A stretch of DNA of 64,000 bases, from positions 1,364,001 through 1,428,000 of the forward strand of contig NZ_CP059735.1 of NCBI RefSeq assembly GCF_000948975.2. Direction: 5' to 3'. The notes beneath the pieces were generated by a model. That model had not been told where the DNA came from and searched no databases. It saw only the letters and a list, made by a program, of their open reading frames with translations. Each line of letters starts with the position of its first letter. The first letter of the stretch is position 1. The stretch is from Thalassomonas actiniarum (GTDB taxonomy: Bacteria; Pseudomonadota; Gammaproteobacteria; Enterobacterales; Alteromonadaceae). Made by a program: the position numbers and the translations under genes. This document shows, in pieces, positions 1 through 64,000 of the stretch.

Positions 1-329
1 AGCCATTTTTTATGAGGGCGGCGGCGGCAGAAATCTTCTTTGATGCGCTCCAGTTTCAGTTGGTTATTGTACCAAACCTGTTTGAAATATTTTGTTGTCG
101 TACAGCCATTGGACATCAGCTGGATACTCAGGGTATTTCCCTGGTAATTGATGCCGTAAATAGTTTCTTGTTTTGTTAGCGCTTTTTTCAGAGGTTTGCT
201 GTCGGCGTTTGGGTCCTGAATAACGGTTTGTTGTTCGTTAGCGCTGTTTTTAGTGCCGGCGTTGCCGACAATGCTGCAACTCAACAGGGCAGTGGAAAGA
301 AAAAAGAGGGCACAGATATTTTTTTTCAT
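1..329 (-). CDS. Putative lipoprotein, 3' end cut off by the window
   Basis: Reading leftward from an ATG at 327-329, the frame stays open to the window edge, giving at least 109 residues. The N-terminus is a lipoprotein signal: Lys-rich start, hydrophobic core, then the lipobox LLSC with Cys at about residue 18. The mature part is polar and holds the motif YGINYQGNTLSIQLMSNGC, followed by a basic stretch (FCRRRPHKK). I do not recognise a family. It lies downstream of, and on the same strand as, the TPR/barrel protein and may belong to that unit. The C-terminus is not visible, so length and function stay open. Confidence 0.6.
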   Translation of the reverse strand, partial: MKKNICALFFLSTALLSCSIVGNAGTKNSANEQQTVIQDPNADSKPLKKALTKQETIYGINYQGNTLSIQLMSNGCTTTKYFKQVWYNNQLKLERIKEDFCRRRPHKKW

Positions 330-445
330 GATGATTTCACCTGATAACTAGATATTAATATTTAACCGCCATAACGGCATTTATGCCAGCGATGCTTTGT
401 GTGAATTATGTAGCGCTATGTATCAGCTTGTAGCTTTTAAGGGGG

Positions 446-1909
446 TTAAAACCGGTAGCTGAGAAACGCTTCTATCCGCTGCCAGTCATCCTTGCCTGAC
501 TGCTGGTTTTTATTGTTACGGCTTACATGACCGTTAATACCCAGGATCAGGTTTTCTGTTAACGGGTATTGCAGGGTCGCGGCAATAGATTGCTTATATT
601 CCCGGCCCCAGTTAACCAGGGAGGGATCGTGGATCTCGTACATTAATCTATGGTAATTCACCGTGATAAAGCCGGTTAAGCCAAAAAGCGGTCCCGGGGG
701 CAAGGCATAATTTAACCGGGCGTAAAAAGTTTGTTCATTATAGTTGCTATAAATATCCCGGGCATTATTTTGCAGATAGCGGCTGCCGAGGTGGAGTTTC
801 AGCCTAGGGTTGAAGTTCAGGGAATACTCCAGGGCGGCATTTGTCAGCTGGCTATTATAAAAATTATATAAACCTTGGTAGCTTTTTTTCCCTTTGGTTA
901 CGGCCAGGGTCAGGCGGTTTTGCTTTATTGGCATAGAGGCGGATAACGTCAGCTTATCTTCATCAAGCAGGTGCTTGCCATCATAATAATGAGCTAGATG
1001 GCTGAAGTTGAAGTTAAATAACCACAGGCTATCACTGAGCAAATTGAAGCCGGTATCGAGTTTTAGCTGGCGGTAGTTAAGCTTTTTGCCCTGATCGATA
1101 ACGTGATTATCCAGGTCTTTTTTTTGTCCTTGTTTTTGGTAATAGGAAACCTGGTTACGCCAGCTAAATATTAATGGCGAGGAAAAGAGCCGTAGCTTTT
1201 TGTCATGGCGATACTGGTGTTTAACTTTCACTTTTTGGGCGTGATATGTGCTTTGCTTTTTCTCCCGGGCGGTGCTGTGTTCCATAATGTAATTGCTGTC
1301 TTCTTCCGGGAAGGACTTGTCAGGATAAACAGCGCTATAATAGCTGTTATTATCGTAACCTGTGCTTAGTTCGGGGGCGTTGAGGTGCTCACCTTCATTA
1401 CCCGGACTAAATCCTGAAGGGTCAACAACCTCTATGTAATAATCTATCGGGAAGCGGGAGGTAAAGGTTTCAATGCCGGCATAAGTACTTAGCTGGGTAG
1501 TAAAAAGATGTGAAGCCCTTTGTCTTTTTTCTTTTTCTTTAATGATTGCTTTTAACGCTGCTAATGTTCTTTTCTCTTTTGCGCTTAAATTCAGGGTTTC
1601 TATATGGGCGGCGATATTATTTGCCAGGTGAAAGTCGCTTAAGTTGATGTAATTAAAAGCTAGTTCGATATTGATGCGTTTATGGTCGCCGTGTTGTCTT
1701 TTAAGCGGGGACAGTAGCTCAAGTGCCTGGTGATATTGGCTGTTTTTTCGCAAAAAAATGGCCTGTTTAAGCAGTTCTGCGCTGGAGCTTGCTTTTGCCT
1801 TAAGTTGAGGTGATACCAGTAAAAGCACTGGTAAAAGTAATAGTAATGCCGGGCCTTGTTTTTTTTGGGGGCAAAAGGCCGGAAATATATCAGTAATAGT
1901 TGTCAGCAT
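446..1909 (-). CDS. TPR-containing outer-membrane beta-barrel protein (Slam-like layout)
   Basis: About 487 residues from the ATG at 1907-1909; a TTG further upstream (1963) would add 18 residues but lies deep in the preceding gene, so I prefer the ATG. A hydrophobic segment (ALLLLLPVLLLVSP) near residue 22-35 looks like a signal sequence. Next comes a helical region with a TPR-like repeat (LLKQAIFLRKNSQYHQALELL), then roughly 330 residues of alternating aromatic/polar beta-strand pattern ending in Phe (FLSYRF), the usual end of an outer-membrane barrel. TPR plus barrel is the layout of surface lipoprotein assembly modifiers (Slam), but I see no decisive Slam signature. It overlaps the upstream acidic protein by 20 nt, so translation is probably coupled. 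Confidence 0.6.
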   Translation of the reverse strand: MLTTITDIFPAFCPQKKQGPALLLLLPVLLLVSPQLKAKASSSAELLKQAIFLRKNSQYHQALELLSPLKRQHGDHKRINIELAFNYINLSDFHLANNIAAHIETLNLSAKEKRTLAALKAIIKEKEKRQRASHLFTTQLSTYAGIETFTSRFPIDYYIEVVDPSGFSPGNEGEHLNAPELSTGYDNNSYYSAVYPDKSFPEEDSNYIMEHSTAREKKQSTYHAQKVKVKHQYRHDKKLRLFSSPLIFSWRNQVSYYQKQGQKKDLDNHVIDQGKKLNYRQLKLDTGFNLLSDSLWLFNFNFSHLAHYYDGKHLLDEDKLTLSASMPIKQNRLTLAVTKGKKSYQGLYNFYNSQLTNAALEYSLNFNPRLKLHLGSRYLQNNARDIYSNYNEQTFYARLNYALPPGPLFGLTGFITVNYHRLMYEIHDPSLVNWGREYKQSIAATLQYPLTENLILGINGHVSRNNKNQQSGKDDWQRIEAFLSYRF

Positions 1910-2438
1910 CGCTTGCTTGATCTTCAACAAGGTCGTCACTCCACACGTCAAGGTTATCTTCAAAATCCATCAGGTCGCTGTTATCCAGGCTGTTGATTAA
2001 ATTCTCCTGCTCACCGGCGATACCAACGCCAAATTCTTCAACGGACTTGCCCTGCGTTTCAGCAGGCTCTGCTGTTTCCAGCCACTCGCCAATCGGCTGC
2101 TCTGTCATTAAAGGGGGGAATTGCACTTGCTCAAAATTATCCAGGGCAGACATTTGTTCAAGATCGGAAAGTTCCTGCTCCCAGCCAGCGATTGCCTCAG
2201 CGTTTAAGGTGTTGTTGTTTTGCCCCTGCTCGACTTCAAATAATTCGTTTTCCAGATCCAGGGTCAGGTTATCCAGGCTGGTTAATATTTCACTGTCTGT
2301 TTTTTCGTTTACTTGTTGGTGTGTGTGCGGGGCGATAATATCATCACTTGCCGGATTTTCAGGTGTTTCCCGGCCGGCCAGGGTAAAACTGGCCAGGAGT
2401 AACAAGCATGAAAATGTCGTAAGTGTTTTATTTATCAT
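1890..2438 (-). CDS. Secreted acidic protein of unknown function
   Basis: 182 residues. Residues 1-21 form a signal peptide (MINKTLTTFSCLLLLASFTLA); cleavage after Ala21 or Gly22 is likely. The mature protein is strongly acidic and Asn/Gln-rich, with many Glu/Asp-Leu pairs (ENLINSLDNSDLMDFEDNLDVW), no clear globular domain and no Cys after the signal region. It sits 53 nt after the histidine kinase gene and overlaps the barrel gene, so the three are probably co-transcribed. It could be a periplasmic ligand or partner of the kinase sensor domain or of the barrel; that is inference only. Confidence 0.6.
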   Translation of the reverse strand: MINKTLTTFSCLLLLASFTLAGRETPENPASDDIIAPHTHQQVNEKTDSEILTSLDNLTLDLENELFEVEQGQNNNTLNAEAIAGWEQELSDLEQMSALDNFEQVQFPPLMTEQPIGEWLETAEPAETQGKSVEEFGVGIAGEQENLINSLDNSDLMDFEDNLDVWSDDLVEDQASDADNYY

Positions 2439-2491
2439 GGCTAATACGTTTATCCGCTATAGGCCGGTAAAAATAATGGCATGGGCCATGG

Positions 2492-4084
2492 CTATTCATT
2501 GCCACTGAGCTTTCTGGGCCAGCTGAAGAGCAATTTGGCGCCGCCGCTGCTGCTGTTGGCAACGCTGATTTGACCGGTATGCCAATGGGCGATTTGTTTT
2601 ACTATTGCCAGGCCTAAACCATAACCGCCCGATTGTCGGTCGCGGCTGGCGTCGAGCCGTTTAAAAGGCTCAAATACCGAGTTACGGTCTTTTTCCGGAA
2701 TACCTGGGCCGTTATCCGCTACCCAGATTTTTTGTTGCTGATCGCAAAAGTCATAGCCGATTTCTACCTTGTCGGTGGCATATTTAAGGGCATTGATGAT
2801 CAGGTTTTCTATTGCCCGGTGCAGGTATCGCCGGTCAGCAAAAAAGGTGTCGCAGCTGTTGGCCGGGTAGGTAATGGTGATAGCAGGGTTATTTATTTTC
2901 AGCTTATGGTTGAGCTGGCTGAAGAATTCGCCCACCGAAATCGCTTCCAGATCGAGTGCCGGCAGATCCTGTTTTAACTTTGAAAAGGTCAGCACTTCAT
3001 CGATCAGGCTTTCAAGCTCATCGAGATCTTTTTCAATCCCGGATGCCTGCTTGCTTAACACCGGATTTTGATCATCTTCGATTGCCGCGGTACGAAAACG
3101 AATGCGGGTGACCGGGCTCCTGAGTTCATGGGAGATGGCGCCGATCATTTCGGTTTGGGCATCGATAAGTTTATGTATGCGTTGCGCCATGGTATTGACC
3201 GTGTTGGATAATTTACCGATGGCATCTGAGCCCAAAGGGGCTGGCATAGATAAGTCTTTATCATGGCCGATAAGTTCTATCTGTTTATCTATACTGGCCA
3301 GGCGTTTTTCCAGCGGGCTGACCAGGAGGTAACTGGAGATGGCCATTAACACTAAAATAGCCAATACACCAGGTAGAATAAGGGATACCGGGAACCATTC
3401 GAAAAAAGGAATATCCCCCAGGACCAGTACATAAGGACTGTTACCCAAAGGAGCATAGGCCTGCAATGCCGGTACGCTGGTGGTGGAGTTTTTTAATACC
3501 ACGGAAATATCCCGCTTTTCTATGGTGCGGATATTGGTTGTGGGCAAGTGCAGCTTTTTTAAGGTTTTTAACTGAATAGGGTAGTTAAACATAGATCTGA
3601 TATTGTCCAGCGCCTGGAGTCTTTGTTCGTTTTTATGGCGCCCCAGCTCATTGAGTATAAGAAACGCGCTGGTGCGTACCAGGGAGCTGCCAAAATCTGC
3701 CAGCTTTACCTCTAAATAATGTTCTTTATCGGCGAGCTTGATCAGCACCTGTCCGCCGGATAACAGCGGATTGATATTAAAAACATATTTATCCCGTTGC
3801 AGTTGTTGATAGATGTTAGTGGTTAGTGTTTTGCTACTGATATTTTTTTGCTCAAATGTCAGATCACTGATTTTCTCGATTGCCGATAACCATAACCTTT
3901 GTTTTTCACCCTGATGACGGGCTGCACCTTCACTGATCAAGCGAAAAGTACCGCCATAATTTTCCTGCACATGGGTTGAAATCCGGTGCTTGCTGATGTA
4001 ATAACTGCAAACGGCAATTACCAGCATTATGGCTATCATGGCCAGGAACATTCCCATGTAAATTCTTACAAAAATACTGCGCAT
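2492..4084 (-). CDS. Membrane sensor histidine kinase (orphan)
   Basis: 530 residues. TM1 spans about 8-30, a periplasmic sensor region of about 200 residues follows, and TM2 spans about 231-256. After it come a HAMP-like linker (257-310), a HisKA dimerisation domain with H-box AISHELRSPVTR (phospho-acceptor His319), and a HATPase domain with N-box ENLIINALKYA (Asn431), G1 DNGPGIP and G2 GGYGLGLAIV. The layout resembles CpxA/RstB-type kinases. The motifs look intact, so the protein should autophosphorylate. No response regulator lies on either side within the window; the downstream genes encode a secreted acidic protein and an outer-membrane protein instead. The sensor region matches nothing I can name. 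Confidence 0.9.
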   Translation of the reverse strand: MRSIFVRIYMGMFLAMIAIMLVIAVCSYYISKHRISTHVQENYGGTFRLISEGAARHQGEKQRLWLSAIEKISDLTFEQKNISSKTLTTNIYQQLQRDKYVFNINPLLSGGQVLIKLADKEHYLEVKLADFGSSLVRTSAFLILNELGRHKNEQRLQALDNIRSMFNYPIQLKTLKKLHLPTTNIRTIEKRDISVVLKNSTTSVPALQAYAPLGNSPYVLVLGDIPFFEWFPVSLILPGVLAILVLMAISSYLLVSPLEKRLASIDKQIELIGHDKDLSMPAPLGSDAIGKLSNTVNTMAQRIHKLIDAQTEMIGAISHELRSPVTRIRFRTAAIEDDQNPVLSKQASGIEKDLDELESLIDEVLTFSKLKQDLPALDLEAISVGEFFSQLNHKLKINNPAITITYPANSCDTFFADRRYLHRAIENLIINALKYATDKVEIGYDFCDQQQKIWVADNGPGIPEKDRNSVFEPFKRLDASRDRQSGGYGLGLAIVKQIAHWHTGQISVANSSSGGAKLLFSWPRKLSGNE

Positions 4085-4603
4085 TAACTGCTCACCCGGT
4101 TGTGCTTGATGATTTTTATCTGCTTAAGTTTGCCGGGAAGTTAATAAGGTTAGTCAGTTTGCTAACAGGGACCGGTCAAAACTGAGATAGTGATAGTGTG
4201 CGGTTAGTAAACCGTATCGGCTTTGGGATTAGTAGCAAGCCATTGTAGGCTTTTGTATCGGTTTGTACGCCCGGATTGTACAAGGTGGCCTGTTGTCTGA
4301 TGTTCGCTGTCAGGCCATAGATTTTCCGGCCTCAGTGCCACTCTCCCCGTTTTGACAATCTCCGGACAACAAGCTTTAAAAAATGGTTTTACTCTTAAAA
4401 ATCATGTGCTTGCTGGTTTTGTATGCGCATGAGGGAGTTTTGGGCTTTGTGGATACATTTGGATACATTCCGCTAATTTTTGTCACTACAGCGGCGATGG
4501 TCTTGGGGCAATAATCAACTGGCGACATCGGCAATAGCTAGTTGAAATTTAATACAGCGGGTGTCGGTTAAGGAATACAACTAAAACTTCAGAGGTTAGA
4601 ACT
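4085..4603. other. Intergenic region between divergent kinase and protease genes
   Basis: No convincing ORF. It must hold the promoters of both genes. A TTGACA (4352-4357) with a weak TTTAAA 17 nt later is a possible rightward promoter, though it lies 250 nt from the protease start. The 10-mer TGGATACATT is repeated head-to-tail at 4450-4459 and 4460-4469, a possible regulator site. AGAGG at about 4590 can serve as part of the protease ribosome-binding site. Confidence 0.4.
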
Positions 4604-6136
4604 ATGTTGAAAAAATCGTTAATAGCTTTAGCAGTATTAGCCAGTACATCGGCTTTTGCCGGAACCACCATTAAATCTAATAGTGGCCTGCCTTCTATCC
4701 GCATTGTCGGCGGGGAAGAATCAGTTCCTCATTCCCGCCCGTATCAGGTGTCTTTGCAATCAACTGACGGCAGCCATTTCTGTGGCGGTTCGCTTATTGG
4801 TGACGACCTGGTATTAACGGCTGCCCATTGTATGGAAGGGGTTGATGGTAATAATCCTGAGCTTCAGGTACGTGTCGGCGCTCATAGCTTAACTGACGGC
4901 TCTGGCCAGGTTATCCAGGTGGCAACGACCTATACCAATCAGGAATATCCGGATTTGTCAAAAGATGTCGCAGTACTGAAATTAGCTGAAAAGGTTACTG
5001 ACAGTAATGCAGCAGCCCTTACTTTAGCCGATGATGCTTTCTTTACTGCCAATATGGCTGCCGGTAAAGACATGCTGGTTTCCGGTTGGGGTACGTTAAG
5101 CTCAGGCGGTGAAATGCCAGATAAATTGATGGAAGTTACCGTACCTTATGTAACCAATGAAATTTGTAACCAGGCAACGGCTTATGACGGTCAGGTTCAG
5201 GACACGGAAATGTGTGCCGGTTTGGCCGAAGGCGGTAAAGACTCTTGTCAGGGCGACAGTGGCGGACCTTTGGTGGTAGATACCGGTAATGGCATGGTGC
5301 AAGTTGGTGTTGTCAGCTGGGGCGAAGGCTGTGCGGCCGAAGGGAAATACGGCGTATATGCCAATGTGGCCAGCCTTAAAACCTGGATAGACAGCGCCGT
5401 TGCCGGTAATGAAGAGCCGTCAGGCCTTGCCGGCGGTGATGATGACTGGGAAGGAGGCGATGACTGGGAAGAAGGTGATTATGAAGAAACCAGCTACATG
5501 GCCTTCCAGGAAACTTTCAGCTACAGCCCGGATGAAGAAGCGTTAGAGTTTGTCTTAGATGTACCTGAAGATATCAATGTGCTCTACATTGCCACTGCCG
5601 GCGGTGAAGGTGAACTTGATATCGTAGCCGAAAGAATTGGTGACAGCACAGGTGAAGGTGACTGGGGCGATGATGACTTCGGTGATGACGACTTTGGCGA
5701 TGACGACCAGGGCGAAGATGACCAGGGCGAAGATGACCAGGGTGACGACGACTGGGGCGATGACGACCAGGGCGATGACGACCAGGGCGAAGATGACTGG
5801 GGTGACGACGACTGGGGTGACGATGACTGGGGTGACGATGACTGGGGCGACGACGACCAGGGCGATGATTCTGGTGATGACGAATCCGGTGACGACGGCC
5901 GTGACTGGTTCTGGAAAAAAGACGGCAATAAAAAAGCCCTGAAAACAGCTAAAACCACCAGAGAAGGCGATGGTGAAGCTGCTGAAGAAGAAACTGAAAG
6001 CATTATCGTTGAAGCCGTTGGTGAAGGTACAAATAAAGTATTATTACTTGAGCGTCCGGTATCGGGTGAGTGGAAGATCACTTTCTCTTCAGCCTCTGAG
6101 CTTGAAGATGTTGAATTGACTGTGTTCTCTCACTAA
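4604..6136 (+). CDS. Secreted trypsin-like serine protease with Asp-rich repeat
   Basis: 510 residues. Signal peptide about 1-19 (ends SAFA). A pro-segment ends in Arg33, followed by the mature N-terminus IVGG, the usual trypsin zymogen site. The S1 catalytic triad is complete: His75 (TAAHC), Asp121 (DVAVLKL) and Ser219 (GDSGGP). Asp213, six before the Ser, is the trypsin S1-pocket residue, so cleavage after Arg/Lys is expected. Six Cys can form the family disulfides. After an acidic linker (272-295), residues 296-345 and 466-510 look like two halves of one beta-rich domain of pre-peptidase C-terminal (PPC) type, separated by an Asp/Gly pentapeptide repeat (355-419). No GlyGly-CTERM tail is visible. 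The gene has its own terminator about 120 nt downstream. Confidence 0.9.
   Translation: MLKKSLIALAVLASTSAFAGTTIKSNSGLPSIRIVGGEESVPHSRPYQVSLQSTDGSHFCGGSLIGDDLVLTAAHCMEGVDGNNPELQVRVGAHSLTDGSGQVIQVATTYTNQEYPDLSKDVAVLKLAEKVTDSNAAALTLADDAFFTANMAAGKDMLVSGWGTLSSGGEMPDKLMEVTVPYVTNEICNQATAYDGQVQDTEMCAGLAEGGKDSCQGDSGGPLVVDTGNGMVQVGVVSWGEGCAAEGKYGVYANVASLKTWIDSAVAGNEEPSGLAGGDDDWEGGDDWEEGDYEETSYMAFQETFSYSPDEEALEFVLDVPEDINVLYIATAGGEGELDIVAERIGDSTGEGDWGDDDFGDDDFGDDDQGEDDQGEDDQGDDDWGDDDQGDDDQGEDDWGDDDWGDDDWGDDDWGDDDQGDDSGDDESGDDGRDWFWKKDGNKKALKTAKTTREGDGEAAEEETESIIVEAVGEGTNKVLLLERPVSGEWKITFSSASELEDVELTVFSH
5666..5860 (+). repeat. 15-bp tandem coding repeat: 13 x G(D/E)DD(W/F/Q)
   Basis: Thirteen consecutive 5-residue units of form Gly-Asp/Glu-Asp-Asp-X, with X = Phe, Gln or Trp, followed by decayed units (GDDSGDDESGDDG). 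The DNA units are near-identical, so copy number may vary between strains. The spacing and composition differ from RTX nonapeptides (GGxGxDxUx). About 40 carboxylates in 65 residues make divalent-cation binding likely. Confidence 0.9.
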
Positions 6137-6256
6137 AAGCGATATAGATACTTTTATAAATTTTAGTGGAGAAATTCTCTTGAACAGCTTGGTTGATGGA
6201 CGCATTGATTAGCTTGGCTTTTAGAGGATAAAAGCAGACCTTAAAAGGTTGATGGT

Positions 6257-6289
6257 AAAAGCTTCGTGATAAAACACGAAGCTTTTTTA
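6257..6289 (+). terminator. Rho-independent terminator after the protease gene
   Basis: 12-bp perfect stem AAAAGCTTCGTG (6257-6268) / CACGAAGCTTTT (6275-6286) with a 6-nt loop, followed by T-rich DNA. It lies about 120 nt past the protease stop codon. Confidence 0.8.
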
Positions 6290-6425
6290 TTTGGTAACTT
6301 ATTACAAGCTTTTTAAATTGCTTGTGCAGCTTCTTGTTAATGTAGAATTCTCGAATGTTCGGCTAACAAATTTTAAGTAATATCATAAGTTTCCGGCACC
6401 TATTAGGGCAAATACCGAGATCACG

Positions 6426-6563
6426 ATGAAGTGGCAGGTTAGCGAGACTCAAGAAAAGCCAGATGCGGGCACTATCGTTAAGCTAATAGACAAAATCTTT
6501 GATGAGGAAAATACAGTCCAGCTCATGGGGAGCGCTGCAATAATGTTATTGCCAAATTTATAA
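6426..6563 (+). CDS. Possible 45-residue ORF, unrecognised
   Basis: ATG (6426) to TAA (6561). The peptide starts MKWQVSETQEKPDAGTIVK and contains a helical, acidic centre (LIDKIFDEEN). No clear ribosome-binding site. It may be a gene remnant or a chance frame. Confidence 0.2.
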   Translation: MKWQVSETQEKPDAGTIVKLIDKIFDEENTVQLMGSAAIMLLPNL

Positions 6564-6575
6564 GATATTTTGCTG

Positions 6576-6743
6576 TTAACCTGTCTTAACCCGACCCCCG
6601 TGCTTTTGGTAAGCGGGCAAAATACTTGATCTGGGCGGTAAGCAGTACAAGTTATAGCTCGCGATGTTCCTTTGTATTAATTCTCCAGCTAAAAGTTTTT
6701 GATATGCCAGCCCCCCCAGCTCTTTAGTTAAGTCTCTAATCAT
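6576..6743 (-). CDS. Possible 55-residue ORF or gene remnant
   Basis: The frame begins at the ATG at 6741-6743 and stops at 6576-6578. Reading further upstream it stays open for about 20 codons (RAPGFTDTALLRYLP), so it may be the 3' fragment of a longer lost gene. The peptide (MIRDLTKELGGLAYQKLLAG...) has normal protein-like composition, but I do not recognise it and see no strong ribosome-binding site. Confidence 0.25.
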   Translation of the reverse strand: MIRDLTKELGGLAYQKLLAGELIQRNIASYNLYCLPPRSSILPAYQKHGGRVKTG

Positions 6744-6951
6744 CGGCAGATATCTCAGTAAGGCGGTGTCAGTGAAACCGGGGGCCCTTAATATCCGTTA
6801 GCAAGGTGATGCACCAAAGCCGTAGCCAGCCTGCTGTGAAGCTCATTTCTTTATTATTTATTCCACGATTATTTAACGAAAAGTTAAATGAGTTGAAAAA
6901 ATAACCTGCAAAAGCCGATTAATTCCTCTATACTCAAAATCCAACAAAATC

Positions 6952-6963
6952 ATTGTATACAAT
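6952..6963. promoter_or_regulatory. Palindrome ATTGTATACAAT, candidate operator
   Basis: Perfect 12-bp palindrome 113 nt upstream of the TonB receptor start, overlapping a TATAAT (6963-6968) that could be its -10 box. The core TTGTATACAA resembles operators bound by GntR/FCD-type regulators (family knowledge). No such regulator is encoded nearby. Confidence 0.4.
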
Positions 6964-7075
6964 ATAATGTATATGTGTTGTTGGTATGACTTATTTCAAA
7001 AAATAATAAAACTCTGATAACAAAAATGCCTTCAGCTGTTACAGGTATGTGGGCGCATAAGCTAAGAGAGGAAAT

Positions 7076-9811
7076 ATGAAAACGAAAGGCTTTGAATCTA
7101 ATTTTAAAAAATCTCTGGTTGCCCTTGCCCTGGGGTCATTATTATCAACGGTGCCGGGGGCGGTGCTTGCTGAAGATGTCGTGGTTGATGCCGCTACGCA
7201 GCAGGTTGAACGGATTGAAATTACAGGCTCCCGTATTAAGCGGGTGGATACTGTCGGCGCTTCGCCGGTGACGGTTTTTGACGCGGTGCATATTGAAAAG
7301 CTTGGCTTTTCTACCGTGGCTGAGGTATTGCAGTTCAGTACTTTTAATGCCGAAGGCAGCGGTGGTAACCGTGCCAACAATACCTGGTCGTCACAGCAAA
7401 CCATAGAGTTGCGGGGCCAGAGCCTGTTTCATACCCTGGTATTATTAGACGGCCAGCCCATGGCTAAATCGCCGATTCTTGATGGCGGTGCGTCCAGTAT
7501 CAATGACTTGCCCCTGGCGGCGGTTGAGCGTATCGAAGTGTTAACCGACGGTGCCTCGGCCGTTTACGGCTCTGATGCCATTGCCGGTGTGGTTAATATC
7601 ATTTTGAAAAAAGATTTTGACGGTATCCAGGTCAAAGGCACCACAGAGCGGGCAGAAATCAGCGGCGGCGACCGCAATACCTTTAGCCTGGTTACCGGCA
7701 CCCGGGGGGAGAGAAGTTCATCCATTTTTGTTTATGAGCATGACGAGCGCAGCGCTATCGGTCTGGCGGATATCGATTATGCCAAAGCCCGGGTGGTGAA
7801 TGGCGATCCCGGAGATATCAACAGCTGGTTTGGTTTATCGACCTCGTCACGTGTTATTGTTGACGGCAGTAATTATGACTGGAAGTCTCCGCAGCGGGAC
7901 GGCCAGTGTGACAGCTTTGGCAAACAATATGTCGGCCCTTTAGGTGATTCAGAATACCCTAATGATGTGATTTGTGCCTATGACTATACCCAGGATGCCG
8001 AATATCGTCCCCATACGGTGCGCGATAATATTATGGCCAGCTTCCAGTATGAGCTGACCGATGAACTTGAGTTTTATGTGCGCGGTTACTGGGCTCACAT
8101 GAATTCTACCGATGTTTCGGCTGCCGCCAGTGTCCGCGGTGTGACCTTTGAAAATGATCTGCCTGAAACCGATAGCCTGATTGCCGTTAATGCCGGAGAC
8201 AGCCTGCGTTACCGCTTTACCGAGTTTGGTCCGCGTACCGCAGAATATAATAATGATGTCCAGGACTTAAGTTTAAGTTTGACCGGCGACTATGAAGATT
8301 TTGACTGGGATTTCAATTATAACTTCAACCGTTATACCATGCGCTCGTTTGGCAGTAATTATGTCCAGGAAGGTCTGGTTGCCGGGGCAATCGGGGTTTA
8401 TAACGAAGAGTTGGATCAAATTATCGATCCGAACTTATCGAATGTCAGCCAGGGAGAAATCGTTGCCGGTTGGGATCCGCGTGATGCCAACTCTGCTGCG
8501 CCGGATTATATCAAGGCCAACTTTGATCGCGATCTGGAAATGAAACAGGAGAGCATCAGCGGCGGAGTAGGGTTTGAAACCTTTGAATTGCCCGGTGGTG
8601 CCATTGGCGTATATCTTGGCGCCTCATACCGGGAAGTGCGCTTGAAAAACCTGGTGGATGCCCAGTCGGATGCCGGCAATGTTGTTGGCGGTTCAGGGGG
8701 CTCGGCCGGTATTTCCGAGCGTGATATCGTTGCCGCCTTTGCTGAAGTGGGCATGCCGGTAACCGATGAACTCGAATTTAATATTGCCGCCCGCTATGAT
8801 GACTACAGTGATTTTGGTGATACCTTCAATCCCCAGGTATCTGCCCGCTACCAGGTGATGGATGATTTGGTGGTACGTGCTTCCTGGGGCACAGGTTTCA
8901 GGGCGCCGACCCTGGTGGATATTAACCAGTTATCGGCGGTAGGTTATGCTGACGTTAAAGATTATGTTGCCTGTTATAACGATGGCCAGGACTTGCTTGG
9001 CGGCGACGAATGTAATATCAGCCGCAATGTCGCCGTGGATACCTCAGGCAACAAGGAGCTGACCCCGGAAGAGTCTACCACCTGGAATGTCGGTTTTGCC
9101 TATAACATTACCGATGATGCCTATATCAAGGCGGATTATTGGAGTATCGAACTTGAAGAGCTGATCACTGAATTTGATGAGCATGATGTTATGTGGCACT
9201 CCGCCCGTTTACTGGCCCAGGGCAGCAGCGCAAGCGTTGGCGATGCCTTTCCCGGTACAGGTTTTGAGCGCGATGCCCAGGGCCGTCTGATCGGGGTTAA
9301 CAGTACCAAGGTCAACCTGGGGGACTCTAGACGCCGCGGTATGGATATCGAGCTGGGCTGGAAAGCGGCAACAGAATTCGGTGATTTTTCCGCCGTGGTT
9401 AACTGGGCCCATACCTTTGAAACGGTTTTCTCAGAAATTAACGACCAGGGGGTATTGGAAGAGGGTACGGATGAAGCCGGTGATATCGGCGCACCGGACG
9501 ATATCGTCAACTTAAGCCTGAGCTGGAACATGGGGGATCATACCCTTAGCTCCTATACGGTTTTTTACGATAAGCAGGTCGATGCTTTTGATTCAGGCGA
9601 CAACCCCAACAGCCTGCCTTCCTGGGCCATGACTAACTTTACCTACAGGTTAGATCTTGCCTGGAATGCCGATGTTTCCATTAAAGTGCTCAATGCCTTT
9701 GACCGTGAAGTGCCGTTGCAAAAATGGGAAGGGGATGTCACCGACTCAGATTACCGCCTGTATCCGGTACGTGGTCGGGCACTATCGTTAAGTTACAGCC
9801 AAAGCTTTTAA
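7076..9811 (+). CDS. TonB-dependent outer-membrane receptor
   Basis: 911 residues. Signal peptide about 1-32 (ends AVLA). The N-terminal TonB-box region (ERIEITGSRIKRVDTVGASPV) leads into a plug domain with the typical LRGQ..HTLVLLDGQ and VERIEVLTDGASAVYGSDAIAGVVNIILKK motifs (about residues 105-185). A 22-strand-type barrel follows to the C-terminal aromatic (YSQSF). It takes up a large substrate across the outer membrane using TonB/ExbBD energy. The GSRIKR variant and the DGASAVYGSDAIAGVVNI plug motif are typical of marine Alteromonadales and Xanthomonas receptors for oligosaccharides or peptides. The nearby GH13 glucosidase favours sugar, but the substrate cannot be read from sequence. The start follows AGAGAGGAA. 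Confidence 0.93.
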   Translation: MKTKGFESNFKKSLVALALGSLLSTVPGAVLAEDVVVDAATQQVERIEITGSRIKRVDTVGASPVTVFDAVHIEKLGFSTVAEVLQFSTFNAEGSGGNRANNTWSSQQTIELRGQSLFHTLVLLDGQPMAKSPILDGGASSINDLPLAAVERIEVLTDGASAVYGSDAIAGVVNIILKKDFDGIQVKGTTERAEISGGDRNTFSLVTGTRGERSSSIFVYEHDERSAIGLADIDYAKARVVNGDPGDINSWFGLSTSSRVIVDGSNYDWKSPQRDGQCDSFGKQYVGPLGDSEYPNDVICAYDYTQDAEYRPHTVRDNIMASFQYELTDELEFYVRGYWAHMNSTDVSAAASVRGVTFENDLPETDSLIAVNAGDSLRYRFTEFGPRTAEYNNDVQDLSLSLTGDYEDFDWDFNYNFNRYTMRSFGSNYVQEGLVAGAIGVYNEELDQIIDPNLSNVSQGEIVAGWDPRDANSAAPDYIKANFDRDLEMKQESISGGVGFETFELPGGAIGVYLGASYREVRLKNLVDAQSDAGNVVGGSGGSAGISERDIVAAFAEVGMPVTDELEFNIAARYDDYSDFGDTFNPQVSARYQVMDDLVVRASWGTGFRAPTLVDINQLSAVGYADVKDYVACYNDGQDLLGGDECNISRNVAVDTSGNKELTPEESTTWNVGFAYNITDDAYIKADYWSIELEELITEFDEHDVMWHSARLLAQGSSASVGDAFPGTGFERDAQGRLIGVNSTKVNLGDSRRRGMDIELGWKAATEFGDFSAVVNWAHTFETVFSEINDQGVLEEGTDEAGDIGAPDDIVNLSLSWNMGDHTLSSYTVFYDKQVDAFDSGDNPNSLPSWAMTNFTYRLDLAWNADVSIKVLNAFDREVPLQKWEGDVTDSDYRLYPVRGRALSLSYSQSF

Positions 9812-9857
9812 GCTTATGAAATGATGGCTTCCGGGGCGATCCGGTAGCCCCTCAATA

Positions 9858-9885
9858 AACGGCTCCGGATGTGAGCCGTTTTTTT
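9858..9885 (+). terminator. Terminator after the first TonB receptor
   Basis: Stem AACGGCTC (9858-9865) / GAGCCGTT (9873-9880), loop CGGATGT, then a T run. It lies 46 nt past the receptor stop. Confidence 0.8.
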
Positions 9886-9989
9886 ATACACGGATGTATT
9901 TATCCCGCGAGTTCATGGATGAACAGGAGCGGGGTTTATACACGGATGTATTTATCTTTGCGGGTTCATGGATGAACAGGAGCTGTGGC
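9886..9989. repeat. Tandem 52/53-bp intergenic repeat with two mini-hairpins per unit
   Basis: Two units (about 9886-9937 and 9938-9989). Each holds the hairpin ATACA-CGGA-TGTAT (9886-9899; 9938-9951) and the hairpin GTTCAT-GG-ATGAAC (9911-9924; 9964-9977). It starts directly after the terminator T run. Related elements occur at 16072, 21228 and 44075. Confidence 0.75.
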
Positions 9990-10085
9990 TGTACATGCAA
10001 GTATGAACCGGGGCGAGCTGCTATCGGCAATTATGCTGCGAACTCAGGTCGCGTCAGGGCTCTGATGATTATGGTTGGCCGGGCA

Positions 10086-10502
10086 TTAAGCTTCGTTGGC
10101 CTGCTTGTCTTGCTTTAAAACCGCCTCTCCTTCTTTGGCGTTAATGCGTGACGGCCTGCTCCAGATATAAGTTAAGGCGACTATCACGGTGAGCAGTACC
10201 AAGAGTTTGGTCCACCAGGCAAGGCCGAGAAAAAATATTGGATAGGAAATCATGACCAGCATCATAGCCGTAGACAGGCACTTTACCTTAAACGGGATAA
10301 TGCCGTAGCTTTCCCAGTCGCGCAGCATGCCGCCGAACAGGCGGTGATTAAGCAGATAGAGGTGAAACTTTTTTGAGCTTTTGGAAAAACAATAGGCGGC
10401 CAGGATAATAAAGGGAGTGGTGGGTAATAACGGCAATATGACTCCGATGGCGCCGATCAATAAAAAGGTAAAACCCAGAAAAAGATGAATAAGTCGGTAC
10501 AT
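10086..10502 (-). CDS. DUF454 (YbaN-like) inner-membrane protein
   Basis: 138 residues with the DUF454/YbaN pattern: an N-terminal hydrophobic hairpin with LGFTFLLIGAIGVILPLLPTTPFIILAAYCFSKSS (about residues 8-42), a short cytoplasmic basic/aromatic loop (HLYLLNHRLFGGMLRDWE), then two further TM segments (about 77-118). The family is widespread in Proteobacteria and has no established biochemical role. The start has AGGA upstream at suitable distance. It converges with the TonB receptor and stands alone on this strand. Confidence 0.85.
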   Translation of the reverse strand: MYRLIHLFLGFTFLLIGAIGVILPLLPTTPFIILAAYCFSKSSKKFHLYLLNHRLFGGMLRDWESYGIIPFKVKCLSTAMMLVMISYPIFFLGLAWWTKLLVLLTVIVALTYIWSRPSRINAKEGEAVLKQDKQANEA

Positions 10503-10637
10503 GGAGATTATCCTGTGCTGTAATTACCGCTATTATACCCGAAAATAAACAAGTCAAAAACCGCCTTAAAGTGAAGTATTTAAATTCCCTTTAGGCGATT
10601 TGTGGTGCGATAAAGTCCTGAGAAAGGGGGAACATCA

Positions 10638-10835
10638 GTGAAGCTGATAATGAAAACCGAGTTTGATAACCTGAGATTAAACGACGATCACGGTTACGAA
10701 ACCGACAGTAACGGCGATAAGCAGGTGGTTAAAATCTATTGCGGGGAGCAGCTGATAGCTAAAAAAATCAAGCATAAAAAGTCGCTGCGTTATTTTGCTA
10801 TCGACGGCTATGAAAACTTTTTGACTGTGGAGTAA
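10638..10835 (+). CDS. Small uncharacterised protein (65 aa)
   Basis: GTG start preceded by AAAGGGGG (about 10623-10630) at good spacing; an in-frame ATG four codons later is the alternative. The protein is charged, Asp- and Lys-rich (DDHGYETDSNGDKQVVKIYCGEQLIAKKIKHKK), with a beta-hairpin look and one Cys. No signal peptide or TM segment. I do not recognise the family. It lies upstream of the alpha-glucosidase but is separated from it by a 271-nt gap with inverted repeats, so co-transcription is uncertain. Confidence 0.5.
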   Translation: MKLIMKTEFDNLRLNDDHGYETDSNGDKQVVKIYCGEQLIAKKIKHKKSLRYFAIDGYENFLTVE

Positions 10836-10943
10836 CTTGCCTGCCGTTGCCGGAAAAGCCAATGCTATTTTCTCTCATATCCGGCTGCGGCACGGGGAAG
10901 TTTATCAGGCGGTATTTGTCGGCGACATTTTGGCCCCGCCATA

Positions 10944-10994
10944 CATACGTATGCATAGCCGCCAAGCCCCCGGGAACGGCTGCATACGTATGCA
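10944..10994. promoter_or_regulatory. Paired CATACGTATG palindromes / large inverted repeat upstream of the glucosidase
   Basis: The self-palindrome CATACGTATG occurs at 10944-10953 and 10983-10992, centres 39 bp apart; the second extends to TGCATACGTATGCA. The two also form the arms of one long hairpin, with GCCG (10958-10961) pairing CGGC (10977-10980). It could be a double operator for a dimeric or tetrameric repressor, or a structural repeat. It lies 113-163 nt upstream of the glucosidase ATG. Confidence 0.45.
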
Positions 10995-11106
10995 GACTTA
11001 TTGCACAAGGCCTGCCGGGTATTTATGCTGAATCCTCTTTCTCCTTCGTTGTGATCTTATTCACCAAAATGAAAAATAATCACCGTAATGACAATTTGGA
11101 TTGCCA

Positions 11107-12732
11107 ATGAAACAACAACCCTGGTGGCGTGGCGCCGTTATTTATCAAATTTATCCCCGCAGCTTTATGGATGCTAATCAGGACGGAATAGGAGATCTGG
11201 CCGGTATTGTTGATAAATTCCCGTATATCAAAAGTTTGGGCGTGGATGCGGTTTGGGTGTCGCCCTTTTTTAAATCGCCGATGAAAGATTTTGGCTATGA
11301 TATCAGCGATTATCGGGAAATTGATCCCATGTTCGGCTCTATGGCAGATTTTGACCGTTTAATTACCGTGGCCAAAGAGTCAGGGGTGAAAGTGATCATC
11401 GACCAGGTGCTCAGCCATACCTCAGATCAGCATGCCTGGTTCCAGCAAAGCCGCCAGGATAAAAGCAATGATAAGGCCGACTGGTATGTATGGGCGGACG
11501 CCAAGCCCGACGGTACGCCGCCGAATAACTGGTTATCTATTTTCGGCGGCAGTGCCTGGCAGTGGGAGCCGCGCAGAGAGCAGTATTACCTGCATAACTT
11601 TTTAACCGAACAGCCTGATTTGAATTTCCATAATCCCGAGGTGCGTCGCCACGTGCTCGATAATGTCGAGTTTTGGCTTAAGCGCGGGGTCGACGGTTTC
11701 CGTCTCGATGCCATCAACTTCTGTTTCCATGATCAGCAGTTACGGGATAACCCCGCCAAGGCCAGTGAAGACAGAAAAGGGCGGGGTTTTAGCGAAGATA
11801 ACCCTTACGCCTATCAATATCACCATTATGATAATACCCGGCCGGAAAACCTTGGTTTTATGGAAGATATCCGCGCTTTGATGGACAAATATCCCGGCGT
11901 GGTGTCGCTGGGAGAAATTTCCTGCGAAGACTCCCTCAAAGCCATGTCCGACTATACCCTGGGCAATAAGCGCTTGCATATGGCTTACAGCTTTGAGCTG
12001 CTAACCAAAGATTTCAGTCCGGCCTATATCCGCAACACGGTACAAACCCTGGAAGCAAACTTAACCGACGGCTGGCCTTGCTGGGCGATAGGCAATCACG
12101 ACGTTACCCGGGTATTGAGCCGCTGGGGTCAAGGCAATACCAGTGCGCAACTGGCGAAAATGCTCAATGCCATGTTGTTATCCCTGCGCGGCAGTGTCTG
12201 TACCTATCAGGGGGAAGAGCTTGGCCTGACGGAGGCGGAAATTGCGTTTGAGCAGTTGCAGGATCCTTACGGCATAACTTTCTGGCCCAATTTTAAAGGA
12301 CGCGACGGTTGCCGTACCCCTATGCCCTGGTTTGAACACCAGGTAAATGGCGGTTTTTCGGCGGGGGAGCAAACCTGGTTGCCTGTACCGCAAGAGCACA
12401 GAGCCTGTGCCGTTGATCGTCAGCAGCAAGCGCAAGACTCGTTATTGTCGGCCTACCGGCAATTTGTCCGCTGGCGTAAAGCACATCCCGAGCTGTTATA
12501 CGGTGATATTGAATTTATTGACGCGCCTGATGATATCTTAGCTTTTATTCGTCGTGATCAGGACAGGGCCCTGCTTTGCTGTTTTAATTTTGCTGACCGC
12601 ACAAGCTTGATGCCGCTAATGTCCGGGATGAATTTGTCTGCTCTTGAAGGGCACGGATTCCAGTCGTTAAGCCAGGATAACGAAACCCTGGTGTTAGCCC
12701 CGCATCAGGCGGTATTTGCTCGCCTGGTCTAA
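11107..12732 (+). CDS. GH13 alpha-glucosidase (oligo-1,6-glucosidase type)
   Basis: 541 residues from the ATG at 11107; an in-frame TTG at 11101 is less likely. The family start (WWRGAVIYQIYPRSFMDANQDGIGDLAGI) and all GH13 conserved regions are present: DQVLSHTSDQH, GFRLDAINF (nucleophile Asp201), LGEISCE (acid/base Glu270) and IGNHDVTR (Asp332). The N-terminal QDGIGD calcium-site sequence is typical of oligo-1,6-glucosidase and alpha-glucosidase relatives. There is no signal peptide, so it is cytoplasmic and hydrolyses imported malto- or isomalto-oligosaccharides to glucose. Lying between two TonB receptors, it suggests a starch or oligosaccharide utilisation locus, though no inner-membrane transporter is present here. 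Confidence 0.92.
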   Translation: MKQQPWWRGAVIYQIYPRSFMDANQDGIGDLAGIVDKFPYIKSLGVDAVWVSPFFKSPMKDFGYDISDYREIDPMFGSMADFDRLITVAKESGVKVIIDQVLSHTSDQHAWFQQSRQDKSNDKADWYVWADAKPDGTPPNNWLSIFGGSAWQWEPRREQYYLHNFLTEQPDLNFHNPEVRRHVLDNVEFWLKRGVDGFRLDAINFCFHDQQLRDNPAKASEDRKGRGFSEDNPYAYQYHHYDNTRPENLGFMEDIRALMDKYPGVVSLGEISCEDSLKAMSDYTLGNKRLHMAYSFELLTKDFSPAYIRNTVQTLEANLTDGWPCWAIGNHDVTRVLSRWGQGNTSAQLAKMLNAMLLSLRGSVCTYQGEELGLTEAEIAFEQLQDPYGITFWPNFKGRDGCRTPMPWFEHQVNGGFSAGEQTWLPVPQEHRACAVDRQQQAQDSLLSAYRQFVRWRKAHPELLYGDIEFIDAPDDILAFIRRDQDRALLCCFNFADRTSLMPLMSGMNLSALEGHGFQSLSQDNETLVLAPHQAVFARLV

Positions 12733-12769
12733 CCGGGCTTAGCCTGTCACAGACTTGTTCTCCTATCAG

Positions 12770-12809
12770 GCCGGCGGTAATTACTTTTTAATTGCTGTCG
12801 GCTTTTTTT
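12770..12809 (+). terminator. Terminator after the glucosidase
   Basis: 14-bp stem GCCGGCGGTAATTA (12770-12783) / TAATTGCTGTCGGC (12789-12802), with three G-U/U-G wobbles, loop CTTTT and seven T (12803-12809). Confidence 0.8.
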
Positions 12810-12977
12810 ATTCTTCGTTGTTTTCCCCGGGTATGCCCTGGCGGGATCTTTTATGTTAGTTGTCGTTTGTTAATCACCGTATGTTAATCGCAGCCATGAA
12901 TCTGAATGCCGGGAATAGTTATTTAAAATTTTTAGCTAATTATTTGCTTGGCTCTGGCCTGAAATTGACGGATTAAG

Positions 12978-13034
12978 CAACAGCAGCCACCCGGGCGGTG
13001 GAAGCCAATAAAAGTTGGCTGATTTTTGCTGTTG
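12978..13034. other. Candidate three-way-junction structured element
   Basis: Outer stem CAACAGCA (12978-12985) / TGCTGTTG (13027-13034) encloses two hairpins: CCACC-CGGGC-GGTGG (12987-13001) and AGCCAA-TAAAAG-TTGGCT (13003-13020). All three stems are perfect. No T run follows. It lies about 400 nt before the TonB receptor start, so it could be part of a long leader or a small RNA. No known riboswitch is recognised. Confidence 0.35.
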
Positions 13035-13436
13035 TATTCTTGTAAATTTATTGTACTTTATTTGTTTGATTTTTTTACGGATAAAAAAATTTTTTATTTT
13101 TATTTATTTTTTTTTGAACTTTTTCATTTTCGATGAAATACGAATAATTTCGCAGATGCGGTTTTTTTCGAAATGGCTATAAGTATCGCCAATTATGGGG
13201 CTGCGGGCTTTGATCACAATCAAGGTGTTTAAGGTTAATGCTTAACTTAATTTGAATAATTGCTGGTTATTTAACCGAATAAAGTTCGGTTTGAGTTCCA
13301 AGCCTCTTGTAATGCGGTTTTAGCTGTTTTATAAATAATTGCAGCTAGTGAATTTTTGAGCAATAACAAAAATCACTCAGTGAATAAAAATAGATAATTA
13401 TAAAAACTTAATTACCATTATTGGGAAGGAAATAAC

Positions 13437-16016
13437 ATGTCTACTAAATTTCGTGCCGGTACGTTAGCCCTAGCAGTGGGTTTTGCGTTAGGTACAATGC
13501 CAGCCTACGCTGCCGAATCCGATGCTGCAGCAAAAGAAAAAGACGTTGAGAAAATAGTGGTGGTTGGTTCTAGGGCCGCGCCACGCTCTGTTGCCGATTC
13601 TCCGGTGCCTGTTGATCTGATCGGCGGTGACGAATTGGCTAAATCCGGCTCTACCGATATGCTTGATATGCTGGTGGGAGCGATTCCTTCTTTTAACGTG
13701 CGCGCCCAGCCTATCAGTGATGCTGCTACCTTGATTCGTCCGGTAAACCTGCGTGGTTTATCATCAGACAGTACCTTGATCTTATTAAACGGTAAACGCC
13801 GCCACCGCGCCTCGGTTATTGCTTTCCAGGGGGGCGGGGTTAACGATGGTGCCCAGGGGCCTGATATTTCCGTTATTCCAAGTGTTGCTTTAAAGCAGGT
13901 GGAAGTATTACGTGACGGTGCTGCGGCCCAGTACGGTTCAGATGCCATTGCCGGTGTGATGAACTTTGTCTTAAAAGATGACGCCGACGGCGGCTCTATC
14001 TCGGTCAAACATGGTGAATATTATGAAGGCGACGGCGCCGCAACGATAGTTGACGGTAACCTGGGTTTGCCTTTCACCGACGACGGCTTTGTTAATTTAA
14101 GTTTTCAGTTGAAAAATGCCGATGCGACCAGCCGCAGTGTGCAAAGACCTGATGCCCAGGGATTGAGCGACGCAGGTAACACTTCGATAAATGATCCGGC
14201 GCAAGTCTGGGGTAATCCGGAAATTGAAGATGACATTACCCTTTTTGCTAATGTCGGCCTGGACTTAGGCAATGATAATGAGTTTTACATGTTTGGTAAC
14301 TACTCCGAACGTGATGCTACCGGCGGTTTCTACTACCGTAACCCGCATAACCGCGGTAATGTTTACTCGGTTGATGACGGTGCTACCCTATTAGTGGGGG
14401 ATTTAGACGGCGTCGGTACAGGTGTTGAGTGTCCAACGGTTGATATTACTACAGGTAATGTTTTAGGCCAGGATAACTATGCATTGATTGCCGATCCAAA
14501 TACCGCTGTAGGGCAGAACTGTTTTGCGGTAAATGAAATGTATCCGGGCGGTTATACTCCTTCATTTGCCGGTAATATCGTAGATACTGCATTAACTATC
14601 GGCACCAAAGGGGAAATCAGTGGTGGTTTCCTTGACGAAGCCTACTATGACTTGAGCGGCTCGGTTGGCCGAAATGCTTCTACCTTCTTCCTGAACAACA
14701 CCATTAACCCGTCATTAGGGCCGGAAAGTCCGATGTCATTTGAAACGGGTAAATATATCCAGTTAGAGAAAACCTTTAACTTTGATATCTCTAAAGGGGT
14801 AGAAGTTGGTCTGGAAGAGCCGATGAATGTTGCTGCCGGTCTGGAATGGCGTGAAGAAAGCTTTGAAATCGTTGCCGGTGAAGAAGCCTCCTGGAAAGCG
14901 GGTGACTTGGCGGATCAGGGCTTTAGCATTGGCTCACATGGTTTTAAAGGGTTCGGCCCTGAATCAGCCGGTGAAAATGTTCGCCGTAATGTTGCCGCTT
15001 ATGTGGATGTAGAAACCTACTTTAGCGATGCCTTTATGATGGGGGCCGCGGTACGTTATGAGGACTTCACCTCTTTCGGCGATACCCTTAACTATAAGCT
15101 AACGGGACAATTCTCTGTTAACGATGAACTCTCTTTACGTGCTTCACACAGTACTGGTTTCAGGGCGCCGACCGTAGGTCAGGCCAATGTGGTTAATACC
15201 CAAACCTCTATTGTTGAAGGCGATCTAATTCAGACCTTCCTGGCGCCACCGACTGATCCCTTATCTTCTTTCTACGGCGGTAAAGAGCTGGATCCGGAAG
15301 AATCAGTCAGCTACGCCTTTGGTGGGGTTTATTCTGACGGTGCTCTATTTGTAACTTTGGATTATTACAACATTGAAGTCACCGACCGTATTGCCCAGTC
15401 GAGCCAGATAGACGTAGATCCTAATGATTACGATGCTCTTAGGGCGGCAGGTGTACAGAATCCTGAATTGATTTCAGCGGTAACTTATTTTGCCAATGAC
15501 TTTGATACCACTACTCAAGGGGTTGATTTAGTTGCTAACTACGGTATGGAGTTATTTAACGGTGATACCCAGCTTAGCCTGGCATATAACTGGAATAAAA
15601 CCGAGGTAGATAAATTTAACCCTGAAACCACTAACGAGGGTAAAGTACGCCGCTTAGAAGAAGGTATGCCTGAGCACAGAGCCACCTTTACCATAGCCCA
15701 GAGCTGGGATTCGGTCAGCATGTTTGTACGTACCAATTATTTTGGTGAGTATTATGCTACCCATGCCGATGATACTTCTGTGTGGGGTTCTGAAACTGCG
15801 TCATCAGCGGTAACCGTTGATGCCGAAGTGAGCTACTTCTTCAGTGACAGCATTACCTTGTCGGCAGGCGCCAATAACCTGTTCGACCAGGAAGCCGAAG
15901 AATTAAAACGTGGTGATGACCCTGCTTACGGCGTTTTAGGCGCTAAGTTTTACGAAAGTGGTCCGTTTGATTACAACGGCGGTTACTATTACGTGAAAGC
16001 TACTTATAACTTTTAA
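13437..16016 (+). CDS. TonB-dependent outer-membrane receptor
   Basis: 859 residues. Signal peptide about 1-25 (ends AYAA). The TonB-box region is EKIVVVGSRAAPRSVADSPVPVDLI. Plug motifs are LRGLSSDSTLILLNGKRRHRASVI and VALKQVEVLRDGAAAQYGSDAIAGVMNFVLKD (about residues 100-185). The barrel ends in TYNF. The KRRHRAS..QG...DGAQGPDIS variant marks a receptor subfamily common in Alteromonadales whose substrates are mostly undefined. The start has a strong GGAAGGA site. The long AT-rich leader and separate terminator indicate a monocistronic gene, probably expressed with the neighbouring glucosidase locus; that link is inference. Confidence 0.93.
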   Translation: MSTKFRAGTLALAVGFALGTMPAYAAESDAAAKEKDVEKIVVVGSRAAPRSVADSPVPVDLIGGDELAKSGSTDMLDMLVGAIPSFNVRAQPISDAATLIRPVNLRGLSSDSTLILLNGKRRHRASVIAFQGGGVNDGAQGPDISVIPSVALKQVEVLRDGAAAQYGSDAIAGVMNFVLKDDADGGSISVKHGEYYEGDGAATIVDGNLGLPFTDDGFVNLSFQLKNADATSRSVQRPDAQGLSDAGNTSINDPAQVWGNPEIEDDITLFANVGLDLGNDNEFYMFGNYSERDATGGFYYRNPHNRGNVYSVDDGATLLVGDLDGVGTGVECPTVDITTGNVLGQDNYALIADPNTAVGQNCFAVNEMYPGGYTPSFAGNIVDTALTIGTKGEISGGFLDEAYYDLSGSVGRNASTFFLNNTINPSLGPESPMSFETGKYIQLEKTFNFDISKGVEVGLEEPMNVAAGLEWREESFEIVAGEEASWKAGDLADQGFSIGSHGFKGFGPESAGENVRRNVAAYVDVETYFSDAFMMGAAVRYEDFTSFGDTLNYKLTGQFSVNDELSLRASHSTGFRAPTVGQANVVNTQTSIVEGDLIQTFLAPPTDPLSSFYGGKELDPEESVSYAFGGVYSDGALFVTLDYYNIEVTDRIAQSSQIDVDPNDYDALRAAGVQNPELISAVTYFANDFDTTTQGVDLVANYGMELFNGDTQLSLAYNWNKTEVDKFNPETTNEGKVRRLEEGMPEHRATFTIAQSWDSVSMFVRTNYFGEYYATHADDTSVWGSETASSAVTVDAEVSYFFSDSITLSAGANNLFDQEAEELKRGDDPAYGVLGAKFYESGPFDYNGGYYYVKATYNF

Positions 16017-16040
16017 TCTTTTAAGGTTAATAAGTTAATA

Positions 16041-16070
16041 AAAAGCCGCATCGACAGATGTGGCTTTTTT
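16041..16070 (+). terminator. Terminator after the second TonB receptor
   Basis: Stem AAAAGCCGCATC (16041-16052) / GATGTGGCTTTT (16057-16068) with one G-U wobble, loop GACA, T run. Confidence 0.8.
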
Positions 16071-16071
16071 T

Positions 16072-16085
16072 ATGCACGGATGTAT
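16072..16085. repeat. Single CGGA-loop mini-hairpin repeat
   Basis: ATGCA-CGGA-TGTAT directly after a terminator T run and followed by TTATCC, as in the units at 9886 and 9938. The only arm difference is a pairable G-U. Confidence 0.6.
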
Positions 16086-16384
16086 TTATCCGGCTATGTT
16101 TGCGTTGACTGTTGCCGCCCTGTAACAAGTTATCAGCCTTTTTTATTTATACATTTCATATAGTTGATGTTTTCGTACTGCTATCGATACAGTGCGGGCA
16201 ATTGACATAAACATTAAATGCCAACCCAGGGGGATTTTTCCGGTATTTTGTACTATCACTAACAGGTGAATTCCCGTCAGCGGAGGTGTTTAAAGAAGAG
16301 AACCAGCAGATAAACCAAGCGCTGCCCCTAAGTGCTGCAACACTCAGAGACAGCTAACCACAACAGATAAGCGAGGTATCCATC
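16086..16384. other. Leader region of the two small genes
   Basis: No ORF. A segment at about 16148-16225 (ATACATTTCAT ... AATTGACATAAACATTAAATGC) recurs in diverged form at about 16997-17070, beyond the two small genes. GAGG at about 16371 is the likely ribosome-binding site of the first small gene. Confidence 0.4.
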
Positions 16385-16534
16385 ATGGCTAACCCTAATG
16401 ATATGCCAGAGTTTCACTCGGTTAAAGTTTCTTTAACAGAAAATATACCTGCCCTCATAACCAAGCTTCCATTGGCAGCTTATGCCAGCAGCTATACGCC
16501 GTTAACTAATAAGGGAGGCAAATATCATGTCTGA
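16385..16534 (+). CDS. Small protein (49 aa), first of a coupled pair
   Basis: ATG at 16385 with GCGAGG upstream, TGA at 16532-16534. The 49-residue product (MANPNDMPEFHSVKVSLTEN...) has no Cys, no TM segment and a Leu/Ala-rich centre (IPALITKLPLAAYASSY). Its last eight bases overlap the start of the next gene, whose GGGAGG site lies inside this ORF; such overlap usually means translational coupling and supports it being real. No family recognised. Confidence 0.5.
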   Translation: MANPNDMPEFHSVKVSLTENIPALITKLPLAAYASSYTPLTNKGGKYHV

Positions 16535-16814
16535 ATCAAACCTGCCACTCACTGAGGATGCAATAAAAAGGGAACAGCTGTCGAGCGATTTTGCCAATCT
16601 AAGTGAAGATTTTGACAAATTCAGCGAAGAATGCGCCTTCCTGTTCGATGCATTTTCAGCGGTTACCCGCGAGCCCGAATGCATCACCGAGCACACCAGT
16701 GAAGGTATCAGGCACCTGTGCTATTGGCTCAAATATCAGGTTATCGGCTACCGGGAGAAAATAGACGAAATGCAAGCGCGCTGGAGAGTGCTTAGCCGCA
16801 AGAAGTCATGTTAA
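16527..16814 (+). CDS. Uncharacterised small protein (95 aa)
   Basis: 95 residues, acidic first half (LSSDFANLSEDFDKFSEECAFLFDAFSAVT), then a helical Trp-rich part (EGIRHLCYWLKYQVIGYREKIDEMQARWRVLSRKK). The helical heptad look suggests a small alpha-helical bundle, cytoplasmic, with four Cys. Good ribosome-binding site (AAGGGAGG). It overlaps the upstream 49-aa gene by 8 nt. I do not recognise the family. The compact, strand-isolated pair with flanking diverged repeats looks like an accessory cassette. Confidence 0.65.
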   Translation: MSESNLPLTEDAIKREQLSSDFANLSEDFDKFSEECAFLFDAFSAVTREPECITEHTSEGIRHLCYWLKYQVIGYREKIDEMQARWRVLSRKKSC

Positions 16815-17173
16815 CCACGTAAGATTGACTATGGCGTAAACGGAGCAAAAGCCGGGCGGGTTAACGACAATAAGCGTTTCAGCTATGTCAGTAACCCGCC
16901 CGGTACTAAATGCGATCCTGGCAACCCTGAGGGCAATCGCCTTTCTGTTAGCTCATGTTAACCTAAGCGTTATTGTTTGCCTGTCCGTCACTAGCAATTC
17001 ATACATTTCATCGCTACTGGCTGCTTTTCATACCGCAGTGAATAATTAACAGCAACACTAAATGCAAACAAAGCTATTTATCCAGCGCTCTACTTGTATA
17101 AAAAAGGATGGATAGGAGCTGGCTTTATATATGGCTCTGTCCCGTCCTGAGCTGGCTTGAGTAAATGCTTTAT
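16815..17173. other. Intergenic region with 12-bp inverted repeat
   Basis: No ORF. Perfect inverted repeat CCGGGCGGGTTA (16852-16863) / TAACCCGCCCGG (16892-16903) with a 28-nt loop and no T run; it may end the small-gene transcript. A diverged copy of the segment upstream of the small genes lies at about 16997-17070. Confidence 0.5.
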
Positions 17174-18472
17174 TTAGGGATGAGCAGGTGCCGTATGAGT
17201 GAGTTTTACTTTTACTTCGCCGATTGCCGTTAACCTGGCTGCATCGATCGCTTTTTTAATTTCTAACCCTTTAAGTCCCTGTTCGACAAAAGCTTTGGCA
17301 TTAATGGCGCTGGCCGCTTTTGCGGCAGCCCGTAAATAGGCGGCCTGGGGGTAGGATTTTTCTTCAAAACCCAAACGTCCTTTATAGTCGGCTTCACAGC
17401 TCAGGAGAAAGTCTTCAAACTCATCTGGCTTACGCCAGGTATCTAACTGGTTAAACAGTTTTAATATTGTATGCTCGCCAAATTCAAAAGCCTTGTGGCA
17501 CATCAGGTGAAATTCACAGACCTTTAATGCCAGGCGTTTGCAGTCGTTGGGAATTTTAAAGCGTTGGCACACAGCTTCTACCAGGGGCAAGCCGCTGGTT
17601 TCATGCCCGGGGTGGCTGGGTAATGTTTCTTCTTCTGTCAGCCCTTTGCCTAAATCATGGCACAGGGAGGCAAAGCGGACACTGGTTTTATTTGACAGCT
17701 TAACCGCCTGGGCTAATACCATCATGGTATGCAAACCAGTGCATATTTCAGGGTGCCAGCGCTCGGGGTTGGGAATACCCCAGAGGATATCCAACTCGGG
17801 GAAGAGTTCTTTCAGGGCGCCGCACTGGCGTAATACCAAAAAGAACACTTCGGGATTCTCTTCGTCCAGGCTGCGCTGCATCTCTTTCCAGACTCTTTCT
17901 GCCGTTAATTGCTGCAGTTCGCCGCTGGCGGAGATTTCTGCCATTAACGCGAGTGTTTGTGGGGCAACGCTAAAGCCATATTGGTGATAACGGGCGGCAA
18001 AACGGGCAACCCGCAAGACCCGCAGGGGATCTTCAACAAAGGCATCGGACACATGTCGTAACACTTTGTTATTCAGATCTTGCTGGCCGTTATAGGGGTC
18101 TATGATTTCGCCGCTGTCTGACATTGCCATGGCATTAACTGTCAGATCCCGGCGTTTAAGATCTTCTTCTATGGTGACGTCGCTGTCGGCATAACAGACA
18201 AAGCCGGTGTAACCTTGCCCCTGTTTTCGTTCGGTTCTGGCCAGGGCATATTCTTCTTTGGTTTTTGGATGCAGAAATACCGGAAAGTCTTTGCCTACGG
18301 GCATAAAACCGAGCTCAAGCATCTGCTGGGGGGTTGCCCCGACCACTAAATAATCCCGCTCGGTGACTTCCCGGCCCAGTAGCTGATCCCTGACGGCGCC
18401 CCCCACCAGATAGGTATCAAGCGTGGAAGAGATATTATTGTCAGCAGGTTTATCGGCAACAGAGACAGACAT
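17174..18472 (-). CDS. cca: CCA-adding tRNA nucleotidyltransferase
   Basis: About 432 residues from the ATG at 18470-18472; a TTG four codons upstream is less likely. The class II nucleotidyltransferase core is clear: YLVGGAVRDQLLGREVTERDYLVVG (the two catalytic carboxylates follow the GG), then EEDLKRRDLTVNAMA and the DPLRVLRVARFAARY nucleotide-selection motif. An HD domain (SLCHDLGKG, HPGHETSG) follows from about residue 230, as in the E. coli multifunctional enzyme with phosphatase and 2',3'-phosphodiesterase activity. It builds or repairs the 3' CCA end of tRNAs in the cytoplasm. It is divergent from gspA. Confidence 0.95.
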   Translation of the reverse strand: MSVSVADKPADNNISSTLDTYLVGGAVRDQLLGREVTERDYLVVGATPQQMLELGFMPVGKDFPVFLHPKTKEEYALARTERKQGQGYTGFVCYADSDVTIEEDLKRRDLTVNAMAMSDSGEIIDPYNGQQDLNNKVLRHVSDAFVEDPLRVLRVARFAARYHQYGFSVAPQTLALMAEISASGELQQLTAERVWKEMQRSLDEENPEVFFLVLRQCGALKELFPELDILWGIPNPERWHPEICTGLHTMMVLAQAVKLSNKTSVRFASLCHDLGKGLTEEETLPSHPGHETSGLPLVEAVCQRFKIPNDCKRLALKVCEFHLMCHKAFEFGEHTILKLFNQLDTWRKPDEFEDFLLSCEADYKGRLGFEEKSYPQAAYLRAAAKAASAINAKAFVEQGLKGLEIKKAIDAARLTAIGEVKVKLTHTAPAHP

Positions 18473-18647
18473 AAAAAAGACCAAAGGTTAACGCACAAAA
18501 GAAGCAGTTTACCATAAATCAGCCTATATCTGGGTGACAAATTGATGATAGCTGTCAATGTAAACGCCCAAGTGACCTTTCGGCCTTTGACTTATCACAG
18601 GCAAAGGGGTAGTTTTACACGGTAATTTTATTCACCGTTTTCAGCTT

Positions 18648-20294
18648 ATGTACACAGGATATTTTGGTTTAAAGGAAATTCCCTTTTCAATAGCGCCCAA
18701 CCCTCATTATCTCTTTATGAGTGTTCGCCACCGTGAAGCCCTGGCCCATTTAACTTATGGTTTAGGTGAAACCGGCGGTTTTGTGCTGCTCACCGGGGAA
18801 GTGGGTACGGGGAAAACCACCGTCAGTCGTTGCTTGTTGGATCAGTTGCCGGAAAATACCCAGGCGGCCTTTATTTTAAATCCGACCTTATCGAGTCAGG
18901 AATTGCTGGCGACTATTTGTGATGAGCTGAAAATCCGCTATCGTAAAACCGGTGCGACCTTAAAAACCCTGACCGATAAGATTCAGGAAAAATTGCTGAA
19001 AAACCATCAGGCGGGATTAAATACCATCTTGATCATAGATGAAGCTCAGCACCTGAAGGCAGAAGTACTGGAGCAGTTAAGGCTGTTAACCAATCTGGAA
19101 ACCCATACCAAAAAACTGTTGCAGGTGATCCTGATTGGCCAGCCTGAATTGCAGCAATTATTACAAAGACGCGATTTGAGGCAGCTGGCACAACGTATTA
19201 CTGCGCGATATCACTTGCTGCCCCTTAACCGGGAAGAAGTGGCGCAATATATTCAGCACAGATTATCGATTGCCGAGTGTCAGCAGCCCTTGTTTAACCG
19301 CCGGGCAATTACCACCATACATCAGCTGTCCAAGGGCATTCCCAGGCTGATTAATCTGTTATGCGACCGGGCGCTGCTTGGCGCCTACGGCGAAAATAAG
19401 CAAGTCGTGGATAAAAAGCTGGTGCTGGGGGCATCGGTTGAAGCCCTCGGCGCTGAGCTGAGCAAACAGTCCTGGTGGCAAAAAAGCAGCACAAAATTCG
19501 CCCTGGCGGGTGGATTGATAGCACTGACCCTAACACTGGGTTTTGTGGTTGGTAATTATCAAGAGCAAACACAGGTGCAACAACAAGTACCGTCCCTTTT
19601 AGCCGATAAGGCAAATGAACAGGCAGAAACGGCAGAAGTTGCAGATAAAGCAGAGACTGCTCCTGAAATAAACTGGCCTTTAGTGATAGACTCCAGCAGG
19701 AGTTTACCGCAAGCTGTCAGGCATATGTTCAGCCTGTGGCGTTTGCAGGTGGAAGAGGAGCTGAGCGAACCCTGTCAGGTGGCAAACAGCTATGAGTTAA
19801 GCTGCTACTGGTTTAAAGGCACTTTGCCGGCATTATTGAAGTTGAATTATCCGGCGGTGTTTAAGTTTATCGATGTAAACGGTGTTGCCTTTTACGGCAC
19901 CTTGCTCGGTAGTTCTCAATCAAACCCGCTCGAAAAGCAAGCTTACCGTTTCCAGTTTAATCAACAACAGCAAACCGTAGACAAGGCCTGGCTTGAACGT
20001 TATTGGCAGGGGGGGGCAGTAGTCTTCTGGCAACCCCCTAAAAATGCTTTTTTTGAGCCGGTGACGGTTATAAACGAGCAAAGTTCGTTGGCATCAATCC
20101 AATGGCTGGAAAATAAGTTAAGCGAAAAACAGCAACGACCGGCAAGAGACGTTCAGGCAATGGATGCGATGTTAAAAAACCAGTTGCGCCAGTACCAGCG
20201 GCAAAACGGGATTGACAGCAGTAGCGGGGCCAGGGAGCAAACCCTGATGTTATTAACCAATACCGTAGACCAGGGCCAGCCCATTTTTAAATAA
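18648..20294 (+). CDS. gspA: GspA/ExeA-type ATPase
   Basis: 548 residues. It begins MYTGYFGLKEIPFSIAPNPHYLFMS, the hallmark of ExeA/GspA AAA+ proteins. Walker A is GEVGTGKTT (50-58) and Walker B TILIIDEAQH (126-135). A single TM helix spans about 284-303. The periplasmic part ends in a peptidoglycan-binding-like segment (LRQYQRQNGIDSSSG). In Aeromonas and Vibrio the GspA-GspB complex remodels peptidoglycan so the type II secretion secretin can assemble. gspB follows 11 nt later. The remaining gsp genes are not in the window, as is common for gspAB. Confidence 0.9.
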   Translation: MYTGYFGLKEIPFSIAPNPHYLFMSVRHREALAHLTYGLGETGGFVLLTGEVGTGKTTVSRCLLDQLPENTQAAFILNPTLSSQELLATICDELKIRYRKTGATLKTLTDKIQEKLLKNHQAGLNTILIIDEAQHLKAEVLEQLRLLTNLETHTKKLLQVILIGQPELQQLLQRRDLRQLAQRITARYHLLPLNREEVAQYIQHRLSIAECQQPLFNRRAITTIHQLSKGIPRLINLLCDRALLGAYGENKQVVDKKLVLGASVEALGAELSKQSWWQKSSTKFALAGGLIALTLTLGFVVGNYQEQTQVQQQVPSLLADKANEQAETAEVADKAETAPEINWPLVIDSSRSLPQAVRHMFSLWRLQVEEELSEPCQVANSYELSCYWFKGTLPALLKLNYPAVFKFIDVNGVAFYGTLLGSSQSNPLEKQAYRFQFNQQQQTVDKAWLERYWQGGAVVFWQPPKNAFFEPVTVINEQSSLASIQWLENKLSEKQQRPARDVQAMDAMLKNQLRQYQRQNGIDSSSGAREQTLMLLTNTVDQGQPIFK

Positions 20295-20305
20295 TTGAAG
20301 ATTTT

Positions 20306-21190
20306 ATGTCATATATATTAGAAGCACTTAAAAAAGAACAAACCAGTCAGGGACAGACACCGACATTGCACACTACTCCGGTGCCGGTAGCTATTGAAAC
20401 CCGCTCTGCCTCCATCGGCTGGGGAGTGTTACTGACCCTGGCGATTTTTGCCGCTTTGTTGGCCGGTTACTGGTTGGGGCAAAATAATCAGCAAGGCCAG
20501 GTCTTGGCCTCTAATCAGCAGGGGGTGATCCAGGCTCCCGGGCAAGCTGGCACGAGTATAGCCGTTGACGGCACGGGACAGGCCGATCAGACTTTAAAAC
20601 CTGTCTCAAGTGAGCCTATGGCTGAAACTGCCAAAAGCCCGGCAGCAATGTCAGCGCCTACAGTTAACAGCAGCAGTGAAAAAATCGCCGCTGAAAATTA
20701 TTTTGAACACCCTCCCGTTAAGCAGGAAACGGAAAAAGCTAGCGAGCCACAAATTGTGGTCAGTGCAGAAAAGCCAAAGTTACCTGATGATTTCAAAGTG
20801 GCCGCTCAAGAGGGGGTTTCTGATGATATGTTGGCCAGGTTCCAGTCCGCTTTTGATGAAACCGGTAGCAGTGCCCTTGAAGAAAACAGTGATGATGAAG
20901 GTACTGATCCCGATACCTTATTAAATAGTGCCGATTCCGGTGTAACACCTTTAGGAAATATGCCGCTTTGGGTACAACAGGGCATACCTGATCTGCAGTT
21001 TGAACTGCATATTTTTGCCAGCGATGGTGAAGGTTGGATCCGGGTGAACGGTGAAGACAAGTACCAGGGAGATCGTGTCGCTGAAGACCTGGTTTTGACG
21101 CAAATTTTGCCGCAACAGGTGATCTTAAATTATCGCGGTGAAAGTTTCAGTTTGCCCGCCTTATCTAATTGGTCTTCTGCCGGGGGATAA
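20306..21190 (+). CDS. gspB: GspB-type general secretion protein
   Basis: 294 residues. It starts MSYILEALKKEQ, the typical GspB/ExeB N-terminus, with one TM helix about 32-53 (GWGVLLTLAIFAALLAGYWLG). A low-complexity Ala/Gln/Glu-rich periplasmic linker spans about 60-205. The conserved C-terminal GspB domain is PLWVQQGIPDLQFELHIFASDGEGWIRVNGEDKYQGDRV..LVLTQILPQQVILNYRGESFSLPAL. It partners GspA in placing the type II secretin. Same transcript as gspA (11-nt gap). Confidence 0.9.
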   Translation: MSYILEALKKEQTSQGQTPTLHTTPVPVAIETRSASIGWGVLLTLAIFAALLAGYWLGQNNQQGQVLASNQQGVIQAPGQAGTSIAVDGTGQADQTLKPVSSEPMAETAKSPAAMSAPTVNSSSEKIAAENYFEHPPVKQETEKASEPQIVVSAEKPKLPDDFKVAAQEGVSDDMLARFQSAFDETGSSALEENSDDEGTDPDTLLNSADSGVTPLGNMPLWVQQGIPDLQFELHIFASDGEGWIRVNGEDKYQGDRVAEDLVLTQILPQQVILNYRGESFSLPALSNWSSAGG

Positions 21191-21227
21191 TTCTCCCCTG
21201 GTCACGCTTTTACTTCCCTGTAACCGG

Positions 21228-21347
21228 ACATACCGTACATCCTGTGCAGTCACTCTTTCACATCCGTGTGACCGTGACATACCGTACATCCTGTGCAGTC
21301 ACTCTTTCACATCCGTGTGACCTTGACATACCGTACATCCTGTACAT
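21228..21347. repeat. 49-bp tandem intergenic repeat (2.4 copies)
   Basis: Units begin at 21228, 21277 and 21326 (last one partial), exact 49-bp period. Each holds TCACA-TCCG-TGTGA, the reverse complement of a CGGA-loop hairpin, and GTACATCCTG. 35 nt of the unit (21249-21283) recur in inverse orientation at 44075-44109 with one mismatch. Confidence 0.85.
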
Positions 21348-21350
21348 AAA

Positions 21351-21379
21351 AAGGGGCTGGTAATTTATACCAGCCCCTT
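21351..21379 (-). terminator. Terminator of the leu operon
   Basis: 12-bp perfect stem AAGGGGCTGGTA (21351-21362) / TACCAGCCCCTT (21368-21379), 5-nt loop; on the minus strand it is followed by a T run. It lies about 50 nt past the leuD stop. Confidence 0.85.
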
Positions 21380-21431
21380 GTACTTACTTTAACTTCTAAC
21401 CTTTAACGTGTCAGCTATAGGTTATATCAGC

Positions 21432-22028
21432 CTATTGCCAGGCGGGCATTTTATCTTCAAATGCTTCAATCTTATCCAACTTGTTTAGGGTCCAGCCGAC
21501 ACTGTCAATGCCTTGTTCTAAGCAATATTGCTGGAAGCTGTCCAGGCTAAAATCAAAGCGGCTATCGCCAAAGCTGATATGGTTGTTGGCCAGGTCGACA
21601 TTTATCTCAATCTCCGCTTCTGCAGTGGCTGCAAACAACTGGTTGATTTCTTCGTCGTTGAGTTTGACTGGCAAGATGCCGATATTGATGCAGTTGGCAT
21701 AAAAAATATCGGCAAAGCTCGGTGCGATAATGACTTTAAAGCCGTACTCCTGCAAAGCCCAGGGGGCATGCTCGCGGCTGGAACCGCAACCGAAATTCTC
21801 CCGCGCCAGCAAGATCGAGGCACCTTTATATCTGGCTTCATTTAAAATGAACTCCGGGTTATCTTGAGTACCTGCGCCGTCGAGGTAACGCCAGTCGTGG
21901 AATAAATGCTGGCCAAAACCAACACGTTCGGTTTTTTGTAAAAACTGCTTGGGAATGACTTGGTCGGTATCGACATTGGCAATATCCAAAGGCACAACCA
22001 AACCTTGATGTCGGGTAAATTTTTCCAT
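21432..22028 (-). CDS. leuD: 3-isopropylmalate dehydratase small subunit
   Basis: 198 residues, normal length. It begins [27 protein letters not shown] and contains the swivel-domain signature [13 protein letters not shown] (about 77-89), typical of LeuD. With LeuC it isomerises 2-isopropylmalate to 3-isopropylmalate in leucine synthesis. AGGAAAAAAAC precedes the ATG. Last gene of leuABCD, 14 nt after leuC. Confidence 0.97.
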
Positions 22029-22042
22029 GTTTTTTTCCTGTA

Positions 22043-23437
22043 TTAGCTGTTTAAGTCGACAAAATGTCCGGCAATGGCTGCCGCGGCGGCAACTTCCGGG
22101 CTCACCAGGTGGGTGCGGCTGCCGCGCCCCTGACGGCCTTCAAAGTTGCGGTTACTGGTGGAAGCACATCTGTCGCCTTCCGCCAGTTTATCGTCGTTCA
22201 TGCCTAAACACATGGAGCAGCCGGGCAGGCGCCATTCAAAACCGGCGTCGATAAATATTTGCGCCAGGCCTTCGGCTTCGGCCTGCTCTTTTACCCGGTA
22301 GGAGCCGGGTACCACGATAGCATCTACCTTGGGAGAAACTTTTTTGCCTTTAGCCACGGCGGCAGCGGCGCGTAAGTCTTCGATGCGCGAGTTGGTACAG
22401 GAGCCGATAAAGACCTTGTTGATATCGATATCGGTGATCTTGGTGCCTGCGGTTAAGCCCATATAAGCCAGGGCTTTTACGCAGGACTCTTTTTCAACCG
22501 GATCTGCAAAATCATCGGGAGAAGGCACAGTGGCGTCAATCGCCGTTACCTGGCCCGGTGTGGTGCCCCAGGTTACCTGGGCCTTGATGTCTTTGGCTTC
22601 TAGAGTGACCACGGCATCATATTTTGCATCGCTATCGGATTTCAGGGTTTGCCAGTCATTGACCGCCTGCTGCCATAGTTCACCTTGAGGGGCGTATTCC
22701 CTGTCTTTCAGGTAGGCAAAGGTAGTTTCATCCGGGGCAATTAAACCTGCCTTAGCGCCAAATTCTATGCTCATGTTACAGACCGTCATGCGCTCTTCCA
22801 TGCTCAGCGCAGTAATGGCTTCGCCGCAGTATTCCACCACATAACCTGTGGCCCCGGCGCTGCCGGTTTTGCCGATGATCGCCAGGATAATATCTTTGGC
22901 GCTGATGCCGACACCGACCTGACCCTTAACCTCAATTTTCATGGTTTTGGCCTTGGTTTGACGCAAGGTTTGCGTGGCCAGCACATGCTCGACTTCCGAG
23001 GTGCCGATACCAAAGGCCAGAGCGCCGAATGCGCCATGGGTGGCGGTATGGGAGTCGCCGCATACGATAATGGTGCCCGGCAGGGTCAGGCCCAGCTCAG
23101 GCCCCATCACATGGACTATGCCCTGGTTTTTATGACCCATACCAAACAGTTCGATGCCAAATTCTTTACAGTTTTTCTCCAGGGTGCGCAGCTGATTGGC
23201 AGCCCCTTCACCCGCAGCATCTATGGCGATAGAGCGGGTGGAAATATTGTGATCCATAGTGGCGATAGTACGTTGGGGTTTGCGTACCGGGCGGTTATGG
23301 AATTTTAAATTTGCAAACGCCTGCGGCGAAGTCACTTCGTGAATAAGGTGGCGGTCGACATATAATAACGGGGTTTCACCGGCTTTTTCTTCAACCAGGT
23401 GACGTTGCCACAACTTCTCGTATAAGGTGGTTGCCAT
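22043..23437 (-). CDS. leuC: 3-isopropylmalate dehydratase large subunit
   Basis: 464 residues. Aconitase-family motifs: [47 protein letters not shown], the iron-sulfur Cys motif [14 protein letters not shown] and CSMCLGMN near the C-terminus, providing the three Cys that hold the [4Fe-4S] cluster. It forms the dehydratase with LeuD. The first codons and ribosome-binding region of this gene are duplicated 82 nt upstream, at the leuB end. Confidence 0.97.
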
Positions 23438-23438
23438 G

Positions 23439-23519
23439 TTATAAATCCTTGCTGCTGATATATGAAAGATGAGCCTGGTCGTTGCAACTATCTATTGTCG
23501 GATATAAGGTGGTTGCCAT
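23439..23519 (-). CDS. 26-codon chimeric ORF in the leuB-leuC gap
   Basis: The ATG at 23517-23519 copies the leuC start (MATTLY) and the frame runs without stop through the gap, ending in KDL-stop, the same ending as leuB, just before the true leuC ATG. About 30 nt around the leuB-stop/leuC-start junction occur twice (about 23422-23452 and 23504-23534), a remnant of a local duplication. The same upstream spacing as leuC suggests it could be translated, perhaps coupling leuB and leuC; no function is proposed for the peptide. Confidence 0.4.
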
Positions 23520-23520
23520 G

Positions 23521-26204
<2,684 letters not shown>

Positions 26205-26265
26205 TGGTTATCCTTTGTTCTCTCTGTATGTTAAGTAAACCAGCGTCTAAAAACTCAGGCATAAA

Positions 26266-26292
26266 AAAACCCGCGTTACTGACGCGGGTTTT
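26266..26292 (-). terminator. leu operon attenuator (terminator hairpin)
   Basis: Stem AAAACCCGCGT (26266-26276) / ACGCGGGTTTT (26282-26292), 5-nt loop, followed on the minus strand by a T run. It lies between the leader peptide stop and the leuA start, as expected for a leucine-tRNA-dependent attenuator. Confidence 0.85.
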
Positions 26293-26324
26293 ATATTTTT
26301 CATTATTAATTAAGCAATAAAAAA

Positions 26325-26387
26325 CTATCCGCGCACCTTAAGTACGAGGAGGAGGTTAATTCGAATTGTCTTAATTAATTGTGTCAT
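26325..26387 (-). CDS. leuL: leu operon leader peptide
   Basis: 20-codon ORF (ATG at 26385-26387, TAG at 26325-26327) holding a run L-L-L-V-L encoded CTC CTC CTC GTA CTT, plus one more Leu near the start. It lies between a TTGACA promoter element and the attenuator hairpin. Ribosome stalling at these codons when charged leucyl-tRNA is scarce would favour the antiterminator, the classic leu mechanism. Confidence 0.85.
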   Translation of the reverse strand: MTQLIKTIRINLLLVLKVRG

Positions 26388-26448
26388 ATGTTTTAACGTA
26401 AATTTGTTCGTTATTTGTAAGTTTAAACTAGCCTAAACGCGCCTGGGC

Positions 26449-26454
26449 TGTCAA
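26449..26454 (-). promoter_or_regulatory. Candidate -35 box of the leu promoter
   Basis: TTGACA on the minus strand, 62 nt upstream of the leader ATG. The -10 (TAGTTT or CTAGTT at 17-18 nt) is weak. Confidence 0.4.
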
Positions 26455-26584
26455 TGAAAAATTGTAATAAATTTACAGAAAAATGTTGTTAAAGGTCGAC
26501 AGCTTTTTTAAGGTTATCACGAAAAAGAGAGCCAAGGTGATAGTCAGCAGGCAACTCAGCCGAAAATAAAAGGCAGGTAAAGGC

Positions 26585-26620
26585 TTGAAGTACACTTTGG
26601 CAAAAAGAAGTGTACTTCAA
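26585..26620. repeat. 13-bp perfect inverted repeat after the wzi-like gene
   Basis: TTGAAGTACACTT (26585-26597) / AAGTGTACTTCAA (26608-26620), 10-nt loop. No T run follows on either strand, so it may be a transcript-end hairpin of another type or a regulator site. Confidence 0.5.
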
Positions 26621-26647
26621 ACGCAGATGTGAGTTTTAAAACCTGGC

Positions 26648-28093
26648 TTAGAACTTATATTCCCAGCTCAGGGAAGCTTCAAAATCATTTTCGGTTTTGT
26701 TGTTGATTTCTGTTTTACGTGCCAGGGCGCCCACTTCCCAGCGGCTTTTCGCCCAGGTAAAGCGGTAACCGCCGCGCAGTTCCAGAATTTCCTGGTGGCT
26801 GAGATTCTCGTCTGCAATGACTTTGTCTTCATTGTTTTTATTCAGCTCTATCATCGCCACACTGGCTTGCCAGTAGTTGTCGTTTTCCGGTTGGGCGATC
26901 ACCCCTAAGGTGATGCTGCTGGCATTGCTGCCGTAGGTGCTGCCGATATCCTTGCCGCGGTAGCGGTAACCTGTGCGGTAAATATCGTGTTCATAGACAC
27001 AAGCACATTCGGCATGATAGGTATCCGAAGCTTCGAAATAGACGCTGTAGAGGTTGTCGCCTAAAAAGAAGTCGGCGTCAATTCCGCCAAGATGGCTGCG
27101 CTTGGACGGTGCTACCGAGCTGATACCATAGTCTTCAAATCCCATCTCGTAATAAACGCCGACGTTTTGCCCCAGGACACTGGTATTCCACCTTAAATCG
27201 ACCGAGCCCAGATCGTTAACGTCGATTTCGTTATTGATCTTATTATCCGACTCATTCGGTATTACGATATCCCAGAAATCCGAGAAGCCATTGCCCCGGT
27301 CGTCTCCCCCCCACATGGTGGAGCGGGAAAGTCCCAATTCAAGCGAAGAAAAAGGCTTAAGGCTTAACCGGCTGCTCCAGAGCCGGGTGTTGGGGATAGC
27401 ACGGCCGCGATCTTCCATTTGCCCGATAAAGGTGGTGAAGCTCCAGGGGCCGAGCCAGCTTAACCAGGGAGTATCAAATGGCACTGCCTGTTGGCGGTTA
27501 AGGCTGATGCCGGGGATTGGCCGGGCATTGGTCGACATTAACAAAGCCGTGTCCCAGCCCGGGCCCCACCACATAGGGACGGCGCCGCCGATAACATTCC
27601 AGTTGCCCAGTTTATAGGCGAGATAGGAGCCGTCGAGCCGGAAACTTTTATCGTCTATGGCGTTGCTGACCTTGTGTATTTCCAGGTGGGCGGCAAAGTT
27701 ACTGCCGACAAAGGTTTTTTTGCTGGTGATTTCGGTTTTTTCACTCTGAGTGTCGCCAAAGTGTTTGAATTTAGGTCTGTCAGTGGCAGCAGCCACTTTA
27801 ATCGAAGCCGGTTGGCTGGATTTCTTTGCCTGGTTTAAATGGAAGACCACACGCTGATAACTGCGGTCTAAATTTTTATCTAAGATGTTGAAATCGACTT
27901 TATCCAGATCGGCGGCAATATCGGCCCACATCAGGGGGTAACGGTTGATGGGGGCTTTGATCACATCGTGATCGGATAACAGTTGGATATCGGCGCGCAG
28001 GTAAATATTATCGGCTTCAACCCAGGGGGCGGCCTGAACAAAAGAGCTAAGGGAAGCGCATGCAAAAAGGGCGCAAAAGAGTTTCATGGACAT
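26648..28093 (-). CDS. Wzi-like capsule assembly outer-membrane protein
   Basis: 481 residues; the start may be this ATG or the one two codons later (28087), after which the signal peptide MKLFCALFACASLSSFVQA follows. The N-terminal region (YLRADIQLLSDHDVIKAPINRYPLMWADI) and the segment WNVIGGAVPMWWGPGWDTALLMSTNARPIPGISLNRQ are characteristic of the Wzi capsule assembly family, an outer-membrane beta-barrel that tethers capsular polysaccharide. The C-terminus ends SLSWEYKF, a barrel end. It is the last of three minus-strand genes, 6 nt after the glycerophosphotransferase-like gene. Confidence 0.85.
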   Translation of the reverse strand: MSMKLFCALFACASLSSFVQAAPWVEADNIYLRADIQLLSDHDVIKAPINRYPLMWADIAADLDKVDFNILDKNLDRSYQRVVFHLNQAKKSSQPASIKVAAATDRPKFKHFGDTQSEKTEITSKKTFVGSNFAAHLEIHKVSNAIDDKSFRLDGSYLAYKLGNWNVIGGAVPMWWGPGWDTALLMSTNARPIPGISLNRQQAVPFDTPWLSWLGPWSFTTFIGQMEDRGRAIPNTRLWSSRLSLKPFSSLELGLSRSTMWGGDDRGNGFSDFWDIVIPNESDNKINNEIDVNDLGSVDLRWNTSVLGQNVGVYYEMGFEDYGISSVAPSKRSHLGGIDADFFLGDNLYSVYFEASDTYHAECACVYEHDIYRTGYRYRGKDIGSTYGSNASSITLGVIAQPENDNYWQASVAMIELNKNNEDKVIADENLSHQEILELRGGYRFTWAKSRWEVGALARKTEINNKTENDFEASLSWEYKF

Positions 28094-28099
28094 CCTAAA

Positions 28100-29158
28100 T
28101 TAGTTGTTGGTCTGGTTCAGTTGGGGAAACAGCTCTTTTAAATAATTGGCAGCCCTAAGGCCTGCTTTACCGTCGAGCTGGTCGAACATAATTTTATTGG
28201 CTTTAGTCCTGGCCTGAGCCAGGTGCTGTGGTTTGGTCAACGCCTGCTTGATAGCCCCGGCTAGCTGATCAAATTGATCGATTTGAATGCTGAATTCTTT
28301 GATCAGCTGTTTGACTTCCTGTACCGTGCGCTTGCCGTCATCTACGGTGAAGGTCACCATATCTTTTTCCAGGGCGCAGCATTCCGCCAATACCGAGCTG
28401 GTATCGCCGATACAGACATCTGCCAGCTGGATATAAGGCACGATATCTGCGGTATCGATAAAAAACACCTGCTTGGTATTTTTTATCTTCTGTTTGATTT
28501 CGTCTTTGGTCCAGGGATGTACCGTGACCAGGATGTTGTAATCGGCAGTTAAGCTGTCTAATTTATCATACCAGTGGCTGATGGCTGAAACGCCGGAGTC
28601 ATTCCAGGTGGCGGTAAACAGCAAAGTGGCTTTACTGTCGTCCAGTCCTGCGCCTTTGGCCAGGGCTGCCAGCTGCTCTGTATCGACGCTGCCGTCAAAC
28701 ATGGGATCGAGCTTTGGAAAACCTACCGCTTTGGCGCAGGTAATACCTACCGCTTGTGCCCGCTCTACTTCCCGGGAGCTGGTCATATAGAAATGATCTA
28801 ATAAATTATAACCTTTGCTATTGGCAAAAGGCTTAAAGGTATAGGCGCCGTGGCGCATGCCGACTTTTTTCATGCGCGAGGCAGGGAATTTATAACCCGC
28901 CTGGCGGCACATGATCACCCCTTTGGGAAATACCGGGTAAACTTTTGACGACACGCCAATCGCCGCGAGCTCTTGCTGGGCTTTTTTGTCTTTGGCGATA
29001 ATTTTTAACGGCGGCAAATGTTTTTGCACCGATGCGAATATCTGGTAGTCGAGAGCGTTGGCGCAATAAAGCATGACATCTTTATTGAGGTTAAATAACT
29101 CGCGTACTTCCCAGATCACCGTATAGGGAAGCTTTAACAGGTAATAAGATAAAACCAC
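28100..29158 (-). CDS. CDP-glycerol glycerophosphotransferase-family protein
   Basis: 352 residues with GT-B-like layout. Motifs: MRHGAYTFKP, VGFPKLDPMF, LLFTATWNDSGVSAISHWYDKL, VTVHPWTKDE and the C-terminal IQLADVCIGDTSSVLAECCALEKDMVTF, which match the TagB/TagF-like CDP-glycerol glycerophosphotransferase fold (the SDxSS-type nucleotide site here reads GDTSS). In Gram-negatives such proteins decorate capsule or other surface glycans. Its place between a Wzi-like gene and a YgiM-like gene suggests surface-polymer work; the acceptor is unknown. Confidence 0.75.
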   Translation of the reverse strand: MVLSYYLLKLPYTVIWEVRELFNLNKDVMLYCANALDYQIFASVQKHLPPLKIIAKDKKAQQELAAIGVSSKVYPVFPKGVIMCRQAGYKFPASRMKKVGMRHGAYTFKPFANSKGYNLLDHFYMTSSREVERAQAVGITCAKAVGFPKLDPMFDGSVDTEQLAALAKGAGLDDSKATLLFTATWNDSGVSAISHWYDKLDSLTADYNILVTVHPWTKDEIKQKIKNTKQVFFIDTADIVPYIQLADVCIGDTSSVLAECCALEKDMVTFTVDDGKRTVQEVKQLIKEFSIQIDQFDQLAGAIKQALTKPQHLAQARTKANKIMFDQLDGKAGLRAANYLKELFPQLNQTNN

Positions 29159-29173
29159 TTGTGTTCTTTCCGG

Positions 29174-29791
29174 TTAGGTCCAGCGATCCATCTTGTTGCT
29201 GCGGCCACCGATAAGTTTAGGGATGAGCAAGCCAAACAGCAGACCAAGGGCAAGCACTATGGCGCCATTTTTAAACCATTCTATTTTGATGTCCTGATCC
29301 TGGTTTTTTAACTGTTCTTTGACGACAGCAAGCTGCTGTTGTAATTGGCCTGTTTCGTCTTCAATGGCTTTGCTTTTGCCGTTTAAGCTTTCAATGGTTT
29401 TCTGCGCTTCATCGAGTTGCCGCTTTAACTGGCTGTTTTCATCGGCGGCACTGGTAAGTTGTTCGTTAAGCTCGGCGATAACAAAGCGCAGTCCGGGTTT
29501 TTCTGAGATATATTTGCTCTCTACCCAGGCGGTTCTGTTGCGGCTGTCGATAATTTGCGTGTAATTGTTTTCTTTTTTACCTGTCAGGGTGATTTGTGCA
29601 CCGGCGGTGACGCTGCCTAATATCCTGAAGTTATTACCGGCGCCGGCATGCATATAGATGATAAGCTCATCGGCAATATAACCCGGGGTCTCTTCTGAAG
29701 ACAGTGCCTGTGGAGCGCTTTCTTCTTGGGCCAGCACGGGAAATGATAAGCCAAACAGGACACTGATAAGTAAACAACTCACTCTTTTCAT
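29174..29791 (-). CDS. ygiM: YgiM-like SH3 and coiled-coil membrane protein
   Basis: 205 residues. Signal peptide about 1-21 (ends VLAQ). A bacterial SH3 domain covers about 36-95 (YIADELIIYMHAGAGNNFRILGSVTAGAQITLTGK..TAWVESKYI), a long coiled coil spans about 103-170, and one C-terminal TM helix about 175-193 precedes a basic tail. This is the TIGR04211/YgiM layout. E. coli ygiM lies near ygiF and cca, matching the context here. Role in the envelope unresolved. Confidence 0.85.
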   Translation of the reverse strand: MKRVSCLLISVLFGLSFPVLAQEESAPQALSSEETPGYIADELIIYMHAGAGNNFRILGSVTAGAQITLTGKKENNYTQIIDSRNRTAWVESKYISEKPGLRFVIAELNEQLTSAADENSQLKRQLDEAQKTIESLNGKSKAIEDETGQLQQQLAVVKEQLKNQDQDIKIEWFKNGAIVLALGLLFGLLIPKLIGGRSNKMDRWT

Positions 29792-30033
29792 TGAACAACC
29801 AAACGCAATTAAACCTTCTGGGACAAGATATTAGGTCTTTGGCTCTTTTTTGGCAAGCTAAGATTAAGGATCTTGTGCTAAAAATAGGCTTAATCGCCAG
29901 ATAGATACTCTAATTGCTGTTTTATTGCTATACCGGGTAAAAGACTATCGGGTATTATGGCGCTAAACAGTTATTGCCCTTCCTTAATTCCCTGTGGTTG
30001 CGGCGGCAGACAAAGAGTAGATAGACAACTTCC

Positions 30034-31119
30034 ATGAGCATGAATAAAGCAAGTGAAACCGAGATTGAGCTTAAATTTTTGCTTGGGCAAGTGATTGAGG
30101 TAAAAGCGGTAACTGAACTTTTGCACACGCAAAACTTCAGTTTTGAGCAAAGTGCCGGCAAGCTTAAAAATAGTTATTTTGATACCCCGGCCCTTGATTT
30201 GGCGCGAAATGATATCGGAGTTAGGATCCGCAGCGGTGAAAACCTGCACGAACAAACCGTAAAGACCGCCGGGCGGGTGTTGTCCGCGCTGCATCAAAGA
30301 CCCGAGTATAATCTTGCTTTGGACAGTGAGGAAACCTTGCCGAAATTGCAGCTGTTTCCGGCAGCAATCTGGCCGGATGGTGTAGACATAGTACAAATAC
30401 AGCAAGCGCTGACGGTTATTTTCACCACTGGCTTTTATCGCACCACCTGGAAAATTACGGACAAGCACGGCGTCGTTATCGAACTGGTCCTAGATTCGGG
30501 CACCATCGAAAGTCAAGGCCGGCAAGCAGCTATCGCCGAATTTGAGCTGGAATTGCTTTCGGGCAAAGGTGCTCCGGCGATGGAGATGCTTTTTGAGCTT
30601 GCTAACTTATTGCTGGGCTCTTTTAAACTCCGTCCCGGGGTAAAAAGCAAAGCGGCACGGGGATATGCTTTATCGCTGGGAGCGCCCCAGAGCAAGCCGG
30701 AAACTTTTTCCCGTCAAGGTTTGTCAGCTTCGGCTTTAGCAGACAGGGAAAGTTTTTATGCCCACTTGGACTCTGCTCTGAAGCAATTACAGCTCGGGGT
30801 TGAGTATTGCCTTTCATCGACCAGTCCGAAAAGGCTGGCTGCTGTGAGTGAACCCTTACTTTTTCTTGAGCAGATTTTCCGTTTGGCCCCAGAAAGTCTT
30901 GTTGTTGCCAATGGGGAGTTGGCAACATCGGTTAAACTGGTTGTCGGTTTATATTCGGCTCTTGAGTTGCAGCTTGAACGGGCCGGTTGTGATGGTAAAA
31001 CCGGTGCTGGTTATAACAGCCTGTTGCAGGAGTTTTGCTATGAACAGGCTTTTAATCGCTTACAGCTAGCCTTGCTGAAGGTGTTGATAGACAGGGAGCT
31101 TCTGCCTGACGGGACTTGA
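30034..31119 (+). CDS. ygiF: CYTH-domain inorganic triphosphatase (YgiF-like)
   Basis: 361 residues. The CYTH signature EIELKF (ExExK) is at residues 9-14, with further metal and phosphate-binding charged residues (RNDIGVRIRSG, EQTVKT, AEFELELLSG). The C-terminal 130 residues correspond to the CHAD region of E. coli YgiF but are shorter (E. coli protein about 430 residues) and lack obvious conserved His, so CHAD looks reduced. Family members hydrolyse tripolyphosphate. In E. coli the gene is next to glnE; here a minus-strand block of eight genes separates the two. Confidence 0.85.
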   Translation: MSMNKASETEIELKFLLGQVIEVKAVTELLHTQNFSFEQSAGKLKNSYFDTPALDLARNDIGVRIRSGENLHEQTVKTAGRVLSALHQRPEYNLALDSEETLPKLQLFPAAIWPDGVDIVQIQQALTVIFTTGFYRTTWKITDKHGVVIELVLDSGTIESQGRQAAIAEFELELLSGKGAPAMEMLFELANLLLGSFKLRPGVKSKAARGYALSLGAPQSKPETFSRQGLSASALADRESFYAHLDSALKQLQLGVEYCLSSTSPKRLAAVSEPLLFLEQIFRLAPESLVVANGELATSVKLVVGLYSALELQLERAGCDGKTGAGYNSLLQEFCYEQAFNRLQLALLKVLIDRELLPDGT

Positions 31120-31143
31120 TTGACAAATTTTCTTGAGATATTG

Positions 31144-31165
31144 GGAGCTGTAGTGCAACAGCTCC
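31144..31165. terminator. Hairpin between convergent ygiF and channel genes
   Basis: GGAGCTGT (31144-31151) / ACAGCTCC (31158-31165), 6-nt loop, no T run on either side. Possible weak bidirectional terminator. Confidence 0.4.
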
Positions 31166-31173
31166 GCTAAAGA

Positions 31174-31644
31174 TTAGTTGGACTGCTTTGTTACCAGGAG
31201 CTCTATTTTATCTGCCAGGAGATCTATTTTTTTCTCAAGTTGCTGGTTATGTTCCAGTATCTCGGCATTTTGCTTGCGTAATTCCCGGTTTTTGACATTG
31301 GTATCGGAAAAGCCGACAAAGCGGTCGATAAATTGTGCACCGATAAAACCCACCATACCGACACCGATATAAAACATGGCACCGACCACGATTCTTCCCC
31401 CCAGGGTGACAGGGAAATGATCACCAAAACCTATGGTGCTGGCACTCATTTGCAAGGTCCAGAAGGCGTCTTTGTAGGTCATGATATTACTGTCTGGGGC
31501 TGAAACTTCAAACTGCAGCAGTAAAAACGACAACGCGGCAATGATGATATACAGGGCGACTAAGGTGATAATCAACAGATAACCCGAGTGATAATTTTTT
31601 ACACCGAATTCATCTACGCTATAGGGAGTAAGTTTTGTATTCAT
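31174..31644 (-). CDS. Two-TM potassium-channel-like protein
   Basis: 156 residues. TM1 about 22-45 (YLLIITLVALYIIIAALSFLLLQFEV), a pore loop with selectivity filter TIGFGDHFPVTLGG (about 71-84), TM2 about 85-107, then a coiled-coil tail (RKQNAEILEHNQQLEKKIDLLADKIELL). This is the minimal Ion_trans_2 channel plan; the filter TIGFGD fits K+ selectivity. No RCK domain. Last gene of the yjf-type unit, so channel activity is probably linked to the envelope-stress role of its PspA neighbour (inference). Confidence 0.85.
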   Translation of the reverse strand: MNTKLTPYSVDEFGVKNYHSGYLLIITLVALYIIIAALSFLLLQFEVSAPDSNIMTYKDAFWTLQMSASTIGFGDHFPVTLGGRIVVGAMFYIGVGMVGFIGAQFIDRFVGFSDTNVKNRELRKQNAEILEHNQQLEKKIDLLADKIELLVTKQSN

Positions 31645-31655
31645 GGTCCGCGTTC

Positions 31656-31982
31656 TTATTGACTTTTATTGGCGACATGATTGATGAGTTCATCCATCAG
31701 CTTTCTTTTTATTTCCAGCTGCTGTTGTGGCTCAAGCTGGTATTTTTCTGCCAGCACCTGGTAATCTTCCGGCCCGAGCGATACGGTTAATCTTGGTCTT
31801 TTCGGGCGTTTGTTGGTGGACAAGCCTAAAATGGAACGAATTTGATCCGAAGGACTCAGTCCGGCCTGCAGTGCTTCCGTCCTGATCGCCAGCTGAATTT
31901 TTTCATCCATATCAAAGGCAACCTGTACCGCCTTAACGGCTTTGACCGATGACTGCCATTTTTCGGGGACTTTTCTTGCCAC
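31656..31982 (-). CDS. Small protein with ribbon-helix-helix-like segments, possible regulator
   Basis: 108 residues. Two segments each read as a short beta strand followed by helices: VQVAFDMDEKIQLAIRTEALQAGLSPSDQIRSILG (about 21-55) and RLTVSLGPEDYQVLAEKYQLEPQQQLEIKRKLMDELI (about 64-100), with a basic linker (NKRPKRPR). This resembles ribbon-helix-helix DNA-binding folds, though I cannot confirm it. It sits 3 nt after yjfK and 11 nt before the channel gene. It is the only plausible DNA-binding protein in this block. Confidence 0.5.
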   Translation of the reverse strand: MARKVPEKWQSSVKAVKAVQVAFDMDEKIQLAIRTEALQAGLSPSDQIRSILGLSTNKRPKRPRLTVSLGPEDYQVLAEKYQLEPQQQLEIKRKLMDELINHVANKSQ

Positions 31983-31985
31983 AGT

Positions 31986-32642
31986 TTAACTCCCGGGGTA
32001 CATATCTATGATATCGGTGACAGGGCGATATAAGGTTAAGAACACATCGGTATCCCCGTCTGACCATACTTCAACTTCAATGCCAAAATCTTGTTCGGCA
32101 TCATGTAACACATATTGCTCGAATTGTTCGCCGCTGTCACTCCCCTGATAGGCACTGAGGTTTTCACTGCGGTGATCTTTACGGTGAAAATAGCCGACCA
32201 CGGCAAAGGCATTTTGCTGATATTGTTCGCTGGTCCAGCCGCTGGTTTTGGCGGTATCGCTTTGGCGTTCAAGAAACGCCTGGCCGGGTTCGTCGAAAAT
32301 GGCGGCAAAACTGTCGAGATCAAACAGGCTTTCTACATCCTGGTGTTCTATTTTCAGGGAAAATTTTAAATAGATCTTATCGTCAACATCAAGGGATAAA
32401 TAAATCTCATTGTCGTTATTGCCCGTCAGCACCCATTCGGTCTGGGTGTGGTGTTCAAATTCATAACTGTTGACGTCGCTGACCTGAAACTGCTGCTGCC
32501 TGAGGGACTCGGGTAAAGCGAAACTGTCGGTGAGAACAATAATATCGTCTTTTTTGAGATCCTTTACCGAAGTTAAACTGCGCTGTGGTGCTTGTTCTTT
32601 GCCAAAAACACGTTTGAAAAAACTCATTATTGTGTCCTGCAT
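31986..32642 (-). CDS. yjfK: DUF2491 protein (YjfK-like)
   Basis: 218 residues, soluble, acidic, no signal peptide. The pattern (FKRVFGKEQAPQRSLTSVKDLKKDDIIVLTDSFALPESLRQQQFQV... HHTQTEWVLTGNNDNEIYLSLD) fits the DUF2491 family, E. coli YjfK, usually next to yjfI and the PspA-like yjfJ. Function unknown. A 161-nt gap with two hairpins separates it from the PspA gene. Confidence 0.75.
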   Translation of the reverse strand: MQDTIMSFFKRVFGKEQAPQRSLTSVKDLKKDDIIVLTDSFALPESLRQQQFQVSDVNSYEFEHHTQTEWVLTGNNDNEIYLSLDVDDKIYLKFSLKIEHQDVESLFDLDSFAAIFDEPGQAFLERQSDTAKTSGWTSEQYQQNAFAVVGYFHRKDHRSENLSAYQGSDSGEQFEQYVLHDAEQDFGIEVEVWSDGDTDVFLTLYRPVTDIIDMYPGS

Positions 32643-32697
32643 AAAATGTTGGATTGAACTGCGTTGGGAGGAATGACTTTAGCCCCGGTAGCAGTTT

Positions 32698-32779
32698 AGC
32701 CGGTTACCCCAAATGTTAATAATAACGGGGTAACCGGCTGGTCTTTTTCAGTTTTCTTAGCTTTGCCTAAAGGGCAAAG
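32698..32779 (-). other. Two hairpins between the PspA-like and DUF2491 genes
   Basis: AGCCGGTTACCCC (32698-32710) / GGGGTAACCGGCT (32727-32739), 13-bp perfect stem with a 16-nt loop; then CTTTGCC (32761-32767) / GGCAAAG (32773-32779). On the coding (minus) strand no T run follows, so they look like intra-operon processing or stability structures rather than a full terminator. Confidence 0.55.
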
Positions 32780-32803
32780 TTAACAATAACAGGGGCCTTG
32801 CCC

Positions 32804-33514
32804 TTAGCTTTTATTTTGTTTCGCTTTAATGCGATCCAATACCGAGTTGGCGCTATTGTCCGCAGCGCCGATGCCGGCTTCTTTTAGCTGGGCGGCCAAC
32901 GAGCTGTCGCTGTTTTCTGACTCAAGTACTTCGGCGGCTTTCATTTGATCATCAAACTTTTGCTGCTTCGCCTTGATGCGCTCCAACGAGTCTTTGGCAT
33001 TTAACAGCTTAGAGTTGCTCGAAGAAAAGTTATCCGTGATAGCCGATGTCGCTTTTTGCACGCTTTCTGTGGTTTTAACCATAGACAGCTGGCGTTTGTA
33101 TTCTGCCATCTGGCGTTCGCTTTTCTTCACCAGCTCTTTTAAGCGGCTGGCACTGGCATCAAAGCTGTCTAATGCCTGTTGCTGATTGGCCAGCTCAGAC
33201 TCTAACGTAGAGATCTTTTCCGCAACCGCCAGGGCAAGAGACTCATCGCCTTTTTCCAGGGCCTGTCCGGCATAACCTTCGTGTTCGGTGATCTCGCGCT
33301 TAAGGCGGTCAACTTCACGACTTGCTGCCATTTGCTGGGCCATGACGCCGGTTAAGTCACGTTTGGCTTTGGTCAGGTGATGCTCGGCATCGCGAATTTC
33401 CTGTTCAAAAATACGGGTGGAATTCGAATCGACGATAGCTTCACCAACTTCTGTCGCGCCACCTCGAATAGCTGTCATTATCTTTTTAAAAATACTCATA
33501 TTATCACTCCTCAA
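32804..33514 (-). CDS. yjfJ: PspA/IM30 (YjfJ-like) protein
   Basis: 236 residues, almost wholly helical: an N-terminal amphipathic segment (MSIFKKIMTAIRGGATEVGEAIVDSNSTRIFEQEIRDAEHHL) followed by long coiled coils (about 45-200), as in PspA/IM30/Vipp1. Five codons upstream of MSIFKK are present in the frame; the MSIF start (33499) is the usual one. Family members polymerise on the inner membrane face and limit proton leakage. It follows yjfI by 11 nt. No pspF or pspBC is present here. Confidence 0.88.
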   Translation of the reverse strand: MRSDNMSIFKKIMTAIRGGATEVGEAIVDSNSTRIFEQEIRDAEHHLTKAKRDLTGVMAQQMAASREVDRLKREITEHEGYAGQALEKGDESLALAVAEKISTLESELANQQQALDSFDASASRLKELVKKSERQMAEYKRQLSMVKTTESVQKATSAITDNFSSSNSKLLNAKDSLERIKAKQQKFDDQMKAAEVLESENSDSSLAAQLKEAGIGAADNSANSVLDRIKAKQNKS

Positions 33515-33525
33515 AGAATGGTCGC

Positions 33526-33939
33526 TTAAATTAAATATTCACTCATGTCATCGATAACTTCGATGGCATTGTTACTCAATACCGCCAGTTCGTGCTCAAT
33601 GTCTTCAAAGGTTGAATTAATTGACAAGGCACCGAAAGTTACGTATTTATCGCCGATTTTAGAAAAGGCGGATAACGGCATAGGGATGTTCATTTCCAGC
33701 ATGCTTTCATGCATGTCATGCAGGGCATCCGGTTTTACTTCTTCAACTCCCCATAGGTAGGTGATACATAATATTTGATCGTCGGTAACGGAAACAAAAA
33801 TCGGCAGTTCTTCACGGCCTGTTACTGTGATCTGTAAAACATCGACTTCACCGGATATCGGCTGACAGTCAAAAACCATACCTGTGTCTGAGTCATCAGC
33901 TAAGGTGTTCAGGTAGTCGGCTATTTTATGAATGTTCAT
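33526..33939 (-). CDS. yjfI: DUF2170 protein (YjfI-like)
   Basis: 137 residues, acidic, soluble. The pattern (IHKIADYLNTLADDSDTGMVFDCQPISGEVDVLQITVTGREELPIFVS.. and LSAFSKIGDKYVTFGALS) fits DUF2170, E. coli YjfI, a partner gene of the PspA-like yjfJ. First gene of its transcription unit: AAGGGATCC precedes the ATG, and two copies of a 13-bp palindrome lie 62-110 nt upstream. Confidence 0.8.
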   Translation of the reverse strand: MNIHKIADYLNTLADDSDTGMVFDCQPISGEVDVLQITVTGREELPIFVSVTDDQILCITYLWGVEEVKPDALHDMHESMLEMNIPMPLSAFSKIGDKYVTFGALSINSTFEDIEHELAVLSNNAIEVIDDMSEYLI

Positions 33940-34000
33940 TGGATCCCTTATTTGTTATCTGGTGCAAAAAGTTTGCGCTTTTTGCGGGTTTTTACTGATC

Positions 34001-34049
34001 GACATATTATGTCAATGAGCTTAAGTTAAACATTAAGACATAATATGTC
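34001..34049. promoter_or_regulatory. Two 13-bp palindromes upstream of yjfI, candidate operator pair
   Basis: GACATATTATGTC (34001-34013) and GACATAATATGTC (34037-34049), centres 36 bp apart. On the minus strand each is preceded by TT, forming TTGACA, so the operators overlap possible -35 boxes. A further hairpin (GCAAAAAG 33964-33971 / CTTTTTGC 33978-33985) lies in the leader. The same palindrome is at 37811. Confidence 0.75.
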
Positions 34050-34104
34050 AAGCGACTATGGATTATTTTTTCACTATTGCTTGTTATTGCTGTTGCGATA
34101 CGGC

Positions 34105-35853
34105 TTATTTCTGCAAATGGGCCTCGTTTAACCCCTGTTGGTCGCGCCAGGCATTCTGATGCAACTGGTACAAGGTATGGCTACCGAGATAGTTTACGTC
34201 AACTTGTTCACTTTCCAAGTAAAAATCTTTGGGAAAAACAAAGGCGCTTTTAATCATAGCAAGGCTTAACCAGTGGTGGGGCACGGTGAGCTGATCCTGC
34301 TGCTCCAGCCTGGCCAGGGGACTTGCCCCCATTTTAGCGGCTATGGTCCAGCCCCACTCGCCAAAGCTTGGAACATTGTCATGGTATTGCTGCACTTGGG
34401 GAAAGTGTGCCGCTGACAGGGTTTTGCCGATAGAAATAAAGGATTTTTTCGCATGATAAGGACTGGTTGACTGTATGCCGATAATACCGTCACCGGCGAG
34501 CAGTTGTTTTAACCTGGCATAAAAATTCACCGAATAGAGCTTGTTTAAATCCGGGTGGCTGGGGTCGGGCAAATCGACGATAATGGCATCATAAACCTTA
34601 CCCTGGGACAACAAGTTATCTATGGCGATAAAGGCATCGCTCTGGATGATTTCTACCCTGGGGTCTTGCAGGCTTAATTCATTTAAGTTAGCGACTTTTT
34701 GCGCCAAGGCTTTTGGCAAGTGTTGCTGCGGCTGTTTAAAGAGTTCGAGCAACTGACTGTCCAGGTCCAGCAGGGTGACATTTTCGGGGGACCATTTCAG
34801 GATATCGCGCAACGCCAAACCGTCACCGCCGCCGATGATCAGGATATTCTCCTGGCGGGCAGAAGCGGCCAATACCGGGGTCACCAGGTAGCCGTGATAA
34901 ATAAATTCATCTGACGAGGAAAATTGCAAACGGCCGTTGAGGTAAAAATTGATGATATCCCCCTGCTCCAGCCCCATATGGCGCTGGGTAAAGGTCAGCT
35001 GCTGGTAGCGGGTCTTTTCACTGTACACCACCTGATCAAGGTAAAGCAGGTTATTCATCTGGTTAAGCCAACTGTTTCCGTGCTGGTAAATTACCGCGAG
35101 CATCACCACTAAGGCCAGGTGCAAAGCCACCAGGGTTTTACGCCAATTGAGTTTTTGCCAGTAGCGCATAATAAAGCAGCCGCCGGCGAGCACGTTTAAG
35201 GCGGCGGTTAACGCAGCCGCTTCGCTGATATCTATCGACAGTAAAAAGATGACCCAGATGGCGGCGCCTATACCGGCACCGATATAGTCGGCGCCGTAGA
35301 TGGTACCGAGATTATTTTTCAGGTGTTTTTGATGAATCTCTTCCCGGATGCGGGCGATTAACGGGATTTCCATACCGATAAAAAAGCCAAGCAAGACGCC
35401 GAAAAAATAGGGGCTGTTAAAGGCGATAAAACTTAAGTCTTTAAAAAAGCCGCCTCGGGGCAGGGCGTCGGGGGGCAGGGCAAAGGTATCGCTGACCAGC
35501 TGCGGCAAAATCTGGGTGGCGCCGATAAAGGCGCTGATGATGATAATGGCGGAGCTGCCGAGCAGGGCGATAGTGATCTCAAGCCAGACAAAACCTTTAA
35601 AGGCGCAGGCAATTTTACGGGCGGCAAAAGCCCCCAGGCCCATAGAAACTATCATCAGGCCTATCATGGTATAGATGGCGCTTTCCATGATGCCGAGCAC
35701 CCGGCCGGCATAATGGGATAATAGATATTCGTAGATTAAGCCGCAGCCGGCGAGTACCGCCATGGTGAGGATCAGCAGCACATCATCGAGATAATGGCTG
35801 CCGGTTTTGCTGTGACTTGCTTGTGCTGAACTCAGGCTGTTTACTTCATTCAT
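34105..35853 (-). CDS. Membrane-anchored polyamine aminopropyltransferase
   Basis: 582 residues. The N-terminal half carries seven or more TM segments (about 24-265), a putative transporter-like or anchoring domain. The C-terminal half is a spermidine-synthase fold: LEQGDIINFYLNGRLQFSSSDEFIYHGYLVTP, ENILIIGGGDGLALRDILKW (S-adenosyl site), DLDSQLL, and IIVDLPDPSHPDLNKLYSVNFY (catalytic Asp region). It transfers aminopropyl from decarboxylated S-adenosylmethionine to a diamine. Such fusions occur beside DUF350 and PspA genes in other bacteria. No S-adenosylmethionine decarboxylase is visible in the window. Eight nt from the DUF350 gene. Confidence 0.88.
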   Translation of the reverse strand: MNEVNSLSSAQASHSKTGSHYLDDVLLILTMAVLAGCGLIYEYLLSHYAGRVLGIMESAIYTMIGLMIVSMGLGAFAARKIACAFKGFVWLEITIALLGSSAIIIISAFIGATQILPQLVSDTFALPPDALPRGGFFKDLSFIAFNSPYFFGVLLGFFIGMEIPLIARIREEIHQKHLKNNLGTIYGADYIGAGIGAAIWVIFLLSIDISEAAALTAALNVLAGGCFIMRYWQKLNWRKTLVALHLALVVMLAVIYQHGNSWLNQMNNLLYLDQVVYSEKTRYQQLTFTQRHMGLEQGDIINFYLNGRLQFSSSDEFIYHGYLVTPVLAASARQENILIIGGGDGLALRDILKWSPENVTLLDLDSQLLELFKQPQQHLPKALAQKVANLNELSLQDPRVEIIQSDAFIAIDNLLSQGKVYDAIIVDLPDPSHPDLNKLYSVNFYARLKQLLAGDGIIGIQSTSPYHAKKSFISIGKTLSAAHFPQVQQYHDNVPSFGEWGWTIAAKMGASPLARLEQQDQLTVPHHWLSLAMIKSAFVFPKDFYLESEQVDVNYLGSHTLYQLHQNAWRDQQGLNEAHLQK

Positions 35854-35861
35854 GCCTGCAG

Positions 35862-36764
35862 TTAGGCCATCAGGGCGGTCAGGATCAGGGCGATGGAAAT
35901 GCTGATCGCCATTTCTATGCTGGCGACACCGATATTATGCTGCTGGTCGACTTCTTCTACCAGGTTAATACCCCAGAGGATAATGCGTTTCGCTAGCGAG
36001 GTTAATATCGCCACCAATACCGTCATCACTAAGCCGAAAATTAACCAGCCCAATAAGTTAACCACTAAGGTTTCCGGGCTGTAGCTGAAGAAATAGCTCG
36101 CCGCGGTGACTGCCAGCGCCGTGCTGATCATTTGTCCGGCATAACGTATGGCAATGGCTAACTGCCCCTGGCTTAACGCTTCCTGCAGGCTGTCGTCCTG
36201 GTTGTTTTTGGCGTATTGGCGCTCTTTTAACCGGGTTACTATCACCAGGATGGCCTGGGAGACGATAAAGCCGCTGGTAATGGCGATAAAGGTGCTCAGA
36301 TCGAGGCCGTCTACCCATAATAATACCGCGCGGATAATGATGGCGGTGGCAATGGCGCCGGCGGCATCGACCACGCCGATACTGAGGTTTTTCTCCTTGA
36401 TCAGGGCATTTTTATCCAGCTGGTTCAGCGCCAGTTTGTCATGGAAGATGCGGCCGATTTTGATCAGGATTAAACCAAAAGTGCCGTATGCCAGCATACC
36501 TATGGCTTCAAAAAGATAGCTGGTGGCGGTTTCCCCGGTAATGGCGCCGGTTAAGACTATGCCCAAGGCAGCGACACTGCCGGCGACGCTGATGCCAAAG
36601 GCAAAGTTATCTTCTTTGGCCAGTTCTTCGGTGGTATTTACCTTGGCGGATAAGCCGGAAACAAAACGCATGGTACCGAGCAAGATAATGGCAATCAGGA
36701 GATCGATCGCCAGATAAGTCAGTAAATCCTGATTTAGCGCGGTGATTTCAATTAATGTATTCAT
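35862..36764 (-). CDS. DUF350 inner-membrane protein (YjfL-like, duplicated domain)
   Basis: 300 residues with about eight TM helices in two repeated halves (NFAFGISVAGSVAALGIVLTGAITGE at about 52-77 and HNIGVASIEMAISISIALILTALMA at the end, with matching segments between), as expected for two DUF350 units; E. coli YjfL has one. Function unknown; DUF350 genes are usually linked to PspA-like or polyamine genes. It lies between the lipoprotein and the aminopropyltransferase in one apparent transcript. Confidence 0.82.
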   Translation of the reverse strand: MNTLIEITALNQDLLTYLAIDLLIAIILLGTMRFVSGLSAKVNTTEELAKEDNFAFGISVAGSVAALGIVLTGAITGETATSYLFEAIGMLAYGTFGLILIKIGRIFHDKLALNQLDKNALIKEKNLSIGVVDAAGAIATAIIIRAVLLWVDGLDLSTFIAITSGFIVSQAILVIVTRLKERQYAKNNQDDSLQEALSQGQLAIAIRYAGQMISTALAVTAASYFFSYSPETLVVNLLGWLIFGLVMTVLVAILTSLAKRIILWGINLVEEVDQQHNIGVASIEMAISISIALILTALMA

Positions 36765-36786
36765 TATTATTCCTATTTTCTAATTG

Positions 36787-37764
36787 CTATTTACCGCGGG
36801 AAAAACCACGAGAAGTCTTACTGCTGCTGTTTCTGAAACTGGCATTTCTCGAACTGGCTGATTTTCTTGCGTAGCTGCTTTTACTGCTGCTTTGGGAGCG
36901 AAAGCGGTTGGCACTGGTTTGTGCGCTTTTGCTCTGGCTCGATAAACTGGAGGCGCCGGTGCGGTTTTTACCATAGGCGCTGGTAAATTTTTGTCCGCGC
37001 TTGGCAAAAGATTTCTTGGTGCGGGCATCGAGCCGGGTTTGTTTTTTCAGCTGGCTCGGGGAGCTGTAGCGGGTGCGGCCGTAGTCGTTATAATAACTGT
37101 AATTGCGGTGTCTGCCCCAGTCGCCGTAAGAGACGCGGCGGGAGCCGAAGATATCCCCTATCATGGAATACATGCCGTACCAGGCCCAAAAAGACATGCC
37201 GTTGCTGCCTGTGGTCCAGCTGCCGTAGTTAGGGTTGCCGATCAACTGCTCGCCGGTGCCGAAATCCTGGGCATTATTTGCCTGCTGGCTTTGGGCTTTC
37301 GACAATGCGTTGATCCGGGGCAACATGCCGTCAGACATGTCAGCCAGGACATTAAGCGGGTCGCTTAAGGCGTCGGAATAAAGCACGGGATCCGCGGCCT
37401 GGTAGATATTGAGCAATTCGTCATATATTGCCTGGTTATCGGCAAACATTTCCGGTTGGGTCTTTACCGTGTTCAGGCGGTCGACAAGGGCCAGATACAT
37501 AGGTCCCTGCGTGGTGGCGTCCTGTTTAAAGGCGTTTACCAGCTCAGTCAGTTCCGGTTTGCTTCGGGCGATTTTATCGCCGTACTGGCGGATAAGTTCG
37601 GCATTTCTTACCTGGCCGCTTTCCAGGGCATCGGCAAGTTGTTGCACCCTGAGTTCACTGACCGGCAGTTGCCTGGTAACTTGCTCTTTGATGGGGTCAC
37701 CACAGGCCGTCAGTAACAGGGTCAGGGCGAAAAAAATGAAGCGAAATTTATGCATTCCTGCCAT
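36787..37764 (-). CDS. Lipoprotein with Ser/Arg-rich tail
   Basis: 325 residues from the ATG at 37764, which has GAGGA at good distance; an ATG 14 codons upstream (37806) runs almost into a palindrome and would put the signal peptide too far in. Lipoprotein signal with lipobox LLTAC (HKFRFIFFALTLLLTACGDPIKEQ). The middle is helical, then an aromatic/Gly stretch (NPNYGSWTTGSNGMSFWAWYGMYSMIGD), and the last 100 residues are dominated by Ser, Arg and Lys (SSQSKSAQTSANRFRSQSSSKSSYARKS), a basic disordered tail that could bind polyanions. It heads the DUF350-aminopropyltransferase unit. No family recognised. Confidence 0.65.
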   Translation of the reverse strand: MAGMHKFRFIFFALTLLLTACGDPIKEQVTRQLPVSELRVQQLADALESGQVRNAELIRQYGDKIARSKPELTELVNAFKQDATTQGPMYLALVDRLNTVKTQPEMFADNQAIYDELLNIYQAADPVLYSDALSDPLNVLADMSDGMLPRINALSKAQSQQANNAQDFGTGEQLIGNPNYGSWTTGSNGMSFWAWYGMYSMIGDIFGSRRVSYGDWGRHRNYSYYNDYGRTRYSSPSQLKKQTRLDARTKKSFAKRGQKFTSAYGKNRTGASSLSSQSKSAQTSANRFRSQSSSKSSYARKSASSRNASFRNSSSKTSRGFSRGK

Positions 37765-37810
37765 GTTTTCCTCAAAAATGCTATGGTTATCGGTAATTAG
37801 TACCATTTAC

Positions 37811-37823
37811 GACATAATATGTC
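37811..37823. promoter_or_regulatory. Third copy of the 13-bp palindrome, between the lipoprotein gene and glnE
   Basis: GACATAATATGTC, identical to the copy at 34037, 47 nt upstream of the lipoprotein ATG and 58 nt upstream of glnE. It is best placed to control the lipoprotein unit. Confidence 0.7.
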
Positions 37824-37880
37824 CACTGTTTAATCGCTATCACCCTAATTTACCAATAATTAATATTAACCGGAGTTCAG

Positions 37881-40742
37881 GTGACCACGAGAATTTTACC
37901 TTCGCTTTCGTCAGATTTACAGCAATTACAGGAAAAATACTGGCAAACTTGTCGTGAGCAGCTGCAGCAACTGGATTTGCTGACAAAGCAGCAACAGGAA
38001 GATTTTAAACTTGCTGTTACTTTAAGTGATTTTATTCAAAGAAGTTTTTTGCAGGCCCCTGAGCTGGTCACGACGCTTTTTACCAGTGGCAGCATTTATG
38101 ATGAGCAGACGCCGGATTATCCTGCTTTGATTGCCGCCAGGTTAAGTGGTTGCGACAGCGAAGAGAGTTTACATCGTTTGTTAAGGCAGATTCGCCTGCA
38201 GCAAATGGTGAAAATTGCCTTTGCCGATCTGGTATTGGACCTTCCGCTTGAATTGTCATTGAAACGTTTATCTGCCCTGGCCGATGCCCTGATATTAGGT
38301 GCCCTTAACTGGCTAACCGACTTTTGCCAAAGCAAATGGGGCACGCCGAAAAATCGCCGGGGACAGGATCTGCCTTTACTGGTTTTTGGCATGGGCAAGC
38401 TTGGCGGAGAGGAGCTGAATTTTTCTTCCGATATTGATTTGATTTTCGCTTATCCCGAGTCGGGACAAACCGCAGGTTCGGGCCGCAGTATCGACAATCA
38501 GCAGTTTTTTACCCGGCTCGGGCAGAAGCTGATCACTGCCTTGCATCAGCAAACTGCCGACGGTTTTGTCTACCGGGTAGATATGCGCCTGAGGCCATTT
38601 GGCGAAAGCGGACCGCTGGTGATGACTTTTGACGCCATGGAGCATTATTACCAGGAGCAGGGGCGGGACTGGGAGCGCTATGCCATGCTTAAAGCCCGTT
38701 TGATCGGCAGCAGCGATTATCATGACGCCCTGACGGAGTTATTACGGCCTTTTGTCTATCGCAGATATATAGACTTCAGCGTCTTTGACAGCCTGCGGCG
38801 CATGAAAATGATGATAGTGCAGGAAGTACGGCGCAAGAACCTGGTAAACAATATCAAACTTGGCGCCGGCGGTATCCGGGAAATTGAATTTATCGTCCAG
38901 GTTTTTCAGTTGATCCGCGGCGGCAGGGAAAAGGAGTTGCAGCAGCGCCGCTTGCTGGTGGTTTTACCCGAGCTTGTTAAAGCGGGGGTATTGAAAGCCG
39001 TCAGCAAAAAGGTGCTCGAAGATGCCTATTTGTTTTTACGGCGCCTGGAGAATATTATTCAGGCGTTAGACGACAAGCAGACCCAAACCTTACCGGATAC
39101 TTTGCTTGACCAGCAAAGGGTATTAACTGTGCTTAAGCTCGGTAGCTGGCAGCAATTACTGGATACTTTGCAGCGCCATATGGAAGCCGTGCATCTGGAG
39201 TTTAACGACCTGATAGGTAAGGAAACGCCTAATCATCAAACCATAGACGAGCATTGGGTGACTTTGTGGCACAGCCAATGGGAGGATGATGAAGCCATTG
39301 CCTGGATAAACCAGCTGGTGCCCGACTGGCCGGCAGAAAAGGTATGGCAGACTTTGGCGCATTTTCGCCGGGATGTTTCCCGCCGCTCTTTGGGCAACCG
39401 CGGTCGCCAGGTGCTGGATAAGCTGGTGCCGTTATTATTGTGTCACCTGGAACGTCAGCACTGTGAAGATTATACCTTGGCCAGGGTGCTGCAGGTGTTT
39501 GAAAAAATCATGACCCGCACCGCCTACCTGGAATTACTCTATGAAAATGAAGGCGCCTTTAAGCACCTGATCCGCTTGTGTACCGCCAGTTTATGGGTGA
39601 CGGAATATATTGCCAAATACCCGCTGTTGCTCGATGAATTGATCGATCCCGAGTCTTTGCATAATCCCTTGCCGCTATCGGATTACGCCCTTGAGCTTAG
39701 GGAGGTGATGCTGCGTATTCCCGAAGACGATCTCGAAGCCCAGATGGAAATGTTGCGCCAGTTTAAACAGGCGCAGCAATTACGCATTGCCGCCGCCGAT
39801 ATTGTCGGCATTTTGCCGGTGACTAAGGTCAGCGATCATTTAACGGCACTGGCAGAAGCGATTATCGGTGAAGTGATCAACCTCGCCTGGCAGCAGGTGT
39901 CTGTGCGTTTTGGTGTGCCTGAGTCCAGCCTTGCCAGCGGTGAAAAAGGTTTTGCGGTGATAGGTTATGGCAAGGCCGGTGGTATCGAACTTGGCTATGG
40001 CTCAGATCTGGACCTGGTGTTTATCCACGACAGCAAGGCGGATGAGCAAACCACAGGGCCACGTCAGGTACCGGCCAATCAGTTTTATATGAAACTTGCC
40101 CAGCGCATTATGCATATTTTTAATTCCAGGATGAGCAGCGGCATTTTATATGAATTGGATATGCGCTTGCGTCCGTCGGGGAATTCCGGGGTCTTGGTGG
40201 TGCATATCGATACCTTTGAGCATTACCTTAAAAACGATGCCTGGATCTGGGAGCACCAGGCGCTGGTACGCTCCCGTGCGGTATACGGCCATGCCGGGAT
40301 CCGCCGTAAGTTTGACGATATTAAACGCCAGGTATTGGCGGTCACCCGCTCGGATAAGCAGTTATCCGGTGAAGTGATCAGTATGCGTAATAAGATGCGC
40401 AATCATCTGGATAAGTCTAGCGCGGATAAAGCCGATATTAAGCAGGCGCCCGGCGGCCTGGTGGATATCGAGTTTTTGGCGCAGTATCTGGTGCTGCTCT
40501 TTAGCCATGATTACCCGCAAATTGTCGATTATTCGGATAATATCCGGATTTTCGAGCAATTGCATAAGGCGGGGATTTTGGATCAAAGCCAGTCGCAATT
40601 GCTAATTAAAACCTATTGCCGGTTAAGGGATTTAGGTCACAGGGCTGTACTGCAAAACGAAGCTCAGCTGATCGGCAGGCAAGAATTTGATATTTATGCG
40701 CCGGACATTGTTAAGCTCTGGCAGCGTTTTCTGGTCGAATAA
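37881..40742 (+). CDS. glnE: Bifunctional glutamine synthetase adenylyltransferase / adenylyl-removing enzyme
   Basis: 953 residues, GTG start with CCGGAG upstream. Two nucleotidyltransferase domains with the GlnE signatures: VFGMGKLGGEELNFSSDIDLIFAYPESG (about 168-195, adenylyl-removing) and VIGYGKAGGIELGYGSDLDLVFIHDS (about 694-719, adenylylating), each with helical bundle domains; PGGLVDIEFLAQYLV is the conserved C-terminal motif. It adjusts glutamine synthetase activity in response to PII. In E. coli it lies between ygiF and hldE; here lpxL and others intervene. Confidence 0.97.
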   Translation: MTTRILPSLSSDLQQLQEKYWQTCREQLQQLDLLTKQQQEDFKLAVTLSDFIQRSFLQAPELVTTLFTSGSIYDEQTPDYPALIAARLSGCDSEESLHRLLRQIRLQQMVKIAFADLVLDLPLELSLKRLSALADALILGALNWLTDFCQSKWGTPKNRRGQDLPLLVFGMGKLGGEELNFSSDIDLIFAYPESGQTAGSGRSIDNQQFFTRLGQKLITALHQQTADGFVYRVDMRLRPFGESGPLVMTFDAMEHYYQEQGRDWERYAMLKARLIGSSDYHDALTELLRPFVYRRYIDFSVFDSLRRMKMMIVQEVRRKNLVNNIKLGAGGIREIEFIVQVFQLIRGGREKELQQRRLLVVLPELVKAGVLKAVSKKVLEDAYLFLRRLENIIQALDDKQTQTLPDTLLDQQRVLTVLKLGSWQQLLDTLQRHMEAVHLEFNDLIGKETPNHQTIDEHWVTLWHSQWEDDEAIAWINQLVPDWPAEKVWQTLAHFRRDVSRRSLGNRGRQVLDKLVPLLLCHLERQHCEDYTLARVLQVFEKIMTRTAYLELLYENEGAFKHLIRLCTASLWVTEYIAKYPLLLDELIDPESLHNPLPLSDYALELREVMLRIPEDDLEAQMEMLRQFKQAQQLRIAAADIVGILPVTKVSDHLTALAEAIIGEVINLAWQQVSVRFGVPESSLASGEKGFAVIGYGKAGGIELGYGSDLDLVFIHDSKADEQTTGPRQVPANQFYMKLAQRIMHIFNSRMSSGILYELDMRLRPSGNSGVLVVHIDTFEHYLKNDAWIWEHQALVRSRAVYGHAGIRRKFDDIKRQVLAVTRSDKQLSGEVISMRNKMRNHLDKSSADKADIKQAPGGLVDIEFLAQYLVLLFSHDYPQIVDYSDNIRIFEQLHKAGILDQSQSQLLIKTYCRLRDLGHRAVLQNEAQLIGRQEFDIYAPDIVKLWQRFLVE

Positions 40743-40770
40743 AAAGAAGAATAAAACCGAATTAATCATC

Positions 40771-40798
40771 AAAAACCGGTTAATTGTAGCCGGTTTTT
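40771..40798. terminator. Bidirectional terminator between glnE and the TcpQ-like gene
   Basis: AAAAACCGG (40771-40779) / CCGGTTTTT (40790-40798), 10-nt loop. It overlaps the stop codon of the minus-strand gene. Confidence 0.75.
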
Positions 40799-41475
40799 GA
40801 TTTCAGCAAAGTACACTGTTTTTTAATGTAATCGGTTGGCAGGTCGATGAGTACCAGGGTGCGGTGACGGTAACAGAAAAAGGTGGAAACGCCGTTTTCA
40901 AAATGTCCTTCCACGCCTTTGCCCAGCTGATAGGCGGTATCGATAATGTTTTTATTGATGCGGAAGGGATCTTTTACCAAAAAGTCCCGGTTAAGCCACC
41001 AGATAACTTGCAGGCCGTTATCTTCGGCATATTCGGATAATTTCTGAAACACGGTTTGTCCTACCCGAAACGGACGGGATTCTTTGTCTCCCTGCCAGTT
41101 GGCCCTCAGCGGCCGGGTAACCAGGCGTCTGGCCTCAAGCAGCTTGTCTATGTCTCCCTTGGGCTCGGGTAGAAAAACAACATGGTTTTTGATCCTTGGA
41201 CCTTTTTTGCCCAAGTCTGAATTGATGCTGGCATAAAAGCGTGACAGGCCCTCGGCGGCGGCATTGGTGGATTCTTTATTCACCGCCCTGGACTTAGGTT
41301 TTATTGTAGTATCTTCCAGCCTGGTTGATTTTTTTGGCTGAACCGGCAGGTCTATCTCTGCAACTGCGCTGCCTTCGCCTGAGGGGGCAAATATAAAATC
41401 CTGATTTTTAAGCAATAGAAAGGCCACTATGATTAATATCAAGCCAAAAATAATTTTAGGAAGCCAGAATTTCAT
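40780..41475 (-). CDS. TcpQ-domain-like membrane-anchored protein
   Basis: 231 residues. One N-terminal TM helix (about 5-22), a low-complexity linker (about 30-100), and a C-terminal domain: RPFRVGQTVFQKLSEYAEDNGLQVIWWLNRDFLVKDPFRINKNIIDTAYQLGKGVEGHFENGVSTFFCYRHRTLVLID. This matches the TcpQ/PilL-N type domain found in pilus and secretin-associated proteins. No pilus gene is nearby, so the partner is unknown. It lies downstream of lpxL on the same strand with a 63-nt gap. Confidence 0.6.
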   Translation of the reverse strand: MKFWLPKIIFGLILIIVAFLLLKNQDFIFAPSGEGSAVAEIDLPVQPKKSTRLEDTTIKPKSRAVNKESTNAAAEGLSRFYASINSDLGKKGPRIKNHVVFLPEPKGDIDKLLEARRLVTRPLRANWQGDKESRPFRVGQTVFQKLSEYAEDNGLQVIWWLNRDFLVKDPFRINKNIIDTAYQLGKGVEGHFENGVSTFFCYRHRTLVLIDLPTDYIKKQCTLLKSKTGYN

Positions 41476-41538
41476 TGCTTAATTGATTCCCACAGATAAC
41501 AAAATTGTTAACGATACTTATACCATACTTAAAGTTTA

Positions 41539-42477
41539 CTATTTATACAATGATGGATCGTCAGTATTTGGCCGGGTTTTAAAGCGGCGGTGCAGCCACA
41601 TATACTGTTCCGGCTTGCGGGAAATGGCTTTTTCCAGCTCCTGGTTGACCCGGATCAGGTCCTGCTCGTCATCATGGCTCGGGAAATTTTCCAGCGGCGG
41701 CATGACTTCTATGGTGTAACCGCTGCCGTCGTCATTCCGGGTAGGGATGATCATCATCGACTTGGTATTTTTCTTTCTGGCAAAAATTAATGTGCCTGTG
41801 GTGGTGGCGGCATCTTTAACGCCAAAAAAAGGTACAAACAGGCTGCGGTTGCGGCCATAGTCCTGATCCGGTAAATATACGCATGCTTCGCCGTCGCCAA
41901 GGGCTTTCAGCAGGCCTTTAACGTCTTTTTTGCCCAACATATATTTGTTGGAGCGTCCGCGGCCGCGAAACTGGAAGTATTCCATGAGCTGGTTATTGTG
42001 GGGACGGTAAAACACCACCATAGGGTTAGTGTAACCTATGCCGCGGCAGTTGATTTCGGCACTCAGGTAATGCATGGCAAGCAGCAATACGCCGTTACCG
42101 TTTTCCTGGGCTGTTTTGATATGCTCCAGGCCTTTGACTTTTACTTTGCGTTTTACCCGCCAATCCGGCCACCACCAGCCCATGCCGGTTTCAAGCAGGG
42201 CGATGCCGGTATTTTCAAAGTTTTTTTTGAGCATGCTTAGTTGCTCGGCTTCAGACATCTGGGGAAAACATAACTGGATGTTTCTCAGGGCTACCTTTTT
42301 GCGGCTTGAGCCGACTTTATAGAGCAGTCTGCCGATCATTTTGCCCATGGCTAATTGTAATTTATAGGGCAACCAGGAAATGCTGTATAAAACAAAAACC
42401 CCTAGCCAGGTGAGCCAGTATTTGGGTAACAGGAAGGATAATTTAAAATTTGGCTGTAAAACTTTATTTTTGCTCAC
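41539..42477 (-). CDS. lpxL: Lipid A lauroyl acyltransferase
   Basis: 312 residues, GTG start. Motifs of the LpxL/HtrB family: N-terminal membrane anchor (about 20-42), GNGVLLLAMHYLSAEINCR with the catalytic HX4E, VVFYRPHNN, VYLPDQDYG, and the C-terminal EQYMWLHRRFKTRPNTDDPSLYK. It adds a secondary acyl chain to Kdo2-lipid IVA at the inner membrane. It is divergent from hldE, another LPS-assembly gene, with a 69-nt gap that must contain both promoters. Confidence 0.95.
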   Translation of the reverse strand: MSKNKVLQPNFKLSFLLPKYWLTWLGVFVLYSISWLPYKLQLAMGKMIGRLLYKVGSSRKKVALRNIQLCFPQMSEAEQLSMLKKNFENTGIALLETGMGWWWPDWRVKRKVKVKGLEHIKTAQENGNGVLLLAMHYLSAEINCRGIGYTNPMVVFYRPHNNQLMEYFQFRGRGRSNKYMLGKKDVKGLLKALGDGEACVYLPDQDYGRNRSLFVPFFGVKDAATTTGTLIFARKKNTKSMMIIPTRNDDGSGYTIEVMPPLENFPSHDDEQDLIRVNQELEKAISRKPEQYMWLHRRFKTRPNTDDPSLYK

Positions 42478-42546
42478 TAGATGGTATCAACTCATTGAAT
42501 TTCATATGCTACACTAGTCGCCATTATATCTGTTAAGAGACTCAGG

Positions 42547-43974
42547 ATGAAAGTAGATATTCCCGCTTTTAATCAGGCCAGCGTTTTAGTCGTTGGCGAC
42601 ATTATGCTTGATCGCTATTGGTACGGCCCGACACAACGTATTTCTCCGGAAGCGCCCGTGCCTGTGGTTAAGATAAATAACAATGATGAAAGACCCGGCG
42701 GTGCCGGTAATGTTGCCCTCAACCTTGCTTCACTTGGCGGCAAAGTCACGCTGGCAGGCATTACCGGAGAAGATGAAGCAGCACAGACGTTAAAGACCCA
42801 TTTGCAGGCCATGGATATTCACTGCAGTTTTAGCCAGCACCACCAGGTCCCGACCATCACCAAACTCAGGGTGCTGAGTCGGAATCAGCAGTTGATCCGT
42901 CTTGATTTTGAAGAGTCGCTGGAGAAAATAGATAAAGCCGGTTTGCAGGCGGAAGTGGCTGAACAGCTGCCTGAGCACGATTTATTATTGTTATCCGATT
43001 ATAACAAGGGAACCTTGTCCGATGTCCAGGCGCTGATCCGCCAGGCGAAGGAGCATAAGGTGCCGGTACTGGTAGACCCTAAAGGGAATGATTTTTCCCG
43101 CTACCGCGGCGCGACTATGTTGACCCCGAATATGTCGGAGTTCGAAGCCGTTGTCGGCCCCTGTGACAGCGAAGCTGAGCTGGTGGCTAAAGGGCAGAAG
43201 TTACTGACCGAGCTTGATCTTCAGGCCTTGCTGGTGACCCGCAGTGAACACGGTATGACCTTGCTAAGAAAAGATCAGCAGGAGTTTCATTTACCGACCC
43301 AGGCAAAAGAGGTTTATGATGTTACCGGTGCCGGGGATACGGTTATTGCCACGCTGGCGCTGGCCGTTGCCGCCGGTGCTACCTTTACCCAGGCAAGTGC
43401 GCTGGCAAATACCGCCGCCGGTATTGTTGTCGGCAAACTGGGCACATCGACCGTCAGCGAAGCGGAATTATTAACCGAGCTTGACCATGTTCAGGAAAGC
43501 GGTTTTGGCGTACTGAGCGAAGAGCAGTTGAAGATTGCCGTGGAGGCGGCTAACGGGCGCGGTGAAAAAATCGTGATGACCAATGGCTGTTTCGATATTT
43601 TGCATGCCGGCCATGTCTCCTACCTGGAAAATGCCAGAAAACTCGGAGACAGGTTAATTGTCGCCGTCAATGATGATGCTTCGGTCACCCGGTTAAAAGG
43701 CCCGGGTCGTCCGGTCAATGTCGCCGACAGGAGAATGGCGGTACTGGCAGGTTTGGCTGCGGTCGACTGGGTGGTGAGCTTTAGCGAAGATACGCCGCAA
43801 CGCCTTATCGCCAATATATTACCGGACTTACTGGTTAAAGGGGGCGATTACCAGGTAGAAGATATTGCCGGCGGCAAGGAAGTGATGGCTGCCGGGGGAG
43901 AGGTGAAAGTACTGAACTTTGAAGCGGGTATTTCTACCACGGAAATTATCAATACCATACGTTTGGAAGATTAA
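42547..43974 (+). CDS. hldE: Bifunctional heptose 7-phosphate kinase / heptose 1-phosphate adenylyltransferase
   Basis: 475 residues, normal length. The N-terminal PfkB-type kinase domain ([46 protein letters not shown]) covers about 1-315. The C-terminal cytidylyltransferase-like domain (about 340-475) has [32 protein letters not shown]. It supplies ADP-heptose for the LPS inner core. It ends at a strong bidirectional hairpin. Confidence 0.97.
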
Positions 43975-44023
43975 AGTACCAGGGTTTTTGGTAAGGCAAA
44001 AGTTTGCTTTGTCATTAATTTTT

Positions 44024-44065
44024 GAACATAAAAAAAACCGACTGACGTCGGTTTTTTTTATGTTC
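44024..44065. terminator. Bidirectional terminator between hldE and tolC
   Basis: Perfect 19-bp stem from GAACATAAAAAAAACCGAC (44024-44042) and its exact complement (44047-44065), loop TGAC, with the T runs inside the stem. It serves both convergent genes. Confidence 0.85.
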
Positions 44066-44074
44066 AGAATGTAT

Positions 44075-44109
44075 GGTATGTCACGGTCACATGGATGTGA
44101 AAGAGTGAC
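44075..44109. repeat. Dispersed repeat copy matching the 49-bp unit at 21 kb
   Basis: 35 nt equal, with one mismatch, the reverse complement of 21249-21283. It contains the hairpin TCACA-TGGA-TGTGA. It lies between the terminator and the tolC stop. Confidence 0.8.
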
Positions 44110-44127
44110 GATACTGGAGTCCTGCGA

Positions 44128-45450
44128 TTATTTAGCCGCTATCAAACCTTTATTGATATCATTGATATCCTGCTCGGTAATGGTACCGCCGGCGCGTTTG
44201 AGGTTCAATACGCTTTGGATATAGCTGTAACGTGTCGTAGACAGGTTACGCTTGGCATCATAAAGGTTACGGGTACTGTTAAGTACATCAACTATGGTCC
44301 GGGTGCCCACTTCAAAACCGGCTTCGGTTGCTTCCAGTGCTTTTTGCGCACTGACCAGGGCCTGCTCAAGTGATTTAATTGCAGAAATCGCCGCAATCAC
44401 AGTGTTATAGGCATTACGGGTATCTTGTACTACGCCGCGGTGAACGGAAGCCAGATCCTGGCTGGCAGCAACATAGCTGTGCTGCGCCCTGCGGACACTG
44501 CTGGAAGTCGCACCACCGGAATAAATAGGTACCGACAGGGTAATGCCGACAGAATGACTGTCGATATACGGGCCGCTGATATCATTTACTTCGGATTTGG
44601 CATTTGAATAATTGCCGTTAAAGTCTAACGTCGGCAAGTGACCGGCATTGGCGATACTGATATCTTCTTTGGCAATATCTACCGCGATTTTCTGGGCGAT
44701 TAAATCCAGGCTTTTCGCTTCTGCAGTTTGCTGCCATTCATTGGCGCTGTCCGGCAACGGACGGCTGGTGCTGAAACGTTCTGTGTTTAATATGCTGATG
44801 TTTTTCGGATAAACATTAGTGATCACCCTAAGGGCTTCTTCAGCGGTATAGATATTGTTTTCGGCGCGGATTTCACTGGTCACCGCATTATCATATTGTG
44901 CCTGGGCTTCATGTACATCGGTGATCGCGGTTAAACCCACTGAAAACCTTTGTTTGGTTTGCTCTAACTGGCGCTCAATGGCGATTTTTTCCGCGGTAGC
45001 AAATTCCAAATCGTCTTTGGCGCTCAGCAGGTTAAAGTAGGCCTGGGTAACGCGGACAATCAAATCCTGTTTGGCTACCTGATAGCTTAAGTCGCTGCGG
45101 TGGGCAGATTTTTTCGAGCTGTCTAAACGTAACCAGGAATCGTGGTGATAAAGTTCCATGCTCAGCGTGGCACCGTAGCTGGTGCTTTCGCTTTGACTGT
45201 GAGTGGTTTCGTCATCGGACTCTGTTTGCCCGTCGCTAAAGCTGCCGCTGGCAGATAATTTAGGTAACAAGGTGGCGCGGGCCAGTTCGATATCTTCTTT
45301 GGCGATGTTATATTGTGCCGCCGCCTTCAATACTACCGGATCATTCTCCAAAGCCTGCTGATAGACAGTTAACAAGTCATCAGCAAATACATTGGTGCTG
45401 CTTGCCGCACAAGCTAAGCCAATAAGTAGAGAGGTAATTGTTTTTTTCAT
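44128..45450 (-). CDS. tolC: TolC outer-membrane channel
   Basis: 440 residues from the ATG at 45450; an in-frame TTG two codons upstream is an unlikely start. Signal peptide about 1-23 (ends VFAD). The outer-membrane efflux repeats are clear in both halves (LLTVYQQALENDPVVLKAAAQYNIAKEDIELARATLLPKLSASG; then LDLIAQKIAVDIAKEDISIANAGHLPTLDFNGNYS), and the C-terminal half has AGFEVGTRTIVDVLNSTRNLYDAKRNLSTTRYSYIQSVLNLK. It forms the trimeric exit duct of efflux pumps and type I secretion. It is divergent from nudF, as in E. coli. Confidence 0.96.
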   Translation of the reverse strand: MKKTITSLLIGLACAASSTNVFADDLLTVYQQALENDPVVLKAAAQYNIAKEDIELARATLLPKLSASGSFSDGQTESDDETTHSQSESTSYGATLSMELYHHDSWLRLDSSKKSAHRSDLSYQVAKQDLIVRVTQAYFNLLSAKDDLEFATAEKIAIERQLEQTKQRFSVGLTAITDVHEAQAQYDNAVTSEIRAENNIYTAEEALRVITNVYPKNISILNTERFSTSRPLPDSANEWQQTAEAKSLDLIAQKIAVDIAKEDISIANAGHLPTLDFNGNYSNAKSEVNDISGPYIDSHSVGITLSVPIYSGGATSSSVRRAQHSYVAASQDLASVHRGVVQDTRNAYNTVIAAISAIKSLEQALVSAQKALEATEAGFEVGTRTIVDVLNSTRNLYDAKRNLSTTRYSYIQSVLNLKRAGGTITEQDINDINKGLIAAK

Positions 45451-45598
45451 GCGCAAGCAATTCCTTTAGTGAATTTTTTTCTATTATTTTATGGCGCACT
45501 ATCCTACTAGGCTTTTCAAATTAGCCAAATAAAATAAGTGTTTACCTGTGTATACTAGTGTAACAAAATATTATCGCGAATTCTTTCCCTTTGTGAGC

Positions 45599-46249
45599 AT
45601 GAAAATGAAAACAAATATTAGCCCTGAAAAAAGAGAACAGTTTAGCTCAGAAGACGTTATTGAACATGCAAAAGAAACCAAATACCAGGGTTTTTTCAAG
45701 ATAAATGAATATCATGTCAGTCACAGGTTATTTAACGGCGGTTTTAGCAAGACTTTAACCCGGGAGATTTTTGAACGTGGCGATGCCGTTGTTTTGCTGC
45801 CCTATGATCCGGTCAACGATGCCGTGGTTTTGCTGGAGCAATTTCGGCCGGGGGTTTTGCGCAGCGGCGAATCTCCCTGGTTACTGGAATTTGTTGCCGG
45901 TATGTTTGATGAAGGGGAAAGTGCCGCTGAGGTTGCCGTTCGTGAAGCAAAAGAAGAAGCCGACCTGGATATTAAAGCGGCCGATCTGGTCCCGGTACTG
46001 AAATATTTCTCCAGTCCCGGCGGTATGAGTGAATATATCCATCTATATGCCGCCAGGATAAACAGCGCCAATGTCGGCGGTGTATATGGCCTGGAGGAGG
46101 AAGGGGAAGATATCCGGGTGCATGTTTTTTCCCGGGTTCAGGCGTTGCAGCTGCTGGAAAACGGCAAAATTAGCAACGCTGCGACTATAATTGGGTTACA
46201 ATGGCTAGCGCTTAACTACCAAAAACTTCAAACTTCGTGGCAAACCTGA
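45599..46249 (+). CDS. nudF: ADP-ribose pyrophosphatase
   Basis: 216 residues from the ATG at 45599. An upstream in-frame GTG (45548) would begin on a TATACT that looks like a -10 box, so it is rejected as start. Nudix box: GMFDEGESAAEVAVREAKEEADLD (GX5EX7REXXEE, with D in place of the usual G near its end). LLEQFRPGVL and FSSPGGMSEYIHLYAAR are typical of NudF. It hydrolyses ADP-ribose to AMP and ribose 5-phosphate. It overlaps yqiB by one base at TGATG. Confidence 0.93.
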   Translation: MKMKTNISPEKREQFSSEDVIEHAKETKYQGFFKINEYHVSHRLFNGGFSKTLTREIFERGDAVVLLPYDPVNDAVVLLEQFRPGVLRSGESPWLLEFVAGMFDEGESAAEVAVREAKEEADLDIKAADLVPVLKYFSSPGGMSEYIHLYAARINSANVGGVYGLEEEGEDIRVHVFSRVQALQLLENGKISNAATIIGLQWLALNYQKLQTSWQT

Positions 46250-46734
46250 TGACAAGAGCATTTGAAAGCGGTAACGACAACCACATTAGCGGCCGGGCCA
46301 GGTATCAACCTCGCTTGTCGGTTTTGATGAACTTGTGTGAAACCAACTATATGATGTTGTTGAAACTGCTGGCGGATAAAGAGCAGGTGGGAGAGCAAAG
46401 ATGCTTTTTTATCTCAGATTTTATCTCTTATTCGGTGACAGTCGATGAGGTGACCCGTTATACCAGCTTGATCACTATTGCCCAGGATGCCCATATTACC
46501 GGTTGTGATCTGGCCAAGTTATTGCGCCCGAGCATGTCGATACGTTTATATCATGATGCCCGCATGGCGGAAGTGATTTCCAGCCAGGATGTTTATCAGG
46601 TAAAACCCAGGTATGACTATCCCAATGAAAATATGCACCAGCCGGATGAGAAGCAGCAAATTAATTTGTTTTTAAACGAATGGCTGCAACTGTGCCTGCA
46701 ACTGGGGCAGGTGCATGTACCGCTCTTTACTTAG
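46249..46734 (+). CDS. yqiB: DUF1249 protein (YqiB-like)
   Basis: 161 residues from the ATG that overlaps the nudF stop (TGATG), implying translational coupling; an upstream GTG (46237) is possible. The family motif YQPRLSVLMNLCETNYMMLLKLL and the C-terminal YPNENMHQPDEKQQINLFLNEWLQLCLQLG fit DUF1249/YqiB. Function unknown. Conserved position between nudF and cpdA. Confidence 0.9.
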   Translation: MTRAFESGNDNHISGRARYQPRLSVLMNLCETNYMMLLKLLADKEQVGEQRCFFISDFISYSVTVDEVTRYTSLITIAQDAHITGCDLAKLLRPSMSIRLYHDARMAEVISSQDVYQVKPRYDYPNENMHQPDEKQQINLFLNEWLQLCLQLGQVHVPLFT

Positions 46735-46859
46735 TGAGGAATTAAGTAATAAAGCACAGGCTAAGGTGTAATAAGGTAGAGTCTTTAGAGCGTTACCAGG
46801 TGAGTAAATGTTTACCTTCTGTTTCCTGAACTATTTCAATTAATCCGGAGTTAAAAGAC

Positions 46860-47627
46860 TTGTCTTCTTCTGCCATCACCCTGGCGCAAATCAGTGATTG
46901 CCATTTATTTGCCGATAAAAGCGCCCTGCATTGCGGGGTCAATGTTTATGACAATCTGCAGCGGGTACTGACTGAACTCAGTAATAATCACGCCCTGGAT
47001 TACCTGGTTTTTACCGGGGACTTGAGTCAAGATCATACAGAGCTTTCTTATCGGCATTTTGCCGATCTGGTACGCCAGGCCAATCTTAAGGTGCCGGTCT
47101 ATTTTTTGCCGGGCAACCATGACGATGAATCCCTGCTAAACAAGTATCTAACTCCCCCTTATTTTCATCCGGGCAAAGTGATAGAAGATCTCCGTTGGCA
47201 GGTCTGCTTATTAAGCAGTAAAGGGGATACCCCGGCAGGTTACCTTTCCAAGCAAAGCCTGCAGCAGTTAAAGCAAGCGGTTAACCCGGATAAGTCACAG
47301 CTGATTTTTATGCATCATCATCCGGTTGCTGTCGGTTATTTTATTGACCGTCATGGTTTAACCAATGCGGAAGAATTTTGGCAGTTAACCGAGAACTTCC
47401 CTTCTATGAAAGCCGTGGCTTGCGGCCATGTGCACAGAGGTTTGACACTTTCACCCGAAAACAGCGGTTGTCCGCTTGTTGTCCATACTTGTCCGGCGAC
47501 TTCAATACAGTTTGATCCCGGCTGTGAAACCGTGAGCGCCTTGGCACAGGGGCCGGGATACAGGCTTTTTACCCTGAATGAAGATACAAGTATAAATACT
47601 CAAGTACATTATCTGGAAGTCCTTTGA
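46860..47627 (+). CDS. cpdA: 3',5'-cyclic AMP phosphodiesterase
   Basis: 255 residues, TTG start with CCGGAG upstream; no ATG fits. Metallophosphatase motifs: QISDCHLF (Asp, His), FTGDLSQDH, LPGNHDD, MHHHP and CGHVHRG, giving a full binuclear metal site as in E. coli CpdA (normally about 275 residues). It lowers cAMP and so tempers CRP regulation. Stop and the yqiA start share TTGA. Confidence 0.94.
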   Translation: MSSSAITLAQISDCHLFADKSALHCGVNVYDNLQRVLTELSNNHALDYLVFTGDLSQDHTELSYRHFADLVRQANLKVPVYFLPGNHDDESLLNKYLTPPYFHPGKVIEDLRWQVCLLSSKGDTPAGYLSKQSLQQLKQAVNPDKSQLIFMHHHPVAVGYFIDRHGLTNAEEFWQLTENFPSMKAVACGHVHRGLTLSPENSGCPLVVHTCPATSIQFDPGCETVSALAQGPGYRLFTLNEDTSINTQVHYLEVL

Positions 47628-48262
47628 ACAAGCAAAACAACATCCTTTATATCCACGGCTTTAACTCTTCTCCGCTATCGGTTAAAGCGGTGCAGACCCG
47701 GGATTATCTGGCGGCTAATCACCCTGGGGTTGGCTTTTATTGCCCGCAATTAAAGACCAACAGCCGGGGGGCGATTGAGCAGCTGGAAAATTTGATGGCG
47801 CATCATGCCGGGCAGGAAAACAGCCCTGAGCAGGAAAACAGCCTTGAGCAAGAAAACAGCCGCTGGTTGTTAATCGGCTCCTCGCTGGGAGGCTATTTTG
47901 CCCATTACCTGGCTGAAAAATATGCCTTGCCGGCCGTGCTTATTAATCCGGCGGTAAAGCCCTATCAGCTATTAAAAGAGTATCCCAGCGAGCAGACCAA
48001 CCCTTATACCGGTGAGGTTTACTGGATAGGAACAGGGGAAATTGATGCCCTTAAAGCCTTGGAATCTAACATAAGTTTAAAAAATAATTACCTGGTTATG
48101 TTACAAACCGGCGATGAAGTGTTAAATTACCGGCAGGCGGCAGCAAAATATCAGGATTGCCACCTCCATATCCACAATGGAGGCGACCATAGTTTTGTTG
48201 GCTATCAAGATACCTTGCCTGATATTATGCAGTTTTTTCAGTTACCCCTGCCTGTCAGGTAG
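47624..48262 (+). CDS. yqiA: YqiA-type alpha/beta-hydrolase esterase
   Basis: 212 residues, TTG start overlapping the cpdA stop by four bases. ILYIHGFNSSPLSVKA is the family N-terminus. The nucleophile is Ser in GSSLGGYFA, and the catalytic His lies in NGGDHSFVGY near the C-terminus. Residues 64-79 are a local QENSxE triplet repeat between two surface helices, absent from typical relatives as far as I can tell. Small-ester hydrolase with unknown natural substrate. Confidence 0.92.
   Translation: MNKQNNILYIHGFNSSPLSVKAVQTRDYLAANHPGVGFYCPQLKTNSRGAIEQLENLMAHHAGQENSPEQENSLEQENSRWLLIGSSLGGYFAHYLAEKYALPAVLINPAVKPYQLLKEYPSEQTNPYTGEVYWIGTGEIDALKALESNISLKNNYLVMLQTGDEVLNYRQAAAKYQDCHLHIHNGGDHSFVGYQDTLPDIMQFFQLPLPVR
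47813..47860 (+). repeat. 18-bp in-frame repeat in yqiA
   Basis: Two full and one partial unit encoding QENS(P/L)E, QENS(P/L)E, QENS. A near-identical triplication suggests recent slippage expansion. Confidence 0.75.
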
Positions 48263-48349
48263 CGGGGAACTAAGCTGAAACTGTGAAATGAGCCGGCAAA
48301 AAGCCGCTAGCTGCGTTAATAATCACCTTAACTACGATTAGAAGTTTAC

Positions 48350-50236
48350 ATGAGCGAACAATATAATTCCGAATCCATTGAAGTCCTCAGCGGCTTAGAT
48401 CCTGTACGCCGTCGCCCGGGCATGTATACCGATACCACCCGGCCAAACCACCTGGCCCAGGAGGTTATTGATAACTCTGTCGATGAAGCGCTGGCGGGAC
48501 ATGCGCAAAATATTAGCGTGATCCTGGATAAAGACCAGTCCATTGAAGTGATCGATGACGGCCGGGGTATGCCGACGGATATCCATCCCGAAGAGGGGGT
48601 TTCCGGGGTTGAGCTGATTTTCAGTAAGTTACATGCCGGCGGTAAATTTTCCAATAAAAACTACCAGTTTTCCGGTGGTTTGCACGGGGTGGGGATTTCC
48701 GTGGTTAATGCCCTGTCCACCCGGGTGGATGTTACGGTAAAACGCGACAGTAAAGTTTTTGAAATGGCGTTTGAAAACGGGGAAAAGGTACAGGAACTTA
48801 CCGAAACCGGCACCGTTGGTCGCCGCAATACCGGCAGCCGGGTTAAGTTCTGGCCGGATGCCAACTATTTTGACTCGCCAAAGTTTTCAGCGCTGCGCCT
48901 GACGCATCTGTTAAAAGCAAAAGCGGTGTTATGTCCCGGCTTGACGATAAAATTTCATGATAAAAATGAAGATAAGAAGTACCAATGGTGTTACGAAGAC
49001 GGCTTAAAGGACTATTTAAAAGAGTCGGTTAAAAGTTATGTCAGCCTGCCGGAAGAGCCTTTTATCGGTTCTTTTTCTTCCCAGCATGAAGCGGCGGACT
49101 GGGCGGTGACTTGGTTACCGGAAGGGGGAGAGTCAATCGGTGAAAGCTACGTCAACCTGATCCCTACTATTCAGGGGGGCACCCATGTTAACGGTTTACG
49201 CCAGGGGCTTTTGGAGTCGATGCGCGAGTTTTGTGAATTTCGTAACCTGATCCCCCGCGGCCTTAAACTGACCCCGGACGATATCTGGGATAAATGTAGT
49301 TTTATCCTGTCGATTAAAATGCAGGATCCGCAATTTGCCGGGCAAACCAAAGAGCGGTTGTCTTCAAGGCAATGTTCCGCCTTTGTTACCGGTGTGGTCA
49401 AAGATGCTTTTAGTTTATGGCTCAACGAGCATACCGAAATAGCCGAAGCGTTGGCAGAATTTTGTATTTCCAATGCCCAGCGCCGTTTGCGCGCCAGTAA
49501 AAAAGTGGTACGTAAGAAAATTACCCAGGGCCCTGCGCTGCCGGGTAAATTAACCGACTGCGGCAGCCAGGATCTTTCCCGCACCGAACTTTTCCTGGTG
49601 GAAGGGGACTCGGCCGGCGGCAGCGCCAAACAGGCCAGAGACAGGGAAACCCAGGCGATCATGCCGCTTAGGGGGAAAATATTAAATACCTGGGAAGTGG
49701 AGTCGGGACAAATCCTGGCCTCTCAGGAGGTTCATGATATTTCCGTGGCCTTGGGCATAGATCCCGACAGTGAAAATCTGGAGGAACTCAGGTACGGAAA
49801 AATCTGTATCCTGGCGGATGCCGACTCCGACGGCTTGCATATTGCGACCTTATTATGTGCGCTCTTTACCCAGCATTTCCTGCCTTTGGTGCGGGCTGGT
49901 CATGTTTATGTGGCGATGCCGCCGCTCTATCGTATCGATGTCGGCAAAGAAGTATTTTACGCCCTGGATGAAGCGGAAAAAGACGGCGTGCTCGATAGGA
50001 TAGAAGCGGAGAAAAAACGCGGTAAGGTTAACGTCCAGCGCTTTAAAGGCCTGGGGGAAATGAATCCGCTGCAGCTCAGGGAAACCACCATGGATCCCAA
50101 TACCCGCCGCCTGGTGCAATTAACGGTAGACGAGCATTCGGAAACCATGGAAGTCATGGATATGTTGCTGTCGAAAAAGCGTGCCGGAGACCGTAAGGAA
50201 TGGTTGCAAACCAAAGGGGACATGGCCCAGGTTTAG
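48350..50236 (+). CDS. parE: DNA topoisomerase IV subunit B
   Basis: 628 residues, normal length. GHKL ATPase motifs: EVIDNSVDEALAGHAQ, VIDDGRGMPTDIHPEEGVSG, and SGGLHGVGISVVNALS. TOPRIM: TELFLVEGDSAGGSAKQARDRETQAIMPLRGKILN and DADSDGLHIATLL. Pairs with ParC for decatenation. It ends the nudF-to-parE series as in E. coli; the parC gene is 7.4 kb away here. Confidence 0.97.
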   Translation: MSEQYNSESIEVLSGLDPVRRRPGMYTDTTRPNHLAQEVIDNSVDEALAGHAQNISVILDKDQSIEVIDDGRGMPTDIHPEEGVSGVELIFSKLHAGGKFSNKNYQFSGGLHGVGISVVNALSTRVDVTVKRDSKVFEMAFENGEKVQELTETGTVGRRNTGSRVKFWPDANYFDSPKFSALRLTHLLKAKAVLCPGLTIKFHDKNEDKKYQWCYEDGLKDYLKESVKSYVSLPEEPFIGSFSSQHEAADWAVTWLPEGGESIGESYVNLIPTIQGGTHVNGLRQGLLESMREFCEFRNLIPRGLKLTPDDIWDKCSFILSIKMQDPQFAGQTKERLSSRQCSAFVTGVVKDAFSLWLNEHTEIAEALAEFCISNAQRRLRASKKVVRKKITQGPALPGKLTDCGSQDLSRTELFLVEGDSAGGSAKQARDRETQAIMPLRGKILNTWEVESGQILASQEVHDISVALGIDPDSENLEELRYGKICILADADSDGLHIATLLCALFTQHFLPLVRAGHVYVAMPPLYRIDVGKEVFYALDEAEKDGVLDRIEAEKKRGKVNVQRFKGLGEMNPLQLRETTMDPNTRRLVQLTVDEHSETMEVMDMLLSKKRAGDRKEWLQTKGDMAQV

Positions 50237-50292
50237 TATTGGCCTGTTTGTTAAGGGGAAGTTTCCCTTAGCTATATTCCTGTCAGAAATTC

Positions 50293-50326
50293 ACGGGTGA
50301 GTATTTCTTGCTTGCCCGTTATTTTT
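50293..50326 (+). terminator. Likely terminator after parE
   Basis: ACGGGTGAG (50293-50301) pairs CTTGCCCGT (50311-50319) with two wobble pairs; T-rich DNA follows. Confidence 0.45.
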
Positions 50327-50337
50327 AACTTGTTAAT

Positions 50338-50787
50338 TTATCCTTCCTTTACAAAAATCCTGTCCTGGCCTTCAAACTCGGGGGTCTGCACCGAAAGCAC
50401 CTTCATCGGCTGTTTGGAGCTAACCTCAACGGCGTGTACCGTACCTTGGGGGATACGGATATAATCACCTTTTTTTACCCGTTTTTTATTATCACCTAAG
50501 CGCATCATCCCTTCTCCCTCCAGGATATACACAATTTCACTATGTTTGGCGTGATAATGGGCGGCGACTTTCTTTTTTATGAAAATCAGGTATTCGGAAG
50601 CATGCTTATCGCTGCCAAGCGCCATCAGGTGAACGTTGTCAAAATCAGCCGGGGCAGATATCTCCTCCAGACTGACGATGTTGCCCTGGTCTTGAGCATT
50701 ATTCCCGGCGCAAGCACTGACAGATAACAATAATACGGGCAAAAATAGGGCTTGAAGCTTAGTGGTTTTTTGTATGACGCTTAACAT
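50338..50787 (-). CDS. Cupin-domain lipoprotein
   Basis: 149 residues. Lipoprotein signal with lipobox VSAC (Cys at about 26). A single cupin domain follows: motif 1 AAHYHAKHSEIVYILEGEGMMRLGD with HxH and Glu metal ligands, motif 2 GDYIRIPQGTVHAVEV with the third His. Periplasmic small-molecule binding or dioxygenase/isomerase activity is possible; the ligand is unknown. It is divergent from arsR and shares its 157-nt promoter region, so it may respond to the same signal. Confidence 0.85.
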   Translation of the reverse strand: MLSVIQKTTKLQALFLPVLLLSVSACAGNNAQDQGNIVSLEEISAPADFDNVHLMALGSDKHASEYLIFIKKKVAAHYHAKHSEIVYILEGEGMMRLGDNKKRVKKGDYIRIPQGTVHAVEVSSKQPMKVLSVQTPEFEGQDRIFVKEG

Positions 50788-50863
50788 ATGGGGTCCATCA
50801 TTTGATTGTTATTCATTCCTGAAAAATACTCTAAAGACTAAATTAGCGCTTGTAAATAAAATG

Positions 50864-50905
50864 AACACATATGATAATTCGCATATATGATTTTCCATAT
50901 GTGTT
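50864..50905. promoter_or_regulatory. Candidate ArsR operator
   Basis: Inverted repeat AACACATATG (50864-50873) / CATATGTGTT (50896-50905) enclosing a further CATATATGA, 40-80 nt upstream of arsR. AT-rich split palindromes of this size are typical ArsR-family operators. It could also act on the divergent cupin gene. Confidence 0.65.
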
Positions 50906-50944
50906 GCTTAAACCTACCTGGAAAAAGCGATATCAGGTAATTGA

Positions 50945-51292
50945 ATGCAAAGTTTACCATTTTTTAAAGCCCTGGCGGATGATACCCGGCTACAGCTGAT
51001 CTTACTCATTTTTGCCGAGCAGGAATTATGTGTCTGTGAGCTGACCCAGGCGCTGGATTTATCCCAGCCGAAAATTTCCCGCCATATGGCCATCTTACGG
51101 GAGCAAGGGCTATTAGCAGACCGGCGGGCGGGTAAATGGGTGTTTTATAGCTTGTCAGCCAAGTTGGCAAGCTGGCAGCTAACGGCTATCTCTGATTGCT
51201 TTGAAAACTCCCAACACTATTTGGCGCCAAGCCGGCAACGGCTATTGGAGATGGGCAACCGCCCCGACAGACAAGTGCTGTGCTGTCCTTGA
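50945..51292 (+). CDS. arsR: ArsR-family arsenic-responsive repressor
   Basis: 115 residues. Winged-helix fold with FFKALADDTRLQLILLI and SQPKISRHMAILREQGLLADRRAGKWVFYSL. The metalloid-sensing motif ELCVCEL (two Cys in the DNA-binding helix, as in classical ArsR) is present, plus a CC pair near the C-terminus. Expected to release its operator on binding As(III). It heads the GAPDH-arsJ genes 80 nt downstream. Confidence 0.93.
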   Translation: MQSLPFFKALADDTRLQLILLIFAEQELCVCELTQALDLSQPKISRHMAILREQGLLADRRAGKWVFYSLSAKLASWQLTAISDCFENSQHYLAPSRQRLLEMGNRPDRQVLCCP

Positions 51293-51372
51293 GCTGATGC
51301 TGGCAAATAGCTAAGGGCATGAAAGCAATCGCAAACTAACTGACAAAACTATTTATTTAAAAGGTAACGGTA

Positions 51373-52377
51373 ATGACAATAAAAGTTGGCATTAATGGTT
51401 TCGGCCGTATGGGACGGCTGGTATTAAGGGCGGCCTGGTCTTGGCCTGAAATTGAATTTGTGCATATCAATGATCCGGCAGGTGATGCCGCCACTTTGGC
51501 GCATTTGCTCAACTTTGATTCCGTGCACGGCAAGTGGCAATACGCCGCTTCGGGACAGGAAGAGCAGATCTCAATTGATGATAAGCAACTTACCACCAGC
51601 CGCAATACAAGTATTAATGATACCGACTGGTCCGGGTGCGATATTGTTATTGAAGCCTCCGGAAAAATGAAAACCAAGGCCAAGTTGCAGGCTTATCTTG
51701 AGCAGGGCGTGAAAAAGGTATTGGTGACGGCGCCGGTAAAAGAAGAAGGGGTGTTAAACCTGGTGATGGGCGTTAATGATGATTTATATGACGCTAAGGT
51801 CCATGACATAGTCACTGCCGCCTCCTGTACCACTAACTGCCTGGCTCCGGTGGTGAAAGTTTTGCAGGATAATATCGGCATTAAACATGGCAGCATGACC
51901 ACGATTCATGATATTACCAATACCCAAACCATATTGGACGCCCCCCACAAAGATCTGCGCCGGGCCCGAGCCTGCGGCCAGAGTTTAATTCCTACCACCA
52001 CAGGTTCGGCAACGGCCATTACCCATATTTTCCCCGAGCTTAAGGGTAAGTTAAACGGCCATGCTATCCGGGTGCCTTTGGCGAATGCCTCCATCACCGA
52101 TTGTGTGTTTGAGTTGATGCGTGATGTCACCGAAGAGGAAATTAATGCCCTGATGGCGGACGCTGCCAAAGGCGAGCTTGAAGGTATTTTAGGTTATGAA
52201 GAAAGGCCCCTGGTAAGTGTCGATTATAAGACAGATCCGAGATCTGCTATTGTCGATGCCTTATCTACTATGGTGGTCAATAACAGCCAGCTGAAGATGT
52301 ATCTCTGGTATGACAATGAATGGGGTTATGCAAACCGCAGTGCAGAATTAATGCGTAAGCTGGCGCTGTCGCTTTAA
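51373..52377 (+). CDS. ArsJ-associated glyceraldehyde-3-phosphate dehydrogenase
   Basis: 334 residues. Rossmann start [16 protein letters not shown], catalytic Cys152 (SCTTNCLAP), His179 ([10 protein letters not shown]), and [11 protein letters not shown] at the end. Placed between arsR and arsJ, it fits the arsenate-resistance GAPDH that makes 1-arseno-3-phosphoglycerate, which ArsJ expels (known pathway, first described in Pseudomonas). It is not the housekeeping copy by context. Confidence 0.93.
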
Positions 52378-52432
52378 AAGCAAAGGGTTGCTTAGCTGCC
52401 TTTGCTCAGGTGATCTTGGAGATAAATAACAG

Positions 52433-53668
52433 ATGTGGTCGAAAATTTCTAGCTTGCCACCGGCGGTAAAACAATACCTGGTGATCACGGGCAACTATTG
52501 GGGCTTTACCCTCACCGACGGTGCTTTGCGTATGCTGGTGGTGTTGTATTTCCACCAGCTCGGTTATGCGCCGCTGGCCATTGCCATGCTGTTTTTGTTT
52601 TATGAGTTTTTTGGTGTGATCACTAACCTGGTCGGCGGCTGGCTCGGGGCGCGGATTGGTTTGAATAAAACCATGAATATCGGCCTGGTGATGCAGGTTT
52701 TTGCCTTGCTGATGTTAACCGTACCGGTGGAGTATTTATCGGTTTTTTGGGTGATGCTGGCGCAGGCGATATCGGGTATCGCCAAAGATCTGAATAAAAT
52801 GAGCGCGAAAAGCGGTGTTAAAACCCTGCTGCCCGAAGATATGTCCGGAAAATTGTTTCGCTGGGTGGCGCTGTTAACCGGCTCTAAAAATGCCTTAAAA
52901 GGCCTGGGCTTTTTTCTCGGCGGCTTGCTGCTGGCGCTGCTTGGTTTTCGCGGTGCCTTATTGCTGATGGCACTGATGTTATCCCTGGTGGCCATTTTCA
53001 GTATCCGGGTATTAACCGGGGAAATTGGTAAAGCCAAAAGTAAGCCTAAATTTCGCCAGATCTTTTCCAAGAGTGCGGCGCTTAATTACTTATCGGCCGC
53101 CAGGTTGTGCCTGTTTGCCGCCCGGGATGTCTGGTTTGTGGTGGCCTTGCCGGTTTATCTGGTGAGCCAGTTGGGGTGGCAGCATGAATATGTCGGCACT
53201 TTTATGGCGTTTTGGGTCATAGCCTATGGCCTGGTGCAGGTTTATACCCCGAAAATTACCGGCAGCAGCAAAGGCAAATTGCCGGGGGCAAAACTGGTTT
53301 CTTTCTGGGGCCTGGTATTGGCCGCTGTTACGGCATTGCTGGTAGTTGCCTTATATGCTCAGCAAACCCCGCAATATACCGGTGTGGTGCTGGTAACAGG
53401 TTTGATTGTTTTCGGTCTGGTCTTTGCGGTTAACTCCTCCCTGCATAGCTATCTGATCCTGGCATTGTCGAACCAGGATGAAGTCTCTATGGATGTCGGT
53501 TTCTATTATATGGCCAATGCCCAGGGACGTTTGCTGGGCACTGTGCTGTCCGGTTATTTATTTCAGGCCTATGGCCTGGTGGTATGTTTAGTTGCCGCAA
53601 GTATTTTAGCCTTATTGGCGGCATTATTTATTCGCAAAGTTAACCCGCATAAAAGTAAAGCCGGGTAA
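52433..53668 (+). CDS. arsJ: Organoarsenical efflux MFS transporter
   Basis: 411 residues, about twelve TM helices. N-terminal YLVITGNYWGFTLTDGALRMLVVLYFHQLGYAPLAIAMLFLFYEFFGVITNLVGGWLGARIGLN is the ArsJ signature. It exports 1-arseno-3-phosphoglycerate, which falls apart to arsenate outside. It follows the GAPDH gene by 55 nt and precedes a VOC-family gene. Confidence 0.94.
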   Translation: MWSKISSLPPAVKQYLVITGNYWGFTLTDGALRMLVVLYFHQLGYAPLAIAMLFLFYEFFGVITNLVGGWLGARIGLNKTMNIGLVMQVFALLMLTVPVEYLSVFWVMLAQAISGIAKDLNKMSAKSGVKTLLPEDMSGKLFRWVALLTGSKNALKGLGFFLGGLLLALLGFRGALLLMALMLSLVAIFSIRVLTGEIGKAKSKPKFRQIFSKSAALNYLSAARLCLFAARDVWFVVALPVYLVSQLGWQHEYVGTFMAFWVIAYGLVQVYTPKITGSSKGKLPGAKLVSFWGLVLAAVTALLVVALYAQQTPQYTGVVLVTGLIVFGLVFAVNSSLHSYLILALSNQDEVSMDVGFYYMANAQGRLLGTVLSGYLFQAYGLVVCLVAASILALLAALFIRKVNPHKSKAG

Positions 53669-53682
53669 AAGGAATATAAGCT

Positions 53683-54108
53683 ATGAAAGCCAAGCATGAA
53701 CGCACTATTTGCCATGCCTCGATAGGCACAAATGATCTAAGCCGGGCAAAAGCCTTCTATTGTCCGGTATTAAAAACTTTGGACATAGAGCTGGTGTCCG
53801 AGTATGAGCACGCGCTGGCCTTCGGCAAGGGCTATCCCGAATTCTGGGTGCAGATCCCTTTTGATAAAAAGGCGATGACGGTCGGCAACGGTACCCACTT
53901 TGGTTTTATGGCCAAGAGTAAATTGCAGGTTGATAACTTTTATCAGCAGGCGCTTTTATCCGGCGCCGAGTGTAACGGCAAACCCGGGGCCCGACCCGAT
54001 TACGGCGAGCCTTATTACGGCTGTTTTGTTATCGACCCCGAGGGCCATAAAATCGAAGCCAGTTTTTGGGATTTTGAACTGACACGAAAAAGTCAAGATC
54101 AGAAATAA
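53683..54108 (+). CDS. VOC-family (glyoxalase-like) protein
   Basis: 141 residues with the two beta-alpha-beta units of the vicinal oxygen chelate fold: ICHASIGTNDLSRAKAFYCPVLKTLDIELV and the metal-binding HFGFMA and IDPEGHKIEASFWDFEL. Cytoplasmic. It follows arsJ by 14 nt, so it is probably induced with the ars genes. It lacks the paired Cys of ArsI C-As lyase, so that activity is unlikely; a lyase or isomerase on another electrophile is possible. Confidence 0.8.
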   Translation: MKAKHERTICHASIGTNDLSRAKAFYCPVLKTLDIELVSEYEHALAFGKGYPEFWVQIPFDKKAMTVGNGTHFGFMAKSKLQVDNFYQQALLSGAECNGKPGARPDYGEPYYGCFVIDPEGHKIEASFWDFELTRKSQDQK

Positions 54109-54209
54109 GACATTATTTTTTATTATCAGAAAAATTATCATTGTCGGTGGCTGATTTTCATTTTATAGTGAGCTAGTTTTATTAAGAATTTTCGGTGTTT
54201 CTGGCTTAA

Positions 54210-56132
54210 ATGGGATGTTGGCATTTGTTCAAACGGTGTAATACATTAACGTTATGTTTCAAATGCTTATATTTATATCTGTTTTTGTTAATATCTTGTG
54301 ATGTTGCGGCTTTTCAGAGTGCGCTCAGCCTGAATTTTTCCCTGGTGGTGGAGCAGGTGGAAACCCTGGAAAAAGACACCCCTGCCCAGGCGCTGGAAAG
54401 GTTAAACAGCGTCGAAGATCAGCTTTCCAAGCTCAGCCTTAATGAAAGGGTGAAATTCTATACCTTACAGTCATCTCTTTATGCCAATTTGGCGGAATTT
54501 CAGCTGAGCCTGAATGCCGCCACTAAAGGTTTAAAGTTGTCCTCTCAGCTAAGCAGCCCGAGTATTCATATTGCCGAGTTATCCTACAGCAAAGGTTTTG
54601 CCACCGAGAGCCTGGGCAACCTGGAACTTGCCTTGCAGGACTATAAAAACGGCCTGGAAGTAGCGCGCTCCCTCGATGATAAAAATATGATCGCCGAAGG
54701 TTTGTCAAACCTGGGGGCCATCTATTATTTAACCGAACGTTATGATCTTTCCATTGTGGTGTTAAACGATGCCCTGATGATAGCCAATAAGCTTGGCAAT
54801 GAAGAATTGCAGGGCGGGATTAATTCCGAGCTGGGCAATTTGTATTCCACTATTGGCCAGAATGATAAATCCATGCAGTTTTTACAGCGTTCCTACCAGC
54901 ATTATAAGAACTCATCGCTGACCTTTTCTGCGGTCTGGGTGTTATCCAATATCGCCACCTCCCATTACAATAATGAAGAATATGCCAGCGCCATTCGTAT
55001 CTACAACAAGGTGATTGCCGAAGCCGGTGATGTTGTTAATAACCCGTTTTTTTATGGTGTTTATACCGGCTTAGCCTTGTCATACATCTATAAGGAAGAG
55101 AAAGAGCCGGAAGTGGCCTACCGCTACTTTAAGATGGCAGAGCAATATGTCGACTATAACGGCAATAAAGATATGCCGGTGACTTACCTGCTCGATAAGG
55201 CGATTATTTTTAAAAACCTGCAACGTTATGACGAAGCGCTGGAATCGATTTTTTCGGCTGAGAAACTGATGTCGGAACAGGAGCAGCCCAGGGACAATAA
55301 CTATTATCTGATGATCCGGTTAAAGGCGGATATTTATTATGTGCTCGGGCAATATGAAAAAGCCTATCGCTTTAAATCCGAATCGGTTGACTACCGGGTT
55401 GAAAAGCTTAATGCCGCCGATATTGAAGCGGTTGAAGAATTACGTTTGCGTTATGAAAGCAAACAGGCGGATCTGCATAAAAAAATTCTTGAGCAAAAAC
55501 GTTCCCTGAATAATGCCGAGTTAGCCGAAGCCAATAAGCAGGCAAAAGCACAGCAGTTTTATTTGATGATGAGTGGCGTGGTTGCATTGATTTTTGTCTG
55601 GCTGTTATCAACTTTAGTGCGCGGACAGAAAAAGCTGCGCCGGGTGACCCATCTCGATGACCTGACCGGCTTGGTGAACCGTCACCGACTATTGAAGCAG
55701 GGACAGCGTTATTTTTCCCGGGCAAAACAGCAGCATGCTCCCCTGGTTGCCCTGATGATAGACATAGACAATTTTAAAGAAATCAATGATCAGCTGGGAC
55801 ACCAGATCGGCGATGAAATCTTAAAGAAAATCGCCATGCTGGGGAAAAAATTACTGAAACGCATCGATATTTTTGGCCGCTTTAGCGCAGAAGAATTTAT
55901 TATTTTCTTACCCGAAAGCGATAAAAAGCAAGCCATGAATATTGCGGTGGAATTAAAAGAAAAAATTGAACGTTACCAGTGGCAACTCTCTTCCGAGGAT
56001 AATGTTTCTATCAGCATAGGTTTTGCCAGCTTTGATGAAAAGCAGCATTTGGATCTGGAGTCGCTGATCAAGAATGCGGAGAAAATGCTTTACCGGGCAA
56101 AAAACCAGGGGGGTAACTGTATATGTGGTTGA
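54210..56132 (+). CDS. TPR sensor protein with degenerate GGDEF domain
   Basis: 640 residues. A hydrophobic N-terminal segment (about 14-36) acts as signal or anchor; a helical TPR array spans about 50-400 (LGNLELALQDYKNGLEVARSL, GLSNLGAIYYLTERYDLSIVVLNDAL), a coiled coil follows, a TM helix about 450-470, then a GGDEF-fold domain from about 485 (HLDDLTGLVNRHRLL). The signature reads RFSAEEF instead of RYGGDEF: both glycines are lost, and the I-site reads KRID. Catalysis is therefore doubtful; a binding or regulatory role is more likely. It overlaps the next GGDEF gene by 10 nt. Confidence 0.88.
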   Translation: MGCWHLFKRCNTLTLCFKCLYLYLFLLISCDVAAFQSALSLNFSLVVEQVETLEKDTPAQALERLNSVEDQLSKLSLNERVKFYTLQSSLYANLAEFQLSLNAATKGLKLSSQLSSPSIHIAELSYSKGFATESLGNLELALQDYKNGLEVARSLDDKNMIAEGLSNLGAIYYLTERYDLSIVVLNDALMIANKLGNEELQGGINSELGNLYSTIGQNDKSMQFLQRSYQHYKNSSLTFSAVWVLSNIATSHYNNEEYASAIRIYNKVIAEAGDVVNNPFFYGVYTGLALSYIYKEEKEPEVAYRYFKMAEQYVDYNGNKDMPVTYLLDKAIIFKNLQRYDEALESIFSAEKLMSEQEQPRDNNYYLMIRLKADIYYVLGQYEKAYRFKSESVDYRVEKLNAADIEAVEELRLRYESKQADLHKKILEQKRSLNNAELAEANKQAKAQQFYLMMSGVVALIFVWLLSTLVRGQKKLRRVTHLDDLTGLVNRHRLLKQGQRYFSRAKQQHAPLVALMIDIDNFKEINDQLGHQIGDEILKKIAMLGKKLLKRIDIFGRFSAEEFIIFLPESDKKQAMNIAVELKEKIERYQWQLSSEDNVSISIGFASFDEKQHLDLESLIKNAEKMLYRAKNQGGNCICG

Positions 56133-57373
56133 TCCCTGGAAAACCACCCCGCTCGTTTTTCTGTCTTGTGGCGCTTTTTATCGGCTGTTTTATCCCTGTG
56201 CTTGCCCAGGAAAAGATCAAGGGAGCCGAGCAGAGCCGAAAAGTCTCTTCAATTGTCAAAGATAAGCAAAATACCAGCGTTAATGCGAAAATTCTCGCCT
56301 TGTTCGAACTGGCGCAAACATCCCCGCAAGCGCTAGAGGCGCAGCTGGAAAAGCTTAATGACAACCTTGCTTTATATAACAGCGCCGAAAGTTATCTGCT
56401 GTTACTGGTTAAAGCCAAGCTATTGCTTGCAAGCGGCAAAATAGATTCGGCGTTTTCTGTGCTGGAATCGGCAAAAAAACTGACCACAGATTTGCCCGAG
56501 CATGTGTTAAACCAGCCGAAATTTTTACAGTATCATTTATTGATGGCGGATAGCTATGCCGTTAAAAAACAGTTTGATTTGGCTTTTGCGGAAAAGAAAG
56601 AATACCTCAAGCGTTATGAGGCTTATTCGGATAAAAAAAATGCCGATACCGTCAGCATGCTGAATAAAAAGTATGAAACTGACCGTAAGCTTAAAGAAAA
56701 TGAATTAATCAATAACCAAAATATTTTAAAGCAGTTTCAGATCCGCGATGCGGAAAACCAGAAAAATGCCCAGCAGAAGAACTTCATTTTGCTGATTGTG
56801 ACCACTTTGGTGTTTTTTGTTTTATCTTTGCGGCAGTTCAAAGTGCGGCGGGTACTGCAGAAAATGGCGCAAACCGACAGTTTAACCAAGCTGCTTAACC
56901 GTAAGGCGTTATTTGCCCAGGGGCAGTTGCAGACCTCAAAAGCGGTGGAAGAGCAAAGCGAGTTTAGCGCCATAGTGCTTGATATTGACTTTTTCAAAAG
57001 AATCAATGACGACTACAGCCATGATATTGCCGATAAAGTGCTGCAGCAGGTAGCTAAACTGGGCAATGAAACCATGCGTTCAAGAGATATCTTTGCCCGC
57101 ATCGGCGGTGAGGAATTTGCCGCTATTTTACCGGAAGCCAACCTCGATGAAGCCAAGGCGATAGCCGAGCGCCTGCGAGAGAAAATTTTTGAGTATAACT
57201 TCAGTCATTTGGGAATCGAATGCCCGGTCAGTGCCAGCTTCGGCGTTGCCAGTTTGCACCAGGTGATCCCCCAGTTTGAACTCTTGTTGCATGCTGCCGA
57301 CAAGGCCATGTCGGTGGCAAAGAAAAAAGGCTGCAACCAGGTGGTGAGCTTTTCTCCGCATCAGCAAATGTAA
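56123..57373 (+). CDS. Membrane diguanylate cyclase (GGEEF intact)
   Basis: 416 residues. Signal or anchor about 8-30 (SFFCLVALFIGCFIPVLAQ), a periplasmic helical sensor part (about 30-205), TM helix about 215-235, then a GGDEF domain (QTDSLTKLLNRKALF...). The active site ARIGGEEFAAILPEAN is intact, preceded by the I-site RSRD five residues before the GG. Expected to make c-di-GMP from two GTP. It overlaps the degenerate GGDEF gene, so the two proteins are made together and may work together. Confidence 0.9.
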   Translation: MWLIPGKPPRSFFCLVALFIGCFIPVLAQEKIKGAEQSRKVSSIVKDKQNTSVNAKILALFELAQTSPQALEAQLEKLNDNLALYNSAESYLLLLVKAKLLLASGKIDSAFSVLESAKKLTTDLPEHVLNQPKFLQYHLLMADSYAVKKQFDLAFAEKKEYLKRYEAYSDKKNADTVSMLNKKYETDRKLKENELINNQNILKQFQIRDAENQKNAQQKNFILLIVTTLVFFVLSLRQFKVRRVLQKMAQTDSLTKLLNRKALFAQGQLQTSKAVEEQSEFSAIVLDIDFFKRINDDYSHDIADKVLQQVAKLGNETMRSRDIFARIGGEEFAAILPEANLDEAKAIAERLREKIFEYNFSHLGIECPVSASFGVASLHQVIPQFELLLHAADKAMSVAKKKGCNQVVSFSPHQQM

Positions 57374-57628
57374 CCGCTGTTTTTCCTTGAAATATCAGTT
57401 GATTTGCTGTTCAAACATCATTTTTATATGATAGTTGTAAGCTTGGATAGCGAAAATAAATACTTTCAATTGACTTAGCTGTTTTTTCCAGCGCGATATC
57501 CGTATAATAGCGCTATTGCTGCCGGCCCGGGAACCTTTGTTCGGCCTTATCTGTACCGCGCTGGCGAGCAAAATAATAATTAAGTAGTAACAGCAATATG
57601 CTGCATTGCCCATTAGGAAAATCATTTC

Positions 57629-59917
57629 ATGTCTGATGCACTCGAATATAGCCTTGAAGGCGTAGAGCAAGTCCCTTTACGGCGTTTTACCGAAGAAGCT
57701 TATCTCAATTATTCCATGTATGTCATCATGGACCGGGCCTTACCCCATATCGGTGACGGTCTGAAACCGGTGCAAAGGCGTATTGTTTATGCCATGTCTG
57801 AGCTTGGACTATCGGCGGTTGCCAAATATAAAAAATCTGCCCGTACCGTCGGGGATGTTTTGGGTAAATTCCACCCCCACGGCGACTCTGCCTGTTATGA
57901 AGCCATGGTGTTGATGGCGCAGCCGTTTTCCTACCGCTATCCCCTGGTTGACGGCCAGGGTAACTGGGGGGCACCGGATGATCCCAAATCCTTTGCCGCG
58001 ATGCGCTATACCGAAGCAAGGTTATCCCGCTTCAGTGAGTTGCTGTTATCGGAATTAGGGCAGGGTACGGTAGACTGGATCCCTAACTTTGACGGCACCA
58101 TGAAAGAGCCGAAAACCTTACCTGCCCGCTTACCCCATATTTTACTGAACGGTATTACCGGTATTGCCGTGGGCATGGCCACAGATATTCCTCCCCATAA
58201 TGTCCGGGAGGTTGCCAATGCCTGTGTGCACTTAATTGAGCAACCTAAGGCTGAAGTGGCGGATTTGCTCGAGCATATCCAGGGGCCGGATTACCCTACC
58301 GATGCCGAGATCATTACCCCGAAAGCGGAAATTGAAAAAATCTATCAAACCGGCCGCGGCAGCATCAAGATGCGCGCTGTCTATGAGATTGAGCAGGGAG
58401 ACATAGTGATCACCGCACTGCCGCACCAGGCTTCCGGCGGTAAGGTGCTGGAGCAGATAGCGGCCCAGATGCAGGCGAAAAAACTGCCTATGGTGGTTGA
58501 TTTGCGTGATGAGTCGGATCATGAAAACCCCACCCGTTTGGTGATAGTGCCGCGCTCGAACCGGGTGGATACCGAACAGCTGATGCAGCATTTATTTGCC
58601 ACCACAGATCTGGAGAAAAACTACCGGGCAAACCTGAATATGATCGGCCTGGATAACCGTCCTGCGGTGAAAAATTTACGGGATATCCTGGCGGAGTGGC
58701 TGGAGTTTCGCCGTGAAACCATACGCCGCCGTCTGCAGTATCGCCTGGATAAGGTACTGGCGCGCTTGCATATTCTTGAAGGCTTGCTGATTGCCTACCT
58801 TAATATCGATGAAGTGATCGAAATCATACGTAATTATGATGAGCCCAAAGCCGAGTTGATTGCCCGTTTTGGCCTGTCTGAACGCCAGGCCGAATCTATC
58901 CTGGAAATTAAGTTACGTCAGCTGGCCAAGCTGGAAGAAATTAAGATCCGCGCCGAGCAGGACGAGCTGAATAAAGAGCGGGATTATCTGGAAAAAGTGC
59001 TGAACTCCAAGGCGCGCATGAATACCTTAATGAAAAAGGAATTGATGGAAGCGGCGGAAAAATACGGCGATGAACGCCGCTCGCAAATTATTGTCCGGGG
59101 TGAAGCCAAGGCATTATCGGAAAAAGATCTGGTGCCAAGCGAACCTGTGACCGTAGTGATTTCTGACAAGGGCTGGGCGCGTTGTGCCAAGGGACATGAT
59201 ATAGATCCTAAAGCGTTAAACTATAAAGCCGGTGACGAGTATTTATGCTCTGCCAGGGGGCGAAGTAACTCTCCGGTAGTGGTGATAGATTCCTCCGGCC
59301 GGGCTTATGCTACCGATGCCCATACCTTGCCTACCGCCAGGAGCCAGGGGGAGCCGCTGACCGGCCGCTTTAACCTGGCCGCCGGGGAAACCTTTACCCA
59401 GGCGGTAATGGCGGAAGATGAGCATCAGTTCCTGCTCAGCAGTGATGCCGGTTATGGCTTTATCGGCAGTTTTGCCGATATGGTCAGCCGTAATAAAAAC
59501 GGTAAAGCCTTATTAAGCCTGCCTGCGGGGGCTAAAGTGATGCCGCCAAGGGCGATAACCAGGATTGACAGCCAGTTGTGTTTATCTGTTACCAACGAAG
59601 GGCGTATGCTGGTGTTTCCGTTGAAAGATTTGCCTGTACTCAGTAAAGGTAAGGGCAATAAGATCATTAATATTCCATCGGCCCGGGTTAAGTCCCGTGA
59701 TGAATATGTCACGCTTATTCATGTGATCACTCCCGAGAGTTCCGTTACCCTGCATGCGGGTAAAAGAAAGCTGACTCTTAAACCCGGTGATATCGAACAT
59801 TACCGTGGTGAGCGCGGACGACGCGGTAATAAGTTACCCCGCGGTTTGCAGCGTGTGGACAGGGTTGAGGTGGAAATGCTCGAACCCTTAGAGGAAGAGC
59901 AGGAAAGTCAGGAATAA
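57629..59917 (+). CDS. parC: DNA topoisomerase IV subunit A
   Basis: 762 residues. Catalytic Tyr127 in [10 protein letters not shown]. The quinolone-determining region is wild-type: [13 protein letters not shown] with Ser87 and Glu91 equivalent to E. coli Ser80 and Glu84. [28 protein letters not shown] and the C-terminal beta-pinwheel repeats are present. Forms topoisomerase IV with ParE. A TATAAT at 57503-57508 may be its -10 box, but no good -35 is visible. It ends at a terminator 24 nt downstream. Confidence 0.97.
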
Positions 59918-59940
59918 CACCTGCTTTAACTTTTAAATAA

Positions 59941-59968
59941 AAACCAGCGCATCTGCCGCTGGTTTTTT
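59941..59968 (+). terminator. Terminator after parC
   Basis: AAACCAGCG (59941-59949) / CGCTGGTTT (59957-59965), 7-nt loop, T run. Confidence 0.85.
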
Positions 59969-60190
59969 ATATCCATGGAAGGATAGTATGACGCGCTTTT
60001 CATTAGTAAAGATGGATGTGTTGAGAGCGGCTATATCCATGGAAGGATAGTATGACGCGCTTTTCATTAGTAAAGATGGATGTGTTAAGAGCGGCTATAT
60101 CCAGGGAAATATGGTCAGCTTATATGTTCCTGACATAAGCTAACTACCTGCGGTCCATGCAGGCAATGACGCGCTTTTCATTAGTAAAGA
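59968..60190. repeat. 64-bp tandem repeat plus a third partial copy
   Basis: Units 59968-60031 and 60032-60095 differ at one base. A third starts at 60096, diverges, and its middle part (ATGACGCGCTTTTCATTAG and on) returns at 60166-60190. Each unit holds ATGGATGTG. No ORF in the region, which fills the whole parC-lacI interval. Confidence 0.9.
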
Positions 60191-60223
60191 CAGATGTGAA
60201 AAAACGGCAAGCTTACTTATCCC

Positions 60224-61246
60224 CTAACTGCCGCAAGACTTTCTCACGATTAAACTTGTTGGCATTAAGGTGGTGTCGACAGCTTCTTCGTTAATCAGTT
60301 TCAACAGCTTTTCTACCAGCAACTCCCCGGCAAGCTTAGTATTCTGTCTTGCCGTGGTCAGGGGAGGAAAGGTAAAGCTGGCAATGGGAATATCGTCAAA
60401 ACCGACCACCGCAACATCATCGGGGATATTAACTTTTTGCTCCTGCAAGGCCCGCATTGCGCCTATGGCAATAAGATCGCTGGCTCCGAAAATAGCATCG
60501 AAGGGTAAATCGCTGTCTAGCAATTTTCTGGCGGCGTCATAACCGGACTCTTCTGTGCTGATGGCGTCAAACTGGTACGCCTGGTCAACCTTGAGGTTAT
60601 TATCCGTTAATGCCTTACAGTGTCCTAAATAGCGGTCTAAAAATTCGGGGGAGTGGCTGGAAGCGCCGCCTAAAAAGGCAAATTGTTTGCGGCCGTTTTT
60701 TAATACATGTTCGGTGAGCTGGTAGCCGCCGTGAAAGTTATCACAACCGACCGATACTATCGGCAAACCTTTGGCTTCGGCGCCCCAGCGGACAAAGCGG
60801 GTATTTTGCTCGATTAACTGCTGCAGTTTTTGTTCATAATCGACAAAGTCGCCATAGCCGAGCAAAATAATGCCGTCGGCCTTATTGGTATCTTCAAAGT
60901 CGGCATGCCAGTCATTATTCATTTGCTGGAAAGAAACCAGTAAGTCATAGCCTTTATCCGAGCAGGCGCGGGTAATGCTGCCTAACATGGACAGGAAAAA
61001 GGGGTTGATCATGGAGTCGTCGCTGGTGGGATCTTCAAACAGCAGCAGGGCAATGGTGGCGCTTTGCTGGGTACGCAGGTTGCTGGCGTTTTTATCTACC
61101 TTGTAATTTAATTCCCTGGCAATGGCCTGGACTTTTAGCCGGGTTTCTTCATTTACTAAAGGACTGTTCCTTAGGGCTCTTGATACCGTGGACTGGGAAA
61201 CACCGGCCCTGTAGGCAATGTCAAAGGAGGTCGCTTTTGATTTCAC
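60224..61246 (-). CDS. LacI-family transcriptional regulator
   Basis: 340 residues, GTG start. N-terminal helix-turn-helix (SFDIAYRAGVSQSTVSRALRNSPLVNEETRLKVQAIARELNYKVDKNAS) and the hinge Leu region, then a periplasmic-binding-like effector domain (about 60-335) with FDAIFGASDLIAIGAMRALQEQKVNIPDDVAVVGFDDIP. Effectors are usually sugars or nucleosides. The neighbours give no clear target; a sugar gene such as the GH13 glucosidase 48 kb away is possible but unproven. It may autoregulate or control the divergent binding-protein gene. Confidence 0.92.
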   Translation of the reverse strand: MKSKATSFDIAYRAGVSQSTVSRALRNSPLVNEETRLKVQAIARELNYKVDKNASNLRTQQSATIALLLFEDPTSDDSMINPFFLSMLGSITRACSDKGYDLLVSFQQMNNDWHADFEDTNKADGIILLGYGDFVDYEQKLQQLIEQNTRFVRWGAEAKGLPIVSVGCDNFHGGYQLTEHVLKNGRKQFAFLGGASSHSPEFLDRYLGHCKALTDNNLKVDQAYQFDAISTEESGYDAARKLLDSDLPFDAIFGASDLIAIGAMRALQEQKVNIPDDVAVVGFDDIPIASFTFPPLTTARQNTKLAGELLVEKLLKLINEEAVDTTLMPTSLIVRKSCGS

Positions 61247-61416
61247 TACTTATATCCGTCACTAAAAGTTAATTTTATCCGAGAGCTTAGCTTAATATCA
61301 ATTTAACTTAAAGCATTAGCGCCCGGGCAGGCTCTTTTCCAGTTAATATTGCTCAAACTGGTGTTCGTCCTGATTTACGACCAAACTGAAATAAGTGATG
61401 CTGCCATATTTTTGCT

Positions 61417-62391
61417 ATGAAACCTCTGCTGCTGTTATTTCTGCTTAGTTTATTTATGCCCGGTTTACACCCGGTCATGGCTGCGCCTGAAGATAAAGGC
61501 GCCCTTCCTGTGGTGATCGCCCTTAACAACTGGACCAGTCAGCGGGTATTGTCACACGTGATTGGCTCCGTGATAGAAAAACAGGGAATCGATATCCGCT
61601 ATCAGGAGGTTTCCGTTGCGGATCAGTGGGGAGCATTAAGCCAGAATATCATAGATTTGCAGCTGGAAGTTTGGCAGGAAACCATGTCAGAAGAGTTCGC
61701 ATCCTTTGTTAACCGGGGTTTAATCCTGGACTTGGGGCCGCATCAGGCACAAGGTCGGGAAGAGTGGTGGTACCCGGATTATGTCGAAAAATTGTGTCCG
61801 GGTCTGCCGGGCTGGCAGGCATTGCGGGATTGTTTTCCCCTTTTTAGCCATCAGGACTCACAAGGTAAAGGGGTGCTGTATGCCGGTCCCTGGGACAGGT
61901 ATATAGGTCCGAGAATTCGGGCGCTTAAGCTTAATTTTATCATCAAGAGATTTGATAATGACCATGCCATATGGCGCATGTTAAGAGGAGCGATGAAACA
62001 GCAACGTCCTATTGTTATATATAACTGGACACCGAATTGGACCGACAGTCGCCTAAGCGGTAAATTTATCGATTTCCCCCCCTTTCATCGTGACTGCCAC
62101 ACCGAGGAAAGCTGGGGCAGGAACCCTGGTATGTTGATGGATTGTGGTGCTCCGGCGGCTGGCTGGATTAAAAAAGTGGCTTCGAGGCGGTTAAAACAGT
62201 TTTATCCTTGCCTTTACCAGGCCTTAGGTGGGGTGAACTTTACGACTGAAATGATATCGGATGCTTCGGCCCTGGTTGTTGTTGATAAGTTGTCTGAACA
62301 TGAGGCGGCCAACAGGTGGAGGACTTTATATGCCAGGCAATGGCAAACCTGGTTTGATTTAGCTTGCTTTAAGGAGAAACAGGGCTTGTAA
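61417..62391 (+). CDS. Glycine-betaine-type (OpuAC/ProX) substrate-binding protein, orphan
   Basis: 324 residues. Signal peptide about 1-22 (ends VMAA). The domain pattern (VVIALNNWTSQRVLSHVIGSVIEKQGIDIRYQEV, DLQLEVWQETMSEEF, IYNWTPNWT) fits ABC substrate-binding proteins of the OpuAC family that carry quaternary amines, with Trp residues for the cation site. No permease or ATPase gene is adjacent, so it is either an orphan binding protein for a remote transporter or a sensor-like protein. It is divergent from the LacI gene. Confidence 0.85.
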   Translation: MKPLLLLFLLSLFMPGLHPVMAAPEDKGALPVVIALNNWTSQRVLSHVIGSVIEKQGIDIRYQEVSVADQWGALSQNIIDLQLEVWQETMSEEFASFVNRGLILDLGPHQAQGREEWWYPDYVEKLCPGLPGWQALRDCFPLFSHQDSQGKGVLYAGPWDRYIGPRIRALKLNFIIKRFDNDHAIWRMLRGAMKQQRPIVIYNWTPNWTDSRLSGKFIDFPPFHRDCHTEESWGRNPGMLMDCGAPAAGWIKKVASRRLKQFYPCLYQALGGVNFTTEMISDASALVVVDKLSEHEAANRWRTLYARQWQTWFDLACFKEKQGL

Positions 62392-62392
62392 A

Positions 62393-62427
62393 AACAACAA
62401 AGGGCTGATCATCAGCCCTTTGTTGTT
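62393..62427. terminator. Bidirectional terminator
   Basis: 16-bp perfect stem AACAACAAAGGGCTGA (62393-62408) and its complement (62412-62427), 3-nt centre. It lies between the convergent binding-protein and YebC-family genes. Confidence 0.75.
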
Positions 62428-62446
62428 AATATGCCTTAGCTAATGT

Positions 62447-63169
62447 TTATTCGGCAATTTCCGCATTGTGATAAACTTCCTGGACGTCTTCACAGTCTTC
62501 AAGCATATTCATGAATTTTTCGAACATTTCAACGTCATCACCGGCAATCTCTGTATAGGTTTGCGGTACAAAGGTGATTTCTTCTACGTCAAGTTCGAAT
62601 TCCGGCATATCATTGGCGAAAGCGGTCTTGATCTTGAAAAACTCGGTATGCGGCGCGTAAACGGTAATAATGCCGTCTTCTAATTCAACGTCGGTGACAT
62701 CGATATCTGCCATCATCAGGTTTTCTAATACCGCCTCATCGTCATCCCCTTTAAAAGAGAATACCGCCTGGTGGTCAAACATATGAGAAACTGTGCCCGA
62801 TGAACCGATTTTTGAATGGGTTTTGGTAAAACACTGGCGTACATCTTTAATGGTACGGTTGCCGTTGTCGGTTAAGCAATCGATGATCACCATACAGTTA
62901 CCCGGGCCGAAACCTTCGTAGCGCGCCGGAACATAATCTTCGCCGCCGGTACCTTTGGCTTTTTCAATGGCTTTTTCGATAACGTGGGCAGGCACTTGAG
63001 CTTTTTTCGCTTTTTCAATGGTGCTGCGCAGGGCTAAGTTGCCATCGGGATCGGTACCGCCATTTTTGGCGATCACATAAATCTCTTTTCCGAATTTTGA
63101 ATAAACTTTGGTTTTCTGGCCTGCCGTTTTGGCCATGGATAATTTACGGTTTTGGTAAGCTCTGCCCAT
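62447..63169 (-). CDS. YebC/PmpR-family protein (YeeN type)
   Basis: 240 residues. It starts [44 protein letters not shown], the YeeN-branch variant rather than the MAGHSKW start of Yeb[36 protein letters not shown] is the conserved core, and the C-terminal half is acidic. Family members were described as transcription regulators and, more recently, as ribosome-associated factors that relieve stalling at proline runs. Single gene with its own terminator. Confidence 0.93.
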
Positions 63170-63344
63170 CTGAAATGCTTCTCATGCTAATGATAACCAG
63201 GGATCAATTCGTTATTGGGAATTGTTAATCACTTGGTATGGAAAATTTAATTGCTTAGGATTTTAACAGCCTCCGGCGGTTATTTTCCAGTGCCTGGCGG
63301 CAGTTTGCGTGATTTTTCTTTGATATCAGTTAAGCCGGGGCAAA

Positions 63345-64000
63345 TTAGTCCCGGATAATCCGGCGATCCCGGTCGAGCGTGAGCAGGTGATCGACCTTGC
63401 CGGGCAGGCTGGTCAGGCTGTGTTGGCTTAAACGTTGAAAATGCTGGATGAAGTGGGCTATCTCGGTATTTGTCATGATCTTATTGCTGGTTAAAGCACC
63501 GGCAAGCTTTTGCCTGAGTTTTTGTTCCTGCTCCAGGCGCCAGCGGTAAACACAGTCAAACGACGGTGCCTTTAGCATCAGCCATAAATCCATATAGCGG
63601 TATAACGGCTGGTAAAATTGTGCCAGCTGGTGATTGACAAACTTTCGCCATATGCCTTGGCGATCCTGCTCTTGTTCAAGTTGGTTTACTGGAAACCAAA
63701 GCTCATTTTCCTGTTGCGGGGGCGTTCCCCAGCACCAGCCTTCAAAAAGCACGACATCTATCTTTGCGGTTACTTTGGGCCAAAGCCTATGGGGCACAGG
63801 GTTGTCACTTGCCTTATCAAACTTTGGCAGGGAAAAGCCGGCATCCGCGTTTGCCAGTTTGTTTAGGGTGTCGCCGAGCAGAAGGATATCATGGGTGCCG
63901 GGAACACCGCGGCTGGCCAAAAGCGGATGTACCGACTTTGCCAGTTGTTGTCTTTGCATCTGATCCAGGTAAAAATCATCGAGGGAGCAAGTGATGCTAT
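63345..64000 (-). CDS. D-glycerate 3-kinase-like protein, N-terminus beyond the window
   Basis: The frame stays open past 63959 to the window edge; the upstream codons read SLDDFYLDQMQRQQLAKSVHPLLASRGVPGTHD, which continues the protein, so the ATG at 63957-63959 is internal. Conserved parts: SLDDFYL, RGVPGTHD, LPKFDKASD and VVLFEGWCWGTPP, typical of P-loop D-glycerate 3-kinase / YggC-like kinases. The Walker A region lies outside the window. It would phosphorylate glycerate to 3-phosphoglycerate. Confidence 0.85.
   Translation of the reverse strand, partial: SITCSLDDFYLDQMQRQQLAKSVHPLLASRGVPGTHDILLLGDTLNKLANADAGFSLPKFDKASDNPVPHRLWPKVTAKIDVVLFEGWCWGTPPQQENELWFPVNQLEQEQDRQGIWRKFVNHQLAQFYQPLYRYMDLWLMLKAPSFDCVYRWRLEQEQKLRQKLAGALTSNKIMTNTEIAHFIQHFQRLSQHSLTSLPGKVDHLLTLDRDRRIIRD

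Follow-up and report, generated by a model that had tools for sequence, protein, structure and literature searches.

A 13-bp palindrome as the very probable docking site of a small predicted ribbon-helix-helix repressor at membrane-protection genes of marine bacteria

Results

A 13-bp palindrome very probably marks a dispersed set of membrane-protection genes in the genomes of many marine bacteria, and very probably serves as the docking site of a small predicted DNA-binding repressor encoded in the palindrome's own gene block. Judging from sequence comparison, we think it highly likely that GACATAWTATGTC (in its general form, GACATWWWATGTC) is the operator of a tandem ribbon-helix-helix (RHH) protein, encoded at positions 31656-31982 on the minus strand of the window, and that this protein is the autoregulating repressor of a membrane-protection regulon. 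The window is the whole stretch of 64,000 nucleotides of Thalassomonas actiniarum DNA that was analysed. The sites, their places, their conservation and their co-occurrence with the RHH gene were established by computation. The original prediction took the palindrome to be the operator of one local regulon and named no regulator; the candidate it overlooked is this RHH protein, the gene of which lies in the yjfI unit.

Palindromes and promoters of the gene block

Three perfect palindromes occur in the window, as originally predicted: GACATATTATGTC at 34001-34013, and GACATAATATGTC at both 34037-34049 and 37811-37823, each exactly symmetric around its central W. Only 0.001 perfect copies are expected under a first-order Markov model. 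When up to three mismatches are allowed, the 14 matches in the window are at chance level (mean of 12.8 in shuffled sequences), so that the perfect copies alone carry weight. Two of the palindromes lie 62 and 98 bp upstream of the yjfI start (33939), and the third lies 47 bp from the ATG of a lipoprotein gene, taken as 37764 (we chose it from the ribosome-binding site and the lipobox; the open reading frame in its longest form begins at 37806); the distance of 47-98 nt to the starts of two units, claimed beforehand, is thus what we measured. On the minus strand, TT precedes both yjfI sites to give TTGACA, which bears out the claimed overlap of these two copies with that hexamer, and the 37811 site gives TGGACA. 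This -35-like element, overlapped by the 37811 operator, is followed 17 bp downstream by TACTAA (37802-37797), and the operator itself sits in the divergent region that this unit has in common with glnE. The features of the block are listed in Table 1.

Table 1. Predicted features of the yjfI/aminopropyltransferase gene block (positions in the window).
Feature	Position	Strand	Basis
Upstream candidate operator of the yjfI pair, O1; together with 34050-34051 it holds a perfect -35, TTGACA (34051-34046)	34037..34049	-	Sequence; pair in 80/80 loci; near-invariant columns in 53 loci
Putative extended -10 of the yjfI promoter, TG-T-TTAACT, 16 bp 3′ of TTGACA	34024..34032	-	Inferred; matches the TGcTAAATT block kept in 53 loci
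Downstream candidate operator of the yjfI pair, O2; spaced 36 bp from O1, it spans about +4 to +16 from the inferred transcription start	34001..34013	-	Sequence; conserved spacing of 35-39 bp
Candidate operator of the lipoprotein/DUF350/aminopropyltransferase unit	37811..37823	-	Sequence; site at the equivalent place in 8/11 genomes with all strict sites fetched
Fourth gene of the yjfI unit, encoding the candidate regulator, a predicted tandem ribbon-helix-helix (RHH) protein of 108 aa	31656..31982	-	Co-occurrence; forward test; fold models; Ravi et al. (excerpts)
yjfI-like gene, DUF2170	33526..33939	-	Pfam PF09938, 2.5e-38
PspA/IM30-family gene, YjfJ-like	32804..33499	-	Pfam PF04012, 6e-40
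yjfK-like gene	31986..32642	-	Operon position; no Pfam match at 0.001
Ion channel with TIGFGD filter, directly 3′ of the RHH gene	31174..31644	-	Pfam PF07885, 4.8e-8
Predicted lipoprotein, first gene of the second unit	36787..37764	-	Open reading frame and lipobox; no Pfam match
DUF350 membrane protein	35862..36764	-	Pfam PF03994, 4.7e-35
Membrane-embedded polyamine aminopropyltransferase	34105..35853	-	NCBIfam NF002956, 605 bits (cut-off 472)

Two sites, 35-39 bp apart, precede yjfI in all 80 of the named loci fetched (344 were found). They frame a conserved yjfI promoter with the -35 inside one of them. The footprint computed over 53 loci has a mean information content of 1.94 bits at one site and 1.92 bits at the other, 1.21 bits between them and 0.4 bits in the flanks, and can be read as TTGACA, 16 bp, TGcTAAATT; on that reading, it does not have the -24/-12 layout of a sigma-54 promoter. 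Of the 162 single or upstream sites, 83 overlap TTGACA, as against 27 that have AA at the mirrored position. Averaging over all sites yields a weak -10 signal, and the consensus promoter scan flagged none of the promoters discussed here in the window. Absence of the motif from orthologous promoters, which was to count against an operator, is not what we found: the related yjfI promoters have the pair in 80/80 loci, and the promoters of DUF350-aminopropyltransferase genes have the motif in 8/11 genomes. As would be expected of an autoregulated operon, the operator stands upstream of the RHH gene's own operon in all 80 named loci and, as a sequence variant, in 11 of 12 loci from family f11; genome G168, in which the RHH gene lies apart, is an exception.

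The promoter layout also bears on the sense of the regulation. The RHH protein might bind these sites as an activator, or as a repressor at some and an activator at others, and a tandem RHH protein, AvtR, does both according to review excerpts. We nevertheless consider this unlikely here, because a site overlapping the -35, with a second one just past the inferred start, suggests that RNA polymerase is shut out.

Copies beyond the window

In the 7.49-Mb genome of T. actiniarum, the perfect palindrome occurs seven times, against 0.13 copies expected from a first-order Markov model with the base composition of the window (P about 1e-10). As a control, the pattern read backwards has no exact copy in the same genome, and only six copies over 147 genomes of the family, which have 375 real sites. 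The motif is thus not frequent elsewhere; a high frequency would have spoken against the original prediction.

The four copies beyond the window are located upstream of nhaA, a pspA operon, nfeD-SPFH genes and a carbonic anhydrase gene. In relatives, htpX and flotillin-type operons also bear sites; the flotillin-type protein, without a Pfam match at 1e-5, is named from its band-7/coiled-coil look and from excerpts of Ravi et al. With sites upstream of pspA, nfeD-SPFH and flotillin-type operons alike, the set resembles the sigma-W regulon in content. The predicted operator holds up well, in that the palindrome is rare, lies at promoters and over the -35, is conserved and joins both units. A "local" regulon, on the other hand, is too narrow a description, because four of the seven perfect copies are elsewhere in the genome and relatives have up to 13 palindrome copies per genome.

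The RHH gene tracks the sites

Amongst the 147 family genomes, at least one strict site is present in all 65 with the RHH gene versus five of the 82 without it; 369 of the 375 sites fall in RHH genomes, and no RHH-less family genome has three or more. Across 345 genomes of the order, the corresponding counts are 80/104 and 17/241. In both sets the genomes share ancestry, for which reason Fisher values overstate the independence of these counts. Just one or two sites are carried by 10 of the 65 family genomes with the gene. Genomes with sites but no detected RHH gene mostly have one, with two each in G420 and G225 and four in G251 (88% complete). YjfI (DUF2170) was dropped as the determinant: 48 family genomes keep YjfI without the RHH gene, and three of them have a site. 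Genomes in which the parts are separated fit the same picture: in G168, which has no site near the RHH gene, a pair of sites 36 bp apart precedes pspA and a single site precedes nhaA, both on other contigs, and in G012 the RHH gene and the site at nhaA have both gone.

Of 24 RHH genomes in the order without a strict site, 22 belong to family f11, where the variant GACATTWAATGTC occurs just upstream of yjfI in 11 of the 12 loci fetched and is the sole GACATWWWATGTC match in four of six genomes scanned. In a forward test on 11 distant RHH genes from outside the order, six have exact sites in the promoter region of the operon, where 4e-6 to 4e-4 are expected per locus. Near-matches occur at three more, including L424 and L426 (one arm changed), and no site was found upstream at L422 and L425. 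Where the calling of open reading frames failed in GC-rich or overlapping regions (L421, L423, L198 and L207), yjfI was identified by eye from the reading frames.

Since the regulators examined were those near sites, one may think of another, unlinked regulator that binds the palindrome and is kept or lost along with the RHH gene. That seems rather improbable, given that the RHH gene resides in the one unit which retains its operators even where the regulon is otherwise missing (f11), and that distant RHH genes in other families predict a site.

Our first candidate was an Lrp/AsnC-type protein whose gene diverges from nhaA. A 13-bp palindrome centred on W would be in keeping with this family; the gene adjoins nhaA in four genera, with a site in the common intergenic region, and 50 of the 51 family genomes (out of 147) with close orthologs have sites. 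However, 13 of the 147 have two or more sites without an ortholog, including one (G035) with eight, and a renewed search of eight of these 13 at a laxer cut-off yielded distant paralogs only in seven and nothing in one. G012, on the other hand, has kept the asnC-nhaA pair, has lost the RHH gene and has no strict site any more, while in T. actiniarum the Lrp/AsnC-type gene is downstream of nhaA, away from the site. As sites and gene separate in both directions, the protein is not present wherever the sites are, and the candidate was dropped as very improbable.

That the palindromes are promoter-proximal chance repeats or terminator arms without any regulator, as some copies in RHH-less genomes look to be (e.g., a terminator-like hairpin, L023, and a copy within an open reading frame, L152), is refuted by the phylogenetic profile and the footprint, and goes against the copy number and the forward test as well, which leaves it a negligible probability.

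Predicted fold of the candidate repressor

Two fold models of the RHH protein, both with middling confidence (mean pLDDT 69.0 and 67.9), show a strand-helix-helix unit twice: strand 19-21 with helices 27-40 and 44-51/52, and strand 67-69 with helices 71-80 and 88-106/107; the region of the first strand has a pLDDT below 50. Foldseek searches with the models gave no match reaching E 0.001. The three top ranks in one search, at a non-significant E of 1.2-1.5, are AvtR, a chain of the F relaxosome, which we take to be TraY, and a permuted single-chain Arc. According to excerpts of the literature on them, AvtR and F TraY have two RHH units per chain, as our middling-confidence models predict for the present protein, and AvtR regulates its own gene and has several binding sites. 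AvtR is a viral regulator and F TraY a conjugation protein, though, and there is no sequence relation to either at the level tested, nor are the fold matches significant.

The protein from the window has no Pfam match up to E 10 and no NCBIfam match up to 0.1, while 11 relatives produced a few weak matches amid unrelated ones, namely to RHH_1 (two members, best 0.027) and to NikA-like, FitA-like and RelB/DinJ profiles. An internal repeat was not significant when the halves were compared with hhalign, and PDB sequence searches with the protein and its profile returned nothing convincing. Residues Q20 and R64 do not vary among 27 diverse members of the family.

Discussion

For the tandem RHH protein, we infer binding, repression, a stress signal and a mode of release as follows. 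The protein would cover the -35 of a strong sigma-70 promoter when at O1 and would sit just 3′ of the transcription start when at O2, and the two operators probably act together. In trans, it would repress both units of the block, the second pspA operon, nfeD with the SPFH genes, nhaA and carbonic anhydrases, to which relatives would add htpX and flotillin-type operons. Membrane damage or lost ion balance would cause the repressor to let go, perhaps via the YjfI/PspA products of the yjfI unit or via a ligand tied to the aminopropyltransferase.

The E. coli Cpx regulon invites comparison: htpX and a BI-1/YccA-type gene are Cpx targets there, and htpX has palindrome sites in the relatives studied here. 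The Cpx DNA motif differs from the palindrome, which we found linked to no response regulator. In Bacillus subtilis, the sigma-W regulon includes a pspA operon and flotillins and is induced by alkaline shock, salt and phage (PMC8581546, excerpts); the putative regulon here likewise unites a pspA operon with flotillins. Control by sigma-W is that of an ECF sigma factor, whereas control here would be exerted by a candidate RHH repressor at a palindrome that overlaps a sigma-70-like -35. Dedicated stress control of PspA-family genes, as we propose, is also seen in excerpted accounts of the PspF/sigma-54 phage-shock response of enterobacteria and of the sigma-54 bac operon of Pseudomonas, which holds a yjfI homolog, bacA, the loss of which raises the other Bac proteins (PMC10948618). 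The PspF and bac promoters are, however, of the sigma-54 type, in contrast to the -35/-10 type with palindromic operators described here.

A PSP operon type with DUF2170, PspA, DUF350 and aminopropyltransferase genes, in some cases with an RHH transcription factor as the last gene, has been described (Ravi et al. 2024, PMC11237479). It is the same operon as ours, so the RHH gene has already been reported; the excerpted text of that article gives no operator, regulon or RHH target. Our searches of open-licence papers turned up no account of the regulon, and the palindrome matched one unrelated plant paper.

PspA, flotillin/NfeD and HtpX systems guard membranes in very many bacteria, and the proposed link among them in marine Gammaproteobacteria is new to us. 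Such a regulon would extend the known modes of PSP gene control by an RHH repressor, and DUF350, DUF2170 and the membrane aminopropyltransferase would be placed in a functional context for the first time. The proposal is readily testable, as it names one 13-bp operator and a single small candidate regulator.

More tentatively, and with some doubt on our part, several families of Gammaproteobacteria may have a membrane-stress response in which a single-chain tandem RHH repressor takes the place of a sigma factor, of a sigma-54 activator or of a two-component system. The starting point would have been autoregulation of the yjfI-pspA unit together with its ion channel and aminopropyltransferase; in some lineages, control in trans over pspA, SPFH/NfeD, htpX, nhaA and carbonic anhydrase genes would have been added, whereas others (f11) would have kept little beyond the autoregulatory pair. 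If YjfI/PspA partners bring about release, the engagement of PspA at the damaged membrane might thus be read out directly by DNA. Such a history would show a local autoregulatory site growing into a genome-wide regulon or shrinking to its own promoter.

Perfect Copies of the Palindrome and Their Targets

The three palindromes of the original prediction, which had been read as the operator of one local regulon at two promoters, are present in the window sequence and all exact. Allowing up to three mismatches, the motif occurs 14 times in the window against a mean of 12.8 by chance, i.e., it is not commoner than chance, and the finding therefore rests on the perfect copies. The whole genome (7.49 Mb, two contigs) contains seven of these, where 0.13 are expected from the base composition of the window; the four outside the window and two of the four one-mismatch copies have the targets listed in the table, while the other two one-mismatch copies were without a convincing target. 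The operator reading stands, but the local reach given to it was too narrow.

Of 147 genomes of the family, a subset of a larger group, 70 carry the perfect palindrome at least once (maximum, 13 copies per genome), and the backward control pattern totals six copies versus 375 real ones. Positive genera mostly have several copies; the remaining genera have none or one. Target recurrence was counted in the 11 genomes for which all strict (exact) sites were fetched; about two dozen other neighbours, some not obviously membrane-related, each occur in one or two of these. In another family of the order (f25), ORF calls place a strict copy ahead of htpX in two of seven loci, the other five having similar-looking flanks. 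Across all the loci fetched by then, which were chosen because they bear sites, a start codon follows within 300 bp for 197 of the 221 distinct GACATWWWATGTC sites, versus 354 of 1211 lone half-sites of those loci.

Features of the window, home genome and relatives (positions are those of the window unless a locus is named)
Feature	Position	Copy in home genome	Site adjacent in 11 genomes
yjfI unit	34001-34013; 34037-34049	two perfect	9 by script, plus G151 and G270 by eye (ORF start over-called there)
Lipoprotein/DUF350/aminopropyltransferase unit	37811-37823	perfect	8
nhaA		perfect, upstream	6
nfeD-SPFH		perfect, 268 bp from nfeD start; two SPFH genes after nfeD	5 (≤260 bp); farther off in G000, G041
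pspA		perfect, upstream of small-ORF/pspA/pspC-like operon	5 (with or without small ORF)
YqiJ-like gene + flotillin-type gene			4
htpX			4
Alpha-type carbonic anhydrase (Pfam)		perfect, upstream	2
Beta-type carbonic anhydrase		one mismatch, GACATTTTATGTC, ahead	
BI-1-family gene		one mismatch, ahead	
RHH gene	31656-31982, minus		
RHH gene then ion-channel gene (Pfam)	31174-31982		
RHH gene then ion-channel gene (Pfam)	locus L422, 6135-7001		
Gene for 270-aa voltage-gated-channel-like protein (by eye)	locus L206 (G161), 3229-4089; site 47 bp upstream		
yjfI promoter/operator	34051-34001		
Second operator region	37811-37881		
glnE start	37881, plus		
A/T-rich hairpin TGCAAAAAGTTTGCGCTTTTTGCG	33963-33986		

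The channel-like target in L206, recognised by eye, would be a further link to ion balance. Site pairs spaced by 31 bp occur at one more target (G384 C31, G400 C45, G427 C2, G025 C29 and G048 C2), in G384 about 1.2 kb upstream of an RHH gene.

A Candidate Regulator Gene Tracks the Sites

The fourth gene of the yjfI unit encodes a 108-residue basic protein, which matched no curated family and is predicted to be a tandem ribbon-helix-helix (RHH) protein. A profile built from 11 relatives (alignment A1) finds the gene in 65 of the 147 family genomes. All 65 have a site, versus five of the 82 genomes without it, and those five have one or two sites. YjfI served to check if other genes of the operon might account for this pattern: among the 113 family genomes with YjfI, sites occur in all 65 with the RHH gene and in three of the 48 without. 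Genome G460 has two RHH matches.

In the order (345 genomes), a strict site occurs in 80 of 104 genomes with the RHH gene versus 17 of 241 without. The 24 site-less RHH genomes include 22 of one family (f11), where the yjfI promoter has GACATTWAATGTC in the downstream and GACATATAATGNC in the upstream position; of the 12 loci fetched, 11 show these variants, and the other one had been cut at a wrong start. Six f11 genomes were scanned for GACATWWWATGTC: four have the yjfI copy alone and two have one extra. That leaves two exceptions, G436 and G380, with a GACATTTTATGTC pair and a one-mismatch site. Four strict sites and no detected RHH gene were seen in G251, a genome 88% complete, from whose assembly the gene may be missing; G420 has two strict sites and no detected RHH gene.

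Two genomes argue that the sites follow the RHH protein and do not reflect mere linkage. In G168, the RHH gene is on one contig without a site, whereas pspA is preceded by two sites at a spacing of 36 bp, and other places, including one close to nhaA, have single sites. In G012, which lacks both the RHH gene and YjfI, the divergent asnC-nhaA pair is retained, and no site is left there even with up to two arm mismatches allowed.

The first candidate, the Lrp/AsnC-type gene by nhaA, was rejected, as it is absent in 13 (of 147) genomes with at least two sites and present in G012, which has no strict site. In four genera (loci L012, L055, L063, L087 and L094, of genomes G000, G007, G003, G041 and G025, respectively), this gene, with copies 85-100% identical, is oriented divergently to nhaA; in the home genome it lies downstream of nhaA.

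Distant RHH Genes

A scan of the class (369 genomes) yielded 11 further RHH genes outside the order, and a site upstream of their operons was predicted beforehand. Exact GACATAWTATGTC copies occur upstream in six of the 11, where chance would give 4e-6 to 4e-4 per locus; GC content is 64 and 68% in two of the six genomes. Five of the six loci have two copies, or one and a copy with one base changed, at a spacing of 15-18 bp; L420 has two copies plus GACATAACATGTC. There is a one-mismatch site in L428, and L424 and L426 have, by eye, pairs with one arm altered (CCCATAATATGTC and CCCATATTATGTC). No site was found upstream in L422 and L425, where no yjf genes precede the RHH gene.

An ion-channel gene follows the RHH gene in the window and in L062, L097, L420 and L427 (Pfam). 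Since this pair is kept in L422 without preceding yjf genes, the two genes may form a separate unit.

Predicted Fold of the Candidate Regulator

AlphaFold2 was run on alignments of 11 and of 27 relatives; both models (mean pLDDT 69.0 and 67.9) predict strand-helix-helix-strand-helix-helix, with the first strand region poorly resolved. Foldseek gave no significant match; the best-ranked, nonsignificant entries were AvtR, F relaxosome chains (taken to be TraY) and a permuted single-chain Arc, amid helix-turn-helix proteins. AvtR and TraY are described in papers as having two RHH units per chain, and for the operon type of the yjfI unit, an RHH transcription factor gene is reported to come last in some cases (Ravi et al. 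2024, PMC11237479). W9, A18, Q20, F23, S45, R49, L54, R64, L65, L69, L77 and I91 are invariant in 27 diverse members. The protein thus likely belongs to the RHH superfamily.

Promoter Geometry and Proposed Mechanism

TTGACA overlaps the palindrome in 83 of 162 single or upstream sites, the mirror-image AA in 27; at downstream pair members, TTGACA occurs in three of 35. This asymmetry indicates that the T's are part of a gene-directed -35 box and not of the protein's palindrome. Two strict sites 35 to 39 bp apart precede yjfI in 80/80 named loci fetched (the best 80 of 344 found); their titles point to Colwellia, Thalassotalea, Thalassomonas and close relatives, with one labelled Endozoicomonas. 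The consensus of the 53 loci with a spacing of 36, CTTGACATAaTATGTCAag.TGcTAAATTtAaCccagacGACATAaTATGTC, has the -35 within the first site, 16 bp, an extended -10 and then the second site, which spans roughly +4 to +16. The two sites hold 1.94 and 1.92 bits of information and the spacer 1.21, compared with 0.4 in the flanks. The window promoter has the same layout. A consensus-promoter scan did not pick out the promoters in the window, and the -10 signal averaged over all sites is weak.

We infer that the predicted tandem RHH protein binds these sites. It probably acts as a repressor that autoregulates its own operon, because the sites cover the -35 and sit near the start of transcription. A regulon of PspA, SPFH/NfeD, HtpX, NhaA, carbonic anhydrases and an ion channel suggests that the signal would be membrane integrity or ion balance, in likeness to the sigma-W regulon, in which pspA and flotillins are described as responding to phage, salt and alkaline shock by induction (PMC8581546). 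An RHH repressor would thus control a membrane defence of the PSP type. YjfI is a possible partner in repressor release, since the Pseudomonas aeruginosa homolog bacA is described as lowering its own operon (PMC10948618), albeit from a sigma-54-type promoter.

The second operator is within a divergent region common to glnE, a layout shared by eight of 11 genomes, and might affect glnE too. On the plus strand, the hairpin in the yjfI leader was flagged as terminator-like.
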